From Thiomicrorhabdus sp. 6S3-12 (GTDB lineage Bacteria; Pseudomonadota; Gammaproteobacteria; Thiomicrospirales; Thiomicrospiraceae), in assembly GCF_017571475.1 (NCBI RefSeq), contig NZ_JAGETW010000001.1, positions 124,001 through 188,000 of the forward strand: DNA of 64,000 nt, in the 5' to 3' direction. The notes under the pieces were generated by a model. The model searched no databases. It was not told the DNA's origin and saw only the letters and a program-made list of their open reading frames with translations. This document shows, piece by piece, positions 1 to 64,000 of the stretch. The position numbers and the translations under genes are program-made. Within the stretch, counting starts at the first letter, position 1, and every line of letters starts with the position of its first letter.

Positions 1-466
1 CTATATTCAAACTTGGGTCATCAAATGCCAGTCCACGATCATGATCCGGCGAGTAATAATTATCTACCTTATATGCAAAAATTGCTGTATCACTCAATAC
101 AACAAAACCATGCGCAAAACCTCTAGGCACAAACAACTGATGCTTATTTTCAGCACTGAGTTCATACGCTACATATTGACCAAAGGTCGGACTGCCTTGT
201 CGGATATCTACAGCCACATCCATTACTCTGCCGTCAATCACTCGAACTAACTTGCTTTGCGCGTAAGGAGGTAACTGGAAATGCAACCCCCTTACAACCC
301 CTTTAGAAGATTTGGATTCATTGTCCTGGCAAAAATCAACCTTATAACCGATCGCTTCTTCAAATTCATCCTGGCGAAAGGTTTCCAAGAAATAGCCTCG
401 ATCATCCCCAAAGACTCTAGGTTTAATCAAAAACACTTCAGGAATGTACTGTCTAAGAAACTCCAT
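1..466 (-). CDS. rfbC: dTDP-4-dehydrorhamnose 3,5-epimerase (3' end outside window)
   Basis: Third enzyme of dTDP-L-rhamnose synthesis, epimerising C3 and C5 of dTDP-4-keto-6-deoxyglucose in the cytoplasm. Translating the minus strand from the ATG at 466 gives a protein opening [20 protein letters not shown], followed by the family's typical GYFLETF, QDNESKSSKGVVRGLHFQ and FVPRGFAHGF segments; the His in GLHFQ is the catalytic base in known RfbC. About 155 residues are visible of a normal length near 180; the C-terminus is lost at the window edge, not broken. The start overlaps the rfbA stop by one base (TAATG), so the two are translationally coupled. rfbD is not in the window and may follow. 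Confidence 0.93.
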   Translation of the reverse strand, partial: MEFLRQYIPEVFLIKPRVFGDDRGYFLETFRQDEFEEAIGYKVDFCQDNESKSSKGVVRGLHFQLPPYAQSKLVRVIDGRVMDVAVDIRQGSPTFGQYVAYELSAENKHQLFVPRGFAHGFVVLSDTAIFAYKVDNYYSPDHDRGLAFDDPSLNI

Positions 467-1353
467 TAACCAATAACCCCCTCTTCAGCACGTTTTAACA
501 AATACTGTCCGTATTGGTTTTTCTTGAGTGGTTCGGCCAATTTAACCAGTTGCTCTTGGCTAATGTAACCCATTTCAAAAGCGATCTCTTCCAGGCAAGC
601 AACTTTCAAACCCTGACGTTTTTCGATGGTTTCAATAAAAGTTGAAGCCTCAAGTAAACTTTCATGGGTACCGGTATCCAACCAAGCATAACCCCGTCCC
701 ATGGTTTCCAGTTTTAAGCGCTCCTCTTCAAGATACATTTGATTAATAGTCGTAATTTCCAACTCACCCCGATCAGAAGGCTTGACTTCCTCCGCTTTAC
801 TAACGACATCATTTGGATAAAAATATAGACCTGTAACAGCATAGTTGGATTTTGGAATTTTTGGTTTTTCCTCAAGAGAAACCACATTACCTTGATCATC
901 AAACCCTGCCACCCCATAGCGCTCAGGATCATGGACGTGATAACCGAAAACAGTCGCCTTACCTTCATCTTTCGCATTCGCCACTGCGGATTTCAGTAAA
1001 CCGGTCAAGTTATGCCCATAATAAATGTTATCCCCCAAAATTAAGCAAACATCATCATTACCGACAAATTCTTTACCCAGAATAAAAGCTTGAGCCAAAC
1101 CATCGGGTGAGGGCTGAATAACATATTCAAATACCAACCCCAGCTCCGAGCCGTCCCCCAACAAACGTTGAAAACTGGATTGATCTTCCGGCGTGGTAAT
1201 AATCAAAATCTCACGTATCCCTGCAAGCATCAATACTGAGAGCGGGTAATAGATCATAGGCTTGTCATACAGTGGAACCAGTTGCTTTGAAACTCCACGT
1301 GTCAAAGGGTACAAACGCGTGCCCGATCCGCCTGCTAAAATAATGCCTTTCAT
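466..1353 (-). CDS. rfbA: glucose-1-phosphate thymidylyltransferase
   Basis: Makes dTDP-glucose from dTTP and glucose-1-phosphate, the first step of dTDP-rhamnose synthesis. The 295-residue protein has the usual full length. The nucleotide-binding signature [11 protein letters not shown] lies at residues 8-18 and is followed by [17 protein letters not shown]; the LGDNIYYGH segment (about residue 106) carries the metal-binding Asp and EEKP follows near 161. It sits 9 bases after rfbB and overlaps rfbC by one base, so rfbB-rfbA-rfbC form one transcription unit. Substrate glucose-1-P would come from the phosphomannomutase/phosphoglucomutase at 41891. Confidence 0.96.
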
Positions 1354-1362
1354 AACTTTCTC

Positions 1363-2505
1363 TTACTTTTGGGTTCCTAATCGCTCGCGCTGATAACTAC
1401 CGTCCTGTACACGCCGACACCAAGCCACATTATCCAAATACCACTGTACAGTTTTACGAATACCCGATTCAAAGGTCTCCTGAGGCTTCCAGCCCAATTC
1501 ACGTTCGATCTTTCCGGCATCAATGGCATAGCGCATGTCATGGCCAGGACGATCCTGTACATATTTGATCAATGCTACATAGCTGTCGGCATTACCCGGC
1601 TCACAGGAGTAGGTATCGATATTTGGATTATTTTCCGATGGAGACAATTCCTCCAACACGGAACAAATGGTTTTCACGACTTCAATATTTTGTTTTTCGT
1701 TATGCCCACCGATATTGTAGGTTTCACCAATTCTACCTTGAGTCGCAACCACAACCAGAGCTCTAGCATGATCTTCGACAAATAACCAGTCTCGGATTTG
1801 ATTACCTTTACCATACACCGGTAACGGCTTACCTTCCAAGGCGTTCAAGATAACCAAAGGAATCAATTTTTCCGGAAAGTGATAAGGCCCGTAGTTATTC
1901 GAACAATTGGTCACCAATGTCGGTAAGCCATAAGTTCTCTGCCATGCACGAACCAAGTGGTCGGAACCGGCCTTGGAGGCAGAATAAGGCGAACTTGGCG
2001 CATAAGCAGTCGACTCTGTGAACAACGGAAGATTATCACCTCTTCCCGCTTCGTCCGGATGCGGAAGATCGCCATAAACTTCATCTGTCGAGATATGATG
2101 AAAACGGAAAGCCGCTTTTTTGTCACCTTCTAAACTGCTCCAATAAGCCCTCGCCTGCTCCAAAAGCGTATAGGTTCCGACAATATTGGTTTGGATAAAT
2201 TCGCCCGGCCCATCGATCGAGCGATCGACATGCGATTCCGCCGCCAGATGCATAACGACATCCGGCCGATGTTCATTGAAAACGCGTTTCAATTCCACCG
2301 CATCACAGATATCCACCTGTTCAAACGCATAACGCGGGTGATCTCTTAACGATGTCAGAGACTCTAGATTCCCGGCATAGGTCAACTTATCGACATTCAC
2401 GACTGAATGCGCTGTATCGTTAATCAGATGGCGCACCACTGCCGAACCGATAAAGCCGGCGCCGCCTGTAACTAGAATATTGAAAGATGAACTGTTTTTT
2501 TTCAT
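1363..2505 (-). CDS. rfbB: dTDP-glucose 4,6-dehydratase
   Basis: NAD-dependent short-chain dehydrogenase that converts dTDP-glucose to dTDP-4-keto-6-deoxyglucose. The Rossmann glycine motif GGAGFIG is at residues 14-20; STDEVYGDL carries the Thr-Asp-Glu catalytic set, and YSASK supplies the Tyr and Lys of the YxxxK motif. At 380 residues it is slightly longer than typical (about 350-360), mainly through an N-terminal Ser-rich tag (MKKNSSSFN) and a short C-terminal tail. It heads the rfbBAC subcluster. A 162-base AT-rich gap separates it from galE, so it may have its own promoter. Confidence 0.96.
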
Positions 2506-2667
2506 TTTTTAGTTTTTGAGCTTTTATTTAAAGGAGTCCTACCTTGCTATCACATGACCTTCAACGACAACAATGCATTGGAAATATTGAGCATTATGAT
2601 TTCATATATCACATTCATTTTATTTTTACAGACCGTTCATTAAGGCGTTATTAACCTCCAGCTCTTT

Positions 2668-3663
2668 TTAATTTAATTTCGCTAATTTTTTTTCCCATTC
2701 CCAAGCGTGACGAACGATAACCTCTAAGCTATCAAACACAGGGCTCCAGCCCAATTGATCTTTCGCCCTAGTCGAATCTGCAATCAATACCGCAGGATCT
2801 CCTATTCTCCGTGCACCGTATTCCACATTAAAACTACAGCCATCTTCAGCCACAACTTTATTCACCATATCGATTACTTGCCGTACAGAAAACCCCGATC
2901 CATTACCCAAATTGAACATCAAGGCTCCCTGCCCTTTTCCTGACAGGACATAATCCAAAGCTAGAGAGTGCGCTGAACATAAGTCACTAATATGGATATA
3001 GTCTCGAATACAAGTTCCATCCTTAGTTGGATAATCTTGACCGAATACAGTAATAGACTCCCTGCGGCCTGATGCAGCTTGCAAAACAAGTGGAATAAGA
3101 TGAGTTTCTGGGTCATGACACTCACCAATTTCACCTTCAGGATCAGCGCCACAAGCATTGAAATAACGCAAACACACTGAGTTTAGCCCGTAAGCTTTAG
3201 CGTAGTCCTGCAAAATACGTTCTACCATTAACTTACTTGAGCCATAGGGGTTTATAGGGTTTTGCGGATGCTTTTCATCAATTGGTACATATTCAGGTTC
3301 ACCAAATGTTGCAGCCGTTGACGAAAAGATAAAACTTTTTACCTTGTGGCGTACCATAACATCCAATAAATTAATTGTATTACCAACATTATTACGATAA
3401 TACTTCGCAGGATTTGTTATTGACTCACCCACAAGGCTGTTGGCAGCAAAATGCATCACTCCATCAAAATGATTTTCAACAAAGAGCATTTCTAATAATT
3501 TCATGTCATCCAAGTCACCCTCGACAAGCCGACCATATTTAACAGACCGAAGAAAGCCTGTTGTCAGGTTATCGAAAACTGTTACTTCATGCCCGCTCTT
3601 TACAAGCATCTTAGCCATATGAGAACCAATATAACCAGCACCACCAACGACTAAAACCCTCAC
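2668..3663 (-). CDS. galE: UDP-glucose 4-epimerase
   Basis: Interconverts UDP-glucose and UDP-galactose with bound NAD. The glycine motif GGAGYIGSH is at residues 7-15; SSTAATFG and YGSSK (catalytic Tyr and Lys) are in the expected order, and the 331-residue length is normal. The ATG overlaps the stop of the upstream epimerase gene by four bases. The sequence looks visibly more AT-rich, with different codon choices from the ugd and epimerase genes upstream, which hints that this part of the sugar cluster was exchanged separately; that is an impression, not a calculation. Confidence 0.94.
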   Translation of the reverse strand: MRVLVVGGAGYIGSHMAKMLVKSGHEVTVFDNLTTGFLRSVKYGRLVEGDLDDMKLLEMLFVENHFDGVMHFAANSLVGESITNPAKYYRNNVGNTINLLDVMVRHKVKSFIFSSTAATFGEPEYVPIDEKHPQNPINPYGSSKLMVERILQDYAKAYGLNSVCLRYFNACGADPEGEIGECHDPETHLIPLVLQAASGRRESITVFGQDYPTKDGTCIRDYIHISDLCSAHSLALDYVLSGKGQGALMFNLGNGSGFSVRQVIDMVNKVVAEDGCSFNVEYGARRIGDPAVLIADSTRAKDQLGWSPVFDSLEVIVRHAWEWEKKLAKLN

Positions 3664-4658
3664 TGATAATACCTTTTATACCATTCAACAAATTTACCAA
3701 TCCCGTCCTCAATCGAAGTACTTGGTTTGAAGCCGGTGTCTGCGATCAGATCATCCACATCGGCGTAGGTAATCGGTACATCCCCGGCTTGCATAGGCAA
3801 AAGATTTTCTTTAGCCTTTTTCCCGCAGGCATCTTCGATGGCTGTAATAAAACGGCGAAGCGTAACCGGCTGGTGGTTACCGATGTTATAGACCTTATAG
3901 GGCGCTTTGGCATTGGTAATTTCGGAAACTTGCGGTTCAGGAATGCGATCCATGACGCGGATCACGCCTTCAACAATATCGTCGATATAGGTAAAGTCGC
4001 GCTGCATTTCACCGTTGTTATAAACGTCTATTGCTTTGCCCTCGAGAATCGCTTTGGTGAATTTGAAATACGCCATATCCGGACGTCCGAAAGGCCCGTA
4101 AACAGTGAAGAAACGCAAACCGGTAGTAGGGATTCCATACAGGTGGCTATAGGTGTGAGCCATCAGCTCATTGGACTTCTTGGTCGCCGCATACAGACTG
4201 ATTGGAAAATCAACACGATCATCGGTACTAAAAGGCTGTTTGGTATTCATGCCATATACTGAACTGGAACTGGCATAGACCATATGCTTTACCTTGGAGT
4301 GACGACAACCCTCAAGAATATTCACAAAACCGACCAGGTTGGAATCTACATAGGCGTGCGGATTATCAATCGAATAGCGCACACCAGCCTGAGCTCCCAG
4401 ATTCACGACCACGTCAAACTGCTGTTCGGCAAACAAAGTTTCAATCCCGCTGCGATCCGCCAAGTCCAACTCAATAAAGCGGTAATTGGCCGCATGTGAA
4501 TGTTTCGCTAATTCAGCCAGCCGATCATGCTTTAGTTGCGGATCATAGTAGTCGTTAAGGTTGTCGATACCGACAACCTGGTCACCACGGCTCAGTAACT
4601 GCTGAGTCAGGAAAAAACCGATAAAGCCGGCTCCGCCGGTCACTAATACCTTCGCCAT
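3660..4658 (-). CDS. UDP-glucuronate 4-epimerase (CapI type)
   Basis: NAD-dependent SDR epimerase predicted to convert UDP-glucuronate to UDP-galacturonate. The GGAGFIG motif is at residues 8-14. It is followed by GIDNLNDYYDPQLKHDRL, the opening typical of the CapI/GAE group rather than of GalE; ASSSSVYG and YAATKKSNE provide the catalytic Ser, Tyr and Lys. The 332-residue length is normal. It starts two bases after the ugd stop, which supplies its substrate UDP-GlcA, and overlaps galE by four bases. Function within the epimerase family is assigned from motif style and neighbour and is less certain than the fold. Confidence 0.88.
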   Translation of the reverse strand: MAKVLVTGGAGFIGFFLTQQLLSRGDQVVGIDNLNDYYDPQLKHDRLAELAKHSHAANYRFIELDLADRSGIETLFAEQQFDVVVNLGAQAGVRYSIDNPHAYVDSNLVGFVNILEGCRHSKVKHMVYASSSSVYGMNTKQPFSTDDRVDFPISLYAATKKSNELMAHTYSHLYGIPTTGLRFFTVYGPFGRPDMAYFKFTKAILEGKAIDVYNNGEMQRDFTYIDDIVEGVIRVMDRIPEPQVSEITNAKAPYKVYNIGNHQPVTLRRFITAIEDACGKKAKENLLPMQAGDVPITYADVDDLIADTGFKPSTSIEDGIGKFVEWYKRYYQ

Positions 4659-4660
4659 TT

Positions 4661-5842
4661 TTAATCCTTCCCAAACAGGTCGCGGGTATAAACCTTGTCC
4701 GAAACATCCTGAATTTCATCAACCAGACGATTGGCAACAATCACATCGCTCATAGCCTTGAATTCAGCCATATCGGTAATCACCTTCGAATGGAAAAACT
4801 CACTTTCGCCCTGCTCGGTTAGCACCGGCTCATAGATAACCACTTCAATCCCTTTAGCCTTAATGCGTTTCATAATGCCCTGGATCGCAGACGCGCGGAA
4901 GTTATCCGAACCCTGTTTCATAATCAGGCGGTAAACACCGACAACTTCCGGATTACGCTTAATAATCTGATCGGCAATAAAGTCTTTACGCGTGGTATTG
5001 GCATCGACAATTGCAGCAATCAGGTTCTGCGGGACATCCTGATAGTTGGCCAGCAGCTGCTTAGTATCTTTAGGCAGACAATAGCCACCATAACCGAAAG
5101 ACGGGTTGTTATAGTGATCGCCGATACGCGGATCAAGCCCCACCCCTTCAATGACCTGCTTAGTGCTTAAGCCATGCGTTTCACAATAGGTATCCAATTC
5201 GTTAAAGTAAGAGACGCGCATCGCCAGATAAGTATTTGAGAAAAGCTTAACCGCTTCGGCCTCAGTCGCATCGGTAAAGAGAACCGGGATTTCACTCGCC
5301 GGTTTAGCCGCCCCTTCCACGAGAAGATCAGCAAAAGCCTGCGCGCGCTCGGATTTTTCACCAACAATAATACGCGACGGGTAGAGGTTATCGTACAGCG
5401 CCTTTCCTTCTCTAAGGAATTCAGGTGAAAACAGAATATTATCGCAATTAAACTTGGCTTTAACGGAGTCGGTATAACCAACCGGAATAGTCGATTTAAT
5501 CACCATTACCGCACTTGGATTAATCGCCAGCACATCGGCAATCACAGCTTCGACTGATTTGGTGTTAAACGTATTGGTTTCGGTATCATAATCGGTCGGA
5601 GTGGCAATAACGACAAATTCCGCCTCTTTATAGGCCAGTTCTTTATCCAAAGTTGCCGTAAAATTCAGCGGTTTATTGGCAAGAAAATCAGAAATCTCAT
5701 CATCGACAATCGGTGACTGTTTTTTATTTAACAGATCGATTTTTTCCGGCACGATGTCCAAAGCCATTACTTCATGATGCTGAGCCAGCAACACCGCCAA
5801 AGACAAACCGACATACCCGGTTCCCGCAACTGCAATTTTCAT
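4661..5842 (-). CDS. ugd: UDP-glucose 6-dehydrogenase
   Basis: Oxidises UDP-glucose twice to UDP-glucuronate with NAD. The Rossmann motif GTGYVG is at residues 7-12. SPEFLREG (139-146), the catalytic Lys199 and the nucleophile Cys255 within [10 protein letters not shown] are all intact, and the C-terminal segment [11 protein letters not shown] is of the E. coli Ugd type. The ATG at 5842 is preferred over an in-frame GTG two codons upstream because AAAGAG lies about five bases before it; this gives 393 residues, the family's normal size. It is the promoter-proximal gene of the ugd-epimerase-galE unit. Compare the catalytically damaged paralogue at 40574. Confidence 0.95.
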
Positions 5843-6094
5843 AAACACTCTTTAACTGAATTAATCCAAATCTAAATACAATCTTGCCATTTTAAAATCA
5901 TTAAATGACAAAGGCGTGACGATCCGAAACAGAAATTACTGACAACCGTTTCTTCACTCACCTGAAAAAAGTTTCAAAATTAGAGACGAATATTAGCCAA
6001 GGCGCGACAGCAATGCAAATAACAACGCAGGAATTATCGAAAAAATAGGTTATTTAGAGGAGATTATGCAAATAATTACTTGAAGAAAAGTAAT

Positions 6095-6171
6095 TGGTAC
6101 GACCGAGTGGATTCGAACCACCGACCCCCACCATGTCAAGGTGGTGCTCTAACCAGCTGAGCTACGGTCGT
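6095..6171 (-). tRNA. tRNA-Val(GAC)
   Basis: The minus strand folds as a 77-nt tRNA with acceptor pair ACGACCG/CGGTCGT, an encoded CCA end, the T-arm GGTTCGAATCC and an anticodon stem CCACC/GGTGG. The loop TTGACAT gives anticodon GAC (valine). It lies 15 bases downstream of tRNA-Leu and probably shares its promoter. An inverted repeat AATTACTT/AAGTAATT overlaps and follows the CCA end and could help end transcription. Confidence 0.97.
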
Positions 6172-6186
6172 ATATATAGAATTGTA

Positions 6187-6273
6187 TGGTACCAGAGGTC
6201 GGACTCGAACCGACACGGTGTTGCCACCAAGGGATTTTGAATCCCTCATGTCTACCAATTTCATCACTCTGGC
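6187..6273 (-). tRNA. tRNA-Leu(CAA)
   Basis: An 87-nt type II tRNA on the minus strand with a long variable arm, encoded CCA, and acceptor GCCAGAG/CTCTGGT (first pair G-U). The anticodon stem AGGGA/TCCCT encloses TTCAAAA, so the anticodon is CAA, reading UUG. It is the first gene of a two-tRNA unit with tRNA-Val. Confidence 0.97.
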
Positions 6274-6289
6274 ACGAATTGTGGCGCGT

Positions 6290-6318
6290 ATTTTAATCAG
6301 CCCTCACCATACTGTCAA
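6290..6318 (-). promoter_or_regulatory. sigma70 promoter of the tRNA-Leu/tRNA-Val unit
   Basis: On the minus strand a perfect -35 TTGACA (6318-6313) is separated by 17 bases from -10 TAAAAT (6295-6290), followed by a GC-rich discriminator (ACGCGCC) and the tRNA 17 bases on. The GC-rich discriminator is typical of stringently controlled stable-RNA promoters. Confidence 0.8.
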
Positions 6319-6483
6319 GCGATTAAGTGAACTTTTCACTATTTTAGTTAAGTGGCCGTTCACAGGAAGAATAGGCTAAACAAAGCGCTGCAGCCCACTC
6401 GCTCCGTTAAGCGCTTGAAAACAAAGGGGCAATCGGCGAAAATAGCGCCCCTTTCCGAACAGCCGGCACCGAGAAATTATCCC

Positions 6484-8684
<2,201 letters not shown>

Positions 8685-8733
8685 AGGCTCGTCCCATGGA
8701 AGTTCAGGCCCTTAGCGGCCTGCACTCTCCGAA

Positions 8734-9921
8734 TTAGCGATCAGCAAAGCGCAGAGCGTTCATGACCCTCGATAAAAACAGTGCAACACTCATCCCGGTC
8801 AAGGCAGCCAACATCCACAACCAGCCATGCAGACTGCCGGATACGATGGCACTGAAAAACCCGCCGACATTACATCCGTAAGCGGTTACCGCACCGTACC
8901 CCATCAAGGCGCCCATTGCGGAATCCTTGACTCCTCTTCCTAACTTGGCAAAAGGTTCGGCAAACGGCCGTTTAACCTCTTCAATCAGCAGCTCATCGTC
9001 TTTCACCTGATCTTTATACAGCCCGCCCTGCAGTGCAAACGCCAGACTGACACCGATCAACATCCCGACACTGGTCAGAACAATCCCGTCATCCAGCAAA
9101 CTTTTGGAGAGCGCAGTTTCGTTCTGCGCACTGAACGCCCAGAACTCCCATTCAACCGGCAAAGAAAGCGTTTGAATACCTAGAATACCAAGCTTCGGAA
9201 AAATCCAACTGACCGCCCAAGGCGCTTGACTGCTTAATAAAATCAGAAAATTCAGTACCGCCAGCAACAGCACCGCCAGCATAAGCGGTGACCTGCGGAA
9301 AAACAGTGGATCAGCAACACCAAACCTTTTCTGCTCGCGGTACAGCAACAGTTTATAGAGAGCAAAAATAACAGCTAGGTGCAATGCCAACCCCAAATAC
9401 CAAGGCAGATCTACGGCTGCAGAAAAAGAGCCCCAAACCGGCATATCAAGCCAAAAATCCGCCTGTGACGCTGCGAGCGTTCCGCCGACAACCATCCATA
9501 AAAACACCAGATAGAAACGCCCGTTCAAGGATCCCATATGGCGCAAAGTACCGGAGGAACAGCTGCCAACCAGCGCCATCCCGAGACCGAACAGAAAAGC
9601 TCCGATCAGCACATTCATTCCCAGAGGACGGATTGCACCGGAAACCTCGACGCCCTGTGCCGGCAGCAAAGCCAGAGCCGGAAAGAAAAGCACGCCGCCA
9701 AACCCCAGAAGCAACAGATGTGAACGCATACCGAGAGTCCTGCTTTCCACCAAAGTCTGACGCCAAAAATTGGCGAATCCGAAGCTGAAAAACTGAAAAA
9801 CTACACCCAGCAAAATCCCCAGCGCCAGCATTTGCGGTTGGACAGCATTCAACATCAGCCAAACCAGCGCTAATAGCATCGCACTGACAAAAACGGTCTG
9901 CCTGGTAACTTTAATTCGCAC
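8734..9921 (-). CDS. YeeE/YedE family sulfur-compound transporter
   Basis: Multi-span inner-membrane protein with two homologous halves, of the YeeE/YedE (TsuA-like) family that moves thiosulfate or related sulfur compounds. The conserved half-motifs with cysteines are visible: GSCSSGTLRHMG in the first half and AYGCNVGGFFSAIVSG in the second; in TsuA such cysteines line the transport path. The GTG at 9921 (preceded by GGTGAG) is preferred over the GTG at 9978, which has no RBS, giving 395 residues. No TusA or rhodanese gene is adjacent. The role fits a sulfur-oxidising lifestyle, but the substrate is inferred. Confidence 0.85.
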   Translation of the reverse strand: MRIKVTRQTVFVSAMLLALVWLMLNAVQPQMLALGILLGVVFQFFSFGFANFWRQTLVESRTLGMRSHLLLLGFGGVLFFPALALLPAQGVEVSGAIRPLGMNVLIGAFLFGLGMALVGSCSSGTLRHMGSLNGRFYLVFLWMVVGGTLAASQADFWLDMPVWGSFSAAVDLPWYLGLALHLAVIFALYKLLLYREQKRFGVADPLFFRRSPLMLAVLLLAVLNFLILLSSQAPWAVSWIFPKLGILGIQTLSLPVEWEFWAFSAQNETALSKSLLDDGIVLTSVGMLIGVSLAFALQGGLYKDQVKDDELLIEEVKRPFAEPFAKLGRGVKDSAMGALMGYGAVTAYGCNVGGFFSAIVSGSLHGWLWMLAALTGMSVALFLSRVMNALRFADR

Positions 9922-10302
9922 GCTAGTCTCACCCCACAAAAACTGCTTCTCTTCTTGCAGAATAACCCTGCAAAACACAAGATTATTTTACCTGATTAGT
10001 TTTTTAAATAACTTCCGATAAGCCAAATTTGTGATTGAAATTTTAGATGACGGGATAACCGGATTCATGGCTTCTTTTGGACAAACTTCCGCCGCACGAT
10101 AAAGACTCTCCATCTCGAAGTTGCTTCACTCTCTATCAGGCAAATCTTCAATCCCTTATCCGCCCGGCATTAGTATAAAGAAAATTCCATCAATCGGGCT
10201 TACCCAGACGAATTGAGCAAAAAGTTCAGATTTTGAGGATTTTTTAATAAAGCTGTGCCAAAATACAGCGGTTTATCTTTTAAAAGACATTAGGAGTGAT
10301 CT
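9922..10302. other. intergenic region upstream of yajC
   Basis: This 381-base stretch separates divergent genes and holds no convincing gene. A 41-codon minus-strand frame (9988-10113) has no clear RBS and no recognisable product. A strong RBS (TTAGGAGTGAT) precedes yajC. TATAAA at 10174-10179 has no -35 partner at the right distance, so the yajC promoter could not be fixed. Confidence 0.5.
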
Positions 10303-10638
10303 ATGAGCTTTTTTATCAGTGATGCGATGGCGGAAGGAACTGCAGCAGCACAAGGCGGCGGCTGGGAAGGCCTGATTCCATTAATTCTACTATTCGTGGT
10401 CTTCTACTTCTTGTTGATCCGTCCACAGCAGAAGAAAGTAAAAGAACATAAAAACCTGGTTGAATCGCTGAAAAAAGGCGACGAAGTGGTCACCTACGGC
10501 GGTCTGCTTGGTAAAATCCGCGACATCAACGACAGCTTCTGCGATCTGGAAATCGCAGATAACGTGACTGTTAAGGTTGAACGCCAAAACATCGCACGCC
10601 TTCTTCCGAAGGGCACTATGCGCGAAGGTAGCGAATAA
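10303..10638 (+). CDS. yajC: preprotein translocase subunit YajC
   Basis: Small single-span inner-membrane protein that joins SecDF in the holo-translocon. The 111 residues comprise a short periplasmic N-terminus, one membrane helix (about residues 24-44, LIPLILLFVVFYFLLIRP) ending in the hallmark RPQQKK, and a cytoplasmic domain with GDEVVTYGGLLGKI. A RBS AGGAGTG lies eight bases before ATG. It heads yajC-secD-secF. A small GGGGC/GCCCC hairpin with TTTTG (10657-10678) follows the stop and may trim transcription before secD. Confidence 0.96.
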   Translation: MSFFISDAMAEGTAAAQGGGWEGLIPLILLFVVFYFLLIRPQQKKVKEHKNLVESLKKGDEVVTYGGLLGKIRDINDSFCDLEIADNVTVKVERQNIARLLPKGTMREGSE

Positions 10639-10733
10639 ACCAGCGCAAATAGAACAAGGGGCATTGGCCCCTTTTGTTGTTTCTAGGGCAGTTATTTTTG
10701 CGGGCTGCCAGCAACTATCTGGAAAATAATTTT

Positions 10734-12617
10734 ATGTTTCAAACGCAACAGAAAATCATCAGCAACCAATATCCGGCATGGAAATATCTGCTGCTGGTGG
10801 TGGTTACCGTTATCGGTATTCTCTACGCCATGCCGAACATTTTCGGCGACAACCCGGCGGTACAGGTATCTCCGGCCAAATCCGTGGAATTTAACGAACA
10901 GACTCGAACGCAGGTCGCCGGCATTCTCGAAAATGCCAATCTGGCGGTGAAATCGTCCGAATTTGAAAACGGCAAATTCCTGATCCGTTTCAAAAACACC
11001 GAAGACCAGCTCAAAGCCAAATCACTCCTTAAAGAGGCGCTTGGCCGTTCCGCCGTGGTCGCACTTAACCTGGCTCCGGCAACACCGGCATGGTTAAGCG
11101 GTATGGGCGGACAGCCGATGTATCTCGGGCTTGATCTGCGAGGCGGTGTCCACTTCCTGATGGATGTGGATATGGAAGCGGCGGTTGAGAAAGCCTATCA
11201 GCGCAGTGTGGACGAAATTAAAGGCCGCCTGCGTGAAGAGCGCGTACGCTACCTGCCGTTCGAAGCCGAAAAAACCCAGATTGAAATCGCGTTTGCTTCA
11301 ACGGAATATTTCCAGAGCGGCGCCGAGCTGTTGCAAAACGAATTTGCCGACCGCTTTATCGTCACGACCGACGAAACGACCGCAAAACCGCGTGTCACTC
11401 TGCGTTTGACGGACAAGGCCATTGCCGAAACGCAAAAATACGCCCTGCAGCAGAACATCACCACCCTGCGTAACCGTATCAACGAGCTGGGTGTCGCCGA
11501 ACCGGTTATCCAACAGCAAGGTGATCGCCGCATCGTCGTGCAGCTTCCTGGGGTTCAGGACACAGCACGTGCCAAGGAAATTCTTGGCGCCACTGCAACC
11601 CTTGAATTCCGCTTAGTGGATGAAAAAGGTGATCCGTTGCGCGCGGAAAAAACCGGATTTGCGCCGAACAACGCATCTCTGGAACATTTCCGCGATGGCC
11701 GTCCGATTCTGTTACAGCGTCAGATTATCGTTTCCGGTGAAAACGTCATCAACGCGCAGTCAAGTATCGACCCGCAGCAAGGCTCACCAATGGTCAGCGT
11801 GACGCTGGACGGTGCCGGCGGTCGTAAGATGCTGGCGACCACCAAGCAGAATGTCGGTAATCGCATGGCGGTACTGTATATCGAGAACCGTGTCGAGACC
11901 GAAGAGATTGACGGCAAAAAAGTCAAAAAACGCATTACCACCAAAGACGTGATTAATGCCGCCGTCATCCGCGGACAGTTTGCCGACCGTTTCCAGATTA
12001 CCGGTCTGGACTCGCCTCAGGAAGCACAGGACCTGGCACTCCTACTGCGTGCCGGTGCACTAGCAGCGCCGATGGAGATCGTCGAAGAGCGTACCGTAGG
12101 GCCAAGTCTTGGACAGGATAATATCAACCAGGGCTTCATGTCAGTCGTCGTCGGCTTCATACTGGTCCTGATTCTGATGGTCTGGCGCTATAAATTCTTC
12201 GGAATGATCGCCAACGTGGCTCTGACGCTGAACCTGATTGTTATCGTTGCAGTACTGTCTATGCTGCAGGCAACCCTGACATTGCCGGGGATTGCCGGTA
12301 TCGTGCTGACCGTCGGTATGGCCGTGGATGCCAACGTACTGATCTTCGAACGCATCCGCGAGGAGCTCAAGAACGGTTCGATCCAGAACGCCATCTACTC
12401 CGGTTACGAAAAAGCCTTTGTTACCATCGCCGACGCCAATATCACCACCCTGCTGGCGGCGATCGTTCTGTTCAGTTTCGGAACCGGACCGATCAAAGGC
12501 TTCGCGATTACGCTGTCGATCGGGATCATCACTTCGATGTTCACCGCGATTCTAGGCACACGCGCCATTATCAACTGGTACTACGGCAACAAGCGTGTTG
12601 AGAAACTGTCTATTTAG
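10734..12617 (+). CDS. secD: protein translocase subunit SecD
   Basis: Uses the proton gradient to complete protein export on the periplasmic side, with SecF and YajC. The ATG at 10734 (MFQTQQKIISNQYPAWKYLL) is chosen over the frame opening at 10674 because a GGAAAAT RBS precedes it and it matches family N-termini; length 627 (E. coli 615). A first membrane helix is followed by DLRGGVHFLMDVDM, a large periplasmic domain, and five C-terminal helices containing VGMAVDANVLIFERIREE, the SecD/RND signature. It lies nine bases before secF. Confidence 0.96.
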   Translation: MFQTQQKIISNQYPAWKYLLLVVVTVIGILYAMPNIFGDNPAVQVSPAKSVEFNEQTRTQVAGILENANLAVKSSEFENGKFLIRFKNTEDQLKAKSLLKEALGRSAVVALNLAPATPAWLSGMGGQPMYLGLDLRGGVHFLMDVDMEAAVEKAYQRSVDEIKGRLREERVRYLPFEAEKTQIEIAFASTEYFQSGAELLQNEFADRFIVTTDETTAKPRVTLRLTDKAIAETQKYALQQNITTLRNRINELGVAEPVIQQQGDRRIVVQLPGVQDTARAKEILGATATLEFRLVDEKGDPLRAEKTGFAPNNASLEHFRDGRPILLQRQIIVSGENVINAQSSIDPQQGSPMVSVTLDGAGGRKMLATTKQNVGNRMAVLYIENRVETEEIDGKKVKKRITTKDVINAAVIRGQFADRFQITGLDSPQEAQDLALLLRAGALAAPMEIVEERTVGPSLGQDNINQGFMSVVVGFILVLILMVWRYKFFGMIANVALTLNLIVIVAVLSMLQATLTLPGIAGIVLTVGMAVDANVLIFERIREELKNGSIQNAIYSGYEKAFVTIADANITTLLAAIVLFSFGTGPIKGFAITLSIGIITSMFTAILGTRAIINWYYGNKRVEKLSI

Positions 12618-12626
12618 GGATTCGAT

Positions 12627-13646
12627 ATGAGTACAGCGACTGAAACAAAAATGATTAACTTTATGGGGCAGCGCTTTCTGGCAATGCTGCTCTCCGCGGT
12701 GATGATTATCGCCTCCCTTGGCGGCCTGTGGATGAAAGGCCTGAACTTCGGTATCGACTTTACCGGCGGAACCCTGATCGAGGTTTCTTATCAGAAACCG
12801 GTCGATCTGACGGTATTGCGTAACGATTTGGCAAACGCCGGCTTTGACGAAGCGGTTGCGCAACACTTCGGCGCCGCGGAAGACGTACTGATCCGTATCG
12901 CGCCGCGCGAAGGCATGAACTCGGCGCAACTGAGCAATCAGGTCATGGATGCTCTGCGTGCAGCAAGTGCGGATCCGATCGAATTGCGCCGTGTCGAGTT
13001 TGTCGGCCCTCAGGTCGGTGACGAACTGACTGAAGACGGTGCTCTGGCGGTTCTTTATGCGCTTTTCGGGGTTCTGATTTACGTAGCCTTACGATTCGAA
13101 TGGCGCTTCTCTCTGGGCTCGGTCGCCGCATTGGTACATGATGTTGTCATTACCCTCGGTGTTTTTGCCTGGACGCAGATGCAGTTCGATCTGACCGTCG
13201 TAGCGGCCATTCTTGCAGTTATCGGTTACTCACTCAACGATACCATCGTTGTGTTTGACCGTGTCCGCGAAAACTTCCGCACCATGCGCGAGGCGGATCC
13301 GGTGGAGGTGACCAATATCGCCGTCAACCAGATGCTTTCACGAACCATTATGACCTCCCTGACCACTTTGGTGGTTCTGCTGGCACTATTCTTCCTAGGT
13401 GGTGAAGTGATTCACGGTTTTGCTGCGGCTCTGATTGTCGGTGTTGTAGTCGGTACCTACTCGTCAACCTACGTCGCCTCCGCGATCGCCTTGATACTCG
13501 GCGTATCCAAAGAAGACCTGATGAAGGCTCCGAAAGAAGATCGCAATACGGAATCCGAAGAAGCCGAATTGCAGCGCTTATTCCTGGAACAGGAAGCCAA
13601 ACGCGAAGCGAAACTGGCCTCTAAAGGGATTAAAGAAGACGAGTAA
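12627..13646 (+). CDS. secF: protein translocase subunit SecF
   Basis: Partner of SecD in the membrane. The 339-residue protein has an N-terminal helix, the SecF motif NFGIDFTGGTLIEV, a short periplasmic domain, and five helices including GYSLNDTIVVFDRVRENFR. A charged cytoplasmic tail rich in Glu and Lys follows. It ends the operon; an intrinsic terminator lies 41 bases downstream. Confidence 0.96.
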   Translation: MSTATETKMINFMGQRFLAMLLSAVMIIASLGGLWMKGLNFGIDFTGGTLIEVSYQKPVDLTVLRNDLANAGFDEAVAQHFGAAEDVLIRIAPREGMNSAQLSNQVMDALRAASADPIELRRVEFVGPQVGDELTEDGALAVLYALFGVLIYVALRFEWRFSLGSVAALVHDVVITLGVFAWTQMQFDLTVVAAILAVIGYSLNDTIVVFDRVRENFRTMREADPVEVTNIAVNQMLSRTIMTSLTTLVVLLALFFLGGEVIHGFAAALIVGVVVGTYSSTYVASAIALILGVSKEDLMKAPKEDRNTESEEAELQRLFLEQEAKREAKLASKGIKEDE

Positions 13647-13686
13647 AAAAATCTATGGCTCTCGTGAGCAAAACAGAGTAAATTAA

Positions 13687-13710
13687 AGCGGCTATATAGC
13701 CGCTTTTTTT
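13687..13710 (+). terminator. intrinsic terminator after secF
   Basis: The stem AGCGGCTA/TAGCCGCT with a very short loop is followed by seven T residues, ending the yajC-secD-secF transcript. Confidence 0.9.
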
Positions 13711-13743
13711 ATTGGGAAATCAGAAAACAGTCACTCTATCTCT

Positions 13744-14331
13744 ATGGACTCAACAAGTTTACAGAAACTGCAGGACGCCAAAACGCTGGCGCAGAAATTT
13801 GCCGCTCAGGTCGAGGCAGACCCTCAATTAAAATCGAGCACTGCCGACGACACCGCCAAAAGCGGAAAACAGCTTAAAGCCAAATCCAACTTCACCCGTA
13901 AAAGTTTCCAACCTAAAATCAGCACTTACGAAAAAGCCTTCTGGCGCGAACGACTCTGGCTTAACCCGCTTCTGGCCCTAAGCGCTCTATTGTGGTTTCC
14001 ATTTATCCTGCAACTTTTTACCGACAACCTCTGGTTTAACCTGATCCCGCTTCTACTGTTCACCGGCCTCGAATACTGGATTACCCGTTCTGTCTGCACA
14101 CCTTTGCACACTGTTCAGCCGCCTTTGTGGCAACGCTTCATGCTTCTCTACGCCTTGCGTCGGGGAGCCGTCGTCGGTGCTTTAGTTCTTGCGTTTGGTG
14201 CCTTGCAGAAAACCGGACTTCCGCTGATTATGCTTTATACCACCGCGATCTTCCTCTACTGGGTGATGCAAAGTTTTCTCTACTGGCAACGCAGAAAATT
14301 CCAGCGTCTGCAAATCGCGCAACTAAGCTAG
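13744..14331 (+). CDS. membrane protein of unknown function
   Basis: Not recognised. The 195 residues open with a polar Lys/Gln/Ala-rich segment of about 60 residues, predicted cytoplasmic, then four hydrophobic stretches (about residues 77-95, 99-111, 140-156 and 160-178, separated by short Arg-rich loops), and end in a basic tail WQRRKFQRLQIAQLS. It looks like a small integral membrane protein with cytoplasmic termini. It is eight bases upstream of the acyl-CoA-binding protein gene and very likely co-transcribed with it, so a lipid-related role is possible but only inferred from that pairing. Confidence 0.75.
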   Translation: MDSTSLQKLQDAKTLAQKFAAQVEADPQLKSSTADDTAKSGKQLKAKSNFTRKSFQPKISTYEKAFWRERLWLNPLLALSALLWFPFILQLFTDNLWFNLIPLLLFTGLEYWITRSVCTPLHTVQPPLWQRFMLLYALRRGAVVGALVLAFGALQKTGLPLIMLYTTAIFLYWVMQSFLYWQRRKFQRLQIAQLS

Positions 14332-14339
14332 GAGAACAC

Positions 14340-14651
14340 ATGAGCACAATTCAACCGCAAAATCTCAGCGAAGCGCTGGAACTCTATAACGACCTTTACG
14401 CGCTTACTTCGCAAAGCCAAAGCTTCCCTTATGCCGAAGAGTGTCTGTTAAGCGCCCTGTATCGGCAAGCGACAATCGGCGACTGCATCGGCTCACGGCC
14501 GAGCCGCAAAGAGTGTTTTGAACGCCACAAATTCGACGTCTGGCACGAGCTAAAAGGCATGCCGCAGGAAGATGCCGAAACGCTCTTTATCCAAGAACTG
14601 ATGAGAGTCAATCAAGAGCTGACTCAAGCCATCGAAACGACCGCCGCTTAA
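14340..14651 (+). CDS. acyl-CoA-binding protein (ACBP fold)
   Basis: Small cytosolic four-helix protein expected to bind long-chain acyl-CoA esters. The start ATG at 14340 has the RBS TAGGAGAAC; the 103-residue size suits the family (about 86-100). The core ALYRQATIGDCIGSRPSR, then FDVWHELKGMPQEDAETLFIQEL, follows the ACBP pattern LYKQATxGDxxGxRP and KxxAWxxLKGxSxExAxxxYI, including the Tyr, Lys and Trp positions that line the acyl-CoA site. ACBPs are patchy in bacteria. It sits immediately after the membrane hypothetical; its function in the pair is unknown. Confidence 0.82.
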   Translation: MSTIQPQNLSEALELYNDLYALTSQSQSFPYAEECLLSALYRQATIGDCIGSRPSRKECFERHKFDVWHELKGMPQEDAETLFIQELMRVNQELTQAIETTAA

Positions 14652-14700
14652 GCCGCCTGCAAGCGGATTGACAAAATAATCGTTATTACCTGCGGAGTTT

Positions 14701-14729
14701 TTGAGTTCGCGCGCGCGCGCTTGTATAAT
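14701..14729 (+). promoter_or_regulatory. prfC promoter with CG-alternating spacer
   Basis: -35 TTGAGT (14701-14706) and a perfect -10 TATAAT (14724-14729) are 17 bases apart. Thirteen of the spacer bases (14708-14720) are strictly alternating C and G. The prfC ATG is 60 bases beyond the -10. Confidence 0.75.
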
Positions 14730-14789
14730 ACCGCTCTTTGATTTTGCCCGATTTTGAGCATCTTATTATTCGTAAGCGGTTGATATTCC

Positions 14790-16364
14790 ATGTCTTTACA
14801 ACTTGAAACCTCCAAACGTCGCACCTTTGCGATTATTTCTCACCCGGATGCCGGTAAAACCACCGTGACCGAAAAGCTGCTGCTATACGGCGGAGCCATT
14901 CAGATGGCCGGGGCGGTTAAAAGCCGCAAAACCGATCGCGGGGCGACATCCGACTGGATGAAAATGGAGCAGGAGCGTGGGATCTCGGTTGCCTCCTCGG
15001 TGATGCAGTTCCCTTATAAAGGCGCGGTAATGAACCTGCTGGACACTCCGGGGCACGAGGATTTCTCGGAAGATACCTATCGCGTATTGACCGCTGTTGA
15101 CTCGGCGCTGATGGTTATCGACGTCGCCAAAGGGGTTGAGGACCGTACCATCAAGCTAATGGAAGTCTGTCGTCTGCGCACCACGCCGATTCTGACCTTT
15201 ATCAACAAACTCGACCGCGAAGGGAAAGAGCCGATCGACCTGCTGGACGAAGTCGAAGAAGTTCTGAATATCGCCTGCGCGCCTATGACCTGGCCGATCG
15301 GCATGGGCAAACGTTTTAAAGGAATCTACCACCTGTACAACGATACCGTGCGTATTTTCGCACAGGCCGACGGACAAACCGCTTCGGAAGGTGAACTGAT
15401 CGAAGGGTTGGATAACCCTCGCCTTGACGAACTGCTGGGCGCTCAGGCTGAAGAGTTGCGCGAAGAGGTTGAACTGGTACGCGGTGCCAGCCACGAATTT
15501 GATCTTGAACTGTTCCTGGCCGGTGAACTGACGCCGGTCTTCTTCGGTTCGGCGGTTAATAACTTCGGCTTGCAGGAACTGCTGGACGGCTTCGAACAGT
15601 ATGCCCCTGCGCCGAAAGGCCGCGAAACCGAAGACCGTTATGTGGAAGCGAATGAAAGTAAACTGACCGGTTTCGTGTTTAAGATTCAGGCGAATATGGA
15701 TCCGAAACATCGTGACCGTGTTGCCTTTATGCGTATCGTTTCCGGAAAGTACGAGAAAGGCATGAGCCTTAAGCATGTTCGTATCGGCAAGGACGTCAAG
15801 ATTGCTAAAGCGATCACTTTCCTGGCGAATAAACGCGACCATGCCGAAGAGGCCTATCCGGGCGATATTATCGGGCTGCATAACCACGGAACTATTAAAA
15901 TCGGCGACACCTTCACCCAGGGCGAAGAGCTGAAATTCACCGGGATTCCGAACTTCGCACCGGAACTTTTCCGCCGCGCGCAACTGAAAGATCCGATGAA
16001 AATGAAAGCGCTGCAGAAAGGTTTACAACAGCTTTCCGAAGAAGGGGCAACTCAACTGTTCCGTCCGGTCAGCAATAACGATCTGATTCTTGGTGCCGTC
16101 GGTGTCCTGCAGTTCGAGGTGGTCGCACAGCGTTTGAAAGACGAGTACAACGTCAACTGTATTTTTGAACCGGTTAACGTCAACACCGCACGTTGGGTTA
16201 TCGGCGACAAGGCGGAGATCGAGAAGTTCACCAAAAAGGTCACGGAAAACGTTGCCTATGACGCTGCCGATCAGCTGGTTTATATTGCGCCGACTCGCGT
16301 CAACCTATCGTTGATCGAAGAGCGCTGGCCGGATCTGAAATTTGTCGCAACCCGCGAACATTAA
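14790..16364 (+). CDS. prfC: peptide chain release factor 3
   Basis: GTPase that removes RF1/RF2 from the ribosome after termination. The 524-residue length is normal. G-domain motifs are complete: [13 protein letters not shown] (residues 17-29), the switch region [27 protein letters not shown] and NKLDRE; domains 2 and 3 follow with [12 protein letters not shown] and LQFEVV. It is transcribed alone from the promoter at 14701 and ends at a bidirectional terminator. Confidence 0.97.
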
Positions 16365-16399
16365 CGCAAACCGCCCGCTTCGGATCCTAGCCGAAAAAT

Positions 16400-16433
16400 A
16401 AAAAAGCCGGAAATCACTTCCGGCTTTTTTATT
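16400..16433. terminator. bidirectional intrinsic terminator between prfC and 16451
   Basis: The stem AAGCCGGAA/TTCCGGCTT has A-runs on its left and T-runs on its right, so it can end prfC on the plus strand and the small secreted-protein gene on the minus strand. Confidence 0.88.
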
Positions 16434-16450
16434 TAGAGCACCGCAAAACA

Positions 16451-16864
16451 TCAGCGCCCCATTTTGCCACCCATTCCGCGATCCATTCGATAGTTATCAC
16501 GAATCATATCGCCGCGGCGAGAGTCATCATCTCTAAACCGGTCCTGATAAGCCTTGCGTTCTTCTCTCTGCTGCTCATCACGGTATTTATAGGCTTCTCT
16601 TTCCTGTTCTTCGCGATATTTTCGGTTTTCACGCTCGCTCTCTTCGCGATATTTACGCTGCTCCTTTACCGCCTCGTTATACTGCTTGCGCTCTTCAACC
16701 CGATATTGCTGCTCCTGCTGTAAGCGGCTTCGCTCCTGTTGCATCTGTTCTTTCTGAACCTGCAAATCTTGCTTGTCTTGCGGTGCGGCTTGAACCGCAA
16801 CAGAACCCAACAGCGATGCCATCGCCAGGGAAATTAAACCAATCTTAAATTTTTCTGATCTCAT
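16451..16864 (-). CDS. secreted charged coiled-coil protein, unknown function
   Basis: Not recognised. The ATG at 16864 is chosen because AAAGGAGA lies seven bases before it and a clean signal peptide follows (MRSEKFKIGLISLAMASLLGSVAVQA with predicted cleavage before APQ). The mature part (about 110 residues) is almost entirely Glu, Arg, Lys, Gln and Tyr in a repeating pattern (units resembling REESERENRKY, REEQEREAYKY, RDEQQREERKAY spaced about 11-12 residues), predicting one long periplasmic helix. It ends in a Gly/Met/Arg tail (MDRGMGGKMGR). It is monocistronic between two terminators. Confidence 0.78.
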   Translation of the reverse strand: MRSEKFKIGLISLAMASLLGSVAVQAAPQDKQDLQVQKEQMQQERSRLQQEQQYRVEERKQYNEAVKEQRKYREESERENRKYREEQEREAYKYRDEQQREERKAYQDRFRDDDSRRGDMIRDNYRMDRGMGGKMGR

Positions 16865-17012
16865 TATTTTCTCCTTTGTGTTCCTTATCGAGCGGAACGG
16901 CTCCAAGTATAGTTCTGCTACATGAATTTAACCTGAAAAATCCTTATCGACTGTGCAGTTTCTTCGTTAATCCTATTTTAAGCAAATACTGGAATGAAAA
17001 AATGGAGACAAT

Positions 17013-17047
17013 AAAAAACCCCGGCCTGAATTTTCAGACCGGGGTTT
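17013..17047 (-). terminator. intrinsic terminator of tRNA-Asn copy 1
   Basis: On the minus strand the stem AAACCCCGG-TCTGAA pairs with TTCAGG-CCGGGGTTT and is followed by a T-run, directly downstream of the tRNA. Confidence 0.88.
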
Positions 17048-17054
17048 CGGAATA

Positions 17055-17130
17055 TGGCTCCCCAAGCTGGACTCGAACCAGCGACATACGGATTAACAGT
17101 CCGGTGTTCTACCAACTGAACTATTGGGGA
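17055..17130 (-). tRNA. tRNA-Asn(GTT), copy 1
   Basis: A 76-nt minus-strand tRNA with acceptor TCCCCAA/TTGGGGA, encoded CCA, T-arm GGTTCGAGTCC, and anticodon loop CTGTTAA with anticodon GTT. The tRNA body is identical to the copy at 23545. Confidence 0.98.
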
Positions 17131-17169
17131 AAAGTGTTTCAAAATCGCCTAAACGATTTGATGAGGCGT

Positions 17170-17197
17170 ATTATATTGAGCAGAATCTGCATTGCAA
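17170..17197 (-). promoter_or_regulatory. promoter of tRNA-Asn copy 1
   Basis: Minus-strand -35 TTGCAA (17197-17192), 16-base spacer, -10 TATAAT (17175-17170), then an ACGCC discriminator. The arrangement is the same upstream of copy 2. Confidence 0.75.
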
Positions 17198-17261
17198 GTT
17201 TTTTTAAAAAAAATTATGCACTTGCTGCAGATTCCGATGCTGCGTCACCTTTACTGTCAGA

Positions 17262-19871
17262 CTAACTGCAGACCCGGTTTTTGCCGCTGTTTTTCGCCTG
17301 ATACAACAATTCATCCACTCGTTGATAAATGGCATCGAAACTGTCGCCTTCACGTATTTCAGTCGCCCCCAGACTGATCGTCACATGCAGTCCTGGCAGC
17401 ACATCCACGTTTTCGTAGACGGCCAGGCGGATTTTTTCCGCCAGAACCTCGCCTTCCGGCAGCACCGTTTGCGGTGCCAATACGACAAACTCTTCACCAC
17501 CGACTCGGAAGAGCAGATCGGTCTTTCTGACCACCGCAGTGATAACCTCGCTCATTTTGACGAGCACGTCATCCCCTACTTTGTGCCCATACTTATCGTT
17601 AATGGCTTTAAAATCGTCTATATCAAAAATAATCATACAGAATGGCTGCTGGTAGCGGTTGAACAGATCCAGCTGCTCTTTCATCCGCTCATTGAAGTAT
17701 TTTCGATTGTGTAACTGGGTCAGTTCATCGGTATTGGTCAATCTGAGCAGCTGCTGCTCGTAGAAGCGCATTTCGGTATGATCGACCGACACCACGATGA
17801 CCTGATTGGAATCCGGAATCAACGACAGAGATGAACTCAGAATCTTTTCTTTGCCGTCTTTTCCGATACAGACCCTTTCAAAGTCTTCATAGAAACCTTT
17901 GTAGAACACTTCTTGCATGATTTTTTTATTCTCTTCCAGATAGTCCGGATGGGTAAGATCATTACAGGAGATCTTTAACAGCTCCTCTTTCGAATATCCC
18001 AGAAGATCGCAATATTTCTGGTTCGCTTTCAGATAGCGCATATCCTGATCAACAACGGCAATCCCTTCTCGGGCCGTGTCGAAAATAGCCTGCAATTCAT
18101 GCGTTCTATCCATAAGAAGGCGCTGCTGCTGATTTTTCTCGGTCACATCTCTCACCGAGGCATAGATCAGATCCTGTTCTCCGACACGGATCAGGGTAGC
18201 CGAGACTTCCGCTTCATAGGTAGTACCGTCTTTACGGGTATGAATTCTCTCCAGGTTTAGCGGCTTTTCATAAGAAAGCAGGGAAACGATATCACCGAAG
18301 TTGTCTTGTGATATATCCGTATCCCAATCCCAGACATTGAGTTGCAGCGCCTCTTGCGAAGAGTAACCGAGAAACTCCTGAACGCGTTTATTGATTTCGA
18401 CCACTTTGCCATCGGTATCCATAATAAAAATCGCATCCGATGCATTGTTCATCAGCTCAATCAGTTTCTTACGCTCGCTTTCATAACGCGCCTGAATAAG
18501 ATGTTTCTCGGTAATGTCATAGATACTGCCAAGCGAGCGCACATAATCGCCGTTGGCATCGTAGATGTGATGCGCCCGTTCTTCCACATATTTTATCTCG
18601 CCGTCGTCGGTAACGATCTGATGGGTCACGAAATACGGTTTCTTTTCCGCCATAGACTCACCAAAAGCGGCTTGCAATCTGGCTCGATCACTCTCGGGAA
18701 TATAGGACAAAAAATCTTCAAAAGAGATTTTACGGGCGTAATCGCGAACCTTGAAAATATCGAACACCCCTTCGCTCCATTTAAGGTATTGAGCGCCCTG
18801 CTCAAACTCCCAAAAACCGATTTTGGCGACCTTGGATGCCTCATTCAAACTGCTGTTTAACTTATCGATCGTATCGAGCCGAAGCAGAGTCTTGCCGAAC
18901 AGTTTGACCACTACGTAGGTCATCAGCATGGAAAAGAACAGGATCATCAAAAAGACCGCCATTTCTCTTTCGGCAAGCTGATCATGCTGACTCTGCGCAA
19001 AAGACGCTTTTAATTTGAAAAGAATTCCCAGCTCGGTATTAATCGGCGTCGTCAATTTCTTGAAGAAAAAGTCTCCGCCATCATAGGACTCGCTTTTCAA
19101 TATTTGCTGATACAACATCGGATACTCATCAGCAAGCTGATAAGGCTTCTCTTGATAGCTTCCCCAGCTTTTGGATGGATCGTAATGGAGCAGAATTTCG
19201 CCTTTTTCGTTAAGCAGAATTGAGTCATACAGCGGCGCATTCATCAAACTGTTAAGCGTGTTCTCCATAAAAAAATTAATCACCAGAATGCCGCCAAACT
19301 CTCCGTCAACAGCGACCGGGAGAATCGCTCTCAAGGTTGGCATAAACGGCTTAACGACGGCACCGTTTTCGGTCAGCAGGTCAATATCTGAAAACCAGAC
19401 CTCATTCAGAGGCTTGTTTTTGGATTGCTGAAAAAAGTAACGCGAACTTTTGTCTTGAAGATTTTCGCTCGCAACAACCTCAACCGGCGATTCATAGCTG
19501 CTTCGATGCACGCGGACGACTTCCCTTCCGTCGCGATCGATAAAGCGGATCTGCATAATGTCATGACAGTTGCGGGTAAAATTGCCGAACAGCGCTTTCA
19601 CCGAATCCTGTTGCAACGGATTCTGCAAAAAATTCTGAAATGCGGGAAAGCCGGAAATCGACTGAAGCTTATGCTTGGACTGGTGTAAAAAACCCAACAG
19701 AAAGCGCTCTCGCTCGACACTTTTGTTCTTGGCATTGTTCAAGGCCGCTTTTTCAATGTAATCACTGAAATACACTCTGTCCAGAGCGTTATAGGCGAGA
19801 GAAATAGAAAGTCCGAACCCGAGCAGAATCAGAATCAGGATTTTAATTTGGCGAGACTTTAAGATTTTCAC
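17262..19871 (-). CDS. membrane diguanylate cyclase with Cache-like sensor and PAS domains
   Basis: Predicted to make c-di-GMP in response to a periplasmic signal. A first membrane helix (about residues 8-25) is followed by a periplasmic sensor of about 290 residues with double-Cache character (IRFIDRDGREVVRVHR, ILPVAVDGEFGGILVINFF). A second helix (about 305-325) comes next, then at least three PAS/PAC domains, then a C-terminal GGDEF domain whose signature is RVGGEEF (active-type GGEEF). The GTG at 19871 (preceded by GGGAA) is chosen over the GTG at 19943, which would add a hydrophobic tail without RBS. Length 869. A perfect inverted repeat sits just upstream. Confidence 0.9.
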   Translation of the reverse strand: MKILKSRQIKILILILLGFGLSISLAYNALDRVYFSDYIEKAALNNAKNKSVERERFLLGFLHQSKHKLQSISGFPAFQNFLQNPLQQDSVKALFGNFTRNCHDIMQIRFIDRDGREVVRVHRSSYESPVEVVASENLQDKSSRYFFQQSKNKPLNEVWFSDIDLLTENGAVVKPFMPTLRAILPVAVDGEFGGILVINFFMENTLNSLMNAPLYDSILLNEKGEILLHYDPSKSWGSYQEKPYQLADEYPMLYQQILKSESYDGGDFFFKKLTTPINTELGILFKLKASFAQSQHDQLAEREMAVFLMILFFSMLMTYVVVKLFGKTLLRLDTIDKLNSSLNEASKVAKIGFWEFEQGAQYLKWSEGVFDIFKVRDYARKISFEDFLSYIPESDRARLQAAFGESMAEKKPYFVTHQIVTDDGEIKYVEERAHHIYDANGDYVRSLGSIYDITEKHLIQARYESERKKLIELMNNASDAIFIMDTDGKVVEINKRVQEFLGYSSQEALQLNVWDWDTDISQDNFGDIVSLLSYEKPLNLERIHTRKDGTTYEAEVSATLIRVGEQDLIYASVRDVTEKNQQQRLLMDRTHELQAIFDTAREGIAVVDQDMRYLKANQKYCDLLGYSKEELLKISCNDLTHPDYLEENKKIMQEVFYKGFYEDFERVCIGKDGKEKILSSSLSLIPDSNQVIVVSVDHTEMRFYEQQLLRLTNTDELTQLHNRKYFNERMKEQLDLFNRYQQPFCMIIFDIDDFKAINDKYGHKVGDDVLVKMSEVITAVVRKTDLLFRVGGEEFVVLAPQTVLPEGEVLAEKIRLAVYENVDVLPGLHVTISLGATEIREGDSFDAIYQRVDELLYQAKNSGKNRVCS

Positions 19872-19889
19872 CGTATTCCCGGAAATATA

Positions 19890-19908
19890 TAGAATAAGAA
19901 TTATTCTA
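19890..19908. promoter_or_regulatory. 8+3+8 inverted repeat, candidate operator (Fur-like)
   Basis: TAGAATAA-GAA-TTATTCTA is a perfect inverted repeat between the diguanylate cyclase gene and the divergent gene at 20010. Aligned to the 19-base Fur consensus as recalled, it agrees at 12 positions. Confidence 0.4.
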
Positions 19909-20009
19909 CAGTTCGTAGGGATAAATAAATAGTGCACTGACACATGACATTAAACCGATTTCCCGCTAAATTAAGCTATATCAAGCCCACCTTCCCCTCT
20001 CAAGGAACC

Positions 20010-21209
20010 ATGCAGGAAAAAGCAGCCGACATCACTCTCGACGTTATTGACTCGATCGACCGAATCGATGCCGATCAATGGAACCGTTTGCATCAGAGCA
20101 GTTACCCTTTTATCCAGCACCAATATCTGGCCGCGCTGGAACGTCACGGCTGCGTCAGCGAACGCTTCGGCTGGATTCCGAAACATCTGTTTTTCCGCTC
20201 AGACGGAAACCTGATTGCGGCCATGCCGCTGTACGAAAAACACAATAACTACGGGGAATTCGTCTTTGATCAGCCTTGGGAGCAGGCGTGGAACAGCATC
20301 GGCCTGAATTATTATCCGAAGCTGGTCAGCGCGATTCCTTATACGCCTGCCAGAGGACCACGCCTGCTGATACACCCGGATTTTCGAGATAATCCGCAGT
20401 TAACCGTGCAGGTTGTCGAAGCGCTGAAAAACCTGAGTCAGCAACAGGATTACAGCGGCTTTCATCTGCTGTTCGCCGACGAACAGGCCAAACTGGCCGC
20501 ACAGCCGGAAATGCTCAGTCGTCACGATGTGCAATTCCAATGGTTTAATCAACAATACCGGGACTTCGACGATTTTCTTGCGGCCTTAAAATCCAAGAAA
20601 CGCAAAAATATCCGTCGCGAGCGCAAGAGCGTCCAGCAACAGGGGATAAGTTTTCGCTGCTTGAACGGCAGTCAGGCGACTGACAAAGACTGGCAGGACT
20701 TCGATTACTTCTACCAGAAAACCTTTCTCGAAAAGTGGTCCACGCCAACTCTAAACTACGATTTTTTTCGTGAAATCTCACAAACCATGGCGGACAAGAT
20801 TCTGCTGGTTCTGGCGGATAAGGACGGTGAAACCGTCGCCGGCGCACTGATGTTCAAATCCGACCTGGTTCTGTACGGTCGCCACTGGGGATGTTGCGAA
20901 CAGATCAAAGACCTGCATTTCGAAGCCTGTTTCTACCAGGGAATCGAGTTTGCCATCGCCCACGGACTGCAGCGTTTTGAGCCGGGAGCCGGCGGCGAAC
21001 ATAAAATTGCCCGTGGCTTTGTGCCGGTCCGCCTGCAATCCAGTCACTGGCTGACGGTCAATCCTTTTGTCGAACCGCTTAACCGCTTCATTCACGAAGA
21101 ACGGGAAGTGATCGCGCACTATATCGACGACCTGTGGCAAAGTTCGCCCTTTCAGGAGACGGAAAATCTTCAACGGCTGGCACAGGAAAGTGAAAAGCTC
21201 GGCGTTTAA
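20010..21209 (+). CDS. GNAT-fold protein of the DUF482/COG3146 family
   Basis: Belongs to the conserved family often labelled peptidogalycan biosynthesis protein; its biochemical role is not established. Recognisable blocks are WNRLHQSSYPFIQHQYLAALE, AMPLYEKHNNYGEFVFDQPWEQA, YTPARGPRLLIHP, RRERKSVQQQG and the C-terminal RFEPGAGGEHKIARGF, in the family's order. The ATG at 20010 has AAGGAAC just upstream and gives 399 residues; an ATG at 19944 would add 22 unconserved residues. It ends tail-to-tail with the EEP nuclease gene, overlapping it by four bases. Confidence 0.85.
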   Translation: MQEKAADITLDVIDSIDRIDADQWNRLHQSSYPFIQHQYLAALERHGCVSERFGWIPKHLFFRSDGNLIAAMPLYEKHNNYGEFVFDQPWEQAWNSIGLNYYPKLVSAIPYTPARGPRLLIHPDFRDNPQLTVQVVEALKNLSQQQDYSGFHLLFADEQAKLAAQPEMLSRHDVQFQWFNQQYRDFDDFLAALKSKKRKNIRRERKSVQQQGISFRCLNGSQATDKDWQDFDYFYQKTFLEKWSTPTLNYDFFREISQTMADKILLVLADKDGETVAGALMFKSDLVLYGRHWGCCEQIKDLHFEACFYQGIEFAIAHGLQRFEPGAGGEHKIARGFVPVRLQSSHWLTVNPFVEPLNRFIHEEREVIAHYIDDLWQSSPFQETENLQRLAQESEKLGV

Positions 21210-21961
21210 AGCGAAAAGACCACTTCCAGCGGATTATGGTCGGAGATCGCTTTCACATCAAAGGCGCGCGCCGACTCGACTGTCAATCCACGATAGAAGA
21301 CATAGTCCAGTATCTGGCGGTTAAGGGTTTTAATCGGCGTGACATCCGGATAAACCACCTGCGACAAGCCAAGCTGACGCGCGGCGTTTTCCAGAATGGC
21401 GACCCGGGTTTTATTCCAGGTATTGAAATCGCCGCTAACGATCATCGGGCCGCGCTTTTCGCTTATCAGATTCCAGAGCAGCGTCAGTTCCCGCTGAAAA
21501 AGCCGGTTGGGCACGAAATTAATCGCGTGGATATTAATATGCGTCAAAACCTGCCCGTCGCTTAGGCGATGCTCAGTAACCAGAGAGGTTTTATGCGTAG
21601 TCCAGCCCAGTTCGCGACTGCGGGTCAGCAGTTGGTGTTGCGCGCTCATCGCGAAGCCGCAGGCGGTCAATACGCCGAAATGTCTGCGCCGGGTTTCAAT
21701 ATTCGGCGCCATAATAAACGGCATGTTAAAGAAGCGGTTCTGCATCGGGAAAGTTGCCGCCTCCTGTAGGGAGAGCAGATGCGGCGTTTCGATATCCAAC
21801 AATTGCTCGATCGGCCGATGGGTATAGTGGGAAAAATCGGTTTTTTGCAGATTCCAGGTCAGCAAACGAAACGGATTCGGCAGGACAGAGTCGGCTTCAG
21901 GCTTCGTCCCTGCATGAGAAATAAGCGTCAGTTTCGGTTTAAACATAGCAAAGTCGGCCAA
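21206..21961 (-). CDS. endonuclease/exonuclease/phosphatase family protein
   Basis: A 251-residue EEP-superfamily metal-dependent phosphoesterase. The catalytic landmarks are present: LLTWNLQK (Asn), SLQEA (Glu), INIHAINF (His), VSGDFNTW (Asp and Asn) and the C-terminal SDHNPLEV (Asp-His). There is no signal peptide or membrane helix, so it should act in the cytoplasm. The substrate (DNA, lipid headgroup or other phosphoester) cannot be told from sequence alone. Downstream of, and same strand as, the cardiolipin synthase gene, 23 bases away, so co-transcription is likely. Confidence 0.88.
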   Translation of the reverse strand: MADFAMFKPKLTLISHAGTKPEADSVLPNPFRLLTWNLQKTDFSHYTHRPIEQLLDIETPHLLSLQEAATFPMQNRFFNMPFIMAPNIETRRRHFGVLTACGFAMSAQHQLLTRSRELGWTTHKTSLVTEHRLSDGQVLTHINIHAINFVPNRLFQRELTLLWNLISEKRGPMIVSGDFNTWNKTRVAILENAARQLGLSQVVYPDVTPIKTLNRQILDYVFYRGLTVESARAFDVKAISDHNPLEVVFSL

Positions 21962-21984
21962 CAGAAATCGAATCTTGCCTCCGA

Positions 21985-23397
21985 TTATAAAATAGGCGCA
22001 AAGATCCGCGTGAAGTTTTCAAACAGTCTGCGTCCCCGAGTGCTCGGAACCTGATAAGGCTGGCTCTGCGCAACCACCTCTTCAACCCATCGCCCGGCCT
22101 GCTCGATCAGCTGCGGATCATACACCCAACTGGTCAGCTCATGATTGATAAAAAGCGACCGGTAATCGAGATTGGCCGTACCGAACAGCATCGCTTCTCG
22201 GTCGATAAAGACCAGTTTGGCGTGCAGCATTTTGCCGATATAGAAATGAATTTCGCCCCCCGCTTCATGCAACTCCCGCAGATAGGAACTACGCCCCATA
22301 TCAAAGATCAGGTGATCCGATTTTTCCGGTGAAACCAGTATGACCTTGACGCCGCGTTTCATCGCAATCATCAGAGCCGTCATAATCGATCCCTCGGGTA
22401 TGAAATACGGAGAGACGATGACAATTTCCTGCCGTGCCGCGTAAATTGCCTGCATCAGCGATTCAAAAAGCGGCTCTTTGTGAATATCCGGACCGGAAGG
22501 AATGGTCTGCACCAATTTTTCCGGCGTCGAGATCTCAGCAATTTCGATTTGCGGCAGACTCTCCTGTGTCGTATAGCGCCAATCTTCGTTAAACACGATA
22601 TGGTAATGCGACAGAACCGGCCCCTGCATTTGAAACAACAAGTCCTTCCATCGACCGTTTTTCGGATCATCACTGACAGAACCGAGATAATCGTTCGACA
22701 GATTCATGCCGCCGGTAAATCCAATGTCATGGTCGAAAAGATAGATCTTGCGGTGATTGCGCAAATTAACCTGACTGTTAAAAAAGTTTTTAAAAACCGG
22801 CTGGAAAAACGCTACCTGACCGCCGGCGGCAAGGAGTGACCGCAATGCTTTCGGGCGACGGTAAAGCGCAAAAGAGCCGATTGCATCAAGCAACAGTCGA
22901 ACCTCGACGCCCTGACGGGCTTTTTCGGTTAAGGCTTGCAGAATACGCGCACCGGTTGCATCCAATTCAAAAATATAGGTTTCAATATGAATTCGGGATT
23001 GAGCCTTTTGCAGCGCCTGCATAAACGCGTCAAAAGCCAGACTGGAATCATCAAACAGCGCGATTTTATTGCTGGTCGTGGTACAGGCGATCTGGTCGGC
23101 AACCAGCAGCTGATCGACCTGCCGCGCCAGACGGTTTTCCGTGGGAATCACCAGACTGTCACTGGGCTTGATCGGAATCACGATATTTGGTTTATTGCGT
23201 TTATAGAGCAGTTTCCGCGAACCGAAAATCAGATATAAAAGAATACCGAGGTAAGGCAGCAGCAACAGCGTCAGCAGCCAGACGGTGAGATTCTGCGGCG
23301 AACGCTTCTGATACAGCATATGCACCACCGCCGACAGCACCAGAAAGATATAGGCGAAATAGAAAATGGCTAGAAGCGGATTAAAACCGATATCCAT
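21985..23397 (-). CDS. cardiolipin synthase (phospholipase D family)
   Basis: Joins two phosphatidylglycerol molecules, or PG and another lipid, to make cardiolipin at the inner membrane. The ATG at 23397 (MDIGFNPLLAIFYFAYIFLVLSAV) is chosen; the upstream extension to 23496 is Cys/Arg-rich and not family-like. Two N-terminal membrane helices precede two PLD motifs: HRKIYLFDHDIGFTGGMN and HAKLVFIDREAMLFGTANLD, each with the His-Lys-Asp set. The 470-residue length is typical of ClsA-type enzymes. Confidence 0.93.
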   Translation of the reverse strand: MDIGFNPLLAIFYFAYIFLVLSAVVHMLYQKRSPQNLTVWLLTLLLLPYLGILLYLIFGSRKLLYKRNKPNIVIPIKPSDSLVIPTENRLARQVDQLLVADQIACTTTSNKIALFDDSSLAFDAFMQALQKAQSRIHIETYIFELDATGARILQALTEKARQGVEVRLLLDAIGSFALYRRPKALRSLLAAGGQVAFFQPVFKNFFNSQVNLRNHRKIYLFDHDIGFTGGMNLSNDYLGSVSDDPKNGRWKDLLFQMQGPVLSHYHIVFNEDWRYTTQESLPQIEIAEISTPEKLVQTIPSGPDIHKEPLFESLMQAIYAARQEIVIVSPYFIPEGSIMTALMIAMKRGVKVILVSPEKSDHLIFDMGRSSYLRELHEAGGEIHFYIGKMLHAKLVFIDREAMLFGTANLDYRSLFINHELTSWVYDPQLIEQAGRWVEEVVAQSQPYQVPSTRGRRLFENFTRIFAPIL

Positions 23398-23502
23398 AGT
23401 TTTGCACACCAAACACAAACGGTCTCGATAGCATAGTCGCTTAGACACGGGATTGAAAGCGAAGCCGACGAGCGTTTGCCGCTCTGAACACCTCACCGAA
23501 AC

Positions 23503-23537
23503 AAAAAACCCCGGCCTGAATACTCAGACCGGGGTTT
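23503..23537 (-). terminator. intrinsic terminator of tRNA-Asn copy 2
   Basis: Same stem as the terminator at 17013-17047 with two loop bases and one linker base changed; a T-run follows on the minus strand. Confidence 0.88.
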
Positions 23538-23544
23538 CGAAATA

Positions 23545-23620
23545 TGGCTCCCCAAGCTGGACTCGAACCAGCGACATACGGATTAACAGTCCGGTGTTCT
23601 ACCAACTGAACTATTGGGGA
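23545..23620 (-). tRNA. tRNA-Asn(GTT), copy 2
   Basis: 76 nt, minus strand, encoded CCA, anticodon GTT, with a tRNA body identical to the copy at 17055-17130. Confidence 0.98.
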
Positions 23621-23659
23621 ATTGCATTGTTAACAGGTCATTTCTGACTGTTGGAGCGT

Positions 23660-23687
23660 ATTATATTGACTCGCTTTGTCAATGCAA
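23660..23687 (-). promoter_or_regulatory. promoter of tRNA-Asn copy 2
   Basis: Minus-strand -35 TTGCAT (23687-23682), 16-base spacer, -10 TATAAT (23665-23660), followed by ACGC. The copy-1 promoter has the same geometry. Confidence 0.75.
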
Positions 23688-23821
23688 GTGTTTTTCATAA
23701 AATTTTTTTTCGCCTCGCCAGGCGTCTGTTCGTTTCATTACGCATTCCCCGGCAGCCTGATTTTTCGCGTCACGATTCACTCCCGGACGAGCCCATACAT
23801 ATAAATCAGCAAAAACTAATA

Positions 23822-23850
23822 TTGACAGCACAATAGAATAAAAATTATAT
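23822..23850 (+). promoter_or_regulatory. probable promoter of the TonB/FecCD/LLM operon
   Basis: A perfect -35 TTGACA (23822-23827) is followed after 17 bases by TTATAT (23845-23850). Transcription would start at about 23857, where the ModE-like operator begins, so a bound regulator would sit on the start site. Confidence 0.6.
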
Positions 23851-23856
23851 TATGCA

Positions 23857-23884
23857 ACCGTTATATACAAAGTGAAATAACGAT
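23857..23884 (+). promoter_or_regulatory. ModE-like operator 1
   Basis: The arms CGTTAT and ATAACG are separated by 12 bases, the same spacing as in the E. coli modA operator as recalled. Against the recalled consensus ATCGNTATATA-N6-TATATAACGAT, the left half ACCGTTATATA differs at one position and the right half GAAATAACGAT at two. It lies immediately downstream of the -10 box, which suggests repression. Confidence 0.65.
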
Positions 23885-23907
23885 TATCTCTCGTATTTAG
23901 AGAATAA

Positions 23908-23937
23908 AAAGCCCGATTACTGCATTCGGGCTTTTTT
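23908..23937 (+). terminator. intrinsic terminator inside the operon leader
   Basis: The stem AAAGCCCGA/TCGGGCTTT with a nine-base loop and six T residues lies between the promoter and the first gene on the coding strand. It must be read through to express the operon, so it is either an attenuator or the end of a separate short RNA of about 80 nt. Confidence 0.75.
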
Positions 23938-23943
23938 ACAGCA

Positions 23944-23971
23944 ATCGTTATATACAAAGATAAACATTGAA
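23944..23971 (+). promoter_or_regulatory. ModE-like half operator 2
   Basis: The left half ATCGTTATATA matches the recalled ModE half-site perfectly, and CGTTATATACAAAG repeats operator 1 exactly over 14 bases. The right half is degenerate. It lies between the leader terminator and the receptor gene start. Confidence 0.4.
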
Positions 23972-23987
23972 TCTGGCGAGCACAATT

Positions 23988-26021
23988 ATGACTAGACCCC
24001 CATTTACCAAAAGCGCCTTACAGCATGCGCTTCTTATCGCGAGCTCTTTTGCCTTGGCCGGCGCGGCTCACGCACAGGACAACGTTTTCAAACTGGGTGA
24101 AATCACCGTCCTGCAACCCGACGAATCCACAACTTATTCTTCCGTCGACAGCGAAGTCGCTCAGGAAAAAGGCGACAGCAATGTCGGAGAAGCGATTCAG
24201 GACGTTCCCGGTGCCACCTTGCAGGTTGGCGGCCGCCGTGCCGAAACCCGCGCCAATATCCGCGGCTTTGATTCACGGCAGATCACTCTGAATCTGGACG
24301 GCATCCCGATCTATGTCCCTTACGACGGCAATATCGACCTGAGTCGCTTTCTGCTTGGCGATCTGAGTCAGATCGAAGTCACCAAAAGCCTGGGGTCGAT
24401 TCTTGAAGGCCCGAACAATATGGGCGGCTCGATCAATCTGGTGACCCGACGACCGAACGCGGATTTCGAAGGCGATATCAATGCCTCGATCGAAGGCGGG
24501 CGCGAAGGCGTCTTCAAACAGACCCAAAATGCACGGATCGGCGTCATCATTAACGAAAACTTTTATTTTCAAGGCGGAGTCAGCGCCGTGCAGGCAGACA
24601 ATTTTCCGCTGTCCGACGATTTTCAGCCGCAGGATAACGCAGGCACCATCTATCAGCCGGAAGGCGAACGCTTAAGATCCGGAAACGAAAACCTCAGCGC
24701 CAATTTAAAGCTTGGTTATACGCCGAACAGTCATGACGAATACACTTTGAGTTACTATCAGACCGAAGGTTCCAAGGAATCCAGTCCTTATGCCGGCACT
24801 CAGGATACCGTCCGCTACTGGGACTGGCCGAAATGGGATAAACAGAGCCTGTATTATGTCGGTTACACTCAGTTCGGCGTCAGCGACAATCCGGGCTATC
24901 TGAAAACCCGTCTTTTTTACGACAAGTTCGACAATGCCCTCAACTCCTATGATGACGATCAGTACAACAGCGTCACCAAGAAATACGCTTTCCGCTCGCA
25001 GTACAACGATTACAGTGTCGGCGGCTCGTTGGAAGCGGCTGTACCGGTCGATAACCACCTTCTCAAAACCGCACTTTTGCTGAAAAAGGACGAACATAAA
25101 GAGCGCGACCTGGATTCAGACATACAAGATCTGGATAACAGCTGGCGGACCTTCCAGTCGGAAACCGCCAGTCTCGGCTTTGAGGATCGAATCCGCATTA
25201 CACCTCAAACCCAATTCACACTGGGATACCGGCTTGACCACTACAAGCTGACGAAGGCCGACGACAACGACGATGCCACGCAACCGCAAGGCGCTCAACA
25301 ACAGAGCAACTGGCAGATGAAACTCGACCACAATTTGGGCACACAGCGAATTCAGGCCGGAATCTCGCTGAAATCGCGTTTTCCGAATATGAAAGATCAG
25401 GTCTCCTATCGTCTCGGACAGGCCATTCCAAATCTGAATCTGCAGGCGGAAAAAGCACTGCATTATGAGCTGGCACTGCTGGGAGAGCTGAATACCTTGC
25501 GCTACCGCGCCAACGCCTTCTATGCGTCGATTCAGGATGCCATCGAAACCGTGACCGTGACCGTGACCAGCGACCAGTGCGGCGGCACTACCTGCGATCA
25601 GAACCAGAATGTCGGTACCGCTTCCTCCAAAGGGTTTGAATTGCTGGCGAGCCTTCCGCTCGGCACGACGCTTGACCTTAGTCTCAGCTATAGCCGCCTG
25701 ATTCGCAACTATGCGGATGACGCCATTTTTGCGACCTATGCCCCGGAACACAGCGCTAATTTGGGTCTGGACTGGTTCGTCAGCACCGACTGGCATCTGG
25801 GTCTGGACGGGCATTATCAGTCCGACAGCGAAACCCGCTTTGACGGCAGTCGACCGACGGATGGCTTCAGCCTGTGGGATATCCGCGCCCACTACCGGAT
25901 CAATAAAGCATGGCATGCCGACTTTGCGCTCAAAAACGTGCTCGACACCGATTACGAAATTGCCGAAGGCGATCCGATGCCGGGCCGTACCCTTTGGGCG
26001 AATATCCAATATCAGTTCTAA
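23988..26021 (+). CDS. TonB-dependent outer-membrane receptor
   Basis: Outer-membrane gated porin that would import a metal or oxyanion complex using TonB. The ATG at 23988 (GGCGAG eight bases upstream) gives a 677-residue precursor with signal peptide MTRPPFTKSALQHALLIASS...AHA and mature start QDN. A TonB-box-like EITVL follows, then the plug (VGEAIQDVPGATLQVGGRRAETRANIRGFDSRQITLNLDGIP) and a beta-barrel ending in the aromatic signal ...TLWANIQYQF. The last residue Phe is the normal outer-membrane signature. It is the first gene of an operon with binding protein, LLM enzyme, permease and ATPase. The substrate is not readable from the protein; the ModE-like sites suggest molybdate or tungstate. 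Confidence 0.92.
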   Translation: MTRPPFTKSALQHALLIASSFALAGAAHAQDNVFKLGEITVLQPDESTTYSSVDSEVAQEKGDSNVGEAIQDVPGATLQVGGRRAETRANIRGFDSRQITLNLDGIPIYVPYDGNIDLSRFLLGDLSQIEVTKSLGSILEGPNNMGGSINLVTRRPNADFEGDINASIEGGREGVFKQTQNARIGVIINENFYFQGGVSAVQADNFPLSDDFQPQDNAGTIYQPEGERLRSGNENLSANLKLGYTPNSHDEYTLSYYQTEGSKESSPYAGTQDTVRYWDWPKWDKQSLYYVGYTQFGVSDNPGYLKTRLFYDKFDNALNSYDDDQYNSVTKKYAFRSQYNDYSVGGSLEAAVPVDNHLLKTALLLKKDEHKERDLDSDIQDLDNSWRTFQSETASLGFEDRIRITPQTQFTLGYRLDHYKLTKADDNDDATQPQGAQQQSNWQMKLDHNLGTQRIQAGISLKSRFPNMKDQVSYRLGQAIPNLNLQAEKALHYELALLGELNTLRYRANAFYASIQDAIETVTVTVTSDQCGGTTCDQNQNVGTASSKGFELLASLPLGTTLDLSLSYSRLIRNYADDAIFATYAPEHSANLGLDWFVSTDWHLGLDGHYQSDSETRFDGSRPTDGFSLWDIRAHYRINKAWHADFALKNVLDTDYEIAEGDPMPGRTLWANIQYQF

Positions 26022-26037
26022 TGCGGGAGTGATTTAA

Positions 26038-27180
26038 ATGTCTGCATACTCTTTTTTTCTAAGACAAGTCAAACCGCATAACATGCCTCACCGTAAGGAT
26101 CTGCATCCTAGTTTTTTACGGTTTTTCAAAAGCGGAGTGATAACGACTTTAGTATGTCTTGGGCTTTTGCAGAATACACAAGCCCTGAGCGCTCAAACCG
26201 CTCAGCCGACACCTAAAAACTGTACGGTCGATGCCGAAGCTGCGCGAGTCTACGGCGCCAACCCGATCGTGACCTATCTTCTGGTCGCCATGGCGCCGGA
26301 AAAACTGATCGGCTGGAATTTTCCGCCGGCACCGCAGGCAAAAAACGTGTTTGCGGATGAACTGATGGACAAACCGATTATCGGCGGCTGGTTCGGACAG
26401 GGACGGACACCGAACATGGAAGTTTTGCTGGCCAGCAAACCGGATCTGATCGTCATGTCCGGCGCCATGGTGCATGCCAACCGTCAGGCCATGTTGCAGA
26501 AACTCGGCATTCCTGTCTGCAATCTGCATCTGGACACTCTTGAAGATTACCCGCAAGACCTGAGAAACCTCGGTAAATGGCTCGGCAAAACCGAACGCGG
26601 CGAAATGCTGGCACAAAAATTCGCACAGCTGCTGCAACGTCAGAAACGCCTGAAAGCACTTTTGCAACAGCGCAACGTCACACCGAAAACCGTTTATTAC
26701 GCCGAAGACCCGAATGGTCTGGCGACCGAATGCCGTGGTTCGATTCATGCCGAGACCCTGCCTTGGGCAGGTGCCTTGAATCCGCATCAGTGCCCGGCAG
26801 ATCAGGGTAAATACTCGCGTTTCGGCAAAGTCGAAATCAATATCGAACAACTGCTGAAATACGATCCGGATGCGATCGTCACCCAGGAAAAAGCTTTCTA
26901 CGACAAAGTTTATCTGATGCCCGCTTGGCAAGGTCTGCAAGCGGTGCGCAACAAGCTGATCTTTCTGGCGCCGCAAACTCCTTTCCGCTGGCTGGATCGC
27001 CCGCCTTCCTTTATGCGCATTCTGGCCGCACAGTGGCTGATGCAGAAACTCTATCCGCAGGTGCGCGAAATTGCCGAACTGGATACTGTCGCCGAGACGC
27101 AGGAAATTTTCCAACTCTTTTTTCAAACCGCTTTAAGCCGCGAACAGGCGCAATCGATTTTACAGGGGAATACATTATGA
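26038..27180 (+). CDS. periplasmic substrate-binding protein (FecB/BtuF class, MolA-like candidate)
   Basis: Class III solute-binding protein feeding the FecCD permease. The 380 residues begin with a signal sequence region (hydrophobic core about residues 34-46) and a mature part after Ala-Gln. The family pattern RVYGANPIVTYLLVAMAPEKLIGWNF, PIIGGWFGQGRTPNMEVLLASKPDLIV and the C-terminal RWLDRPPSFMRILAAQWL place it in the group that includes metal-chelate and H. influenzae MolA-type binding proteins. RBS GGGAGTG precedes the ATG, 16 bases after the receptor stop. The stop overlaps the LLM gene start (ATGA). Confidence 0.88.
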   Translation: MSAYSFFLRQVKPHNMPHRKDLHPSFLRFFKSGVITTLVCLGLLQNTQALSAQTAQPTPKNCTVDAEAARVYGANPIVTYLLVAMAPEKLIGWNFPPAPQAKNVFADELMDKPIIGGWFGQGRTPNMEVLLASKPDLIVMSGAMVHANRQAMLQKLGIPVCNLHLDTLEDYPQDLRNLGKWLGKTERGEMLAQKFAQLLQRQKRLKALLQQRNVTPKTVYYAEDPNGLATECRGSIHAETLPWAGALNPHQCPADQGKYSRFGKVEINIEQLLKYDPDAIVTQEKAFYDKVYLMPAWQGLQAVRNKLIFLAPQTPFRWLDRPPSFMRILAAQWLMQKLYPQVREIAELDTVAETQEIFQLFFQTALSREQAQSILQGNTL

Positions 27181-28190
27181 AAGCGAATCTGAAACTTCGC
27201 CCACAACTGGGTGTCATGCTGCATATTACTCCGGAACTGAATCAGACTCCGCAAGCGACCTACAGCGCTTTTACCGACCTGGTACGCAAACTGGACGCCA
27301 TCGGTTTCGACAATGCCTGGGTGACGGAACATCACTTTAACGACATGAGCCTGACTCCGGCACCACTGAACCTGATCGGTCACTTTCTGGGTAAAACCGA
27401 AAACATCAAAATCGGCTGCGCCGCACTTTTGCTCGGATTCCACAATCCGATCGAAGTTGCCGAACAGCTGGCGGTACTGCAGTCTCTCTATCCGCACAGG
27501 ATTTTATGCGGGTTTGCCAAGGGAGGTCCTTTCGAATCGCAAAACGCCGCCTTTAAAGCGGACAAGGAAATAAGCCGCGAACGGATGAATGAAGCTTTGC
27601 CGGCGATAATGCAATTATGGAACAGCGGCACACCGCAGAGCCATCAAGGCCGGCATTACCAGTGGGAAAATATTACTCTGCAGCCACGTTGCGATATGCA
27701 CTCACAGCAGTTATTTGTCGCCACCGGCGACGAACAGACGGTACAGATGGCGGCACAAAACGGATTGGGACTGATGAGCGCGCAGTTCTGGGACAGCGAC
27801 AAGATCGACCAGCAGATCAAACTGTATACACGCTTCGCGCAACATGCTCCTAATATGATGGTGGCACGCGGTCTGTTTATCGATGACAACCCTTCGGTCG
27901 CCAGACAGATGGCGCTGGAACATATCGAACTTTTCCGCGAAGAGAAATCCAAACACTGGGGCAAGCACCCCGGACCTATGGCAAAACTCGACCCAGAAGC
28001 GCTTTTGAGTCGCATGTTGTGCGGTTCGCCCGAGCAGGTTCGACAGCAGCTGCAACGACTGCTTAGAATGGGTGTTAAACATCTTGCGCTCAACCCCCTG
28101 ACCCACAGCCATCAGGTCCGTTTTCAACAGCTGCATTGGTTCAAGGATGAAATCTGGCAACCCTTAATGGCGCAAAGCGATGCGGCCTGA
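27177..28190 (+). CDS. LLM-class flavin-dependent monooxygenase
   Basis: A cytoplasmic bacterial-luciferase-like TIM barrel using reduced flavin and O2. The start ATG at 27177 overlaps the binding-protein stop by four bases, giving 337 residues. Family features are LDAIGFDNAWVTEHHFND, a segment IGCAALLLGFHNPIEVAEQLAVLQSLYPHRILCGFAKG, and FVATGDEQTVQMAAQNGLGLMS. No signal peptide. It sits in the middle of the transport operon (overlapping the permease gene by 11 bases), so it must be made together with the importer. Family members include the chelate-degrading NTA and EDTA monooxygenases and alkanesulfonate monooxygenase; action on an imported ligand is inference. Confidence 0.9.
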   Translation: MKANLKLRPQLGVMLHITPELNQTPQATYSAFTDLVRKLDAIGFDNAWVTEHHFNDMSLTPAPLNLIGHFLGKTENIKIGCAALLLGFHNPIEVAEQLAVLQSLYPHRILCGFAKGGPFESQNAAFKADKEISRERMNEALPAIMQLWNSGTPQSHQGRHYQWENITLQPRCDMHSQQLFVATGDEQTVQMAAQNGLGLMSAQFWDSDKIDQQIKLYTRFAQHAPNMMVARGLFIDDNPSVARQMALEHIELFREEKSKHWGKHPGPMAKLDPEALLSRMLCGSPEQVRQQLQRLLRMGVKHLALNPLTHSHQVRFQQLHWFKDEIWQPLMAQSDAA

Positions 28191-29229
28191 TCTGTATCAC
28201 CCGAAAGCCTGCTGCGGCATTTTTTCCGGCGCGCAGATATTACTGCTACTGAGCCTGATTCTGCTCGCAACCGCTGGGCTCTCTTTAAGCTTGGGGCGTT
28301 ACGACTTTGCACCTTTAGGCAGTCTGGCCGAATTGCTTAAATACTGGGGGCTGATCGACGGTGCAGCCGACCCGATGATAACCAGTATCCTGCTTGATGT
28401 CCGTCTACCACGCATTGCGGCGGCGATTATGATCGGTTCGGCTCTGGCAATCAGCGGCGCGGCCTTTCAGGCGCTGTTTATGAATCCGCTGGTCTCCCCC
28501 GGAATACTCGGCGTACTCTCCGGCGCGGCCTTTGGCGCATCGCTGGGTATTTTGCTCTCCGAACAGATCTGGGTCATGCAGCTGCTGACGTTCGTCTTCG
28601 GTTTACTGGCGGTGTTCATCGCCTTAATGCTGGCCAAAGGCGAACTGAAGCAGAACATGATTATTCTGGTACTCGGCGGCATGATTACCGGTGCGCTTTT
28701 CAGCGCCTTTCTTTCGATTATCAAATATGTCGCGGACCCCTACAGCAAACTGCCGGCAATCACTTACTGGCTTATGGGATCACTGGCGAATGTAAATGGT
28801 GAATTACTTCTCTGGCTGCTGCCGTTTGTTGTGCTCGGACTGCTGATTCTCAGTCTGCACGGTCATGTCCTGAATGTACTCAGTCTCGGGGACGATGAAG
28901 CGCGCAGTCTCGGAGTGAATGTCGAGCGTAAACGCCTTCTGGTGATCGTTATTGCAACGTTCTTAAGCGCTCTGACAGTGACGCTTGGCGGCATGATCGG
29001 CTGGGTCGGTTTAGTCATTCCACATATCGTTCGCCTGCTGCTCGGAGCTGACAATCGACTGCTTCTGCCGGCCTCGGCTCTGCTCGGTGCCATCTATCTT
29101 CTGGTGGTCGACAATCTGGCCAGAATGGCGCTGAGCATCGAAATCCCGATCGGGATTTTGACGGCGCTGATCGGACTGCCGGTCTTTGCCTGGGCACTGA
29201 AAAACGCCAAAAAAGGCTGGCAAAACTAG
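28180..29229 (+). CDS. FecCD-type ABC transporter permease
   Basis: Inner-membrane permease of the BtuC/FecCD/MolB class, 349 residues with about ten membrane helices. The signature DVRLPRIAAAIMIGSALAISGAAFQALFMNPLVSPGILG is near residues 68-105, and GMIGWVGLVIPHIVRLLLGADNR and LTALIGLPVFAWAL follow near the C-terminus. It starts inside the LLM gene and is 16 bases before the ATPase gene. A single permease gene suggests a homodimer. Confidence 0.95.
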   Translation: MRPDLYHPKACCGIFSGAQILLLLSLILLATAGLSLSLGRYDFAPLGSLAELLKYWGLIDGAADPMITSILLDVRLPRIAAAIMIGSALAISGAAFQALFMNPLVSPGILGVLSGAAFGASLGILLSEQIWVMQLLTFVFGLLAVFIALMLAKGELKQNMIILVLGGMITGALFSAFLSIIKYVADPYSKLPAITYWLMGSLANVNGELLLWLLPFVVLGLLILSLHGHVLNVLSLGDDEARSLGVNVERKRLLVIVIATFLSALTVTLGGMIGWVGLVIPHIVRLLLGADNRLLLPASALLGAIYLLVVDNLARMALSIEIPIGILTALIGLPVFAWALKNAKKGWQN

Positions 29230-29245
29230 CTTTGGAGGAGAAGTA

Positions 29246-30085
29246 ATGAAATTCTTTAACCGGCAACTTAATGTTCATCGCTCGGAATGGCCGCACAGTT
29301 CGGCGCCAGCAATACAGAATCAAGCGAGCAGCCCGCTCAGTCCCCTGCTGGTGGCTGACGGGTTAGCGGCTCAACAGGGTTGCAAAAGCATATTTTCGGA
29401 AATTGCTTTGCACTTAAATGCCGGTGAGGTCGTGGCGCTGTTGGGGCCGAACGGCTGCGGCAAAACTACGCTGCTGCGCACTTTGCTTGGATTTCATCCG
29501 AAAAGCGCCGGCCGGGTTGAGATTAACGGTCGGGACAGCTCGCAGCTGAAAGCCGAACAGATTGCGCAATCGATCAGCTATGTTCCACAATACCATCGCA
29601 CGGCGTTCGGCTACCCGGTCATCGACATGGTACTTATGGCCACTCGCGGTGCAAAGGCCTCATGGATCAAATCCTCGGCCGAGCAATACGACACGGCAAT
29701 AGAGGCTCTGAAATGGCTGAATATCGAGCATCTGGCGCACCGTCCCTATACCGAACTCTCCGGCGGACAACGACAGATGGTACTGATCGCACGCGCTTTT
29801 GCCCAGAACACGCCGCTGATTATGATGGACGAACCGACCAACGGACTCGACTACGGCAACCAGATTAAGCTGCTGGAGAAAATCACTCAGTTGAAAATAG
29901 CCGGGCGTACGGTGTTGTTTACCACGCATCATCCGGAACACGCCATCGGCAGTGCCTGTCGCGCCATTACGATGTATAACGGCCGCATACTGAAAAACGG
30001 CGCTCCCAAGGAGATTTTACAACGCCATGACATTCAACATCTGTACCAACTCTCGCCGAATCAGCTTCCGGCGAACACCTTTTAA
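29246..30085 (+). CDS. ABC transporter ATP-binding protein (FepC/BtuD/MolC class)
   Basis: Cytoplasmic ATPase of the importer, 279 residues. Walker A GPNGCGKTT, Q-loop around SYVPQYH, signature LSGGQRQMV, Walker B PLIMMDEPTNGLD and the switch His in FTTHHPEHA are all intact. There is an unusual N-terminal extension of about 35 residues before the ATPase core. A strong RBS GGAGGAG lies seven bases before the ATG. It is the last gene of the operon, ended by the terminator at 30094. Confidence 0.95.
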   Translation: MKFFNRQLNVHRSEWPHSSAPAIQNQASSPLSPLLVADGLAAQQGCKSIFSEIALHLNAGEVVALLGPNGCGKTTLLRTLLGFHPKSAGRVEINGRDSSQLKAEQIAQSISYVPQYHRTAFGYPVIDMVLMATRGAKASWIKSSAEQYDTAIEALKWLNIEHLAHRPYTELSGGQRQMVLIARAFAQNTPLIMMDEPTNGLDYGNQIKLLEKITQLKIAGRTVLFTTHHPEHAIGSACRAITMYNGRILKNGAPKEILQRHDIQHLYQLSPNQLPANTF

Positions 30086-30093
30086 CCCGACAT

Positions 30094-30126
30094 AAAAAAA
30101 GCGGCTCAAACCCGAGCCGCTTTTCC
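30094..30126. terminator. bidirectional terminator between transport operon and lapD
   Basis: The stem AAAAGCGGCTC/GAGCCGCTTTT has an A-run of seven on the left and Ts on the right; on the minus strand it ends the lapG-lapD unit with seven Ts. Confidence 0.88.
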
Positions 30127-30170
30127 TTTTGATCTCTCTAATCCTATCGATCTTAGCTTAATTCTTTCGC

Positions 30171-32105
30171 TTAATTTCTCAGTTGAACCCCCGGACCGGT
30201 TGCGCCATCCATGCCCAGCGTTTCCAGTTCATTGATCTCCTGGAAATCCTGAATCCCTTCGGCGATCAACTGCAGGCCGATCGAATGCCCTAAGGTACAG
30301 GCACCACGTACGAAACTCTTCGTCTCCTGATCCTGCTTGGAAATATTGTGGATCAGCGCCGAATCGATCTTAATGTAATCCAGACCAACTTCCTGCAGTC
30401 GGGAGATATTGGCGAAGCCGGAACCGGCTTTATCCAGACCGACTTTACAGCCCAGCGGTTTAACCAACTCGCAGAACTCGACAAAGTGCCCGATATCTTC
30501 CATTACCGCACGCTCAGGCAGCTCCAGCCACAAACGGTCGGCAACGCCGCTCGCCTTGATCGATTCGATCAACTGATCGCGAGCGTCCAGGTTTTTCAAA
30601 GTTTCAATCGCCAGATTCACTGCAACCGAGTGTCTAATGGCACCGCTTTTCATCTGTTCAAGCAGATATGCGGTCAATGCCATATCCAGCTGCGGCAACA
30701 TATCGAAACGACGCGCCCAAGGCAGGAATTCACCGGCGGTAATCGTATTTTCTTCCACTTTCAGACGCATCATCGCTTCGTGATGCAGAGGTCGGTTTTT
30801 AATATCCACCACCGGGAACAGTTGAGCCACCACACTGGAAGCGTCCAACGCTTTCTCCAACAGCTCGCGCCATTGCTGCGAATTTTTCAGGCCGTCCTGC
30901 ACAGCCCCCTTGTCTTCCATGACCAGCAGTGTCTGTTGCTCGTTCTCCGCTTTGACCAGCAAAGCGTCCATTTTCTGGAAGATATTCTGTCGGCTGTCGT
31001 TCGCCTTGAACGAGGACGCCGCCATCGGCAGCTGCAGCTCGACCTGGTCTTTATAGGTATTGGCATAGGTTGCCATAAAGACTTCCAGCGCTTTTGCCAA
31101 AGCGTCCATTTCCTGGATATTGCTGAGCATGATCGCAAAATCGGTACCGCTCAGACGCCCGAAAGTACTTTCGTCAAACTCTTTATCGTGCTGACGGATG
31201 GTCTGAATAATTTTTTCCGCAACCCCTTTCAACAGGGCATCGGTTTTCTCATGCCCCAGACTCTGGTTGATTTTGACCAGATTGGCAACGCGCAGGAAGA
31301 TCATCGCATTGCGGGCGTTTTTGTCTTCATTCGCCAAAACGCTTTCCAGTTTGCTGACAAAGAACTCGCGGTTGGCGAAGCCGGTCAGCGCATCATGCTG
31401 ATTTTTGTAGCGCATCTCTTCCAGACGACGACTTTCGTTTTCCAGCATGGTGCGAACGCGTGCCGACAAGGTATTCATCGCACGCACCAGACGATTGAAT
31501 TCCAGCGTTTTCGGTTCTTCGGAAGTGATAAAGCGGCGCCCGCCGATCGCCTCCGCCTGTTTGACGACATCTTCCAGAGGGCTGGTCAGAATACGCAACA
31601 CCCAGGTGCCGATGGCTCCGAGTATCAGCGCGGCGACAAAAAACCACATCAGAAACTGCAACATGGTTTTCCATAATGATTCATAAGCGAAACGGTCGTC
31701 ACTTTCGACGATCAAAGTACCGTACTGCTGCCAGCCGTCCTGAACCTGCGCGATGCCTTTTCCGACCTTCAGAGGAATCAGCGCCTTGAACCACTGCGGA
31801 ACCTGAGCGCTGATCTCTACTTCGTGGGTTTTGCTCAGACGCTCGTCGCCATTCGGATCCAGCAGTTCAATGCGCTTATAGTTCCCGGTATCAAATTGCG
31901 CCGCAATCAGCAGCTCAACCATCACTTCGTCTTTTTCCATCTGTGACAGCATTAATGCTAGGGAGTTGGCGTTATCACTGTTTTTCAAGTTCAGCTGCTC
32001 GATGTAATAGCTTTTGGCGCTATAGGTACTGATGAAAAAACTGGTAAAGAACACCAGAATCATCAGGCCAATAATCGCTATCCATAACTGCTTGACCAAA
32101 GACAT
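30171..32105 (-). CDS. lapD: LapD-type c-di-GMP receptor (degenerate GGDEF-EAL)
   Basis: Inner-membrane receptor that, when bound to c-di-GMP, sequesters the periplasmic protease LapG. The 644 residues run: membrane helix (about 8-28), periplasmic LapD/MoxY-type domain, second helix (about 150-170), HAMP linker, GGDEF domain with the degenerate motif SGTDF, and EAL domain whose signature is altered to EAM in LHHEAMMRL. Loss of both signatures fits a receptor rather than an enzyme. It is 67 bases downstream of lapG. The substrate adhesin (LapA-like) is not in the window. Confidence 0.9.
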   Translation of the reverse strand: MSLVKQLWIAIIGLMILVFFTSFFISTYSAKSYYIEQLNLKNSDNANSLALMLSQMEKDEVMVELLIAAQFDTGNYKRIELLDPNGDERLSKTHEVEISAQVPQWFKALIPLKVGKGIAQVQDGWQQYGTLIVESDDRFAYESLWKTMLQFLMWFFVAALILGAIGTWVLRILTSPLEDVVKQAEAIGGRRFITSEEPKTLEFNRLVRAMNTLSARVRTMLENESRRLEEMRYKNQHDALTGFANREFFVSKLESVLANEDKNARNAMIFLRVANLVKINQSLGHEKTDALLKGVAEKIIQTIRQHDKEFDESTFGRLSGTDFAIMLSNIQEMDALAKALEVFMATYANTYKDQVELQLPMAASSFKANDSRQNIFQKMDALLVKAENEQQTLLVMEDKGAVQDGLKNSQQWRELLEKALDASSVVAQLFPVVDIKNRPLHHEAMMRLKVEENTITAGEFLPWARRFDMLPQLDMALTAYLLEQMKSGAIRHSVAVNLAIETLKNLDARDQLIESIKASGVADRLWLELPERAVMEDIGHFVEFCELVKPLGCKVGLDKAGSGFANISRLQEVGLDYIKIDSALIHNISKQDQETKSFVRGACTLGHSIGLQLIAEGIQDFQEINELETLGMDGATGPGVQLRN

Positions 32106-32172
32106 AACCTACTCCTCTTCTTGAATGCGTGCGGTTATATGCATCCCATTAAAATTTAAATTCCTATCCCGA

Positions 32173-32853
32173 CTAACGCAGGCTGATGCCTTCGCGCTCA
32201 ATCTTGCTCATGACCTGCTGCCAACGCGACAATCGCGCCATAGGGTTGGACTTGGTCGCTTTCGACAAGCCCGCCCACAAACCGCGGCTGTTGAAACTGA
32301 ACACCGGCTTAAGATCCTGACGGGTGTTGGCCAGTTTCACCTCACCAATCAAATTATCCAGAATCAGCGGCATCGAGTTCGGCGTCGGATAGTAGCCCAA
32401 TACCAGATGAGCCTGAGTCCGTCCACCGTAGAAAGCTTTAACGTAAATCAACCGCAGGTGCGAATCATCCACGCCTGCCAGACGCAGGGTGACATATTTG
32501 GCAATCGCATAATCTTCGCAGTCGCCCGCGCCTTTTCCGAAAGTTTCGGCAATGGATGCCCAGTGATCCTTGACCTGATTATTGCTGATATCGGACTGAT
32601 AATAGACCACCTTATTGACGAAGTTATTCACTTCGATCAGCTTCTGCTGATCCGGCAGCGTTTTAGTTCTTTCCAACATTTTCTGCCAGGTTACGGCCAG
32701 ACGTGCACGCTGCTCACCGTGCTGCGAATAGATAGTCTGATAAAAGCGGTCGAAATCCAGAGAGAGATTTCCGAGGGTGGGCCGACCGAAACTTCCTAGA
32801 AGAAGCAGGCCAAAGATCAGAGATAACGGCCAGAAAAGAAGCCTGCGACGCAT
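32173..32853 (-). CDS. lapG: LapG-type periplasmic cysteine protease
   Basis: Transglutaminase-like protease (BTLCP family) that cleaves the N-terminus of large surface adhesins and so releases biofilm cells. The ATG at 32853, with GGAGG eight bases upstream, gives 226 residues. An N-terminal signal/anchor helix (about 5-23) is followed by the catalytic triad Cys112 (KGAGDCEDYAIAKY), His149 (TQAHLVLGYY) and Asp166 (LILDNL). Pairing with lapD confirms the assignment. Confidence 0.93.
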   Translation of the reverse strand: MRRRLLFWPLSLIFGLLLLGSFGRPTLGNLSLDFDRFYQTIYSQHGEQRARLAVTWQKMLERTKTLPDQQKLIEVNNFVNKVVYYQSDISNNQVKDHWASIAETFGKGAGDCEDYAIAKYVTLRLAGVDDSHLRLIYVKAFYGGRTQAHLVLGYYPTPNSMPLILDNLIGEVKLANTRQDLKPVFSFNSRGLWAGLSKATKSNPMARLSRWQQVMSKIEREGISLR

Positions 32854-33124
32854 CAAGCCAACCTCCAATGCCGCACCTGAAACCAAAATCCTTTCCTGTC
32901 CGCAGAAACCCGGAAGAGGCTCGTTTCAAAGCTTTTACAACCGAAAGAAGTCGCACAAAGAGCGGCATTATCGCCAAGATACTGAAACGCCATTACTCTC
33001 CCTGCTCCCTCAAAAAGATTCATTTAGCGATAACCTTATCAGAATCGGGTGCTTTGGCAAGCTGATATCGCCACTCCACACCGGGAAATCGGCTAATTCG
33101 TGACGGCAGTCAAGAGATGGCGCT

Positions 33125-33580
33125 TCAGGAGGCGTTGCTAAAGGAGGTCAACTCATAACGGGTACGGTCAATCATCGCGGAACAATAGGCTTCGCCATAG
33201 GTGCCGCTGCTAAAGCGGAACTGCCCTGCGCTGTAATCCAGATGGTAGCAATGATTGGCTTCCAGTTCGACCCTCATCACTTGCGAATGCTTGCGTCCGG
33301 AGTGATCGCGGTAGCTCACTTTAAACTGGTAGGTTTTCGGCACCAACAAAAGCTTGTCCCGGAAAATATACTGATCGTTCAAATACACTTTCGGGTACAA
33401 CTTATTGAAAGAATCCGCCAGATTCACCACCAAAGCATAGTGCTTTGACGGCCGATCCGGTTCCGGTTGCGTCTGCGGAGTGCTACAACCATGCAGCACA
33501 GCGGCCGAAACAATGAAAATCAGCCCTGCAGACCACAATCGGGCTGAACGTCGAACAAGAGAAAAAGCAGTTTGAAACAC
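33125..33580 (-). CDS. putative lipoprotein of unknown function
   Basis: Not recognised. The 151 residues start at a GTG and contain a basic N-terminus, a hydrophobic stretch and a lipobox-like VLHGC at about residues 28-32. A beta-rich mature domain follows with two further Cys (NHCYHLDY, EAYCSAM), possibly a disulfide. Predicted to be lipid-anchored in the periplasm. It lies alone between lapG and the CHAD gene. Confidence 0.7.
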   Translation of the reverse strand: MFQTAFSLVRRSARLWSAGLIFIVSAAVLHGCSTPQTQPEPDRPSKHYALVVNLADSFNKLYPKVYLNDQYIFRDKLLLVPKTYQFKVSYRDHSGRKHSQVMRVELEANHCYHLDYSAGQFRFSSGTYGEAYCSAMIDRTRYELTSFSNAS

Positions 33581-33684
33581 AATAGTTATCCATATAACTT
33601 AATCAAAAAAAGTTGACTCATTATAGATGAGCAAAACGCGGATAAAAACGGAGAAACATCAGGGTTAAAAGCAAAAAGAATGAA

Positions 33685-34422
33685 TTATTTAAGCGATTTG
33701 CGCACCTTTTTGAGAATGGCGTTCTGTTTCGACTGAAGATGCTTTCTCAGCTGTTTGAGAAATTCCGGTTTCAGATCCGCGGCGTATTTGCGGATCAGAT
33801 TCCCCGCCTGAGAAAAATCGTGGAATTTTCCAAGCTGTTCCTGCAGAAATTTCAGCTCGGCCAGCAATTTGTTTTTGTTACGGTAATGGTGTGCGACCTG
33901 ATAGCGCAGACGCTTCACTTTCAAGCGAATCTTATGAACCTGCGTCTCTTCCAGATCGACCAGCAAAAGGCGCTTCCTGATCTGGCGAAACTGTTTTTCA
34001 ATCTGTTCAAGATCTTCGACACCGGCCGAGACGGCCAGTGAATCCTTCTCGCGGGTAAAATTGGCCCGCAAATTCCTCAGCTCCGGCAAAATATCCAGCT
34101 GCAAAAAATTTTTAAAATCGTCGTCCAGCTGATTGCGAACCTCCAGCAGTTCACTTTTCAACTGATCTCCTGCAGCCCGTATTTCTTTGGGAAACCCCGG
34201 CACAACCTGCAACATCAAAACATCCAGATCACGAATCTTATTGCTTGCCTGAATCACTCTTTTGAAAAACGCTCGGTGATAATCGTCTTTCGGCAATAGA
34301 GACACCAGTTTGCGTGCCGACACCCGAAGCTCGTGCAGAGCTTTCTCCTGCTCCTGAAGTGCGTTATCCAACTCAAGATAAACAACAAGTTGATCGTAAA
34401 GTTTTTGCGCCACCGGGTTCAT
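33685..34422 (-). CDS. CHAD domain protein
   Basis: All-helical, histidine-containing protein of the CHAD family, many of which bind inorganic polyphosphate. Key segments are KALHELRVSARKLVSLL, KIRDLDVLMLQ, HKIRLKVKRLRYQVAHHYR and GKFHDFSQAGNLIRKYA, with the conserved His and many Arg/Lys on one face. The start is uncertain: ATG at 34422 (GGAGAG upstream) gives 245 residues, a GTG at 34500 would give 271. No CYTH or ppk gene is adjacent. Confidence 0.83.
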   Translation of the reverse strand: MNPVAQKLYDQLVVYLELDNALQEQEKALHELRVSARKLVSLLPKDDYHRAFFKRVIQASNKIRDLDVLMLQVVPGFPKEIRAAGDQLKSELLEVRNQLDDDFKNFLQLDILPELRNLRANFTREKDSLAVSAGVEDLEQIEKQFRQIRKRLLLVDLEETQVHKIRLKVKRLRYQVAHHYRNKNKLLAELKFLQEQLGKFHDFSQAGNLIRKYAADLKPEFLKQLRKHLQSKQNAILKKVRKSLK

Positions 34423-34569
34423 CTTGTGCCAGCTCTCCAAATTAACATCGCTACGTCTTGCAGGAAATCTTGCCACAGACCTTTTTAAGAAATTTGACAC
34501 TCTTGTGACAAAGCGTCCCGCCTGTAACCATCGCTGTCATATTTCGCACATAAAACCAAAATATAACAA

Positions 34570-35937
34570 TCACTTAGCCTTGGCAATCGGAATATCCTCC
34601 CAACGCGTCGTATAACGCGGCGACAGTAAATTACGTGCCATCTGCCAACCTTGCGGGCGACTCGATCCGCTTGAAGCCAAAAACAGACTGCCGCGCCCGT
34701 GCTTGCGGTTTAGCTGATCCATTACCGTCATCAACTTATCCTGACGAGGATTGGCGGAAAACTTCGGTTGCGCGGCGAAAAGATCCAGTTGCAGCTGGGT
34801 CTTGGGTTGCAGCTCGGACAAAACCACCCCGGCTTTGTGAAAGCGGAATCCCGGTCGCCAGATTTGTCTCAAGGCGCGTCTGACGATTTTGGCAAACAGC
34901 ACACTATTATCCGACGGATAGATCAGACTGGTCGCATGACTCGGTGCATAATAGGTTTCCGGCGCATAAGGATCGGTGCGAATAAAAACCGTCACGATCT
35001 GGCAGACACTGTTCTGCCGCCGCAGCTTCTCCGCCGCCCTCGAACTGTAAACAATCAACGCTTCGGCAAGGCGTTCGAAATCACTCACTTTCTGTGAAAA
35101 CGAACGCGACACGACAATCTGTTTTTTGCCTCGCACCTGTTCCAGCTGCAAGCAGGAAATACCGTTTAATTCCGCCGCAGTCCGTTCCAGCACCACACCA
35201 TACCTGACTCGCAGGCGTGCTCTGTCGGCCTGTCGCAAATCTTCCACCGTAATAATACCATCCCGGCGCAAAGCCTGATTCAGACGCCTGCCGACGCCCC
35301 AGACCTGCCCGACGTCAACCTGTTTCAAAAGCCGTGACAGGGCCTCGGTCGGCAGTGCGGTCAAATCACACACTCCCTGATACTGCGGCAACTTTTTTGC
35401 CAGATGATTAGCCAGTTTGGCCAACGTTTTCGTTGACCCGAACCCGACCGCCACCGGTAAGCCCAGATCCTGTCTGACCGCAACGCGGATCTGCTCGCCA
35501 TAAGCGGCCAACCCCTGAGGATAAAGCGACGGGTGTACCGCGGTAAATTCCAGAAAGGACTCATCAATCGAATACACTTCCTGTCGCGGCGCAAAGCGTC
35601 CTAAAAGCTGGTGCATTCGATTGGACATATCCGCATAGAGCTCGTAATTCGAACTGAATACCTTGGCCCGATGCTTATCCAGCAGCCATTTCACTTTGAA
35701 ATAAGGCTGAAACATCATATTATCCGGCCGGGCCGCATAATAACCGCCGTCACCGAGGCTTTTTACTTTGGCAAGCAACTCACTATTAAGGTTTTTGGCT
35801 TCGGCATTGGCGGCAACGATACAGCCGTCGTTATTGGACAGAACCACCACAGGCCGCCCTTGCAGAGCGGGCTCAAAAGCCATCTGACAAGACGCATAAA
35901 AAGCATTTCCGTCGATCAGCGCAAAGATTCGCCCCAT
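34570..35937 (-). CDS. umuC: Y-family DNA polymerase V catalytic subunit
   Basis: Error-prone translesion polymerase. The ATG at 35937 (AGAGG upstream, MGRIFALIDGNAFYASC) is chosen over 35979, giving 455 residues. Catalytic acidic residues are in ALIDGN and YSIDESFLEF; the little-finger and UmuC C-terminal regions are present. It is divergent from umuD rather than following it, and the two are separated by 214 bases. UmuC normally works as UmuD'2C with RecA. Confidence 0.94.
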   Translation of the reverse strand: MGRIFALIDGNAFYASCQMAFEPALQGRPVVVLSNNDGCIVAANAEAKNLNSELLAKVKSLGDGGYYAARPDNMMFQPYFKVKWLLDKHRAKVFSSNYELYADMSNRMHQLLGRFAPRQEVYSIDESFLEFTAVHPSLYPQGLAAYGEQIRVAVRQDLGLPVAVGFGSTKTLAKLANHLAKKLPQYQGVCDLTALPTEALSRLLKQVDVGQVWGVGRRLNQALRRDGIITVEDLRQADRARLRVRYGVVLERTAAELNGISCLQLEQVRGKKQIVVSRSFSQKVSDFERLAEALIVYSSRAAEKLRRQNSVCQIVTVFIRTDPYAPETYYAPSHATSLIYPSDNSVLFAKIVRRALRQIWRPGFRFHKAGVVLSELQPKTQLQLDLFAAQPKFSANPRQDKLMTVMDQLNRKHGRGSLFLASSGSSRPQGWQMARNLLSPRYTTRWEDIPIAKAK

Positions 35938-36068
35938 ACAACCTCTTTTGATTTGTGTTACAATATCCAAAAATTGCATTCTACGGCAAAGAGAACAACA
36001 TAAACAAGCAGATTTTATTAAGCTATTTCAAGCGGTTAAATATCAAAGGCGACAAGCTTCCATTTACC

Positions 36069-36088
36069 TCGGTCGAAACCGATACAAT
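36069..36088 (+). promoter_or_regulatory. umuD promoter -10 with adjoining inverted repeat
   Basis: TCGGT-CGAA-ACCGA (36069-36082) abuts a -10-like TACAAT (36083-36088), 63 bases before the umuD start. No good -35 is visible, as in many strongly repressed promoters. It may be the SOS operator of this lineage; no classical CTGT-N8-ACAG box is present in the umu intergenic region. Confidence 0.35.
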
Positions 36089-36151
36089 ATGGAGCAGTTT
36101 TGCGGAAAGTCGAACGGTAAACGTTACTCTTACTCAAATGGAAATCGATTT

Positions 36152-36739
36152 ATGACAATAGGACATGGCGGAAAACGAAGCGGTGCGGGACGCAAAAAAG
36201 GCAGCGGCGCTTTTGGCGAAGCGACTAAGGTTGTACGCATTCCGGAGTCTCAGGTCGATACTGTCAAACAGTGGCTCGACAACTACAAACAAAACCTCAG
36301 CGATGCCAGTCTGCAGCAGTTGGAAGCTCTCAGCGGTATGGTAGACGAAGCGGAGCAGTTGCTGCCGCTGTACAGTCATAAGGTGATCGCAGGCTTTCCC
36401 TCCCCCGCCGACGACTTTGTCGAAGCGCGCCTGGATTTAAACGAAAAGCTGGCGCCGAACCGTCACAGTTCGTTCCTGTTGAAAGTTCAGGGCGATTCGA
36501 TGCGCGATGCCGGAATCTTTGACGGCGATATTCTGGTTGTCGACCGGAGTCAGTCTCCGCAGAGCGGAAAAATTGTCATCGCCGCCCTGGACGGCGAATT
36601 AACGGTCAAACGTCTGGCAATTCGTCAAGACGGCACCTTTCTACTGCCGGAAAACCCCGATTACCCGGAAATCAAAGTCAACGAAGAGAGTGATATGGTG
36701 ATCTGGGGTGTTGTGACTTCCTGCATCCACCAGTTTTAA
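36152..36739 (+). CDS. umuD: UmuD-type S24 self-cleaving peptidase
   Basis: Accessory protein of polymerase V, activated by RecA-stimulated self-cleavage. The ATG at 36152 gives 195 residues. The S24 domain has the Ala80-Gly81 cleavage site (KVIAGFPSP), catalytic Ser116 (QGDSMRDAGI) and Lys153 (ELTVKRL). It carries an 80-residue N-terminal part, longer than the 24-residue arm of E. coli UmuD, opening GGKRSGAGRKKGSG, a basic segment also found in the extended UmuD-like proteins of other gammaproteobacteria. Divergent from umuC. Confidence 0.88.
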   Translation: MTIGHGGKRSGAGRKKGSGAFGEATKVVRIPESQVDTVKQWLDNYKQNLSDASLQQLEALSGMVDEAEQLLPLYSHKVIAGFPSPADDFVEARLDLNEKLAPNRHSSFLLKVQGDSMRDAGIFDGDILVVDRSQSPQSGKIVIAALDGELTVKRLAIRQDGTFLLPENPDYPEIKVNEESDMVIWGVVTSCIHQF

Positions 36740-36885
36740 ACTTTCCGCCACCTGAAAAACACGGTTATTAATAAAACTTACCCTACGACATTTACTTATT
36801 TTTTGTAAGCGAATAGTATAAAACCACTGATACCTTTTGCGTAGCAGTCATTATTTAATCCGGATTTTTCTCGGCGGTAAGTTTT

Positions 36886-37998
36886 ATGGATAGAAAAGAA
36901 GCGACTACTGACAATCGGCCAATGATTCTCTGTGTCGATGACGAGCCCCTTAATCTGAAACTTCTTGTTGACCTCTTAAGTCATCGCTTCGCAACCCGCA
37001 TCGCCACCAACGGCCAAAAAGCGCTGGAGGTCATCGCCCAACACAAACCCGACCTGATTCTGCTGGACGTAATGATGCCGGTGATGGACGGCTTTGAAAC
37101 CTGCACCAGACTGCGCAGAGATCCGCAAACCGAAGACATTCCGATTCTTTTCATTACCGCCAAGAACCAGCCAGCCGATGAAGAACACGGACTCAAAATC
37201 GGCGGCAACGATTTCATTTCCAAACCCATCAACCCCGGCGTGCTGCAAGCCAGAATCGACACGCAACTCAAACTCAGATACGCTCAAGAAAAAATTCGTC
37301 AGCGCGCGGAAACTCTGGAAGAAGAAGTCACGCAACGTCTTAACGAAATCAATCGCCTGCAGGACAGCAGTATCTTTGTCATGACCTCAATGGCGGAGTT
37401 TCGCGATGAGGCGACCGGCAATCACATCCGCCGAACACAATATTATGTGCAGGCTCTGGCCAGAGAGCTGGCTAAAAATCCCGAATTTACCGCACGTCTG
37501 AGCGACGAGCAGATCGAACTTATGACCAAATCCGCCCCTCTGCACGACATCGGTAAAATCGCTATTCCGGATAATATTCTGCTCAAACCGGGAAAACTGA
37601 CCTCCGAAGAATTTACCGTCATGAAAACCCATGCCGAAAAAGGCTTCCGCATTCTGCAACGTGCCGCCGAGTCCATGGGCAACGGCGGTCAATTTCTGGA
37701 GGTGGCTCAAGAGATCGCCTACTACCATCACGAAAAGTGGGACGGTTCCGGTTACCCGCATGGTCTGGCCGGAGAAGACATCCCCCTGTCAGCACGGATT
37801 ATGGCGATTTCCGATGTGTATGATGCGCTAACCAGCGAGCGGCCCTATAAAAAAGCCTTTTCTCAGGATGAAGCGCTGGAGATGATGCTGGCCGAATCCG
37901 GTACACATTTTCAACCGGTCTTACTGGAGGCTCTGATGCAGATCAAAACGCAATTGCTCGAAATTGCCAACCGCCACCCTGACAAAAAACAACAATAA
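36886..37998 (+). CDS. response regulator with HD-GYP c-di-GMP phosphodiesterase domain
   Basis: A two-domain RpfG-like protein of 370 residues. The receiver domain has the acidic pair DDE (residues 18-20), phospho-acceptor Asp61 (LLDVMMPVMDG) and the Lys of ISKP. A short coiled linker (EEEVTQRLNEINRL) leads to the HD-GYP domain with HDIGKIAIPDNIL, HHEKWDGSGYPHGL and the DVYDAL segment, all complete, so c-di-GMP hydrolysis is expected. No cognate sensor kinase adjoins it. With the cyclase at 17262 and LapD it shows active c-di-GMP signalling in this region. Confidence 0.94.
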   Translation: MDRKEATTDNRPMILCVDDEPLNLKLLVDLLSHRFATRIATNGQKALEVIAQHKPDLILLDVMMPVMDGFETCTRLRRDPQTEDIPILFITAKNQPADEEHGLKIGGNDFISKPINPGVLQARIDTQLKLRYAQEKIRQRAETLEEEVTQRLNEINRLQDSSIFVMTSMAEFRDEATGNHIRRTQYYVQALARELAKNPEFTARLSDEQIELMTKSAPLHDIGKIAIPDNILLKPGKLTSEEFTVMKTHAEKGFRILQRAAESMGNGGQFLEVAQEIAYYHHEKWDGSGYPHGLAGEDIPLSARIMAISDVYDALTSERPYKKAFSQDEALEMMLAESGTHFQPVLLEALMQIKTQLLEIANRHPDKKQQ

Positions 37999-38139
37999 AC
38001 TTTAGTATTCTATACGAATAAAATGCAAAACTACGCGTTCCGTTTTTTTTTAAACGAGTTCATAGAAATTCAATAATTATTGGTTAGAATGAAAATATGC
38101 CTTATTCGAAATACAAAAACTGAAAACAAGAGCGAATAG

Positions 38140-39009
38140 ATGAAAAAAGTTGTGATCCCCGTTGCCGGACTCGGCACCCGATTCTTACCTGCTACCAAAG
38201 CCATTCCCAAAGAGATGATTACGCTGGTTGACCAGCCCCTGATTCAATATGTTGTCTGCGAAGCGATCTGCGCCGGATTTACCGATATCATTCTCGTCAC
38301 CCACTCTTCGAAAAACGCTATCGAAAACCACTTCGATCATAATTTTGAATTAATGACGACGCTTGAAAACAAAGGGAAACACTCGCTGATCAACGTCGTT
38401 GACAATATTCTGCCAAGCGACGCCAATATCATCTCCATCCGCCAGCCTGCTCCGCTTGGACTTGGGCACGCAATTCTGTGCGCGGAACCGATTATCGGCG
38501 ATGACGATTTCGCGGTCATTCTGCCGGATGTAATTTTGAATTCGAAATCCTGCGATTTGGCCAAGATGGTGCAGGCCTTCCAGACCAGCCGCAAGAGCCA
38601 GATTATGGTTGAGCCGGTGGCTCACGAAGATGTGCATAAATACGGCGTGGTCGACTGCCAGGGGATTGAGATGGATCCGGGCCAGTCGGCCAATATGGTC
38701 GGCATGGTCGAAAAACCGAAAAACGAGGAAGCACCATCCAATCTGGCAATTACCGGACGCTATGTTCTCGACAACCGGATTCTCGGTATCCTGCACACAA
38801 CTCCGAAAGGTGCCGGCGGCGAAGTACAACTGACTGACGCGATCGCGACCCTGATGAAAGAGCGCGGTGCTCAGGCATATCAAAGCGCCAGCAAAAGTTA
38901 TGATTGCGGCGATAAATTAGGCTACTTGAAAGCAACTGTCGAATTTGCCATGCAACATCCGGAACTCGGTAAAGAGTTCAAGGAATGGCTGGAAACGGAG
39001 ATTAAATGA
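38140..39009 (+). CDS. galU: UTP-glucose-1-phosphate uridylyltransferase
   Basis: Makes UDP-glucose from UTP and glucose-1-phosphate. The 289-residue protein has the signature [17 protein letters not shown] at residues 10-26, followed by [10 protein letters not shown], and later ILPDV and VEKP. It overlaps pgi by four bases (ATGA) and is the first gene of galU-pgi-ugd paralogue. UDP-glucose is the substrate for ugd and galE at the left end of the window. Confidence 0.96.
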
Positions 39010-40577
39010 AGCAGCTTAAAGCTTACCAACCCCTAAGCGCTCAGGCCGAACAACTCAAACAGACCCACCTCAACAGTCTGTTTGCCGATAACGCGCAACG
39101 CTTTGCCCAGTTCCATGTTCAGATGCCGGGCATCATGCTGGATTTTTCCAAGCAGAAGATCACTAAAGAGGTGCTTGACGGACTGGTTTCAATGGCGGAA
39201 GAAGCCGATTTGAAACAGTGGATCGAACGCCTCATCAGCGGCGACGAACTGAACCACACCGAAGGCCGCAAAGCCTGGCATACCGCACTGCGCAATGTCA
39301 GCAACCCGGTTCAGGAAGTTGCCGAGCAGTGGGATAAGATGGCGTTTATCGTTGAGGAACTCCACCTCCAACAGATGCGCGGTTATTCGGGCAAGGCGAT
39401 TACCGATGTCGTCAATATCGGTGTCGGCGGCAGCGACCTCGGACCACTGATGATTACCCACGCTCTGGAAATGCAAAAGCTTCCGCAAAGCCCGGCCATC
39501 CACTTCGTTTCGACTTTGGATGGCCGTCAGTTGCAATCTCTGCTGGCCAAGCTGAATCCTGAAACCACCCTGTTTATTGTCGCGTCTAAATCTTTCACCA
39601 CCATTGATACCCTGTCCTTAGCGGAAACGGCAAAGTCATGGATGAAAGCCAACTGTCAAAGTAACTGCCAGTCGCAAAACGCGATTATGCGTCATTTTAT
39701 CGGTGTTTCAGCCAACCCTGCCAAGATGAGCGAATGGGGAATCCTGCCGCAAATGCAACTGGCCTTCTGGGACTGGGTCGGCGGACGTTTTTCAATGTGG
39801 TCCAGTATCGGCCTGACTATCGCGATTCAGCACGGCATGGAAGGTTTTAAAGCAATGCTTGAAGGCGCCCACGCGGTGGATGAGCATTTCCGCAACGCCC
39901 CTTTCAAAGAAAACATCCCTGCCTTACTTGGCCTGATCGGCGTGTGGAACACCAACTTCCTTAACCTTGCCGGACAGGCGATTCTACCTTACGACTCGCG
40001 TTTGAAGCATTTCGCCGGCTACCTTGAACAGCTGGTAATGGAAAGTAACGGTAAACACACGCAACGCGACGGCACCTTTGTCGATTACCGTACCTGTCCG
40101 ATCCTGTGGGGTGAAGTCGGGCCGAACGCTCAGCACGCCTTCTATCAGCTGCTGCATCAAGGCACAGAGCGTGTTATGTCCGACTTTATTCTGTTCAAGG
40201 AAGGACAGGGAAGCGACGAACGCTCTACTTTCCACCAGAACCTGAATATCGCCAACTGTCTTGCGCAAAGCCGCGCCATGATGGTCGGACAACAAAGTGA
40301 CGACCCGCACAAACACTACCCTGGAGACCAGGTTTCCAATACCTTGCTGCTCACACGCGTCGATGCCTACCATCTGGGAATGCTGGTCGCGATCTACGAA
40401 CATAAAGTCTTTACCGAATCGGTCATCTGGAATATCAATCCTTTCGATCAATGGGGGGTTGAACTCGGTAAGAAAATTGCCCTGAGTATCCTCGAATCGA
40501 TAGATCAACGAGATGCATCCGAACTGGATCAGTCAACACAGGGTATTCTGCAGCAAATCTGGGAACATAAAACATGA
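39006..40577 (+). CDS. pgi: glucose-6-phosphate isomerase
   Basis: Interconverts glucose-6-phosphate and fructose-6-phosphate. At 523 residues it is slightly shorter than E. coli Pgi (549). Diagnostic segments are [25 protein letters not shown] (phosphate-binding Ser/Thr), [27 protein letters not shown] and [15 protein letters not shown] (with the catalytic Glu/His surroundings), plus a final Lys-rich helix. It overlaps both neighbours by four bases, so galU, pgi and the next gene are translationally coupled. Confidence 0.97.
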
Positions 40578-41818
40578 TTATTAACGTATTTGGCTCAACC
40601 ATCAGCGCACTGGTTACCGCCGCCTGTCTCGCCGAGACCGGAAATAACGTCACCCTGATCGGTCAAATCCCAAACGAACTGGCCGAACCGGGTCTGAAGA
40701 AACTGCTCAAACAACAAATGGAGCTTGAGACCTTGCAGGTCTCAGAAAGCCATCAGGTAAATGCCGATTTTCATATCTTCGCCTATGGCGATGGTGATTG
40801 CTCGCAGGCTCTGAAAATAACAGCAAAACTGGCCAAAGAGAAACACGACAATAGCTGTCTGATCATCCGCTCCAATTTCAGTATTCATATCGTTCGCGAC
40901 ATTATCGAAGCGGCGCAAATGCCGATTATCATCAATCCGGACTTTGCTCCGGAAGGTGCGGCAATCGAAGGCTTTCAACGTCCGGATCGGACCATTATCG
41001 GTGCGACCAACGGCGATGCAGTCGCAAAATTCCGCCGTTTACTGGCGCCTTTCAACCGTTTCCGCGACACCTTTATCCAAATGACGCCGGAATCGGCAAT
41101 TTTGACCAAGTACGCGACCAACGTGCTTATCGCGACACGAATCAGCCTGATGAACGAGCTGGCGCTGGTAGCCGAACAGATGAACGCCGATATTGAAGAA
41201 GTTCGCCAGGGACTGGGCTCCGATCACCGTATCGGTTTCTCCTATCTGTATTCCGGCGTCGGCTTCGGTGGCGCCTATCTCGAAAGAGACTTGGAGCGCG
41301 TGCAGACGCTGATCGACGAATCCGGCTCGAAAGAGAACCTGCTGAAATCGGTCTACAACATCAACCAGCAGCAGAAAGAACTCCTGTTCCGTAAGCTCTG
41401 GACACACTACCAGTGCGACCTGGATAAGAAGAAAATCGCCATTTGGGGGGTCAGCTATAAGCCCAACACCAATTCGATCGACGGTGCGCCGAGTCTGGTC
41501 ATGATTGAAGCCCTTCTGCATCAAGGGTGCGAATTGCATATATTCGATCCCAAACTGGATGATATTTTCCAGAACTGGATGCAGGCGAATCTAAACAGTG
41601 AACAGCGTGCACGCATTCATACCCATGCCACTATGTATGACTGTCTCGACCAGGCCGATGCGCTATGCGTTCTGACCGAATGGAAAAACTTCTGGAGTCC
41701 GAACTTTACGACCCTCAGGGAAAAAATGGCCGCGCCGGTCATTCTTGACGGTCGTAACCTGTACGATAAAATCTGGCTACAGGAAAACGGCTTCACCTAT
41801 TTCGGGGTCGGACGTTAG
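40574..41818 (+). CDS. UDP-glucose dehydrogenase paralogue lacking the catalytic cysteine
   Basis: Full-length (414 residues) member of the UDP-glucose/GDP-mannose dehydrogenase family. The central lysine is kept (Lys179 in TKYATN) and so is NPDFAPEGAAI, but the active-site loop normally reading GxGYGGSCFPKD here reads GVGFGGAYLERD (residues 228-239). The nucleophile Cys is Tyr235, and Pro-Lys becomes Glu-Arg. The N-terminal NAD loop is also unusual (GSTISA instead of GxGYVG). The frame is intact and the C-terminal UDP-binding domain is present, so this is a diverged, maintained protein rather than a decaying pseudogene. It is coupled to pgi by a four-base overlap. Dehydrogenation is unlikely; it may bind nucleotide sugar or regulate. 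Confidence 0.88.
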   Translation: MIINVFGSTISALVTAACLAETGNNVTLIGQIPNELAEPGLKKLLKQQMELETLQVSESHQVNADFHIFAYGDGDCSQALKITAKLAKEKHDNSCLIIRSNFSIHIVRDIIEAAQMPIIINPDFAPEGAAIEGFQRPDRTIIGATNGDAVAKFRRLLAPFNRFRDTFIQMTPESAILTKYATNVLIATRISLMNELALVAEQMNADIEEVRQGLGSDHRIGFSYLYSGVGFGGAYLERDLERVQTLIDESGSKENLLKSVYNINQQQKELLFRKLWTHYQCDLDKKKIAIWGVSYKPNTNSIDGAPSLVMIEALLHQGCELHIFDPKLDDIFQNWMQANLNSEQRARIHTHATMYDCLDQADALCVLTEWKNFWSPNFTTLREKMAAPVILDGRNLYDKIWLQENGFTYFGVGR

Positions 41819-41842
41819 CTCTCCCTCTCAATATTTACTGCA

Positions 41843-41869
41843 AAGCCCAAAATTATTTTGGGCTTTTTT
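41843..41869 (+). terminator. intrinsic terminator after the galU-pgi unit
   Basis: The stem AGCCCAAAAT/ATTTTGGGCT is followed by seven Ts, 24 bases after the stop at 41818 and just before the next gene. Confidence 0.88.
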
Positions 41870-41890
41870 TCTTTACTCACGGAAAACCTC

Positions 41891-43249
41891 ATGCAAAACC
41901 TCAGCTGCTTTAAAGCCTACGATATTCGCGGAGAAGTTCCCGTGGATTTGAATAGCGATCTGGCGTACCAGATCGGGCGCGCCTATGCCAGCGAATTCAC
42001 CCCGAAAAACGTGGTGGTCGGCCACGACATCCGCCTGGAAAGTCCCGAATTGAGCGCAGCCCTGTGCCGCGGATTGACAGAGAGCGGCGTTGAAGTCTGG
42101 CATCTGGGCCTGTGCGGAACCGAAGAAGTTTATTTCGCGACCAGTCACTATCAGGCCGATGGCGGTATCATGATTACCGCCAGCCATAACCCGAAAGGCA
42201 ATAACGGCATGAAACTGGTTACAACCGGCTCAAAACCGATCAGCAAAGACACCGGTCTGTTGGAGCTGAAGAGACGGGTGCAGGAAAAGGACTTCATTCC
42301 CAGAGTCGAACCCGCTGCGCAGATCCTGCCTAAACACGATAAGAACGCCTATATCCGACAGCTGCTGAGTTATATCGATCTTGAGAACATTAAACCTTTC
42401 AAAATCGTCGTCAATGCCGGCAACGGTGCAGCCGGGCCGACGTTCGATCTGCTCGCCGAACACCTGCCCTGCGAATTCATCCGCATCAACCACGAAGCGG
42501 ACGGTAATTTTCCGAACGGCGTCCCCAACCCAATGATCCCGGAAAACCGCAAAGTCACGGCAGATGCAGTGATCGAACACCACGCGGACTTTGCCGTTGC
42601 CTGGGATGGCGATTTTGACCGCTGCTTTCTGTTCGATGAAAACGGCGGCTTTATCGAGGGCTATTACCTGATCGGCCTGCTCGCGGAAACCCTGCTCAAA
42701 AATCACCCCGGCGCCAAAATCGTCTACGACCCACGTCTGACCTGGAACACGATAGAACAGGTCACCCAGGCCGGAGGGGTTCCGGTGCAGTCGAAAACCG
42801 GACACGCTTTTATCAAAGAGCATATGCGCAAAATCGACGCACTGTATGGTGGAGAGATGTCGGCACACCACTATTTCAAAGACTTTTTCTTCTGTGACAG
42901 CGGCATGATTCCGTGGCTGCTGATTATGCAGCTGATGAGTCGAAGTGGGAAATCACTGAACCAACTGATCCGTGAACGTGCGGCGGCCTATCCGTGCAGT
43001 GGGGAATTGAACTACAAAGTTGAGCACAGCGATAAAATCATCGCCGCGGTCAAAAACCACTATGCCGATCAGAATCCCGAAATTGATCTGACTGACGGCG
43101 TTGGCCTGGCGTTCGCCCAATGGCGGCTGAATATCCGCACCTCCAATACCGAACCGTTATTGCGCTTGAATGTAGAAAGCCGTGGCGACCCGCAACTGGT
43201 GGCGCAAAAAGTCAAAGAAGTCGAGGCGATAATAGATCAATTTGCATAA
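41891..43249 (+). CDS. manB: phosphomannomutase/phosphoglucomutase
   Basis: Alpha-D-phosphohexomutase that interconverts 6-phospho and 1-phospho hexoses and so supplies glucose-1-P or mannose-1-P. The ATG at 41891 (MQNLSCFKAYDIRGEVP) matches the family start; 452 residues. The phosphoserine loop ITASHNPKGNNGMK, metal loop DGDFDRC, sugar-recognition GEMSAHHY and phosphate-binding RTSNTEPLLRLN are all present. It follows the terminator closely, so readthrough or a promoter inside 41819-41890 must drive it. Confidence 0.94.
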   Translation: MQNLSCFKAYDIRGEVPVDLNSDLAYQIGRAYASEFTPKNVVVGHDIRLESPELSAALCRGLTESGVEVWHLGLCGTEEVYFATSHYQADGGIMITASHNPKGNNGMKLVTTGSKPISKDTGLLELKRRVQEKDFIPRVEPAAQILPKHDKNAYIRQLLSYIDLENIKPFKIVVNAGNGAAGPTFDLLAEHLPCEFIRINHEADGNFPNGVPNPMIPENRKVTADAVIEHHADFAVAWDGDFDRCFLFDENGGFIEGYYLIGLLAETLLKNHPGAKIVYDPRLTWNTIEQVTQAGGVPVQSKTGHAFIKEHMRKIDALYGGEMSAHHYFKDFFFCDSGMIPWLLIMQLMSRSGKSLNQLIRERAAAYPCSGELNYKVEHSDKIIAAVKNHYADQNPEIDLTDGVGLAFAQWRLNIRTSNTEPLLRLNVESRGDPQLVAQKVKEVEAIIDQFA

Positions 43250-43330
43250 TGCCGGAATAGCCGAATGGCCAAGCCGATAGCCTCCGCCTGTTGATACGGA
43301 TACAGCGATCCCTTCATTGGATTTAAGAGG

Positions 43331-44467
43331 CTACGGCAGCCGACGCATCCAAAGCAATGCGATGGCCAATAGAATAAGCGCTGGCAAAAAAGCGCCCAGC
43401 GCGATCGGAAGCTGGTAGACCAGAGCCAGATTACCGATCAGCATATTGACCAGCTGAAAGCCCAGACCGACGACGATTCCGACAAACACCCTCTGCCCTG
43501 TACTGATCTGACGCTGAGACCCGAAAATTAACGGAAAAACGATCGCCAGCATCGCGAAAGCGACCAACGGCATTGCCAGCTTACGCCAGAAATCCAGCAG
43601 ATAAGGCCCTGCATCCAGCTCATTCTGCTGCAGGAATTGAATATAGGCATAGAGATCGACAAGACTCAAATAACGGCTATCCATATCCAGCTTGGCGAGA
43701 TCATCCGGTGCAAAGGGCAACCCCAGAGGAGTCTGATCAAGTTTCTGGAATTTCAAACGTAACTGGCGCAGACGCTCCGGCTGTAATTGAGCATTATCCT
43801 CCAGAAGCACTCGACTCAGATCGTCAGGCAGATCGGTGAACAACAACCCCATGGCCTGGCCCTGCTGCATTTTCCAGCCGCGACGCTCGTCATACACGAC
43901 TTTCGGACTTGACTGCACTTTCTGTAAACGCCCTTCTTTAAGGTGATACAGAGTAACCTGACGCAACTCTTCGGCGGACACAACCCGCCCGATATGAATA
44001 TAGCGCTCGCCATCTTTGACCCAGAAACCCTGCGAATTTCCTAAGGAAAGACTCTTATTCAACGCCTCTATACGCATTTTCTGCGCATAGGACTCACTCT
44101 GTGGCGCGACATATTCGCCGATCAATGCAATCACTAACCACAGCAGAAACGCGCTTTTGGCGACCGCAAACAAAATACGTCGGATTGACCAGCCAGTCAC
44201 TCGCAAAACCGTCAGTTCGCCGTGATTGGCTAAAGATCCCAAACCCATTAAAGTCCCGATCAACAGCGCGACCGGAAACAACTCGGAAAAGTAGCCCGGA
44301 ATTTTCAACGCGACGAACAATGTCGCCTTCGCGAAAGTAAAACTTTCGTTCACCTTACCAAACTGGTACAACGCCTCAAAAAAGCTCAGCAAAGCGACCA
44401 GCACCATCAGAACCAAAAGGCTGAAAGAGATAACCGTTTTACCTAGGTAACGTTCCGTAAGATTCAT
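43331..44467 (-). CDS. lptG: LPS export ABC transporter permease LptG
   Basis: One of two permeases that, with LptB, extract lipopolysaccharide from the inner membrane. The 378 residues show three N-terminal helices, a periplasmic beta-jellyroll domain and three C-terminal helices, opening MNLTERYLGKTVISFSLLVL. It overlaps lptF by four bases. It converges with manB across an 81-base gap that shows no clear terminator. Confidence 0.94.
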   Translation of the reverse strand: MNLTERYLGKTVISFSLLVLMVLVALLSFFEALYQFGKVNESFTFAKATLFVALKIPGYFSELFPVALLIGTLMGLGSLANHGELTVLRVTGWSIRRILFAVAKSAFLLWLVIALIGEYVAPQSESYAQKMRIEALNKSLSLGNSQGFWVKDGERYIHIGRVVSAEELRQVTLYHLKEGRLQKVQSSPKVVYDERRGWKMQQGQAMGLLFTDLPDDLSRVLLEDNAQLQPERLRQLRLKFQKLDQTPLGLPFAPDDLAKLDMDSRYLSLVDLYAYIQFLQQNELDAGPYLLDFWRKLAMPLVAFAMLAIVFPLIFGSQRQISTGQRVFVGIVVGLGFQLVNMLIGNLALVYQLPIALGAFLPALILLAIALLWMRRLP

Positions 44468-45615
44468 CGCTCCCCCTTATGAACGGATCGCTGATCCGCT
44501 GGAGCGGCGGATTTTGAAAATGCAGGAGCCATACGATGTTTCAGCCAACCGAAAACGCCCAATGAGAAAAACAAAAACAGCAGAGGAATCGGCCAAAGCC
44601 CGATCGTTGCCGGCCAGTAACCGTCTTCAATTGCATTTCGCCCGGCGATCAACAACTGGTTGAAAAGGATGAAGAATACGATGGCGATAAAGACCTTCGA
44701 AAAACGACCCTGGCGCGGGCCGGTTCTGGAAAGTTGAAGGCCGAGCATCCCCAGAACCAAAATCCCCAAAGGAGCGGCTATGCGCCACTGCAGAATGGCC
44801 TGTTCTTTGGGGTTTTCGGAATCAAGCAACGTCCATGTAGACAACTCTTCTTTTTCAGGATCACGTCGACTTCCGGTCAGTTCGGGTAGAACGCCTTCAA
44901 AAGATTCGAAATACTGCACTTCAAAGGTTTGTTCTGCACGATCCTCAGTCGGTTCGACGCCCAGTGCCAGATTCAGGTTCTGATAACGCCAGCCCTGTTG
45001 CAGTCTCAGGATAACCTGATCGTTATGGGTAATGAACTGACCCTTGGGCGCCATTAGAATCAAGTCGTTCTGCTTATCGAGAAATTTGACCCAGACATCT
45101 TCCAGAGCACCATCGGCGGCTATCGCCTTGGCATAAAAAACACCTCTGTTTCCGGGTAGCGAATTAAATTTTCCAGGTACCAATGCCGCAACCGGAGAGA
45201 CAACTTCCTGCTTATCCAGCAACACCCTTTCCTGTGATAAAGCATAGGGTGAAAAATAATGCGTAATCGAAACGCCAAGCAGCGTCAGCGGCAGCAGAAA
45301 CCACAGCAGCAAACGGCGAAAATAACTCGGCGCAACGCCGCAGGAATTCAGAACCACCATTTCCTGATCCTGATACAGACGGCCGAATGTCAGCATGACC
45401 CCGATCATGGTCGCGAGAGGCAGTATCAACTCCAGGACCGTCGGCAGTTTCAACAACAGAACCTGACCGACAACCGCCACCGGCAGTTTGCCTTCCATTG
45501 CAATGGCCAGAAGCTTAGTCGCTTCGGCACCAAAAGTGATCAGCAACAGGACAATCAGTACAGCCGAAAAAGACCATAAAAGCTCCTTAAGGAGCATCTT
45601 ATCGATAATGCGCAA
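44464..45615 (-). CDS. lptF: LPS export ABC transporter permease LptF
   Basis: Partner permease of LptG. The 383-residue protein has the same 3-helix/jellyroll/3-helix plan. Family members begin with a segment like RIIDKMLLKELL, which makes the TTG at 45615 the likely start; an ATG six codons later (45597) is the alternative. It is divergent from pepA across 222 bases, the gene order known in many gammaproteobacteria. Confidence 0.93.
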   Translation of the reverse strand: MRIIDKMLLKELLWSFSAVLIVLLLITFGAEATKLLAIAMEGKLPVAVVGQVLLLKLPTVLELILPLATMIGVMLTFGRLYQDQEMVVLNSCGVAPSYFRRLLLWFLLPLTLLGVSITHYFSPYALSQERVLLDKQEVVSPVAALVPGKFNSLPGNRGVFYAKAIAADGALEDVWVKFLDKQNDLILMAPKGQFITHNDQVILRLQQGWRYQNLNLALGVEPTEDRAEQTFEVQYFESFEGVLPELTGSRRDPEKEELSTWTLLDSENPKEQAILQWRIAAPLGILVLGMLGLQLSRTGPRQGRFSKVFIAIVFFILFNQLLIAGRNAIEDGYWPATIGLWPIPLLFLFFSLGVFGWLKHRMAPAFSKSAAPADQRSVHKGER

Positions 45616-45837
45616 AGTGCCGTTCCATTAAGATGATGAGTTAAGTGATTATTAAGATTATCGCAAACTGCCACTATTATAGCCGCATACTGGCGAAACG
45701 ATTGGCTGAACCTGCAGAAATCGATTTCAAAGCTGATATTCCGCGTCATTTATGATTCAATAACCCAAAATATCCACAGCCCTTCTCCTGACAAGCTCCG
45801 GGCTTGCCATAACTTAAAGGATGAAAGAATCAAGACT

Positions 45838-47319
45838 ATGCAAAAAATTCAATTTTCCGCAACCGCCAGCTCAACTCTAAATCATTTTGACAGCCTGATC
45901 GTCGCGGTAGATGCCGACGGCAATCTAATCAGCAACGATTTGACAGATAAGATCCAGATTCAGAACCTGATCAGCCAACTGCACCAGAGCGGTGACTTCA
46001 CTGGTAAAACCGGCAGCTGCCTGATGTTGAGTATGCCAAAGGATGTGGACGTGCAAAGACTTTTCCTGGTTGGATTGGGAGACACTGACAAGCTGAGCGA
46101 CAAAGCTTATCTTGGCGCGCTACAGAACGCTGCCAAACAGGTATTAGCCAGCGGCTGCGACCAACTTCTTAACGGCTTGGCCGAAGTCGCCCCCAAAGGA
46201 CGCAACAGCGATTGGTCGGCACGCCAGAACGCTCTGATCTTTCAGAAAAGCTTCTACCAGTACACTCACCCGAGCCGCGGAACTTTCAGTAATGAAACGC
46301 CGAAACTGAATGCCATGAGCTTTACCGTTAACGCGGCTCAGGAATCCCTTTCTCTGGCGCAGGCAACTGCACTCGGTATGGAATTAACCCAGGATTTGGC
46401 GAATATGCCGCCAAACTATTGCACACCTTCCTATCTGGCGCAAACGGCACAAGAACTGGCCAATACCTATGGCTTTAAAGCGCATATTCTGGAAAGAGAG
46501 CAGATGCAGGAAATGGGCATGGGCTCGTTTATGGCTGTCGCACAGGGAAGCGCAACTCCGCCGAAGATGATCTGCATTGAATACAATGGCGGCGGCGATG
46601 AAGCACCGATCGCACTGGTCGGTAAAGGGGTCACCTTCGACACCGGCGGTATTTCGCTTAAACCGGGGGAATCCATGGACGAAATGAAGTACGACATGGG
46701 CGGTGCCGCAACCGTTCTGGGTGTCTTTAAAGCACTTGGCGAGTTGAAGCCGAAAATCAATGTCGTCGCGGTCATTCCTTCCACCGAAAACATGCCGGGC
46801 GGAAAAGCGGCGAAACCGGGCGATGTCGTCACTTCACTTTCCGGACAGACTATCGAAATACTCAATACCGATGCCGAAGGTCGTCTGATTCTGTGCGATG
46901 CACTGACTTATGCCCAGCAGACATACAAACCGTCTAAAGTGATTGATATGGCGACTTTGACCGGTGCCTGCATTATCGCTCTGGGCAACCACGTTTCCGG
47001 TATTCTCGGTAACGACCAGAGTCTGGTCGATCAGATCCGTGCCGCCGGTGAAGAAACTTACGACCGTCTATGGCAGCTGCCGCTTGGCGAAGAGTGGGAC
47101 GAACAGCTTAAATCGAATTTTGCCGATATGGCGAATATCGGCGGACGCGCAGGCGGCACCATTACCGCCGCACAGTTCCTGGCTCGTTTCACCAAAGAAG
47201 TCCCTTGGGCGCATCTGGACATCGCTGGGACCGCCTGGGTCAGCGGCAAGGACAAAGGCGCCAGCGGCCGTCCGGTTCCGGCCATGATCGAGTTCCTGAA
47301 CCAGCAGGCAAAAAGCTGA
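45838..47319 (+). CDS. pepA: leucyl aminopeptidase (PepA, M17)
   Basis: Cytosolic hexameric two-metal aminopeptidase. At 493 residues it is normal size. The M17 signature NTDAEGRL is present, along with VGKGVTFDTGGISLKPG (metal ligands Lys and Asp) and GGRAGGTITAAQFLARF. In E. coli PepA also binds DNA for Xer recombination and carAB control. A purine-rich segment precedes the ATG. The next gene, holC, starts six bases after the stop. Confidence 0.96.
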   Translation: MQKIQFSATASSTLNHFDSLIVAVDADGNLISNDLTDKIQIQNLISQLHQSGDFTGKTGSCLMLSMPKDVDVQRLFLVGLGDTDKLSDKAYLGALQNAAKQVLASGCDQLLNGLAEVAPKGRNSDWSARQNALIFQKSFYQYTHPSRGTFSNETPKLNAMSFTVNAAQESLSLAQATALGMELTQDLANMPPNYCTPSYLAQTAQELANTYGFKAHILEREQMQEMGMGSFMAVAQGSATPPKMICIEYNGGGDEAPIALVGKGVTFDTGGISLKPGESMDEMKYDMGGAATVLGVFKALGELKPKINVVAVIPSTENMPGGKAAKPGDVVTSLSGQTIEILNTDAEGRLILCDALTYAQQTYKPSKVIDMATLTGACIIALGNHVSGILGNDQSLVDQIRAAGEETYDRLWQLPLGEEWDEQLKSNFADMANIGGRAGGTITAAQFLARFTKEVPWAHLDIAGTAWVSGKDKGASGRPVPAMIEFLNQQAKS

Positions 47320-47325
47320 TCAACG

Positions 47326-47802
47326 ATGAGCGAAGATCATCAGAAGACCCCACAGGAAAACGTCGAAAACGAGGCGGCTCGGGATGTGCTGTTTTATATC
47401 TTGAACAGCACAGACCAGCAGAGCCGAGACCGGTTTCTGTGCCAACTGCTTAATAAGATTTATCGGCAGGGACGTCAATGTGATGTGCGTTTTGCTTCCG
47501 AGCAGGATGCGCGTCGCTTTGAACTGACGTTATGGAACTGGAAAGCGACCAGCTTTATTCCGCATTCGGTGATGCATGAAATGGCGGCACCGATTCAGCT
47601 TTTCGGCGAACGCCTGTCCAAAAAAAGTAAGGACGTTCTGATCAATCTTCACCCGGATTTTTGCGAGGATTACTCGGATTACCAACGAACTATCGAAATC
47701 GTTGACCAATCCGAATTCCTGGTTCAGAAAGGCAGGGTGCGCTGGAAAGACTACCAGCAGAGACAGTTGACACCGACCGTACACAAGATTGGCTTCGACT
47801 AA
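47326..47802 (+). CDS. holC: DNA polymerase III chi subunit
   Basis: Clamp-loader accessory protein that links SSB to the polymerase III holoenzyme through psi. The 158 residues contain VLFYILNSTDQQSRDRFLCQLLNKIYRQGR, LTLWNWKATSFIPHSV and the C-terminal RVRWKDYQQ, matching the HolC pattern. About 20 charged N-terminal residues precede the core. The pepA-holC order is conserved in gammaproteobacteria. Confidence 0.9.
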   Translation: MSEDHQKTPQENVENEAARDVLFYILNSTDQQSRDRFLCQLLNKIYRQGRQCDVRFASEQDARRFELTLWNWKATSFIPHSVMHEMAAPIQLFGERLSKKSKDVLINLHPDFCEDYSDYQRTIEIVDQSEFLVQKGRVRWKDYQQRQLTPTVHKIGFD

Positions 47803-47932
47803 CGGCGCTTTACATATACAAAACATGATTTAGCACATCTCAAAAAGCAATAGTTCACTCTTAAACTAGGCTTTAAAACCCCCATTAACTATAATTGATT
47901 GCATCTTTTACCAATCGCCCCGGGGTATGTTT

Positions 47933-48970
47933 ATGGATATTACCAGCCTGTTGACTTTCAGCGTCGAGCAAGGCGCTTCCGACCTTCACCTCTCATCGGG
48001 TCAACCGCCGATTCTGCGAATCAATGGCGACATCACCCGTATCGATGCGCCCGACTTCGAAGCCGAGCAACTGCAGATCCTGATCTATGACATTATGACC
48101 GATGCGCAAAGACGGCATTTCGAAGCGGAACTGGAAGCCGATTTCTCGTTCGCAATCCCCAAACTGGCGCGTTTTCGTGTCAACGTTTTTATGCAGAACC
48201 GCGGTATCGGCGCCGCATTCCGTACTATCCCGAGCGACATCCTGACCCTGGAAGAACTCAAAGCGCCGCCGATTTTCAAAGACATTTCCAGTTTCCCGCG
48301 AGGCATCGTACTGGTAACCGGACCGACCGGTTCCGGTAAATCGACCACTCTGGCGGCGATGATCGATTTCGTTAATAAAAACTTTGCCTCGCATATCCTG
48401 ACGATCGAAGACCCGATCGAATTCGTACACCAGCCCATTATGAGTTTGATCAACCAGCGTGAGGTTCACCGAGATACCAAGAGCTTCAGCAATTCACTGC
48501 GTTCCGCGCTGCGTGAAGACCCGGATGTCATTCTGGTCGGGGAAATGCGTGATCTGGAAACCATTCGTCTTGCCTTGACGGCAGCGGAAACCGGACACTT
48601 GGTATTCGGGACCCTGCACACCAGTTCGGCAGCGAAAACCATTGACCGTATTATCGATGTGTTTCCGGCTGCAGAAAAAGAAATGGTGCGCTCAATGCTG
48701 TCGGAATCCCTGCGAGCGGTTATCTCGCAAACCCTGCTTAAGAACACTTCCGGTGGCCGTGTCGCTGCTCACGAAATCATGCTCGCAACCAGCGCCATCC
48801 GAAACCTGATCCGTGAAGCGAAAATTCCGCAGATGTACTCGGTTATCCAGACCTCGAACCAACTGGGCATGCAGACACTGGATCAGGATTTGAAACGCCT
48901 GATGGAAAGCGGCATCGTCACCCGTGAAACGGCCCGCTCCAAAGCGGTCAACAAACAAAACTTCAGCTAA
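47933..48970 (+). CDS. pilT: type IV pilus retraction ATPase PilT
   Basis: Hexameric motor that retracts type IV pili for twitching and DNA uptake. The ATG at 47933 is chosen over 47927 because GGGG lies seven bases before it and family members begin MDITSLLxFSVxxxASDLHLS. The 345 residues contain Walker A GPTGSGKST, Asp box ILTIEDPIEF, Walker B ILVGEMRD, His box TGHLVFGTLH and the PilT-specific AIRNLIRE. It is 45 bases upstream of pilU. Confidence 0.97.
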   Translation: MDITSLLTFSVEQGASDLHLSSGQPPILRINGDITRIDAPDFEAEQLQILIYDIMTDAQRRHFEAELEADFSFAIPKLARFRVNVFMQNRGIGAAFRTIPSDILTLEELKAPPIFKDISSFPRGIVLVTGPTGSGKSTTLAAMIDFVNKNFASHILTIEDPIEFVHQPIMSLINQREVHRDTKSFSNSLRSALREDPDVILVGEMRDLETIRLALTAAETGHLVFGTLHTSSAAKTIDRIIDVFPAAEKEMVRSMLSESLRAVISQTLLKNTSGGRVAAHEIMLATSAIRNLIREAKIPQMYSVIQTSNQLGMQTLDQDLKRLMESGIVTRETARSKAVNKQNFS

Positions 48971-49015
48971 TCCCCGTCGTCAGACGAGGAGCGCCAGAGA
49001 CAAGGAATTTTTACT

Positions 49016-50167
49016 ATGAGCGAACAGGAACTGACCGATTTTCAAAAACTTCTGGTTCACTTTACCGAACAGAACGGTTCCGACGTATTTGTAACCGCCG
49101 GTCGACCGATTGTCATGAAAAAAGACGGTGGACTGGTTAATCTGACCAAAGACATCGTCACTCAGGATATGGCTCGCGAACTCTGTTACGAGATCATGAA
49201 CCATGATCAGCTGACAACTTTTCAGACCACTTCGGAAGCCAACTTCGCCTACCGTATTTCCGGTCGCGCCCGCTATCGTGTTAACGTTTTCGTGCAGCGC
49301 GGTACTCCGGGAATGGTCATCCGTTCGGTACATACTGAAATCCCTGATTTTCACTCCCTGAACCTGCCGCCGGTTCTTAGAGAACTGGTTTTGAAAAAAC
49401 GCGGACTGATTCTGATCGTCGGTGGAACCGGTTCCGGTAAATCAACCACTCTGGCCAGTATGATCGGGGTACGCAACCATGAAACTCAGGGGCATATCAT
49501 TACCATTGAGGATCCGATCGAATTTATCCACCGTCATGCCGGATGCATCGTGACGCAGCGCGAGGTCGGCGTCGATACGGACTCATACGAAAACGCTCTG
49601 AAAAACACCCTGCGTCAGGCGCCGGACGTCATTCTGATCGGGGAGATTCGCGCCAGGGAAACCATGGAACATGCGATCGCTTTCGCCGAAACCGGACACT
49701 TGTGTTTATCGACACTGCACGCCAACAACACCAACCAGGCACTGGACCGGATTATCAACTTCTTCCCGGTTACCCATAAAAACCATCTTTTACTCGATCT
49801 TTCTTTGAACTTACGTGCTATCATCTCGCAGCGACTTATCCCTAAGATCGGCGGGGGAATGATCGCGGCGGTAGAAGTTCTGATCAACTCGCCGCGCATC
49901 GCCGAACTGATTCTTCAGGGAAGTGTCAGTGAAATCAAAGAGATTATGGCCAAGTCGACGGCTCAGGGAATGCAGACCTTTGACCAGCATCTGTTCGAAC
50001 TTTACGAGACCGGACAGATCAGCTACGAAGAAGCGCTGAGAAATGCCGATGCCATGAATGATCTGCGCCTGAACATCAAACTTAACAGTAAGCGCCCGCC
50101 ACCAATGGCAATGGGAGATACCTCCGAAGAACAGGGCTTTACCTTAAGAGAAACCAGTACGGAATGA
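49016..50167 (+). CDS. pilU: PilT-like ATPase PilU
   Basis: Accessory retraction ATPase acting with PilT. The 383-residue protein has Walker A GGTGSGKST, ITIEDPIEFIH, ILIGEIRAR and TGHLCLSTLH. The AIRNLIRE motif of PilT is replaced by SPRIAELILQG, as expected for PilU. A Pro/Met-rich tail follows the ATPase core. It overlaps the M14 peptidase gene by four bases. Confidence 0.95.
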   Translation: MSEQELTDFQKLLVHFTEQNGSDVFVTAGRPIVMKKDGGLVNLTKDIVTQDMARELCYEIMNHDQLTTFQTTSEANFAYRISGRARYRVNVFVQRGTPGMVIRSVHTEIPDFHSLNLPPVLRELVLKKRGLILIVGGTGSGKSTTLASMIGVRNHETQGHIITIEDPIEFIHRHAGCIVTQREVGVDTDSYENALKNTLRQAPDVILIGEIRARETMEHAIAFAETGHLCLSTLHANNTNQALDRIINFFPVTHKNHLLLDLSLNLRAIISQRLIPKIGGGMIAAVEVLINSPRIAELILQGSVSEIKEIMAKSTAQGMQTFDQHLFELYETGQISYEEALRNADAMNDLRLNIKLNSKRPPPMAMGDTSEEQGFTLRETSTE

Positions 50168-51084
50168 TCTTTTCAAAAACAAAAAAAATAATTAACCAAT
50201 CGCTTCTACTCGGAATGGCCGGTCTCTGCCTGGGGCTGGCAACCACTTCCGCTCATGCTTTAAGCGGGACTCAAACTTCAATCGACGGCTACTGTAAAGA
50301 ATGGGCCGAAAAACTGCGCACGATTCAATACCAGGGCTGCAAGGAATTAGATCTGCAGGTCGCCGATCAACGCAGTTTTGAAAAACGTCTGCTTACTTAT
50401 AAAGAGTTCGTGCCTCTAAACAGCGATCCCGACAAAGAAACCCCAGCGCTTCCGAAAGGGAAAATCCTTTTTATCAGCGGTATTCATGGCGACGAATATT
50501 CGGCGATCAGTATCACCTACCTGTGGATGCAGGCGATGCTCAATAATCGGGAATCGACGCAACACCATTGGCTTTTCCTGCCGATCGCCAACCCGGACGG
50601 ACTTTTCCGCAGCGATCCGGCCACCCGTGTCAACGCCCGCGGAGTGGATCTGAACCGCAACTTCCCGACACCGGATTGGGATGACGCCGCCCTGAACTTC
50701 TGGAAGCAGTACTACCGTAAAAATAAACGCCGTTATCCCGGCCCAACAGCGGCTTCTGAAGTGGAAACGCGCTGGCTGGTCGATACCATCAAACGCTTCC
50801 AACCGGACGCAATTATCTCGATTCACGCGCCTTACGGTCTTTTGGACTACGATGGTCCGGAACATGCAACACCAACCAAGATCGGCATCCTGACCCATCG
50901 TGAGCTTGGGACCTATCCGGGATCCTTGGGGCGCTATGCCGGCGAGTTTCTAAAGATTCCGGTTCTGACGCTTGAATTGCGCTCGGCCGGCAGTATGCCG
51001 AAAGAAGAAGATATCGTACAGATGTGGCAGGATATCGAACAGTGGTCCAACGAAAAGATTGAGCATCAGGAAAAGGATTTCTAA
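50164..51084 (+). CDS. exported M14-family zinc carboxypeptidase (MpaA-like)
   Basis: Periplasmic metallopeptidase, probably acting on murein peptides. A signal peptide (about residues 1-33, ending AHA) precedes a 306-residue protein with SGIHGDEYSAIS (zinc ligands His and Glu), NPDGLFRSDPATRVNARGVDLNRNFP, SIHAPYGLLDYDG (third zinc ligand His) and the catalytic Glu in LTLEL. E. coli MpaA is cytoplasmic; this one is clearly exported. The start overlaps pilU by four bases, so it rides on the pilus-motor transcript. Confidence 0.87.
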   Translation: MIFSKTKKIINQSLLLGMAGLCLGLATTSAHALSGTQTSIDGYCKEWAEKLRTIQYQGCKELDLQVADQRSFEKRLLTYKEFVPLNSDPDKETPALPKGKILFISGIHGDEYSAISITYLWMQAMLNNRESTQHHWLFLPIANPDGLFRSDPATRVNARGVDLNRNFPTPDWDDAALNFWKQYYRKNKRRYPGPTAASEVETRWLVDTIKRFQPDAIISIHAPYGLLDYDGPEHATPTKIGILTHRELGTYPGSLGRYAGEFLKIPVLTLELRSAGSMPKEEDIVQMWQDIEQWSNEKIEHQEKDF

Positions 51085-51112
51085 ATTACTGCTTGGCTCT
51101 CTTGCAACCAAT

Positions 51113-51143
51113 AAAAAAGGCCGTTATTGCAACGGCCTTTTTT
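51113..51143. terminator. bidirectional terminator
   Basis: The stem AAGGCCGTT/AACGGCCTT is flanked by A-runs and T-runs and ends both the pilT-pilU-peptidase unit and the L,D-transpeptidase gene. Confidence 0.9.
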
Positions 51144-51165
51144 ATTACTGAACGATGTATCCCGA

Positions 51166-52239
51166 CTAACGACGGAAGACATATTTGATTTCATTGTTTT
51201 CAGTGTCTTGAAGCACCACTTTCCAATCCCCTTCCATATCCCGGCGCCAGAACTGGTGCACCATCTTATCCTCCTCCTTGGCAGGATAAGTCACATAGAA
51301 CAGGTCTTTTTCGTTCGGATAAAGGTAAACACTAACCTGCGACCAATCGACTTCCGGCTGATTGTCGCCCAACCATGCCCGAACCTCTTTAACCAGATAC
51401 TTGGAATCCAGACTGAAATTCAGGTTTTCGCTCTCCTCGTCGACGATCAGAATCGGCGTACTCAGCGGCAGCTTGTATTCGGATAGCAGTTTCTGCATGG
51501 CGCTGTTATTCAGAACCACACAGCCCCGACTTGAACGCGGTGCACGAGTATAAGTATTACGCGGAACGCCATGCAACCAGATACCGGAACCGGTTTTACC
51601 CAGAGACTGATCCCATTTATTCGGATAATTCAGCGGTAGAGCGCCAACACCGTACAGATCCGGCAACTTGTCATCTGAAATCATATCAACGACATGATAT
51701 ACCCCGATCGGAGTACGCTGATCACCTTCACGCTGTTTACCGGCACCTTTCGCACCGATGGTGACATAGTAGTCAGCCAACTGCTCAATCTGCTGTTTTG
51801 CGTTGCGCCCGAACAGATACAGGCGGCTCTCTTGCAAATTGACAATGACAATATTTTTTTGTGGCCCGGCCTTAAGCACATAATGATCAAAACCGGAGTT
51901 TTGCTGCAGCGCACCTTGGGCAAATTCCCAGCGCACCTTGGCTTCGTCTTCCAGCTTGCTGATTTCGTCTTTATGCGCCTTGCGATAGGCATCGATCATA
52001 CTCGGCTGCCCCGCTTTCAGAGCCAGCAGATCCGCTTTGACCAACTGCACCAGTTTGTAAGTGGGATGCTCTTCGCTGAGCTGATCAAAAGTATTCAATG
52101 CCTGTTCAAACGACAGGGACTGCATGGATTGCAACCCGGACAGTAGTTTCTGCTCAACCTGTAAAACTTCGTCAGCCTGCGCCACCTGAAGGGAGGCCGC
52201 CAGAGACAAAGCGAAAACAAGTTTAGTTTTTCTTAGCAT
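51166..52239 (-). CDS. L,D-transpeptidase (YkuD) with NTF2-like C-terminal domain
   Basis: Exported enzyme predicted to crosslink peptidoglycan or anchor proteins to it. The 357 residues start with a signal peptide (MLRKTKLVFALSLAASLQVAQA). An N-terminal helical region comes next, then the YkuD catalytic domain with GIWLHGVP and SRGCVVLNN (catalytic His and Cys). The C-terminal 90 residues look NTF2-like, ending DGDWKVVLQDTENNEIKYV in pattern. It overlaps the upstream partner gene by 17 bases. Confidence 0.9.
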   Translation of the reverse strand: MLRKTKLVFALSLAASLQVAQADEVLQVEQKLLSGLQSMQSLSFEQALNTFDQLSEEHPTYKLVQLVKADLLALKAGQPSMIDAYRKAHKDEISKLEDEAKVRWEFAQGALQQNSGFDHYVLKAGPQKNIVIVNLQESRLYLFGRNAKQQIEQLADYYVTIGAKGAGKQREGDQRTPIGVYHVVDMISDDKLPDLYGVGALPLNYPNKWDQSLGKTGSGIWLHGVPRNTYTRAPRSSRGCVVLNNSAMQKLLSEYKLPLSTPILIVDEESENLNFSLDSKYLVKEVRAWLGDNQPEVDWSQVSVYLYPNEKDLFYVTYPAKEEDKMVHQFWRRDMEGDWKVVLQDTENNEIKYVFRR

Positions 52240-53143
52240 AAACTACTTCCTCTTGAATGATCTTCCAGTCGCCGCGATCTTTTTTCCATAACAGCACTTT
52301 ATGGATTGTATCCTGAAAGCGGTCAGACTTGTAGCGCTGTCTGAAATCCACTCTGACTAATTCACTTGTGATTTCAATTGCTTGAACATCATCCAGATAC
52401 ACTTTAATGAATTCCGGATTGCGCAGACTGCGGTGACGACTGCGTTCCCAGGCTTCATAATCCATACCGTTTTTGGGCATGAACTGACGATCGTCGTAGA
52501 AACTCAGATAACGATCAACATCCTGGCTGGCCCATGCCTGACGCCAGCCCTCCACCAGACCGGTCACCTCAAATGCGGCTTCGCTGAAGCGGTTCTCGGG
52601 CGCGCCCTTCTTATCCTGACGAGTGTTTTCCGTTTTCGCCAATCTGTTTAGATCAATGACCAGCCAATCGCCCTTCGGCTCTTTGAGTTTGCTTTTTTCA
52701 AAAACACGGTTATAGGCCTTCTGTGCCTGATAAGCGTATATTTGATTTAAATTATCCAGTGTTTTGGCAACCTGTTGATCGGCCTGCAAAGCGGCGTCAA
52801 GGCGTTTTTGCGCCTGATCGTACTTCTTCTGACGCATAAGCACCACCGCCAGATTGTTTTCCAAGGCTCGCTTTAATTCCGGCGCATTAGAGGGATTCTG
52901 ACTAAGCTGGTTCCAAATCTTATAGGCTTTTTTCAAGTCATCACGTTGCGCGGCGACCCACCCTTCCTTAAACGCCTGCGCCTGCTGTTTCGGCGTCAGA
53001 AAAGACTCCTGAGCGGCTGCATGAGCGGCGCTTAGCGGCAAGGCGGACGCGACTGCAAACGCGAGCACAAAAGACGTTTTCCGAATGTATTGATATGACT
53101 TTCGACAAGACTTTTTATATGCCGACAAGAAACCGTTATCCAT
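52223..53143 (-). CDS. exported TPR-like/NTF2-like protein partner of the L,D-transpeptidase
   Basis: Function unknown. The ATG at 53143 gives 306 residues with a long N-region and signal segment (TSFVLAFAVASALPLSAAHA). A helical tetratricopeptide-like part follows (WVAAQRDDLKKAYKIWNQLSQ, ELKRALENNLAVVLMRQKKYDQAQKRLDAAL). A C-terminal SnoaL/NTF2-like domain (about 190-306) contains LVEGWRQAWASQDVDRYLSFYDDRQF and DRGDWKIIQEE. The same kind of C-terminal domain ends the overlapping transpeptidase gene, so the two probably work as a pair in the periplasm. It begins 40 bases after uvrB. Confidence 0.8.
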   Translation of the reverse strand: MDNGFLSAYKKSCRKSYQYIRKTSFVLAFAVASALPLSAAHAAAQESFLTPKQQAQAFKEGWVAAQRDDLKKAYKIWNQLSQNPSNAPELKRALENNLAVVLMRQKKYDQAQKRLDAALQADQQVAKTLDNLNQIYAYQAQKAYNRVFEKSKLKEPKGDWLVIDLNRLAKTENTRQDKKGAPENRFSEAAFEVTGLVEGWRQAWASQDVDRYLSFYDDRQFMPKNGMDYEAWERSRHRSLRNPEFIKVYLDDVQAIEITSELVRVDFRQRYKSDRFQDTIHKVLLWKKDRGDWKIIQEEVVYAKKN

Positions 53144-53183
53144 TTCTATCCCAAAGTAAAAAATTTCCATCAAGCGGGCTATT

Positions 53184-55223
53184 CTAGCCTAAATCTCCAA
53201 CTCCGACCATGCTCGATTTAAGAGATTTAATCTGATCACGCAGACCGGCGGCCGTTTCGAAATCGAGATCTTTGGCCGCCTGATACATTTTTTTCTCTAA
53301 CTTCTTGATATGGCTCGCAATCTGTGCCGGGGTCATCTGCTCTTCTGCATGATAATCCGAACTGCTTTCCGCCACTTTTGCCGTACTGCTCCGGCTGGTG
53401 GATTTGGCGGCGTAAGGCGATCCTTCAAGGATATCGGATACTTTCTTGTTCAACGGCTGCGGCGTGATCCCTCGCTCTTCGTTATAACGGATCTGCTTTG
53501 CACGACGCCGTTCGGTCTCGTCCATCGCCGCTTTCATCGAACGGGTAATTTTATCGGCATACAGAATCGCCTTACCATCGACATTTCGCGCCGCACGCCC
53601 GATTGTCTGTATCAGCGAGCGCTCGGAGCGCAGGAAACCTTCCTTATCGGCATCCAGAATTGCCACCAGTGCCACCTCGGGAATATCCAGCCCTTCTCGC
53701 AGCAGGTTAATCCCGACCAGAACGTCGAATTCTCCGAGACGCAGATCGCGAATGATCTCAATCCGCTCAACCGTATCGATATCCGAATGCATATAGCGCA
53801 CCCGAACATTGTGGTCCTCAAGGTATTCGGTCAGGTTTTCTGCCATCCGCTTGGTCAAAACGGTCACCAGAATGCGCTGTCCTTTTTCCGCGCGGACTTT
53901 GATTTCACCCAGCAGATCATCAACCTGAGTCAACGCCGGACGCACTTCCAGCTCCGGATCAACCAGACCGGTCGGCCGCACTACCTGCTCGATAATCGTA
54001 TCGGTATGCTCGCCTTCATAGGTTCCCGGCGTCGCAGAAACAAAAATGGTCTGCGGCATGAGTCGCTCGAACTCCTCGAACTTCAACGGGCGGTTATCCA
54101 TCGCCGACGGCAGACGGAAACCATAGGTCACCAGATTCTCCTTACGAGATCGGTCTCCCTTGTACATCCCGCCGATCTGAGGAATGGTGACGTGACTTTC
54201 ATCAATGACCATCAAGGCGTTTTTGGGCAGATAATCCATCAGAGTCGGCGGCGGTTCGCCCGGCCCTCTTCCGGAAAGATAACGCGAGTAGTTCTCGATC
54301 CCCTGACAGTATCCGAGTTCCATCATCATTTCGATATCCAGTTTGGTGCGCTCTTCGAGACGTTGGGCTTCGACCAGCTTGCCCATTTCGCGCAACTGGC
54401 TCAGACGCTCTTTAAGCTCGACCTTAACCTGCTCGATCATTTCCAATACGCGCTCGCGCGGCGTAACATAGTGGGTTTTCGGGTAGATTGTGACGCGACT
54501 CGGCTTACTGAGCGTTTCACCGGTTAAAGGATCAAACCAAACAATCTGCTCAACTTCATCGTCAAACAGCTCAATACGTACCGCATACTCTTCCGCTTCA
54601 GCCGGAAAGATATCAATCACGTCGCCGCGAACACGGAAAGTACCACGCCACAGTTCGATATCGTTGCGGGTGTATTGCATGGAGGTCAGACGCTGCAGAA
54701 TATCTCGCTGAGAAATTTCATCGCCGAGACGCAACTGCAGAATCATCTTCAAATACATTTCCGGGTCACCAAGACCATAGATGGCCGAGACTGTCGCGAT
54801 CAAAATAACGTCCTGACGTTCCATCAATGCTTTGGTTGCCGACAAACGCAACTGTTCTATCTGCTCGTTGACCGATGAGTCCTTGGCGATATAGGTGTCA
54901 GAAGCAGGGACATAAGCTTCCGGCTGGTAATAGTCATAATAGGAGACGAAATATTCCACAGCATTGTTGGGGAAAAAGCTTTTCATCTCGCCGTATAACT
55001 GGGCGGCCAGCGTTTTGTTATGCGCCAGAATAATGGTCGGGCGCTGAACTTGAGAAACCACATTGGCAACGGTAAACGTTTTACCGGAGCCGGTTACCCC
55101 AAGCAAAGTCTGATACGCTTCGCCATGCTGCAAACCTTCAACCAGTTGCTGAATCGCTGTCGGCTGATCGCCGTTCGGGGCGTAGGATGAGACTAATTCA
55201 AATTTCTTAGCAGTTTTCGCCAC
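53184..55223 (-). CDS. uvrB: excinuclease ABC subunit B
   Basis: Damage-verifying helicase-like subunit of nucleotide excision repair. The 679-residue protein starts at a GTG (55223) preceded by AAGGAA. Walker [15 protein letters not shown], the beta-hairpin region [12 protein letters not shown], the DESHVTIPQ helicase motif, QTIGRAARN and a C-terminal UVR domain ([26 protein letters not shown]) are all present. No CTGT-N8-ACAG SOS box is seen upstream; a direct repeat CCAGTAA (55253-55259 and 55265-55271) lies in the leader. Confidence 0.97.
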
Positions 55224-55530
55224 AATTATTCCTTTTTAACTACCCCTAAATCCAGTAAAATGCCCAGTAATATTTTTGTAATAGAGCAATGATTTTACGC
55301 CCCTTCCCGACAGGGCATCTCGAAAAACCCATTGTAGGAATTTTTATGGGTTTTGATCCCGCACTTTAAAGAGGAAAGCCGAGTCTTTCGCAAAGACTTG
55401 AACACAGCAACTCTAATCGATCCTACCGGAAGAGCTCCGGAGCAGATCAGGGACTTTTCGAGATCGCCTCTTTTACCCTTCCGGCGTGCGTATTATACAA
55501 GCTCGAGAATTTGTGGAGAACAACAATACA
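55224..55530. other. intergenic region between uvrB and aspC
   Basis: This 307-base region has no protein gene. It holds the uvrB leader with a 12-base-spaced direct repeat, a strong hairpin with T-runs on both strands at 55323-55353, and a GC-richer segment with several perfect small stems read here as a possible small RNA on the minus strand. Confidence 0.6.
55323..55485 (-). ncRNA. candidate small structured RNA upstream of uvrB
   Basis: On the minus strand a -10 TATAAT (55497-55492) with a GC-rich ACGCAC discriminator is followed by a stretch able to form AGTCTTT-GCG-AAAGACT, CCGGA-N5-TCCGG and a closing pair AAAGAGG/CCTCTTT. It ends in AAAACCCAT/ATGGGTTTT plus TTTTT, an intrinsic terminator. 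The -35 region is poor (TTCTCC). It matches no RNA family known to the annotator; it could also be the long leader of uvrB. Confidence 0.35.
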
Positions 55531-56712
55531 ATGGCCCTTCTATCCGATCGCGTGAATCGAGTAAAGCCTTCTCTTACTCTTGTTATTACCGCTAAAGCCG
55601 GCGAAATGAAACGTGCCGGCAAAGACATTATCAGTCTCGGTGCAGGAGAGCCTGACTTCGATACGCCGGATCATATTAAAGCCGCGGGGATTGCCGCCAT
55701 TGAAAACGGAGAAACCCGTTATACCGCGGTGGACGGAACTGCCGACCTGAAAGAAGCGATTCAGGCTAAATTCAAGCGCGATAACAATCTGGAGTATGCA
55801 GCCAACCAGATTCTGGTCTCCTCCGGCGGAAAGCAAAGTTTCTATAATCTATGCCAAGCCGTCCTGAATGACGGCGACGAAGTAATCATTCCGGCGCCTT
55901 ACTGGGTTTCCTATCCGGACATGGCATTGCTGGCAGGCGGTGAACCGGTCATTATCCACGCCGGTATTGAACAGGGCTTTAAAGTTACCGCCGAACAGAT
56001 TGAAGCCGCCATTACCCCGAAAACCAAACTGCTGGTGCTGAACAGCCCGTCCAACCCGACCGGTGCCGTCTACAGTGCTGACGAGTTGAAGGCGATCGGT
56101 GATGTATTGGCCAAGCATCCGCAGATCCTGATTGCATCGGACGACATGTATGAACACATCATGCTCAGCGACAAAACTTTTACCAATATCCTCGAAGTGT
56201 CGCCGGAACTGTATGAGCGTACCATCGTCATGAACGGTGTTTCCAAAGCCTACTCCATGACCGGCTGGCGTATCGGTTATGCCGGAGGCCCGGTGGATAT
56301 TATTGCGGCAATGCGCAAAGTTCAATCGCAAAGCACATCGAACCCTTGTTCTATTTCGCAAGCGGCCTCGGTCGAAGCGCTGAACGGCCCTCAGGATTGT
56401 ATTCAGACAATGCTGGTGGAGTTCAAGAAACGCCACGAATATGTCGTCGAGCGCGTTAACCGCATTCCGGGCTTTAAATGCTTGCATGCCGACGGTGCTT
56501 TCTATGCATTTATGGATATCTCAGAAGCCATGAAAATGAAAGGTTTTGCAACGGATGCCGACTTCGCCACCGCCATTCTGGAAGAAAAACTGGTTGCCGC
56601 GGTTCCGGGTTCCGGCTTCGGCAGCGAAGGTCACTTGCGAATCTCTTTTGCAACCAGCATGGAAAACCTGGTCGCCGCTCTGGATCGCATCGAGGCCTAT
56701 ATGCAGGCTTAA
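55531..56712 (+). CDS. aspC: aspartate aminotransferase (class I)
   Basis: PLP enzyme transferring amino groups between aspartate and 2-oxoglutarate. The ATG at 55531 (MALLSDRVNRVKPSLTLVI) matches family N-termini; 393 residues. The PLP lysine is in SKAYSMTGWRIGY. The substrate-binding segments SLGAGEPDFDTP, LNSPSNPTGAVY and the C-terminal LRISFATS are typical of subgroup I-gamma AspAT, which in some bacteria also accepts prephenate. It is transcribed divergently from uvrB. Confidence 0.94.
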   Translation: MALLSDRVNRVKPSLTLVITAKAGEMKRAGKDIISLGAGEPDFDTPDHIKAAGIAAIENGETRYTAVDGTADLKEAIQAKFKRDNNLEYAANQILVSSGGKQSFYNLCQAVLNDGDEVIIPAPYWVSYPDMALLAGGEPVIIHAGIEQGFKVTAEQIEAAITPKTKLLVLNSPSNPTGAVYSADELKAIGDVLAKHPQILIASDDMYEHIMLSDKTFTNILEVSPELYERTIVMNGVSKAYSMTGWRIGYAGGPVDIIAAMRKVQSQSTSNPCSISQAASVEALNGPQDCIQTMLVEFKKRHEYVVERVNRIPGFKCLHADGAFYAFMDISEAMKMKGFATDADFATAILEEKLVAAVPGSGFGSEGHLRISFATSMENLVAALDRIEAYMQA

Positions 56713-56734
56713 CAGTTAATTCGATCCTTAAATA

Positions 56735-56761
56735 AAAAGCCGCCTTTGTGGCGGTTTTTTT
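56735..56761. terminator. bidirectional terminator between aspC and ligE-type gene
   Basis: The stem AAGCCGCC/GGCGGTTT with T-runs on both strands overlaps the last two bases of the ligase stop codon. Confidence 0.85.
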
Positions 56762-57755
56762 ATTGTGCTTCGAACGGCTGGCTCTCCAGATTTAAACTGC
56801 GAACTTCCTGAGCGGAAAACCTCTGTCGAATGTAAACTGCAAAACGTGGCAGACCATGCCGAGTCAAACCACTATACTTAAATGTAACCATCGCGCCAAC
56901 TTCAGGAGGATCCATGCGCTCTCGATCACTCAGCCCTGAACCGAGATAAATAATCGTCTGCGAAGAAACCGGTAACTCGGGGAACAGGCGAGACTTCTGG
57001 TGATTCAGCAAAGCACACGACAAAGAACCGACCTTACCCTGCAACCGCCCTTTACCCGGCCTATAGCCGACAACAATACATTCTGCATCACTGTATGGCT
57101 TTACTTTAACCACACTTTCTAATCGACCCGTCTGATACTCTAAAACCCCATTACGGAGAATAACCCCTTCCCCTCCTGCGTCCACGATTTTTCGGAAGTA
57201 CGACCTTAGCTGTCTGGAGGAACTGATTCGATACTGCTCAACCGGCTTCAGATATTTAGACGGATACGCCCGCAGATAATCTTTAAGTATAGACATCCTT
57301 GCCATAAGCCCTCCCGCCTGATTTGGAACCTCAAACACTCGGTAGGTCACAGCTCGCCAACCCTCCTCCCATTGCCTACTGTCGACTGAAGAGCGAATCA
57401 ATCCACTAATAAACGAAAAATGACCTGTCGCACTCCATAATTCGCCGTCCAGCGCAAAAGAGGGAAACGCATCGGTAAACCAGACCGGAGCAGAGATCCG
57501 GTTTCCTTGCCGGGTCAACAAATCTGTTCCATTCCAGTAGGCCCGGACGCCATCATACTTACGGCTTAAAAACCACTCGTCCGCTCCGTCTGCGGAAACT
57601 TCTATCAAACGGCCTGCTTCCGATAAAGACAATGACGTCGGCAAAAATAATTCCGGTCTGGTCGCTATTTCCGCACTGGCGACACCACTCGACATGCAAC
57701 CGGAGAAGGTTACAAAAAAGCCCAGCAGGGCCGGGCTTAGCGTAAGCGATCTCAT
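56760..57755 (-). CDS. exported ATP-dependent DNA ligase (LigE type)
   Basis: Minimal ATP-dependent ligase directed to the periplasm. The ATG at 57755 gives 331 residues with an export signal MRSLTLSPALLGFFVTFSGC; Cys20 sits in a near-lipobox FSGC, so it may be lipid-anchored, or cut after VASA. The nucleotidyltransferase domain has motif I SRKYDGVRAYW (adenylated Lys66), then FALDGELW, YRVFEVP, GGEGVILR and VVKVKPY. A small OB domain contains GSLSCALL and VTFKYSGLT. Some length beyond typical LigE (about 270-280) is N-terminal. It follows comEA by 13 bases. Confidence 0.9.
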   Translation of the reverse strand: MRSLTLSPALLGFFVTFSGCMSSGVASAEIATRPELFLPTSLSLSEAGRLIEVSADGADEWFLSRKYDGVRAYWNGTDLLTRQGNRISAPVWFTDAFPSFALDGELWSATGHFSFISGLIRSSVDSRQWEEGWRAVTYRVFEVPNQAGGLMARMSILKDYLRAYPSKYLKPVEQYRISSSRQLRSYFRKIVDAGGEGVILRNGVLEYQTGRLESVVKVKPYSDAECIVVGYRPGKGRLQGKVGSLSCALLNHQKSRLFPELPVSSQTIIYLGSGLSDRERMDPPEVGAMVTFKYSGLTRHGLPRFAVYIRQRFSAQEVRSLNLESQPFEAQ

Positions 57756-57768
57756 ATGTTTCAATCCG

Positions 57769-58020
57769 TTAATCCTCGAAGCGTAAATCTTCACGGATTT
57801 TCTCCAGCGTTTTAACACCAATTCCTTTGACACTCAGCAGATCCTCCGGCTGCTTGCATTGAACTTCCTGGCAGTACTCCACAATTCTCTGGGCTTTGAC
57901 GCTACCGATGCCATTCAATGCCTGAGCAACTTCTTCACCGGAAGCGGTATTCACATTGACCGGACTGGCATAAACAAAATGACTGAAAACCAACATAGAC
58001 AACAATAAAAAAATTCTCAT
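57769..58020 (-). CDS. comEA: ComEA-family helix-hairpin-helix DNA-binding protein
   Basis: Periplasmic DNA-binding protein that ratchets incoming single-to-double-stranded DNA during natural transformation. The 83 residues consist of a signal peptide (MRIFLLLSMLVFSHFVYAS) and a double helix-hairpin-helix module (VNVNTASGEEVAQALNGIGSVKAQRIVEY, then SVKGIGVKTLEKI). It is the first gene of a two-gene unit with the exported DNA ligase. A GGAGGG-like segment lies just upstream. Confidence 0.92.
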   Translation of the reverse strand: MRIFLLLSMLVFSHFVYASPVNVNTASGEEVAQALNGIGSVKAQRIVEYCQEVQCKQPEDLLSVKGIGVKTLEKIREDLRFED

Positions 58021-58315
58021 TAGACCCTCCTAAAACAACAATTATCTACATGCATATACAACACTATATACATACGCATTTTATACACATAAACCCTGCA
58101 GATTTACAAACAGTATTTTTTATACAACGCAACAAATATACTTATTAAAATGTATTTTTATTAACGATAAAGGAAACTTTATTATCAATATAAACTTAGA
58201 AGGCAGCTTAGTACCGTGCTTTTCCAGGTAAAGATCAGCAATAGCCAAAAGATAGCGATAAAATAAATGAGTCAATGAACCACTCTGCATTTTCAACAAC
58301 TTTAAAGGATTCACA
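58021..58315. other. AT-rich divergent intergenic region
   Basis: About 295 bases of strongly AT-rich DNA between comEA (minus) and the GTPase gene (plus). It contains many TATA-like stretches that could be -10 boxes but no pair of hexamers that stands out. A minus-strand frame of 64 codons (58120-58314) has no RBS and no family-like features. Confidence 0.5.
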
Positions 58316-59854
58316 ATGACCCCTAAAGAGCGTTACCAGAAACTGGAACAGCTTCTCAGCCTGGAAAATCCGGTTCTGTTGGAAATCATTCAAAGTTACA
58401 AAAATCTTGATAAGGTGGGATATAAAACCGGCCTATTAGCGCGGACAGAGTCCTATGCGGAACATATTTCGTGGTGGCCACTGATTTCAGTACTAGGAAC
58501 CTTTTCAGCGGGCAAATCCAGCTTTATTAATCAATATGTCGGCAAAAAATTACAGGCTACCGGGAATCAGGCGGTAGACGATAAATTTACCGTGATCTGC
58601 CACGGAAACAGCGACGAAATCACCACCCTGCCGGGACTCGCACTGGACTCCGATCCACGCTTTCCGTTTTACGGCATGAGCGATCAAATCGATCAGGTCG
58701 AATTCGGAGAAGGAAGTCGAATCGACAGCTACCTACAGTTGAAAACCACCAAGGCGGACGCTCTGCGAGGGAAAATTCTAATCGACTCTCCCGGATTTGA
58801 CGCCGACTCGCAAAGGGACGCAACGCTGCGCCTGACAAACCATATCATTGACTTGTCGGATCTTGTCCTGGTCTTCTTCGATGCCCGCCATCCAGAGCCA
58901 GGGGCTATGCGCGATACCTTAGAACACTTGGTCGCCTCGACCAGAACCCGTCATGACGCCGACAAAGTACTGTACATCCTTAACCAGATCGACACTGCCG
59001 CCAAGGACGATAACCTGGAAGAAATCATCGGTTCCTGGCAGAGAGCCTTGTCTTCGAAAGGGCTGATCGGCGGAAACTTTTTTGCCATCTATAATGAAGA
59101 AGCCGCCGAATCCATTTCCGACCCTGCGGTTAAAGAACGCTTTCAGCGCAGACGCGATAAGGATATTCAAAAGATCGTGCAGCGCATGGACAAGGTCAGT
59201 ATAGAACGCAGTTACCGTATTGCCCGCACCCTGGAAAATATCGCACATGAAATCACACAAACCCAGGTTCCGCGCCTGAAACAGGAACTCGCTAAATGGC
59301 GACGACGAGTGTTGTTGACGGACGCTGCCGCATTTACAGGGATTTTTCTACTCCTGACTTTTATCCTTTCAAGCTTCGGCGCTTTAGACACCCCGTTTTC
59401 CGAATGGTCAATCGTCACCGCAATCGGCGAATCATCGATTTTTGCCAGCCTGTTTTTCATCGCAATTTTAACGGCTGGTTTCAGCCTGCATCAGTTTATC
59501 CGTCTGAAATTATCGCAGTGGCAACAGAAAACCTTGCGCCAACAGGATGAGTCGCGTCTGGCAAATGCTTTAGCCCACAGCACACGTTTTTGGCGCGGCC
59601 TGTTTAATGAAGATCCACGAGGCTGGAGCCGAGGTACACAAAAATTGCTCGGCAAAATCGGACAGGCGTCGAAAAAATCGATACAAAAACTTAACGATCA
59701 GTTTACCAACCCATCCGGGCAAGATAACGGACCATCGAAATCAGAAAGTGTTGATAAGGAAATACTGAGCGAAAACATCGACAGCACGCCGAAACCGGAC
59801 GTTAAAACCGAGTCGGAAAATCAATCGGAAGAAAAAGAAGAGAAACTTAAATAA
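58316..59854 (+). CDS. dynamin-like/EHD-type GTPase with two membrane helices
   Basis: Large GTPase of the bacterial dynamin-like superfamily, likely remodelling or tethering the inner membrane. The 512 residues run: helical lead, G domain with P-loop GTFSAGKSS (residues 61-69), G3 DSPGF (about 160) and G4 NQID (about 228). A helical neck follows, then two hydrophobic hairpin helices (about 335-360 and 375-395), and finally a disordered acidic/Lys tail (ESENQSEEKEEKLK). It has an EHD-like switch (AVDDKFTVI). It is single in its operon; most two-gene dynamin systems have a partner beside them. Confidence 0.85.
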   Translation: MTPKERYQKLEQLLSLENPVLLEIIQSYKNLDKVGYKTGLLARTESYAEHISWWPLISVLGTFSAGKSSFINQYVGKKLQATGNQAVDDKFTVICHGNSDEITTLPGLALDSDPRFPFYGMSDQIDQVEFGEGSRIDSYLQLKTTKADALRGKILIDSPGFDADSQRDATLRLTNHIIDLSDLVLVFFDARHPEPGAMRDTLEHLVASTRTRHDADKVLYILNQIDTAAKDDNLEEIIGSWQRALSSKGLIGGNFFAIYNEEAAESISDPAVKERFQRRRDKDIQKIVQRMDKVSIERSYRIARTLENIAHEITQTQVPRLKQELAKWRRRVLLTDAAAFTGIFLLLTFILSSFGALDTPFSEWSIVTAIGESSIFASLFFIAILTAGFSLHQFIRLKLSQWQQKTLRQQDESRLANALAHSTRFWRGLFNEDPRGWSRGTQKLLGKIGQASKKSIQKLNDQFTNPSGQDNGPSKSESVDKEILSENIDSTPKPDVKTESENQSEEKEEKLK

Positions 59855-59925
59855 CAGAACGAGGAGATCGAGCAGAAACCTGAATTCAGGAATTATCAGG
59901 CAATATCGTTCGACCCCTCAAACAG

Positions 59926-59948
59926 AAAAACCAGCGCTTACGCGCTGG
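59926..59948 (-). terminator. intrinsic terminator of the porin gene
   Basis: On the minus strand CCAGCGC-GTAA-GCGCTGG is followed by five Ts, 36 bases after the stop at 59985. Confidence 0.85.
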
Positions 59949-59984
59949 CATAACATATCAATTTAAGGAGCCAAACAAAAGCAA

Positions 59985-60674
59985 TTACATCAAGTCAAAT
60001 GATTTGCTTAGACCCACTACGAAGTAGGTATCGTCTTCAGCATTTTCGCCGCTGAAGATCAGGTTGGCAGTAAAGTCCAGACCGTAATCCAGAGTTGTGC
60101 CGTAAGCGATGTCAAAGTAGCTCGCACCATCTTCGAAATCATCATTTTCATAAACGGTCGTACCGTAAGTCAAAGAAACACCGGTAATATATGGGTCTAG
60201 ATCAAGAGAAGCGGCATAGTGGTTGTAATCAAGCTCATCAGGACCGGTATTATCTTTACCTAGATCCAGATTGAAAGACAACATGCTCACGCCAACAGAC
60301 AGGTTAACTTCTTCAAACGCCTGGAAATCAGAGTCGCCCACCTCTTCCGAGTAACTGTATGCGGTATAACCTACGCCGAAGTCAAAATCAGAGATTTTGC
60401 CGGCCCAACCGATATACAAATCGTATTCGTTCTGATCCGCACCCATAGTAGAACCCCAGATACCTGCATAGATACCCATGTCGTTCTGGTAGTCGATACC
60501 ACCCTGCATAGACAGGCCACCGGTTTGGTCAAAACCACGGAATACATAGTTCGTTACACCACCCAGATTCGCCGTAACACTTGCTTCTGCATGCGCTGCC
60601 GGAGCTGCGGCAAATGAAGCCGCGCCAGCAATGGCCATTGCTGCCATTAAAGGCTTGATAGATAATTTTTTCAT
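59985..60674 (-). CDS. TorF-family putative outer-membrane porin
   Basis: Small beta-barrel of the proteobacterial TIGR02001/TorF family; the transported solute is unknown. The ATG at 60674 (GGGAGAG upstream) gives 229 residues with a signal peptide MKKLSIKPLMAAMAIAGAAS...AHA. The mature start EASVTANLGGVTNYVFRGFDQTGG is the family hallmark. Alternating aromatic/acidic strands follow, and the final strand ends ...FVVGLSKSFDLM. The protein is very acidic, with many Asp and Glu in loops, unusual next to its neighbours. It is monocistronic with its own terminator. Confidence 0.88.
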   Translation of the reverse strand: MKKLSIKPLMAAMAIAGAASFAAAPAAHAEASVTANLGGVTNYVFRGFDQTGGLSMQGGIDYQNDMGIYAGIWGSTMGADQNEYDLYIGWAGKISDFDFGVGYTAYSYSEEVGDSDFQAFEEVNLSVGVSMLSFNLDLGKDNTGPDELDYNHYAASLDLDPYITGVSLTYGTTVYENDDFEDGASYFDIAYGTTLDYGLDFTANLIFSGENAEDDTYFVVGLSKSFDLM

Positions 60675-60867
60675 ATACACTCTCCCAATCAAGATGTCAT
60701 TTAAATTAAAACAAAAACAACTTAAATACCAGTTTTCGTTTCTATTACATTATCAATAAGTTACTTTAAACTAAACAAAACCCGCCTGATTTAAAGTCTT
60801 TTTTGAGTATTTTAACTTAAGGTTTTGGTGCAAACAATGCACCCTATTAAAATCTGCCGCCAATCCA

Positions 60868-61278
60868 TTACAAATCTAAATTGAAAGCTTTAATTTGCTG
60901 GCTGGCCTGCTGTAAAAAGGTTTCAAAATCCTTTTCCATCTTCCGAAAAAGAGCGATCAACGCCTTCCCTTTGGGCGTCAGAACACTCCCTCCTCCAGAT
61001 TTGCCCCCCTGCGCTTTAACCACAAGCGGCTCATCATATATCTCATTCAGTTCGTCGATCAGTTTCCAGGCTTTTTTGTAAGACATGCCCATCTCTTTTG
61101 CCGCGCGGTTCATTGAGCCGAAACGCTCTATATTCTCCAGCAGCTCAACCCGCCCGATACCGACAAAACTGGCATTTTTCCCTTTAATCCAAAAACGCGC
61201 GTGAACCCAATCCGAATAGGCTCCGCCCGGGATCTTTTCACTCGCTTTAATCTCTTCGTCCAGTTTAGGCTGACTCAT
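60868..61278 (-). CDS. single-domain ModE-like winged-helix regulator
   Basis: DNA-binding protein of 136 residues with the ModE N-terminal domain only: RFWIKGKNASFVGIGRVELL, helix-turn-helix SMNRAAKEMGMSYKKAWKLIDELN (residues 55-78) and the wing AQGGKSGGGSVL (89-100). The C-terminal molybdate-binding (TOBE/Mop) domains of E. coli ModE are absent, so if it senses molybdate it does so through another protein or not at all. It could act at the ModE-like sites at 23857 and 23944. It is divergent from the DUF2892 gene. Confidence 0.88.
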   Translation of the reverse strand: MSQPKLDEEIKASEKIPGGAYSDWVHARFWIKGKNASFVGIGRVELLENIERFGSMNRAAKEMGMSYKKAWKLIDELNEIYDEPLVVKAQGGKSGGGSVLTPKGKALIALFRKMEKDFETFLQQASQQIKAFNLDL

Positions 61279-61428
61279 ACCAATTAAAACTACCTCATAT
61301 TATTCTTCGAAACCATTGGATTATCAGAGAAAACGCATAAATCACGCTCAACCACGATCCAGATCAACTTTAAAAAGCAAAGTCCCTTAAAAACCGTTCT
61401 AAATCAGGACTTAATTTATCAAAAAAAA

Positions 61429-61455
61429 CCTGAAAAGATTGACAATCTTTGCAGG
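61429..61455. promoter_or_regulatory. 27-base inverted repeat overlapping a -35-like box
   Basis: The arms CCTGAAAAGATTG and CAATCTTTGCAGG flank a single A and pair with one mismatch; the inner 17 bases are a perfect palindrome. It contains TTGACA (61439-61444), so a bound protein would cover the -35 region of a promoter reading towards 61564. Confidence 0.6.
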
Positions 61456-61563
61456 AATTAGCACGATAATAACGCCTCCAAAACCTCGATTCCAAAAGCA
61501 GGTTTAAAGGAAAAGAAAACCAATATACAAATTACAAAACCTTAACTCAAAGGAATACTCTTT

Positions 61564-61767
61564 ATGAACGTTGGCTTAGTTGATCGCATTATCCGCATCT
61601 TGATCGGTGCGCTGCTTATCGCGCTTTCTTATTTCGATATTATCGGCGCATGGGGTTATATTGGTGTTATCCCGCTTGTTACCGGTTTAATTAAATGGTG
61701 TCCGCTGTACACGCTTCTAGGCATTCAGACCTGCCCGGTACACGCTAATATTAAATACGACAAGTAA
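61564..61767 (+). CDS. DUF2892 (YgaP-like) two-helix membrane protein
   Basis: A 67-residue inner-membrane protein with the family opening MNVGLVDRIIRILIGALLIAL. Two hydrophobic helices (about 8-24 and 28-46) are followed by the conserved tail KWCPLYTLLGIQTCPV, which has two Cys. In YgaP this segment is fused to a rhodanese; here it is alone. RBS AAAGGAATAC lies before the ATG. It is 54 bases upstream of the CobW gene and may be co-transcribed. The function of DUF2892 is unknown. Confidence 0.88.
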   Translation: MNVGLVDRIIRILIGALLIALSYFDIIGAWGYIGVIPLVTGLIKWCPLYTLLGIQTCPVHANIKYDK

Positions 61768-61821
61768 AGATTCCGGCAGTCACTACGACTGCCGAATTCT
61801 CTCCACATTCAATTCTCTTGC

Positions 61822-62904
61822 ATGACATCATCAAACCGCCCCAGCTGTAAAATCAACTTAATTTGCGGAACCCTGGGTGCAGGGAAAACCACCTTATTGC
61901 GACACCTCTTAACGCAAAAACCGATTGCCGAAACTTGGGCGATCATCGTTAACGAGTTCGGCGCGATCGGTCTTGACGGTGCCATACTCAGTAGTCAGAA
62001 TTCAGCAACCGTTCACGAGATTCCCGGGGGCTGCATTTGCTGTAGCTCCATGCCCGAGCTGCAGAAAACACTGGATGCGTTACTTCGCGAGAACAGATTC
62101 GACCGAATCCTGATCGAACCGACCGGTCTCAGTGAACCCGAAACGCTGGTTGATCTCTTGAAAAACCTGAAGCAGGAACTCGATGCACAACAATCCGTTT
62201 TTCTTGAAAACATCCTTTGCGTATTTGCCGCCAACGAGCTAAACCCGGAGCTATGGCAGGAAAAATTGAGTTACCGCAATCTCAGCCATATGGCTGACAT
62301 AATTATTTTAAATAAAAGCGACCTGTGCAGTGATGAACACCTCGCATCCCTCACTGAGTATGCCTCCGGACTCTACCCCCCGAAACAGGCAGTCGAACTG
62401 ACCCAACAGTCCGCCGCAGATGTAACGCTACTCAAACCTGCTCCAAAAGCAGCTGAGCTGTATTTTTTACGCGATTCGCAAACGACTAAGATCACCTCTT
62501 CAAACCGCAAAGCACTCCATCAACCGCTTCACACCGTCCAGGAATCGATGCCAGAGCACCCTCAACTTCTCGATTACCAACAGCAACAAAGCAGTACAAC
62601 CCTCAGTTACGGCTGGCTGTTTTCTCCGGAAGCAGAGTTCGACTGGCAAAAACTGCACACCCTGTTCGAAGAATTCAACAGCAAACCTGCCTTTACCGGA
62701 ATGAGACGAATGAAAGGGGTTTTTCGTGTCGGCAAACCATGGATGCTTTTTCAATGGAGACAAAAACAACTCAGCCGCGAATTGATCAGCTACCGAAAAG
62801 ATTCGCGGATCGAAATCCTTGTCGCGGCACACGAGAGCGACAAACCATTTAATCCCGTTGACTTCTACCTAGCACTGCTGAGCTGCCTAAAAACGCAAGA
62901 CTGA
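61822..62904 (+). CDS. CobW/G3E-family GTPase (putative metallochaperone)
   Basis: COG0523 GTPase that typically delivers a metal ion to a client protein. The 360 residues have Walker A GTLGAGKTT (16-24), the metal-binding CxCC motif in GGCICCSS, LIEPTGLSEPETLV, the guanine-specificity NKSD, and a CobW_C domain near the end (LSYGWLFSPEAEFDW, GVFRVGKPWMLFQW). The client and metal (Zn, Co or Fe) cannot be told. It is behind the 27-base palindrome with the DUF2892 gene. Confidence 0.9.
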   Translation: MTSSNRPSCKINLICGTLGAGKTTLLRHLLTQKPIAETWAIIVNEFGAIGLDGAILSSQNSATVHEIPGGCICCSSMPELQKTLDALLRENRFDRILIEPTGLSEPETLVDLLKNLKQELDAQQSVFLENILCVFAANELNPELWQEKLSYRNLSHMADIIILNKSDLCSDEHLASLTEYASGLYPPKQAVELTQQSAADVTLLKPAPKAAELYFLRDSQTTKITSSNRKALHQPLHTVQESMPEHPQLLDYQQQQSSTTLSYGWLFSPEAEFDWQKLHTLFEEFNSKPAFTGMRRMKGVFRVGKPWMLFQWRQKQLSRELISYRKDSRIEILVAAHESDKPFNPVDFYLALLSCLKTQD

Positions 62905-63017
62905 TTAAGTTATAAAATTGCAAGCCCTTAAGACCAATAATCAGTCCGTTTTGACACTAAAATTTTTTAAAAGTAAATAAAAAAATTTTTCTTTTTTTAA
63001 TTTTTGTATTCACAAAG

Positions 63018-63026
63018 TTATCCACA
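63018..63026 (+). promoter_or_regulatory. DnaA box (perfect consensus)
   Basis: TTATCCACA matches the strong DnaA box. Related 9-mers lie at 63029-63037 (TTATCCTTA) and 63106-63114 (TTATCCCCA). In E. coli DnaA also binds upstream of nrdAB and controls it. Confidence 0.6.
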
Positions 63027-63145
63027 AGTTATCCTTAACAAAAAAGCACTGAAAACTCGGGGTTTAGAGATTATTTCCACAGAAATCCGTATCGCGACCT
63101 GTGAATTATCCCCACATTTTAACCTCTTGCGATTCATATAAATTT

Positions 63146-63192
63146 ACACTATATTCTGTGTAACCGAGCAGACGCATCACCATATCTTGTAG
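63146..63192 (+). promoter_or_regulatory. tandem NrdR boxes
   Basis: ACACTATATTCTGTGT (63146-63161) and TCACCATATCTTGTAG (63177-63192) resemble the NrdR box ACACWATATATWGTGT and are exactly 31 bases apart, the paired spacing on one helix face known for NrdR. A third weaker match, ACACTATAGATTAAGG, starts 32 bases further at 63209. Confidence 0.7.
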
Positions 63193-63342
63193 AGCTTCTT
63201 TACCTTTAACACTATAGATTAAGGCACACAGTTCACAAGCTACTGCTCATCTAGGCGCTAAGCCTATGAAATAGAAAATAAATCTGTTAATTCCATCAGA
63301 ATTAACGATGTTTTATTTATACACAGGTTAAAAGATCCGTTC

Positions 63343-64000
63343 ATGAGTCAGCCAAACATCCTAGTTACTAAGCGCAATGGTGCCACCGAAGCCATTGATC
63401 TGGAAAAAATTCACCGCGTCATCCGCTGGGCCGCTGAAGGCCTGGAAAACGTTTCCGTTTCCGAAGTCGAACTGCGCTCGCACATCCAGTTCTACGAAGG
63501 CATTAAAACCGCCGACATCCACGAAACGATCATCAAGTCTGCAGCAGACCTGATCTCCGAAAGCGCCCCGGATTACCAGCACCTTGCCGCCCGTCTTGCC
63601 ATTTTCCACCTGCGTAAAAAAGCATTTGGTCAGTTCGAACCACCACACCTGGAAACCCATATTCAGGCAATGACCGATAAAAAGGTCTACGACAGCCAAA
63701 TCATGGAAGACTACACTTCCGAGGAACTGGACGAACTTAACAGCTATATCGACCATAGCCGTGACATGAACTTCAGCTACGCCGCCGTAAAACAGCTTGA
63801 AGGGAAATACCTGGCTCAGAACCGTGTCACCAAGCAAATTTATGAAAGCCCGCAGTTCATCTACATGCTGATTCCTATGTGCCTTTTCGGTCATTACCCG
63901 AAAGAATCACGTCTGCAGTATGTCAAAGACTTCTATGATGCGGCGTCTCTGTTCAAACTGTCTCTGCCGACACCAATCATGTCCGGCGTACGTACCCCGA
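63343..64000 (+). CDS. nrdA: class Ia ribonucleotide reductase alpha subunit (3' end outside window)
   Basis: Catalytic subunit that reduces ribonucleoside diphosphates. The visible 219 residues comprise the N-terminal ATP-cone (VTKRNGATEAIDLEKIHRVIRWAAEGL) used for allosteric activity control, then RSHIQFYEGIKTADIHETIIK, LAARLAIFHLRKKAFGQFEPP, DRMNFSY-type segment DMNFSYAAVKQLEGKYL and LSLPTPIMSGVRTP, close to E. coli NrdA throughout. The reading frame is open to the window end. Regulation by NrdR and possibly DnaA is suggested by the upstream boxes. Confidence 0.97.
   Translation, partial: MSQPNILVTKRNGATEAIDLEKIHRVIRWAAEGLENVSVSEVELRSHIQFYEGIKTADIHETIIKSAADLISESAPDYQHLAARLAIFHLRKKAFGQFEPPHLETHIQAMTDKKVYDSQIMEDYTSEELDELNSYIDHSRDMNFSYAAVKQLEGKYLAQNRVTKQIYESPQFIYMLIPMCLFGHYPKESRLQYVKDFYDAASLFKLSLPTPIMSGVRTP

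Follow-up and report, generated by a model that had tools for sequence, protein, structure and literature searches.

A ModE-type box before a TonB receptor/ABC transporter operon suggests a second molybdenum import route in Thiomicrorhabdus

The stretch of Thiomicrorhabdus DNA that we analysed (the window, 64 kb long) contains an operon of five co-directional genes in which neighbouring genes either overlap or lie 16 bp apart, leaving scant space for internal promoters (Table 1). The original prediction had described a tightly packed set of genes for a TonB receptor, a binding protein, an LLM enzyme, a FecCD permease and an ATPase, and profile searches place all five proteins in those families. 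The MolBCA-type core, i.e., the FecCD permease, ATPase and class III binding protein, is thus complete, and a TonB gene is encoded in the same genome. The LLM enzyme is similar to bacterial luciferase-type monooxygenases, and no signal sequence was apparent in it by eye. None of the operon's proteins reached the cut-off of an NCBIfam equivalog for iron, heme or cobalamin. No named NCBIfam equivalog or subfamily cut-off was reached by the receptor (best score 124.6 vs a cut-off of 323.75) or by the binding protein (37.9 vs 234), and the receptor had zero matches among PDB sequences at E ≤ 1e-10. A tRNA-Asn gene lies directly upstream of the operon promoter on the opposite strand (23545-23620, -).

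Table 1. Features of the operon and its leader (window coordinates)
Feature	Position	Strand	Basis
Sigma-70-type promoter, TTGACA-18-TATATT	23822-23851	+	11/12 consensus bases; inferred +1 near 23858
Box 1, exact CGTTAT-N12-ATAACG palindrome, CGTTATATACAAAGTGAAATAACG	23859-23882	+	Motif search, conservation in orthologues
Terminator-like hairpin and T run, AAAAAGCCCGATTACTGCATTCGGGCTTTTTT	23906-23938	+	Fold, z -4.2
Box 2, ModE-type, distal arm degenerate, CGTTATATACAAAGATAAACATTG	23946-23969	+	15/18 positions
TonB-dependent outer-membrane receptor (plug and barrel)	23988-26021	+	Pfam domains over cut-offs
Class III periplasmic binding protein (Peripla_BP_2)	26038-27180	+	Nearest solved structure 4pag
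LLM-class flavin-dependent enzyme (Bac_luciferase)	27177-28190	+	Profile families
FecCD-type permease	28180-29229	+	Profile family
ABC ATPase	29246-30085	+	Profile family

The predicted model of the binding protein (mean pLDDT 78.9) has as its best fold match 4pag, an ABC solute-binding protein of Sulfurospirillum deleyianum (TM 0.86 by target), with MolA fifth. The protein is a clear family member of 4pag by sequence as well (34% identity, E 2e-57), with a conserved TEC...SxHxE...DRPPSFMR pattern, and this likeness is one of sequence and fold to an uncharacterised binding protein whose ligand is not stated in the records. MolA, a molybdate binder (3psa), is also close in fold but further away in sequence, at about 20% identity (E 3.5e-8 with a single sequence, 8e-13 with a profile). 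Five residues are invariant in the family, Y220, S235, N248, W318 and D320, and they are candidates only for ligand contacts.

In the leader of the operon, the CGTTAT-N12-ATAACG palindrome that had been claimed for the start site is indeed exact and begins near the inferred +1. This box 1 ends 105 bp upstream of the operon, resembles the E. coli-type ModE consensus ATCGNTATATA-N6-TATATANCGAT (PMC545781), and is the sole match in the window at ≤2 mismatches. With uniform bases, about 2 matches at ≤2 mismatches and about 0.004 exact 12-base matches are expected by chance per 64 kb. Taken from the window alone, box 1 would be weak evidence. The hairpin sits between the two boxes, and box 2 starts 8 bp past the T run, its half-identical part being CGTTATATACAAAG (23946-23959). 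An Rfam scan of the leader gave no family at its gathering score, the Moco riboswitch included, so a riboswitch was rejected. An RNA antiterminator was also rejected, as the fold shows no competing helix that would break the terminator.

A search for the site before orthologous operons had been named as a check of the prediction, and there the site is conserved. In a family set of 12 orthologous operons including that of the window (binding proteins 55-100% identical), we scored box strength as an 18-position dyad, taking the best site per locus, and found ModE-type boxes in the receptor leader of all 12, with best sites at 15-18 of 18. The controls were 14 similarly sized regions surrounding paralogous class III binding proteins of the same family, where the best sites score 12-15, with one at 15. 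Beyond the family we scored 28 further loci, four of them from the same genomes, and judged significance by 200 shuffles. In Halothiobacillaceae, Thiomonas, Helicobacteraceae and other epsilonproteobacteria, the operon is preceded by boxes that no shuffle equalled (0/200; L062 and L065, 16/18; L063 and L082, 15/18; L078, 17/18), so the site recurs in beta-, gamma- and epsilonproteobacterial relatives, and a weaker box precedes the operon in Thiomonas bhubaneswarensis (L072, 13/18 at 0.005). Desulfobacterial loci have no boxes except at L068 (14/18 at 0.005) and L083 (13/18 at 0.025), among many tests. In relatives from the desulfobacteria and alphaproteobacteria, either the box or the receptor is missing.

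In the source genome, a gene for a full-length ModE stands immediately before modABC (L054 10930-11760), with HTH_1 and two TOBE/Mop matches and a TIGR00637 score of 82-84 bits, under the cut-off of 98.5. Across the 2.55-Mb genome, TCGTTAT-N12-ATAACGA with ≤1 mismatch occurs at three sites: one at the operon, one in the leader of mop-modD and one at an RND efflux locus. At two mismatches, two boxes lie ahead of moaA-moaD-moaE-moeA, which adjoins a SoxC-type sulfite dehydrogenase. At three mismatches the search returns noise (88 sites vs 136 for the reversed control pattern), and for this reason we used only sites with 0-2 mismatches, apart from one at the modE start site that is noted for its position.

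Gene neighbourhoods in several classes also connect the operon to molybdenum. The operon or its core adjoins modE-modABC in T. bhubaneswarensis, in the epsilonproteobacterium UBA4036 and in Aliarcobacter, and modABC in Halothiobacillus; mod genes adjoin it in T. marina and in genome G050, and in G059 modD is located within it. In alphaproteobacteria the ABC trio stands beside msrPQ or a molbindin gene, with no receptor and no LLM gene. The operons of gamma-, beta- and epsilonproteobacteria contain the LLM gene; at the loci of desulfobacteria, which are anaerobic sulfate reducers, we did not find it. The full set was encountered chiefly among sulfur oxidisers and related microaerobes. Every operon-bearing genome checked also has a modA-like gene, with a doubtful match, below the cut-off, in Desulforhabdus sp. 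TSK, and thus the operon is not the only molybdate route; the idea that it is the sole supplier was rejected on this ground. At some loci a second, divergent TonB receptor, of which Pfam recognises only the Plug domain, is encoded between the receptor and the binding protein (L044 4957-6912; also L045-L047, L050 and L051).

Taken together, we consider it probable (about 0.8) that the operon is controlled by ModE and encodes a TonB-dependent importer with high affinity for molybdenum, as molybdate or a molybdenum complex and possibly also tungstate, which would work as a second system beside ModABC. The proposal of an outer-membrane molybdate/tungstate import operon is supported by the genomic ModE, the sites at mop-modD and moaA, and the modABC, modE and modD neighbours, and it is the regulation and the gene neighbours that point to molybdenum as the substrate. 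When molybdate is plentiful in the cytosol, ModE-molybdate would occupy box 1, which covers the start site, as well as box 2, and turn transcription off; when molybdenum is scarce, the operon would be expressed and supplement ModABC. With energy from TonB, the receptor would bring the ligand across the outer membrane, and the binding protein would hand it to the FecCD/ATPase importer. The cytosolic LLM enzyme would then probably act on what has been imported, for instance through oxidation of a sulfido ligand or of an organic chelator. ModE binding, repression as the direction of control, and this role of the LLM enzyme are steps that we infer. An oxygen-dependent LLM step after import would fit the distribution of the gene, since it was not found at desulfobacterial loci. 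Molybdate is normally admitted by porins, so that a ligand of larger size is hinted at by the presence of a TonB receptor. Thiomolybdate and molybdophore complexes are forms that can lock up molybdenum in sulfidic or metal-poor water, and an importer dedicated to such a complex, with the cytosolic LLM enzyme freeing the metal by oxygen-dependent cleavage, is a speculative and rather unlikely extension of the main reading.

Other explanations can be weighed against the same evidence. That the box stands before the operon by chance is extremely improbable: matches at ≤2 mismatches may be expected in the window alone, but the box is kept in 12/12 family orthologues, at 15-18 of 18 against 12-15 in the matched controls, and recurs in other classes. 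The system could instead import tungstate, which ModE also senses and which both ModE and MolA are established to accept, and regulation alone cannot separate the two oxyanions. We think it unlikely that tungstate is imported rather than molybdate, because the boxes of the source genome accompany the molybdenum genes modABC, mop-modD and moaA, the last beside the SoxC-type sulfite dehydrogenase. It is also conceivable that the cargo is something else, such as a ferric siderophore or another metal, and that the operon is wired to ModE since the need for this cargo varies with the molybdenum supply. Most of what is known about each of the five families concerns the uptake of iron, heme or cobalamin, and there is a precedent in the VnfA-activated TonB receptor/ABC operons of molybdenum-starved Azotobacter vinelandii (PMC9542535). 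Such a cargo nevertheless appears quite unlikely when mod genes repeatedly adjoin the operon in different classes, modD lies inside one operon, and the alphaproteobacterial ABC trio adjoins molbindin or msrP genes.

At least two ModE-type boxes occur in or upstream of the leader in 11 of the 12 family operons, and the second box mostly comes about 6-8 bp after a hairpin that has a T run. When we searched 63 family genomes, plus a genus scan, for a T run followed by a box, we found 35 distinct sites, at modA (14), the receptor (8), mop/modD (3), the mop-linked porin (4) and elsewhere (6). Molybdenum-uptake genes therefore follow 29 of the 35; the search pattern was drawn from the window operon, so the 8 receptor sites are partly circular, which does not apply to the remaining 21. 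A clear hairpin is seen at most of the receptor sites and at the mop/modD sites and is missing at several modA sites, and by folding none of the six sites elsewhere shows one. It is possible that a roadblock assists termination (compare PMC10310618), or that box 2 belongs to a conventional second promoter. For the latter, in which box 2 is the operator of an overlapping promoter and the hairpin merely ends upstream transcripts with no attenuation, we put the chances a little short of even. The modA leaders L112, L113 and L115, which have the same T run and box without a good hairpin, speak for it, whereas a consistent -35/-10 pair around box 2 was not seen by eye. Box 1, here with its promoter, also stands upstream of the hairpin in the window operon and in most receptor leaders, so that transcripts must pass the hairpin, which argues against the hairpin serving upstream transcripts only. 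The box-after-terminator leader is a testable type of metal-dependent control.

Compared with described systems, the operon shares its FecCD-type permease, ATPase and class III binding protein with MolBCA of Haemophilus influenzae (HI1470-1472), which is low-affinity and, as far as described, has no linked TonB receptor or LLM enzyme (PMC7759655). It shares the regulator, operator type and ModD partner with ModABC/ModE, but ModABC belongs to another class of ABC importer and lacks an outer-membrane part. In A. vinelandii, Avin_30860, 39890 and 47130 encode a TonB receptor with ABC components and are expressed without molybdenum (PMC9542535), but under the control of VnfA activators. The T6SS-ModA-IcmP system of Pseudomonas aeruginosa acquires molybdenum via an outer-membrane receptor (PMC9769707); there, a secreted ModA is the carrier, and it is not an operon of the window's kind. 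We thus judge the operon to be new as a variant, MolBCA-like transport with an outer-membrane receptor and an enzyme added under ModE. Our search of the open-access literature, with subscription papers and regulon databases (RegPrecise) outside it, found no description of TonB-dependent molybdate uptake, and a published TonB receptor with a link to ModE is not known to us. Iron is the default assignment for TonB receptors. As predicted for automatic annotation, pipelines call relatives of this system iron transporters, the label 'iron ABC transporter' being given to the alphaproteobacterial ABC trio and to relatives on plasmids. The operon offers evidence, at the level of sequence, for a TonB receptor wired to molybdenum, and it gives knock-out targets in a culturable Thiomicrorhabdus. 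With the full system found mainly in sulfur-cycle bacteria, it is also relevant to sulfidic porewater, where microbial access to molybdenum has been described as unknown (PMC3440940).

Several further observations concern the possible extent of the regulon. In T. marina, mop and a box come first, then an Alginate_exp-type porin and mod genes, and after these a hairpin and box, two receptors and the rest, with the porin family named on the G024 relative. At L088, L089, L090 and L129, mop is followed by a T run and ModE-type box and then by an Alginate_exp-type porin, about 1.5 kb before modA-like genes, and the mop-linked porin is a candidate for a second outer-membrane member of the molybdenum regulon. 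The near-perfect ModE-type palindrome at L055 6821 (G000:C11:516819) lies between a response regulator and the RND efflux operon. Within the window, 60868-61278 (-) encodes a DNA-binding domain of the ModE type that lacks TOBE domains (TIGR00637 97.7 bits vs the cut-off of 98.5), and its product is a candidate second regulator. Downstream of mop, modD of the source genome appears to be split over two frames (L056 4681-5313 and 5339-5731, -), as a pseudogene or through an assembly error. Finally, ModE-type boxes stand about 20-70 bp upstream of soxA at two loci (L046 3107; L048 1198), suggesting that molybdenum may control sulfur oxidation genes.
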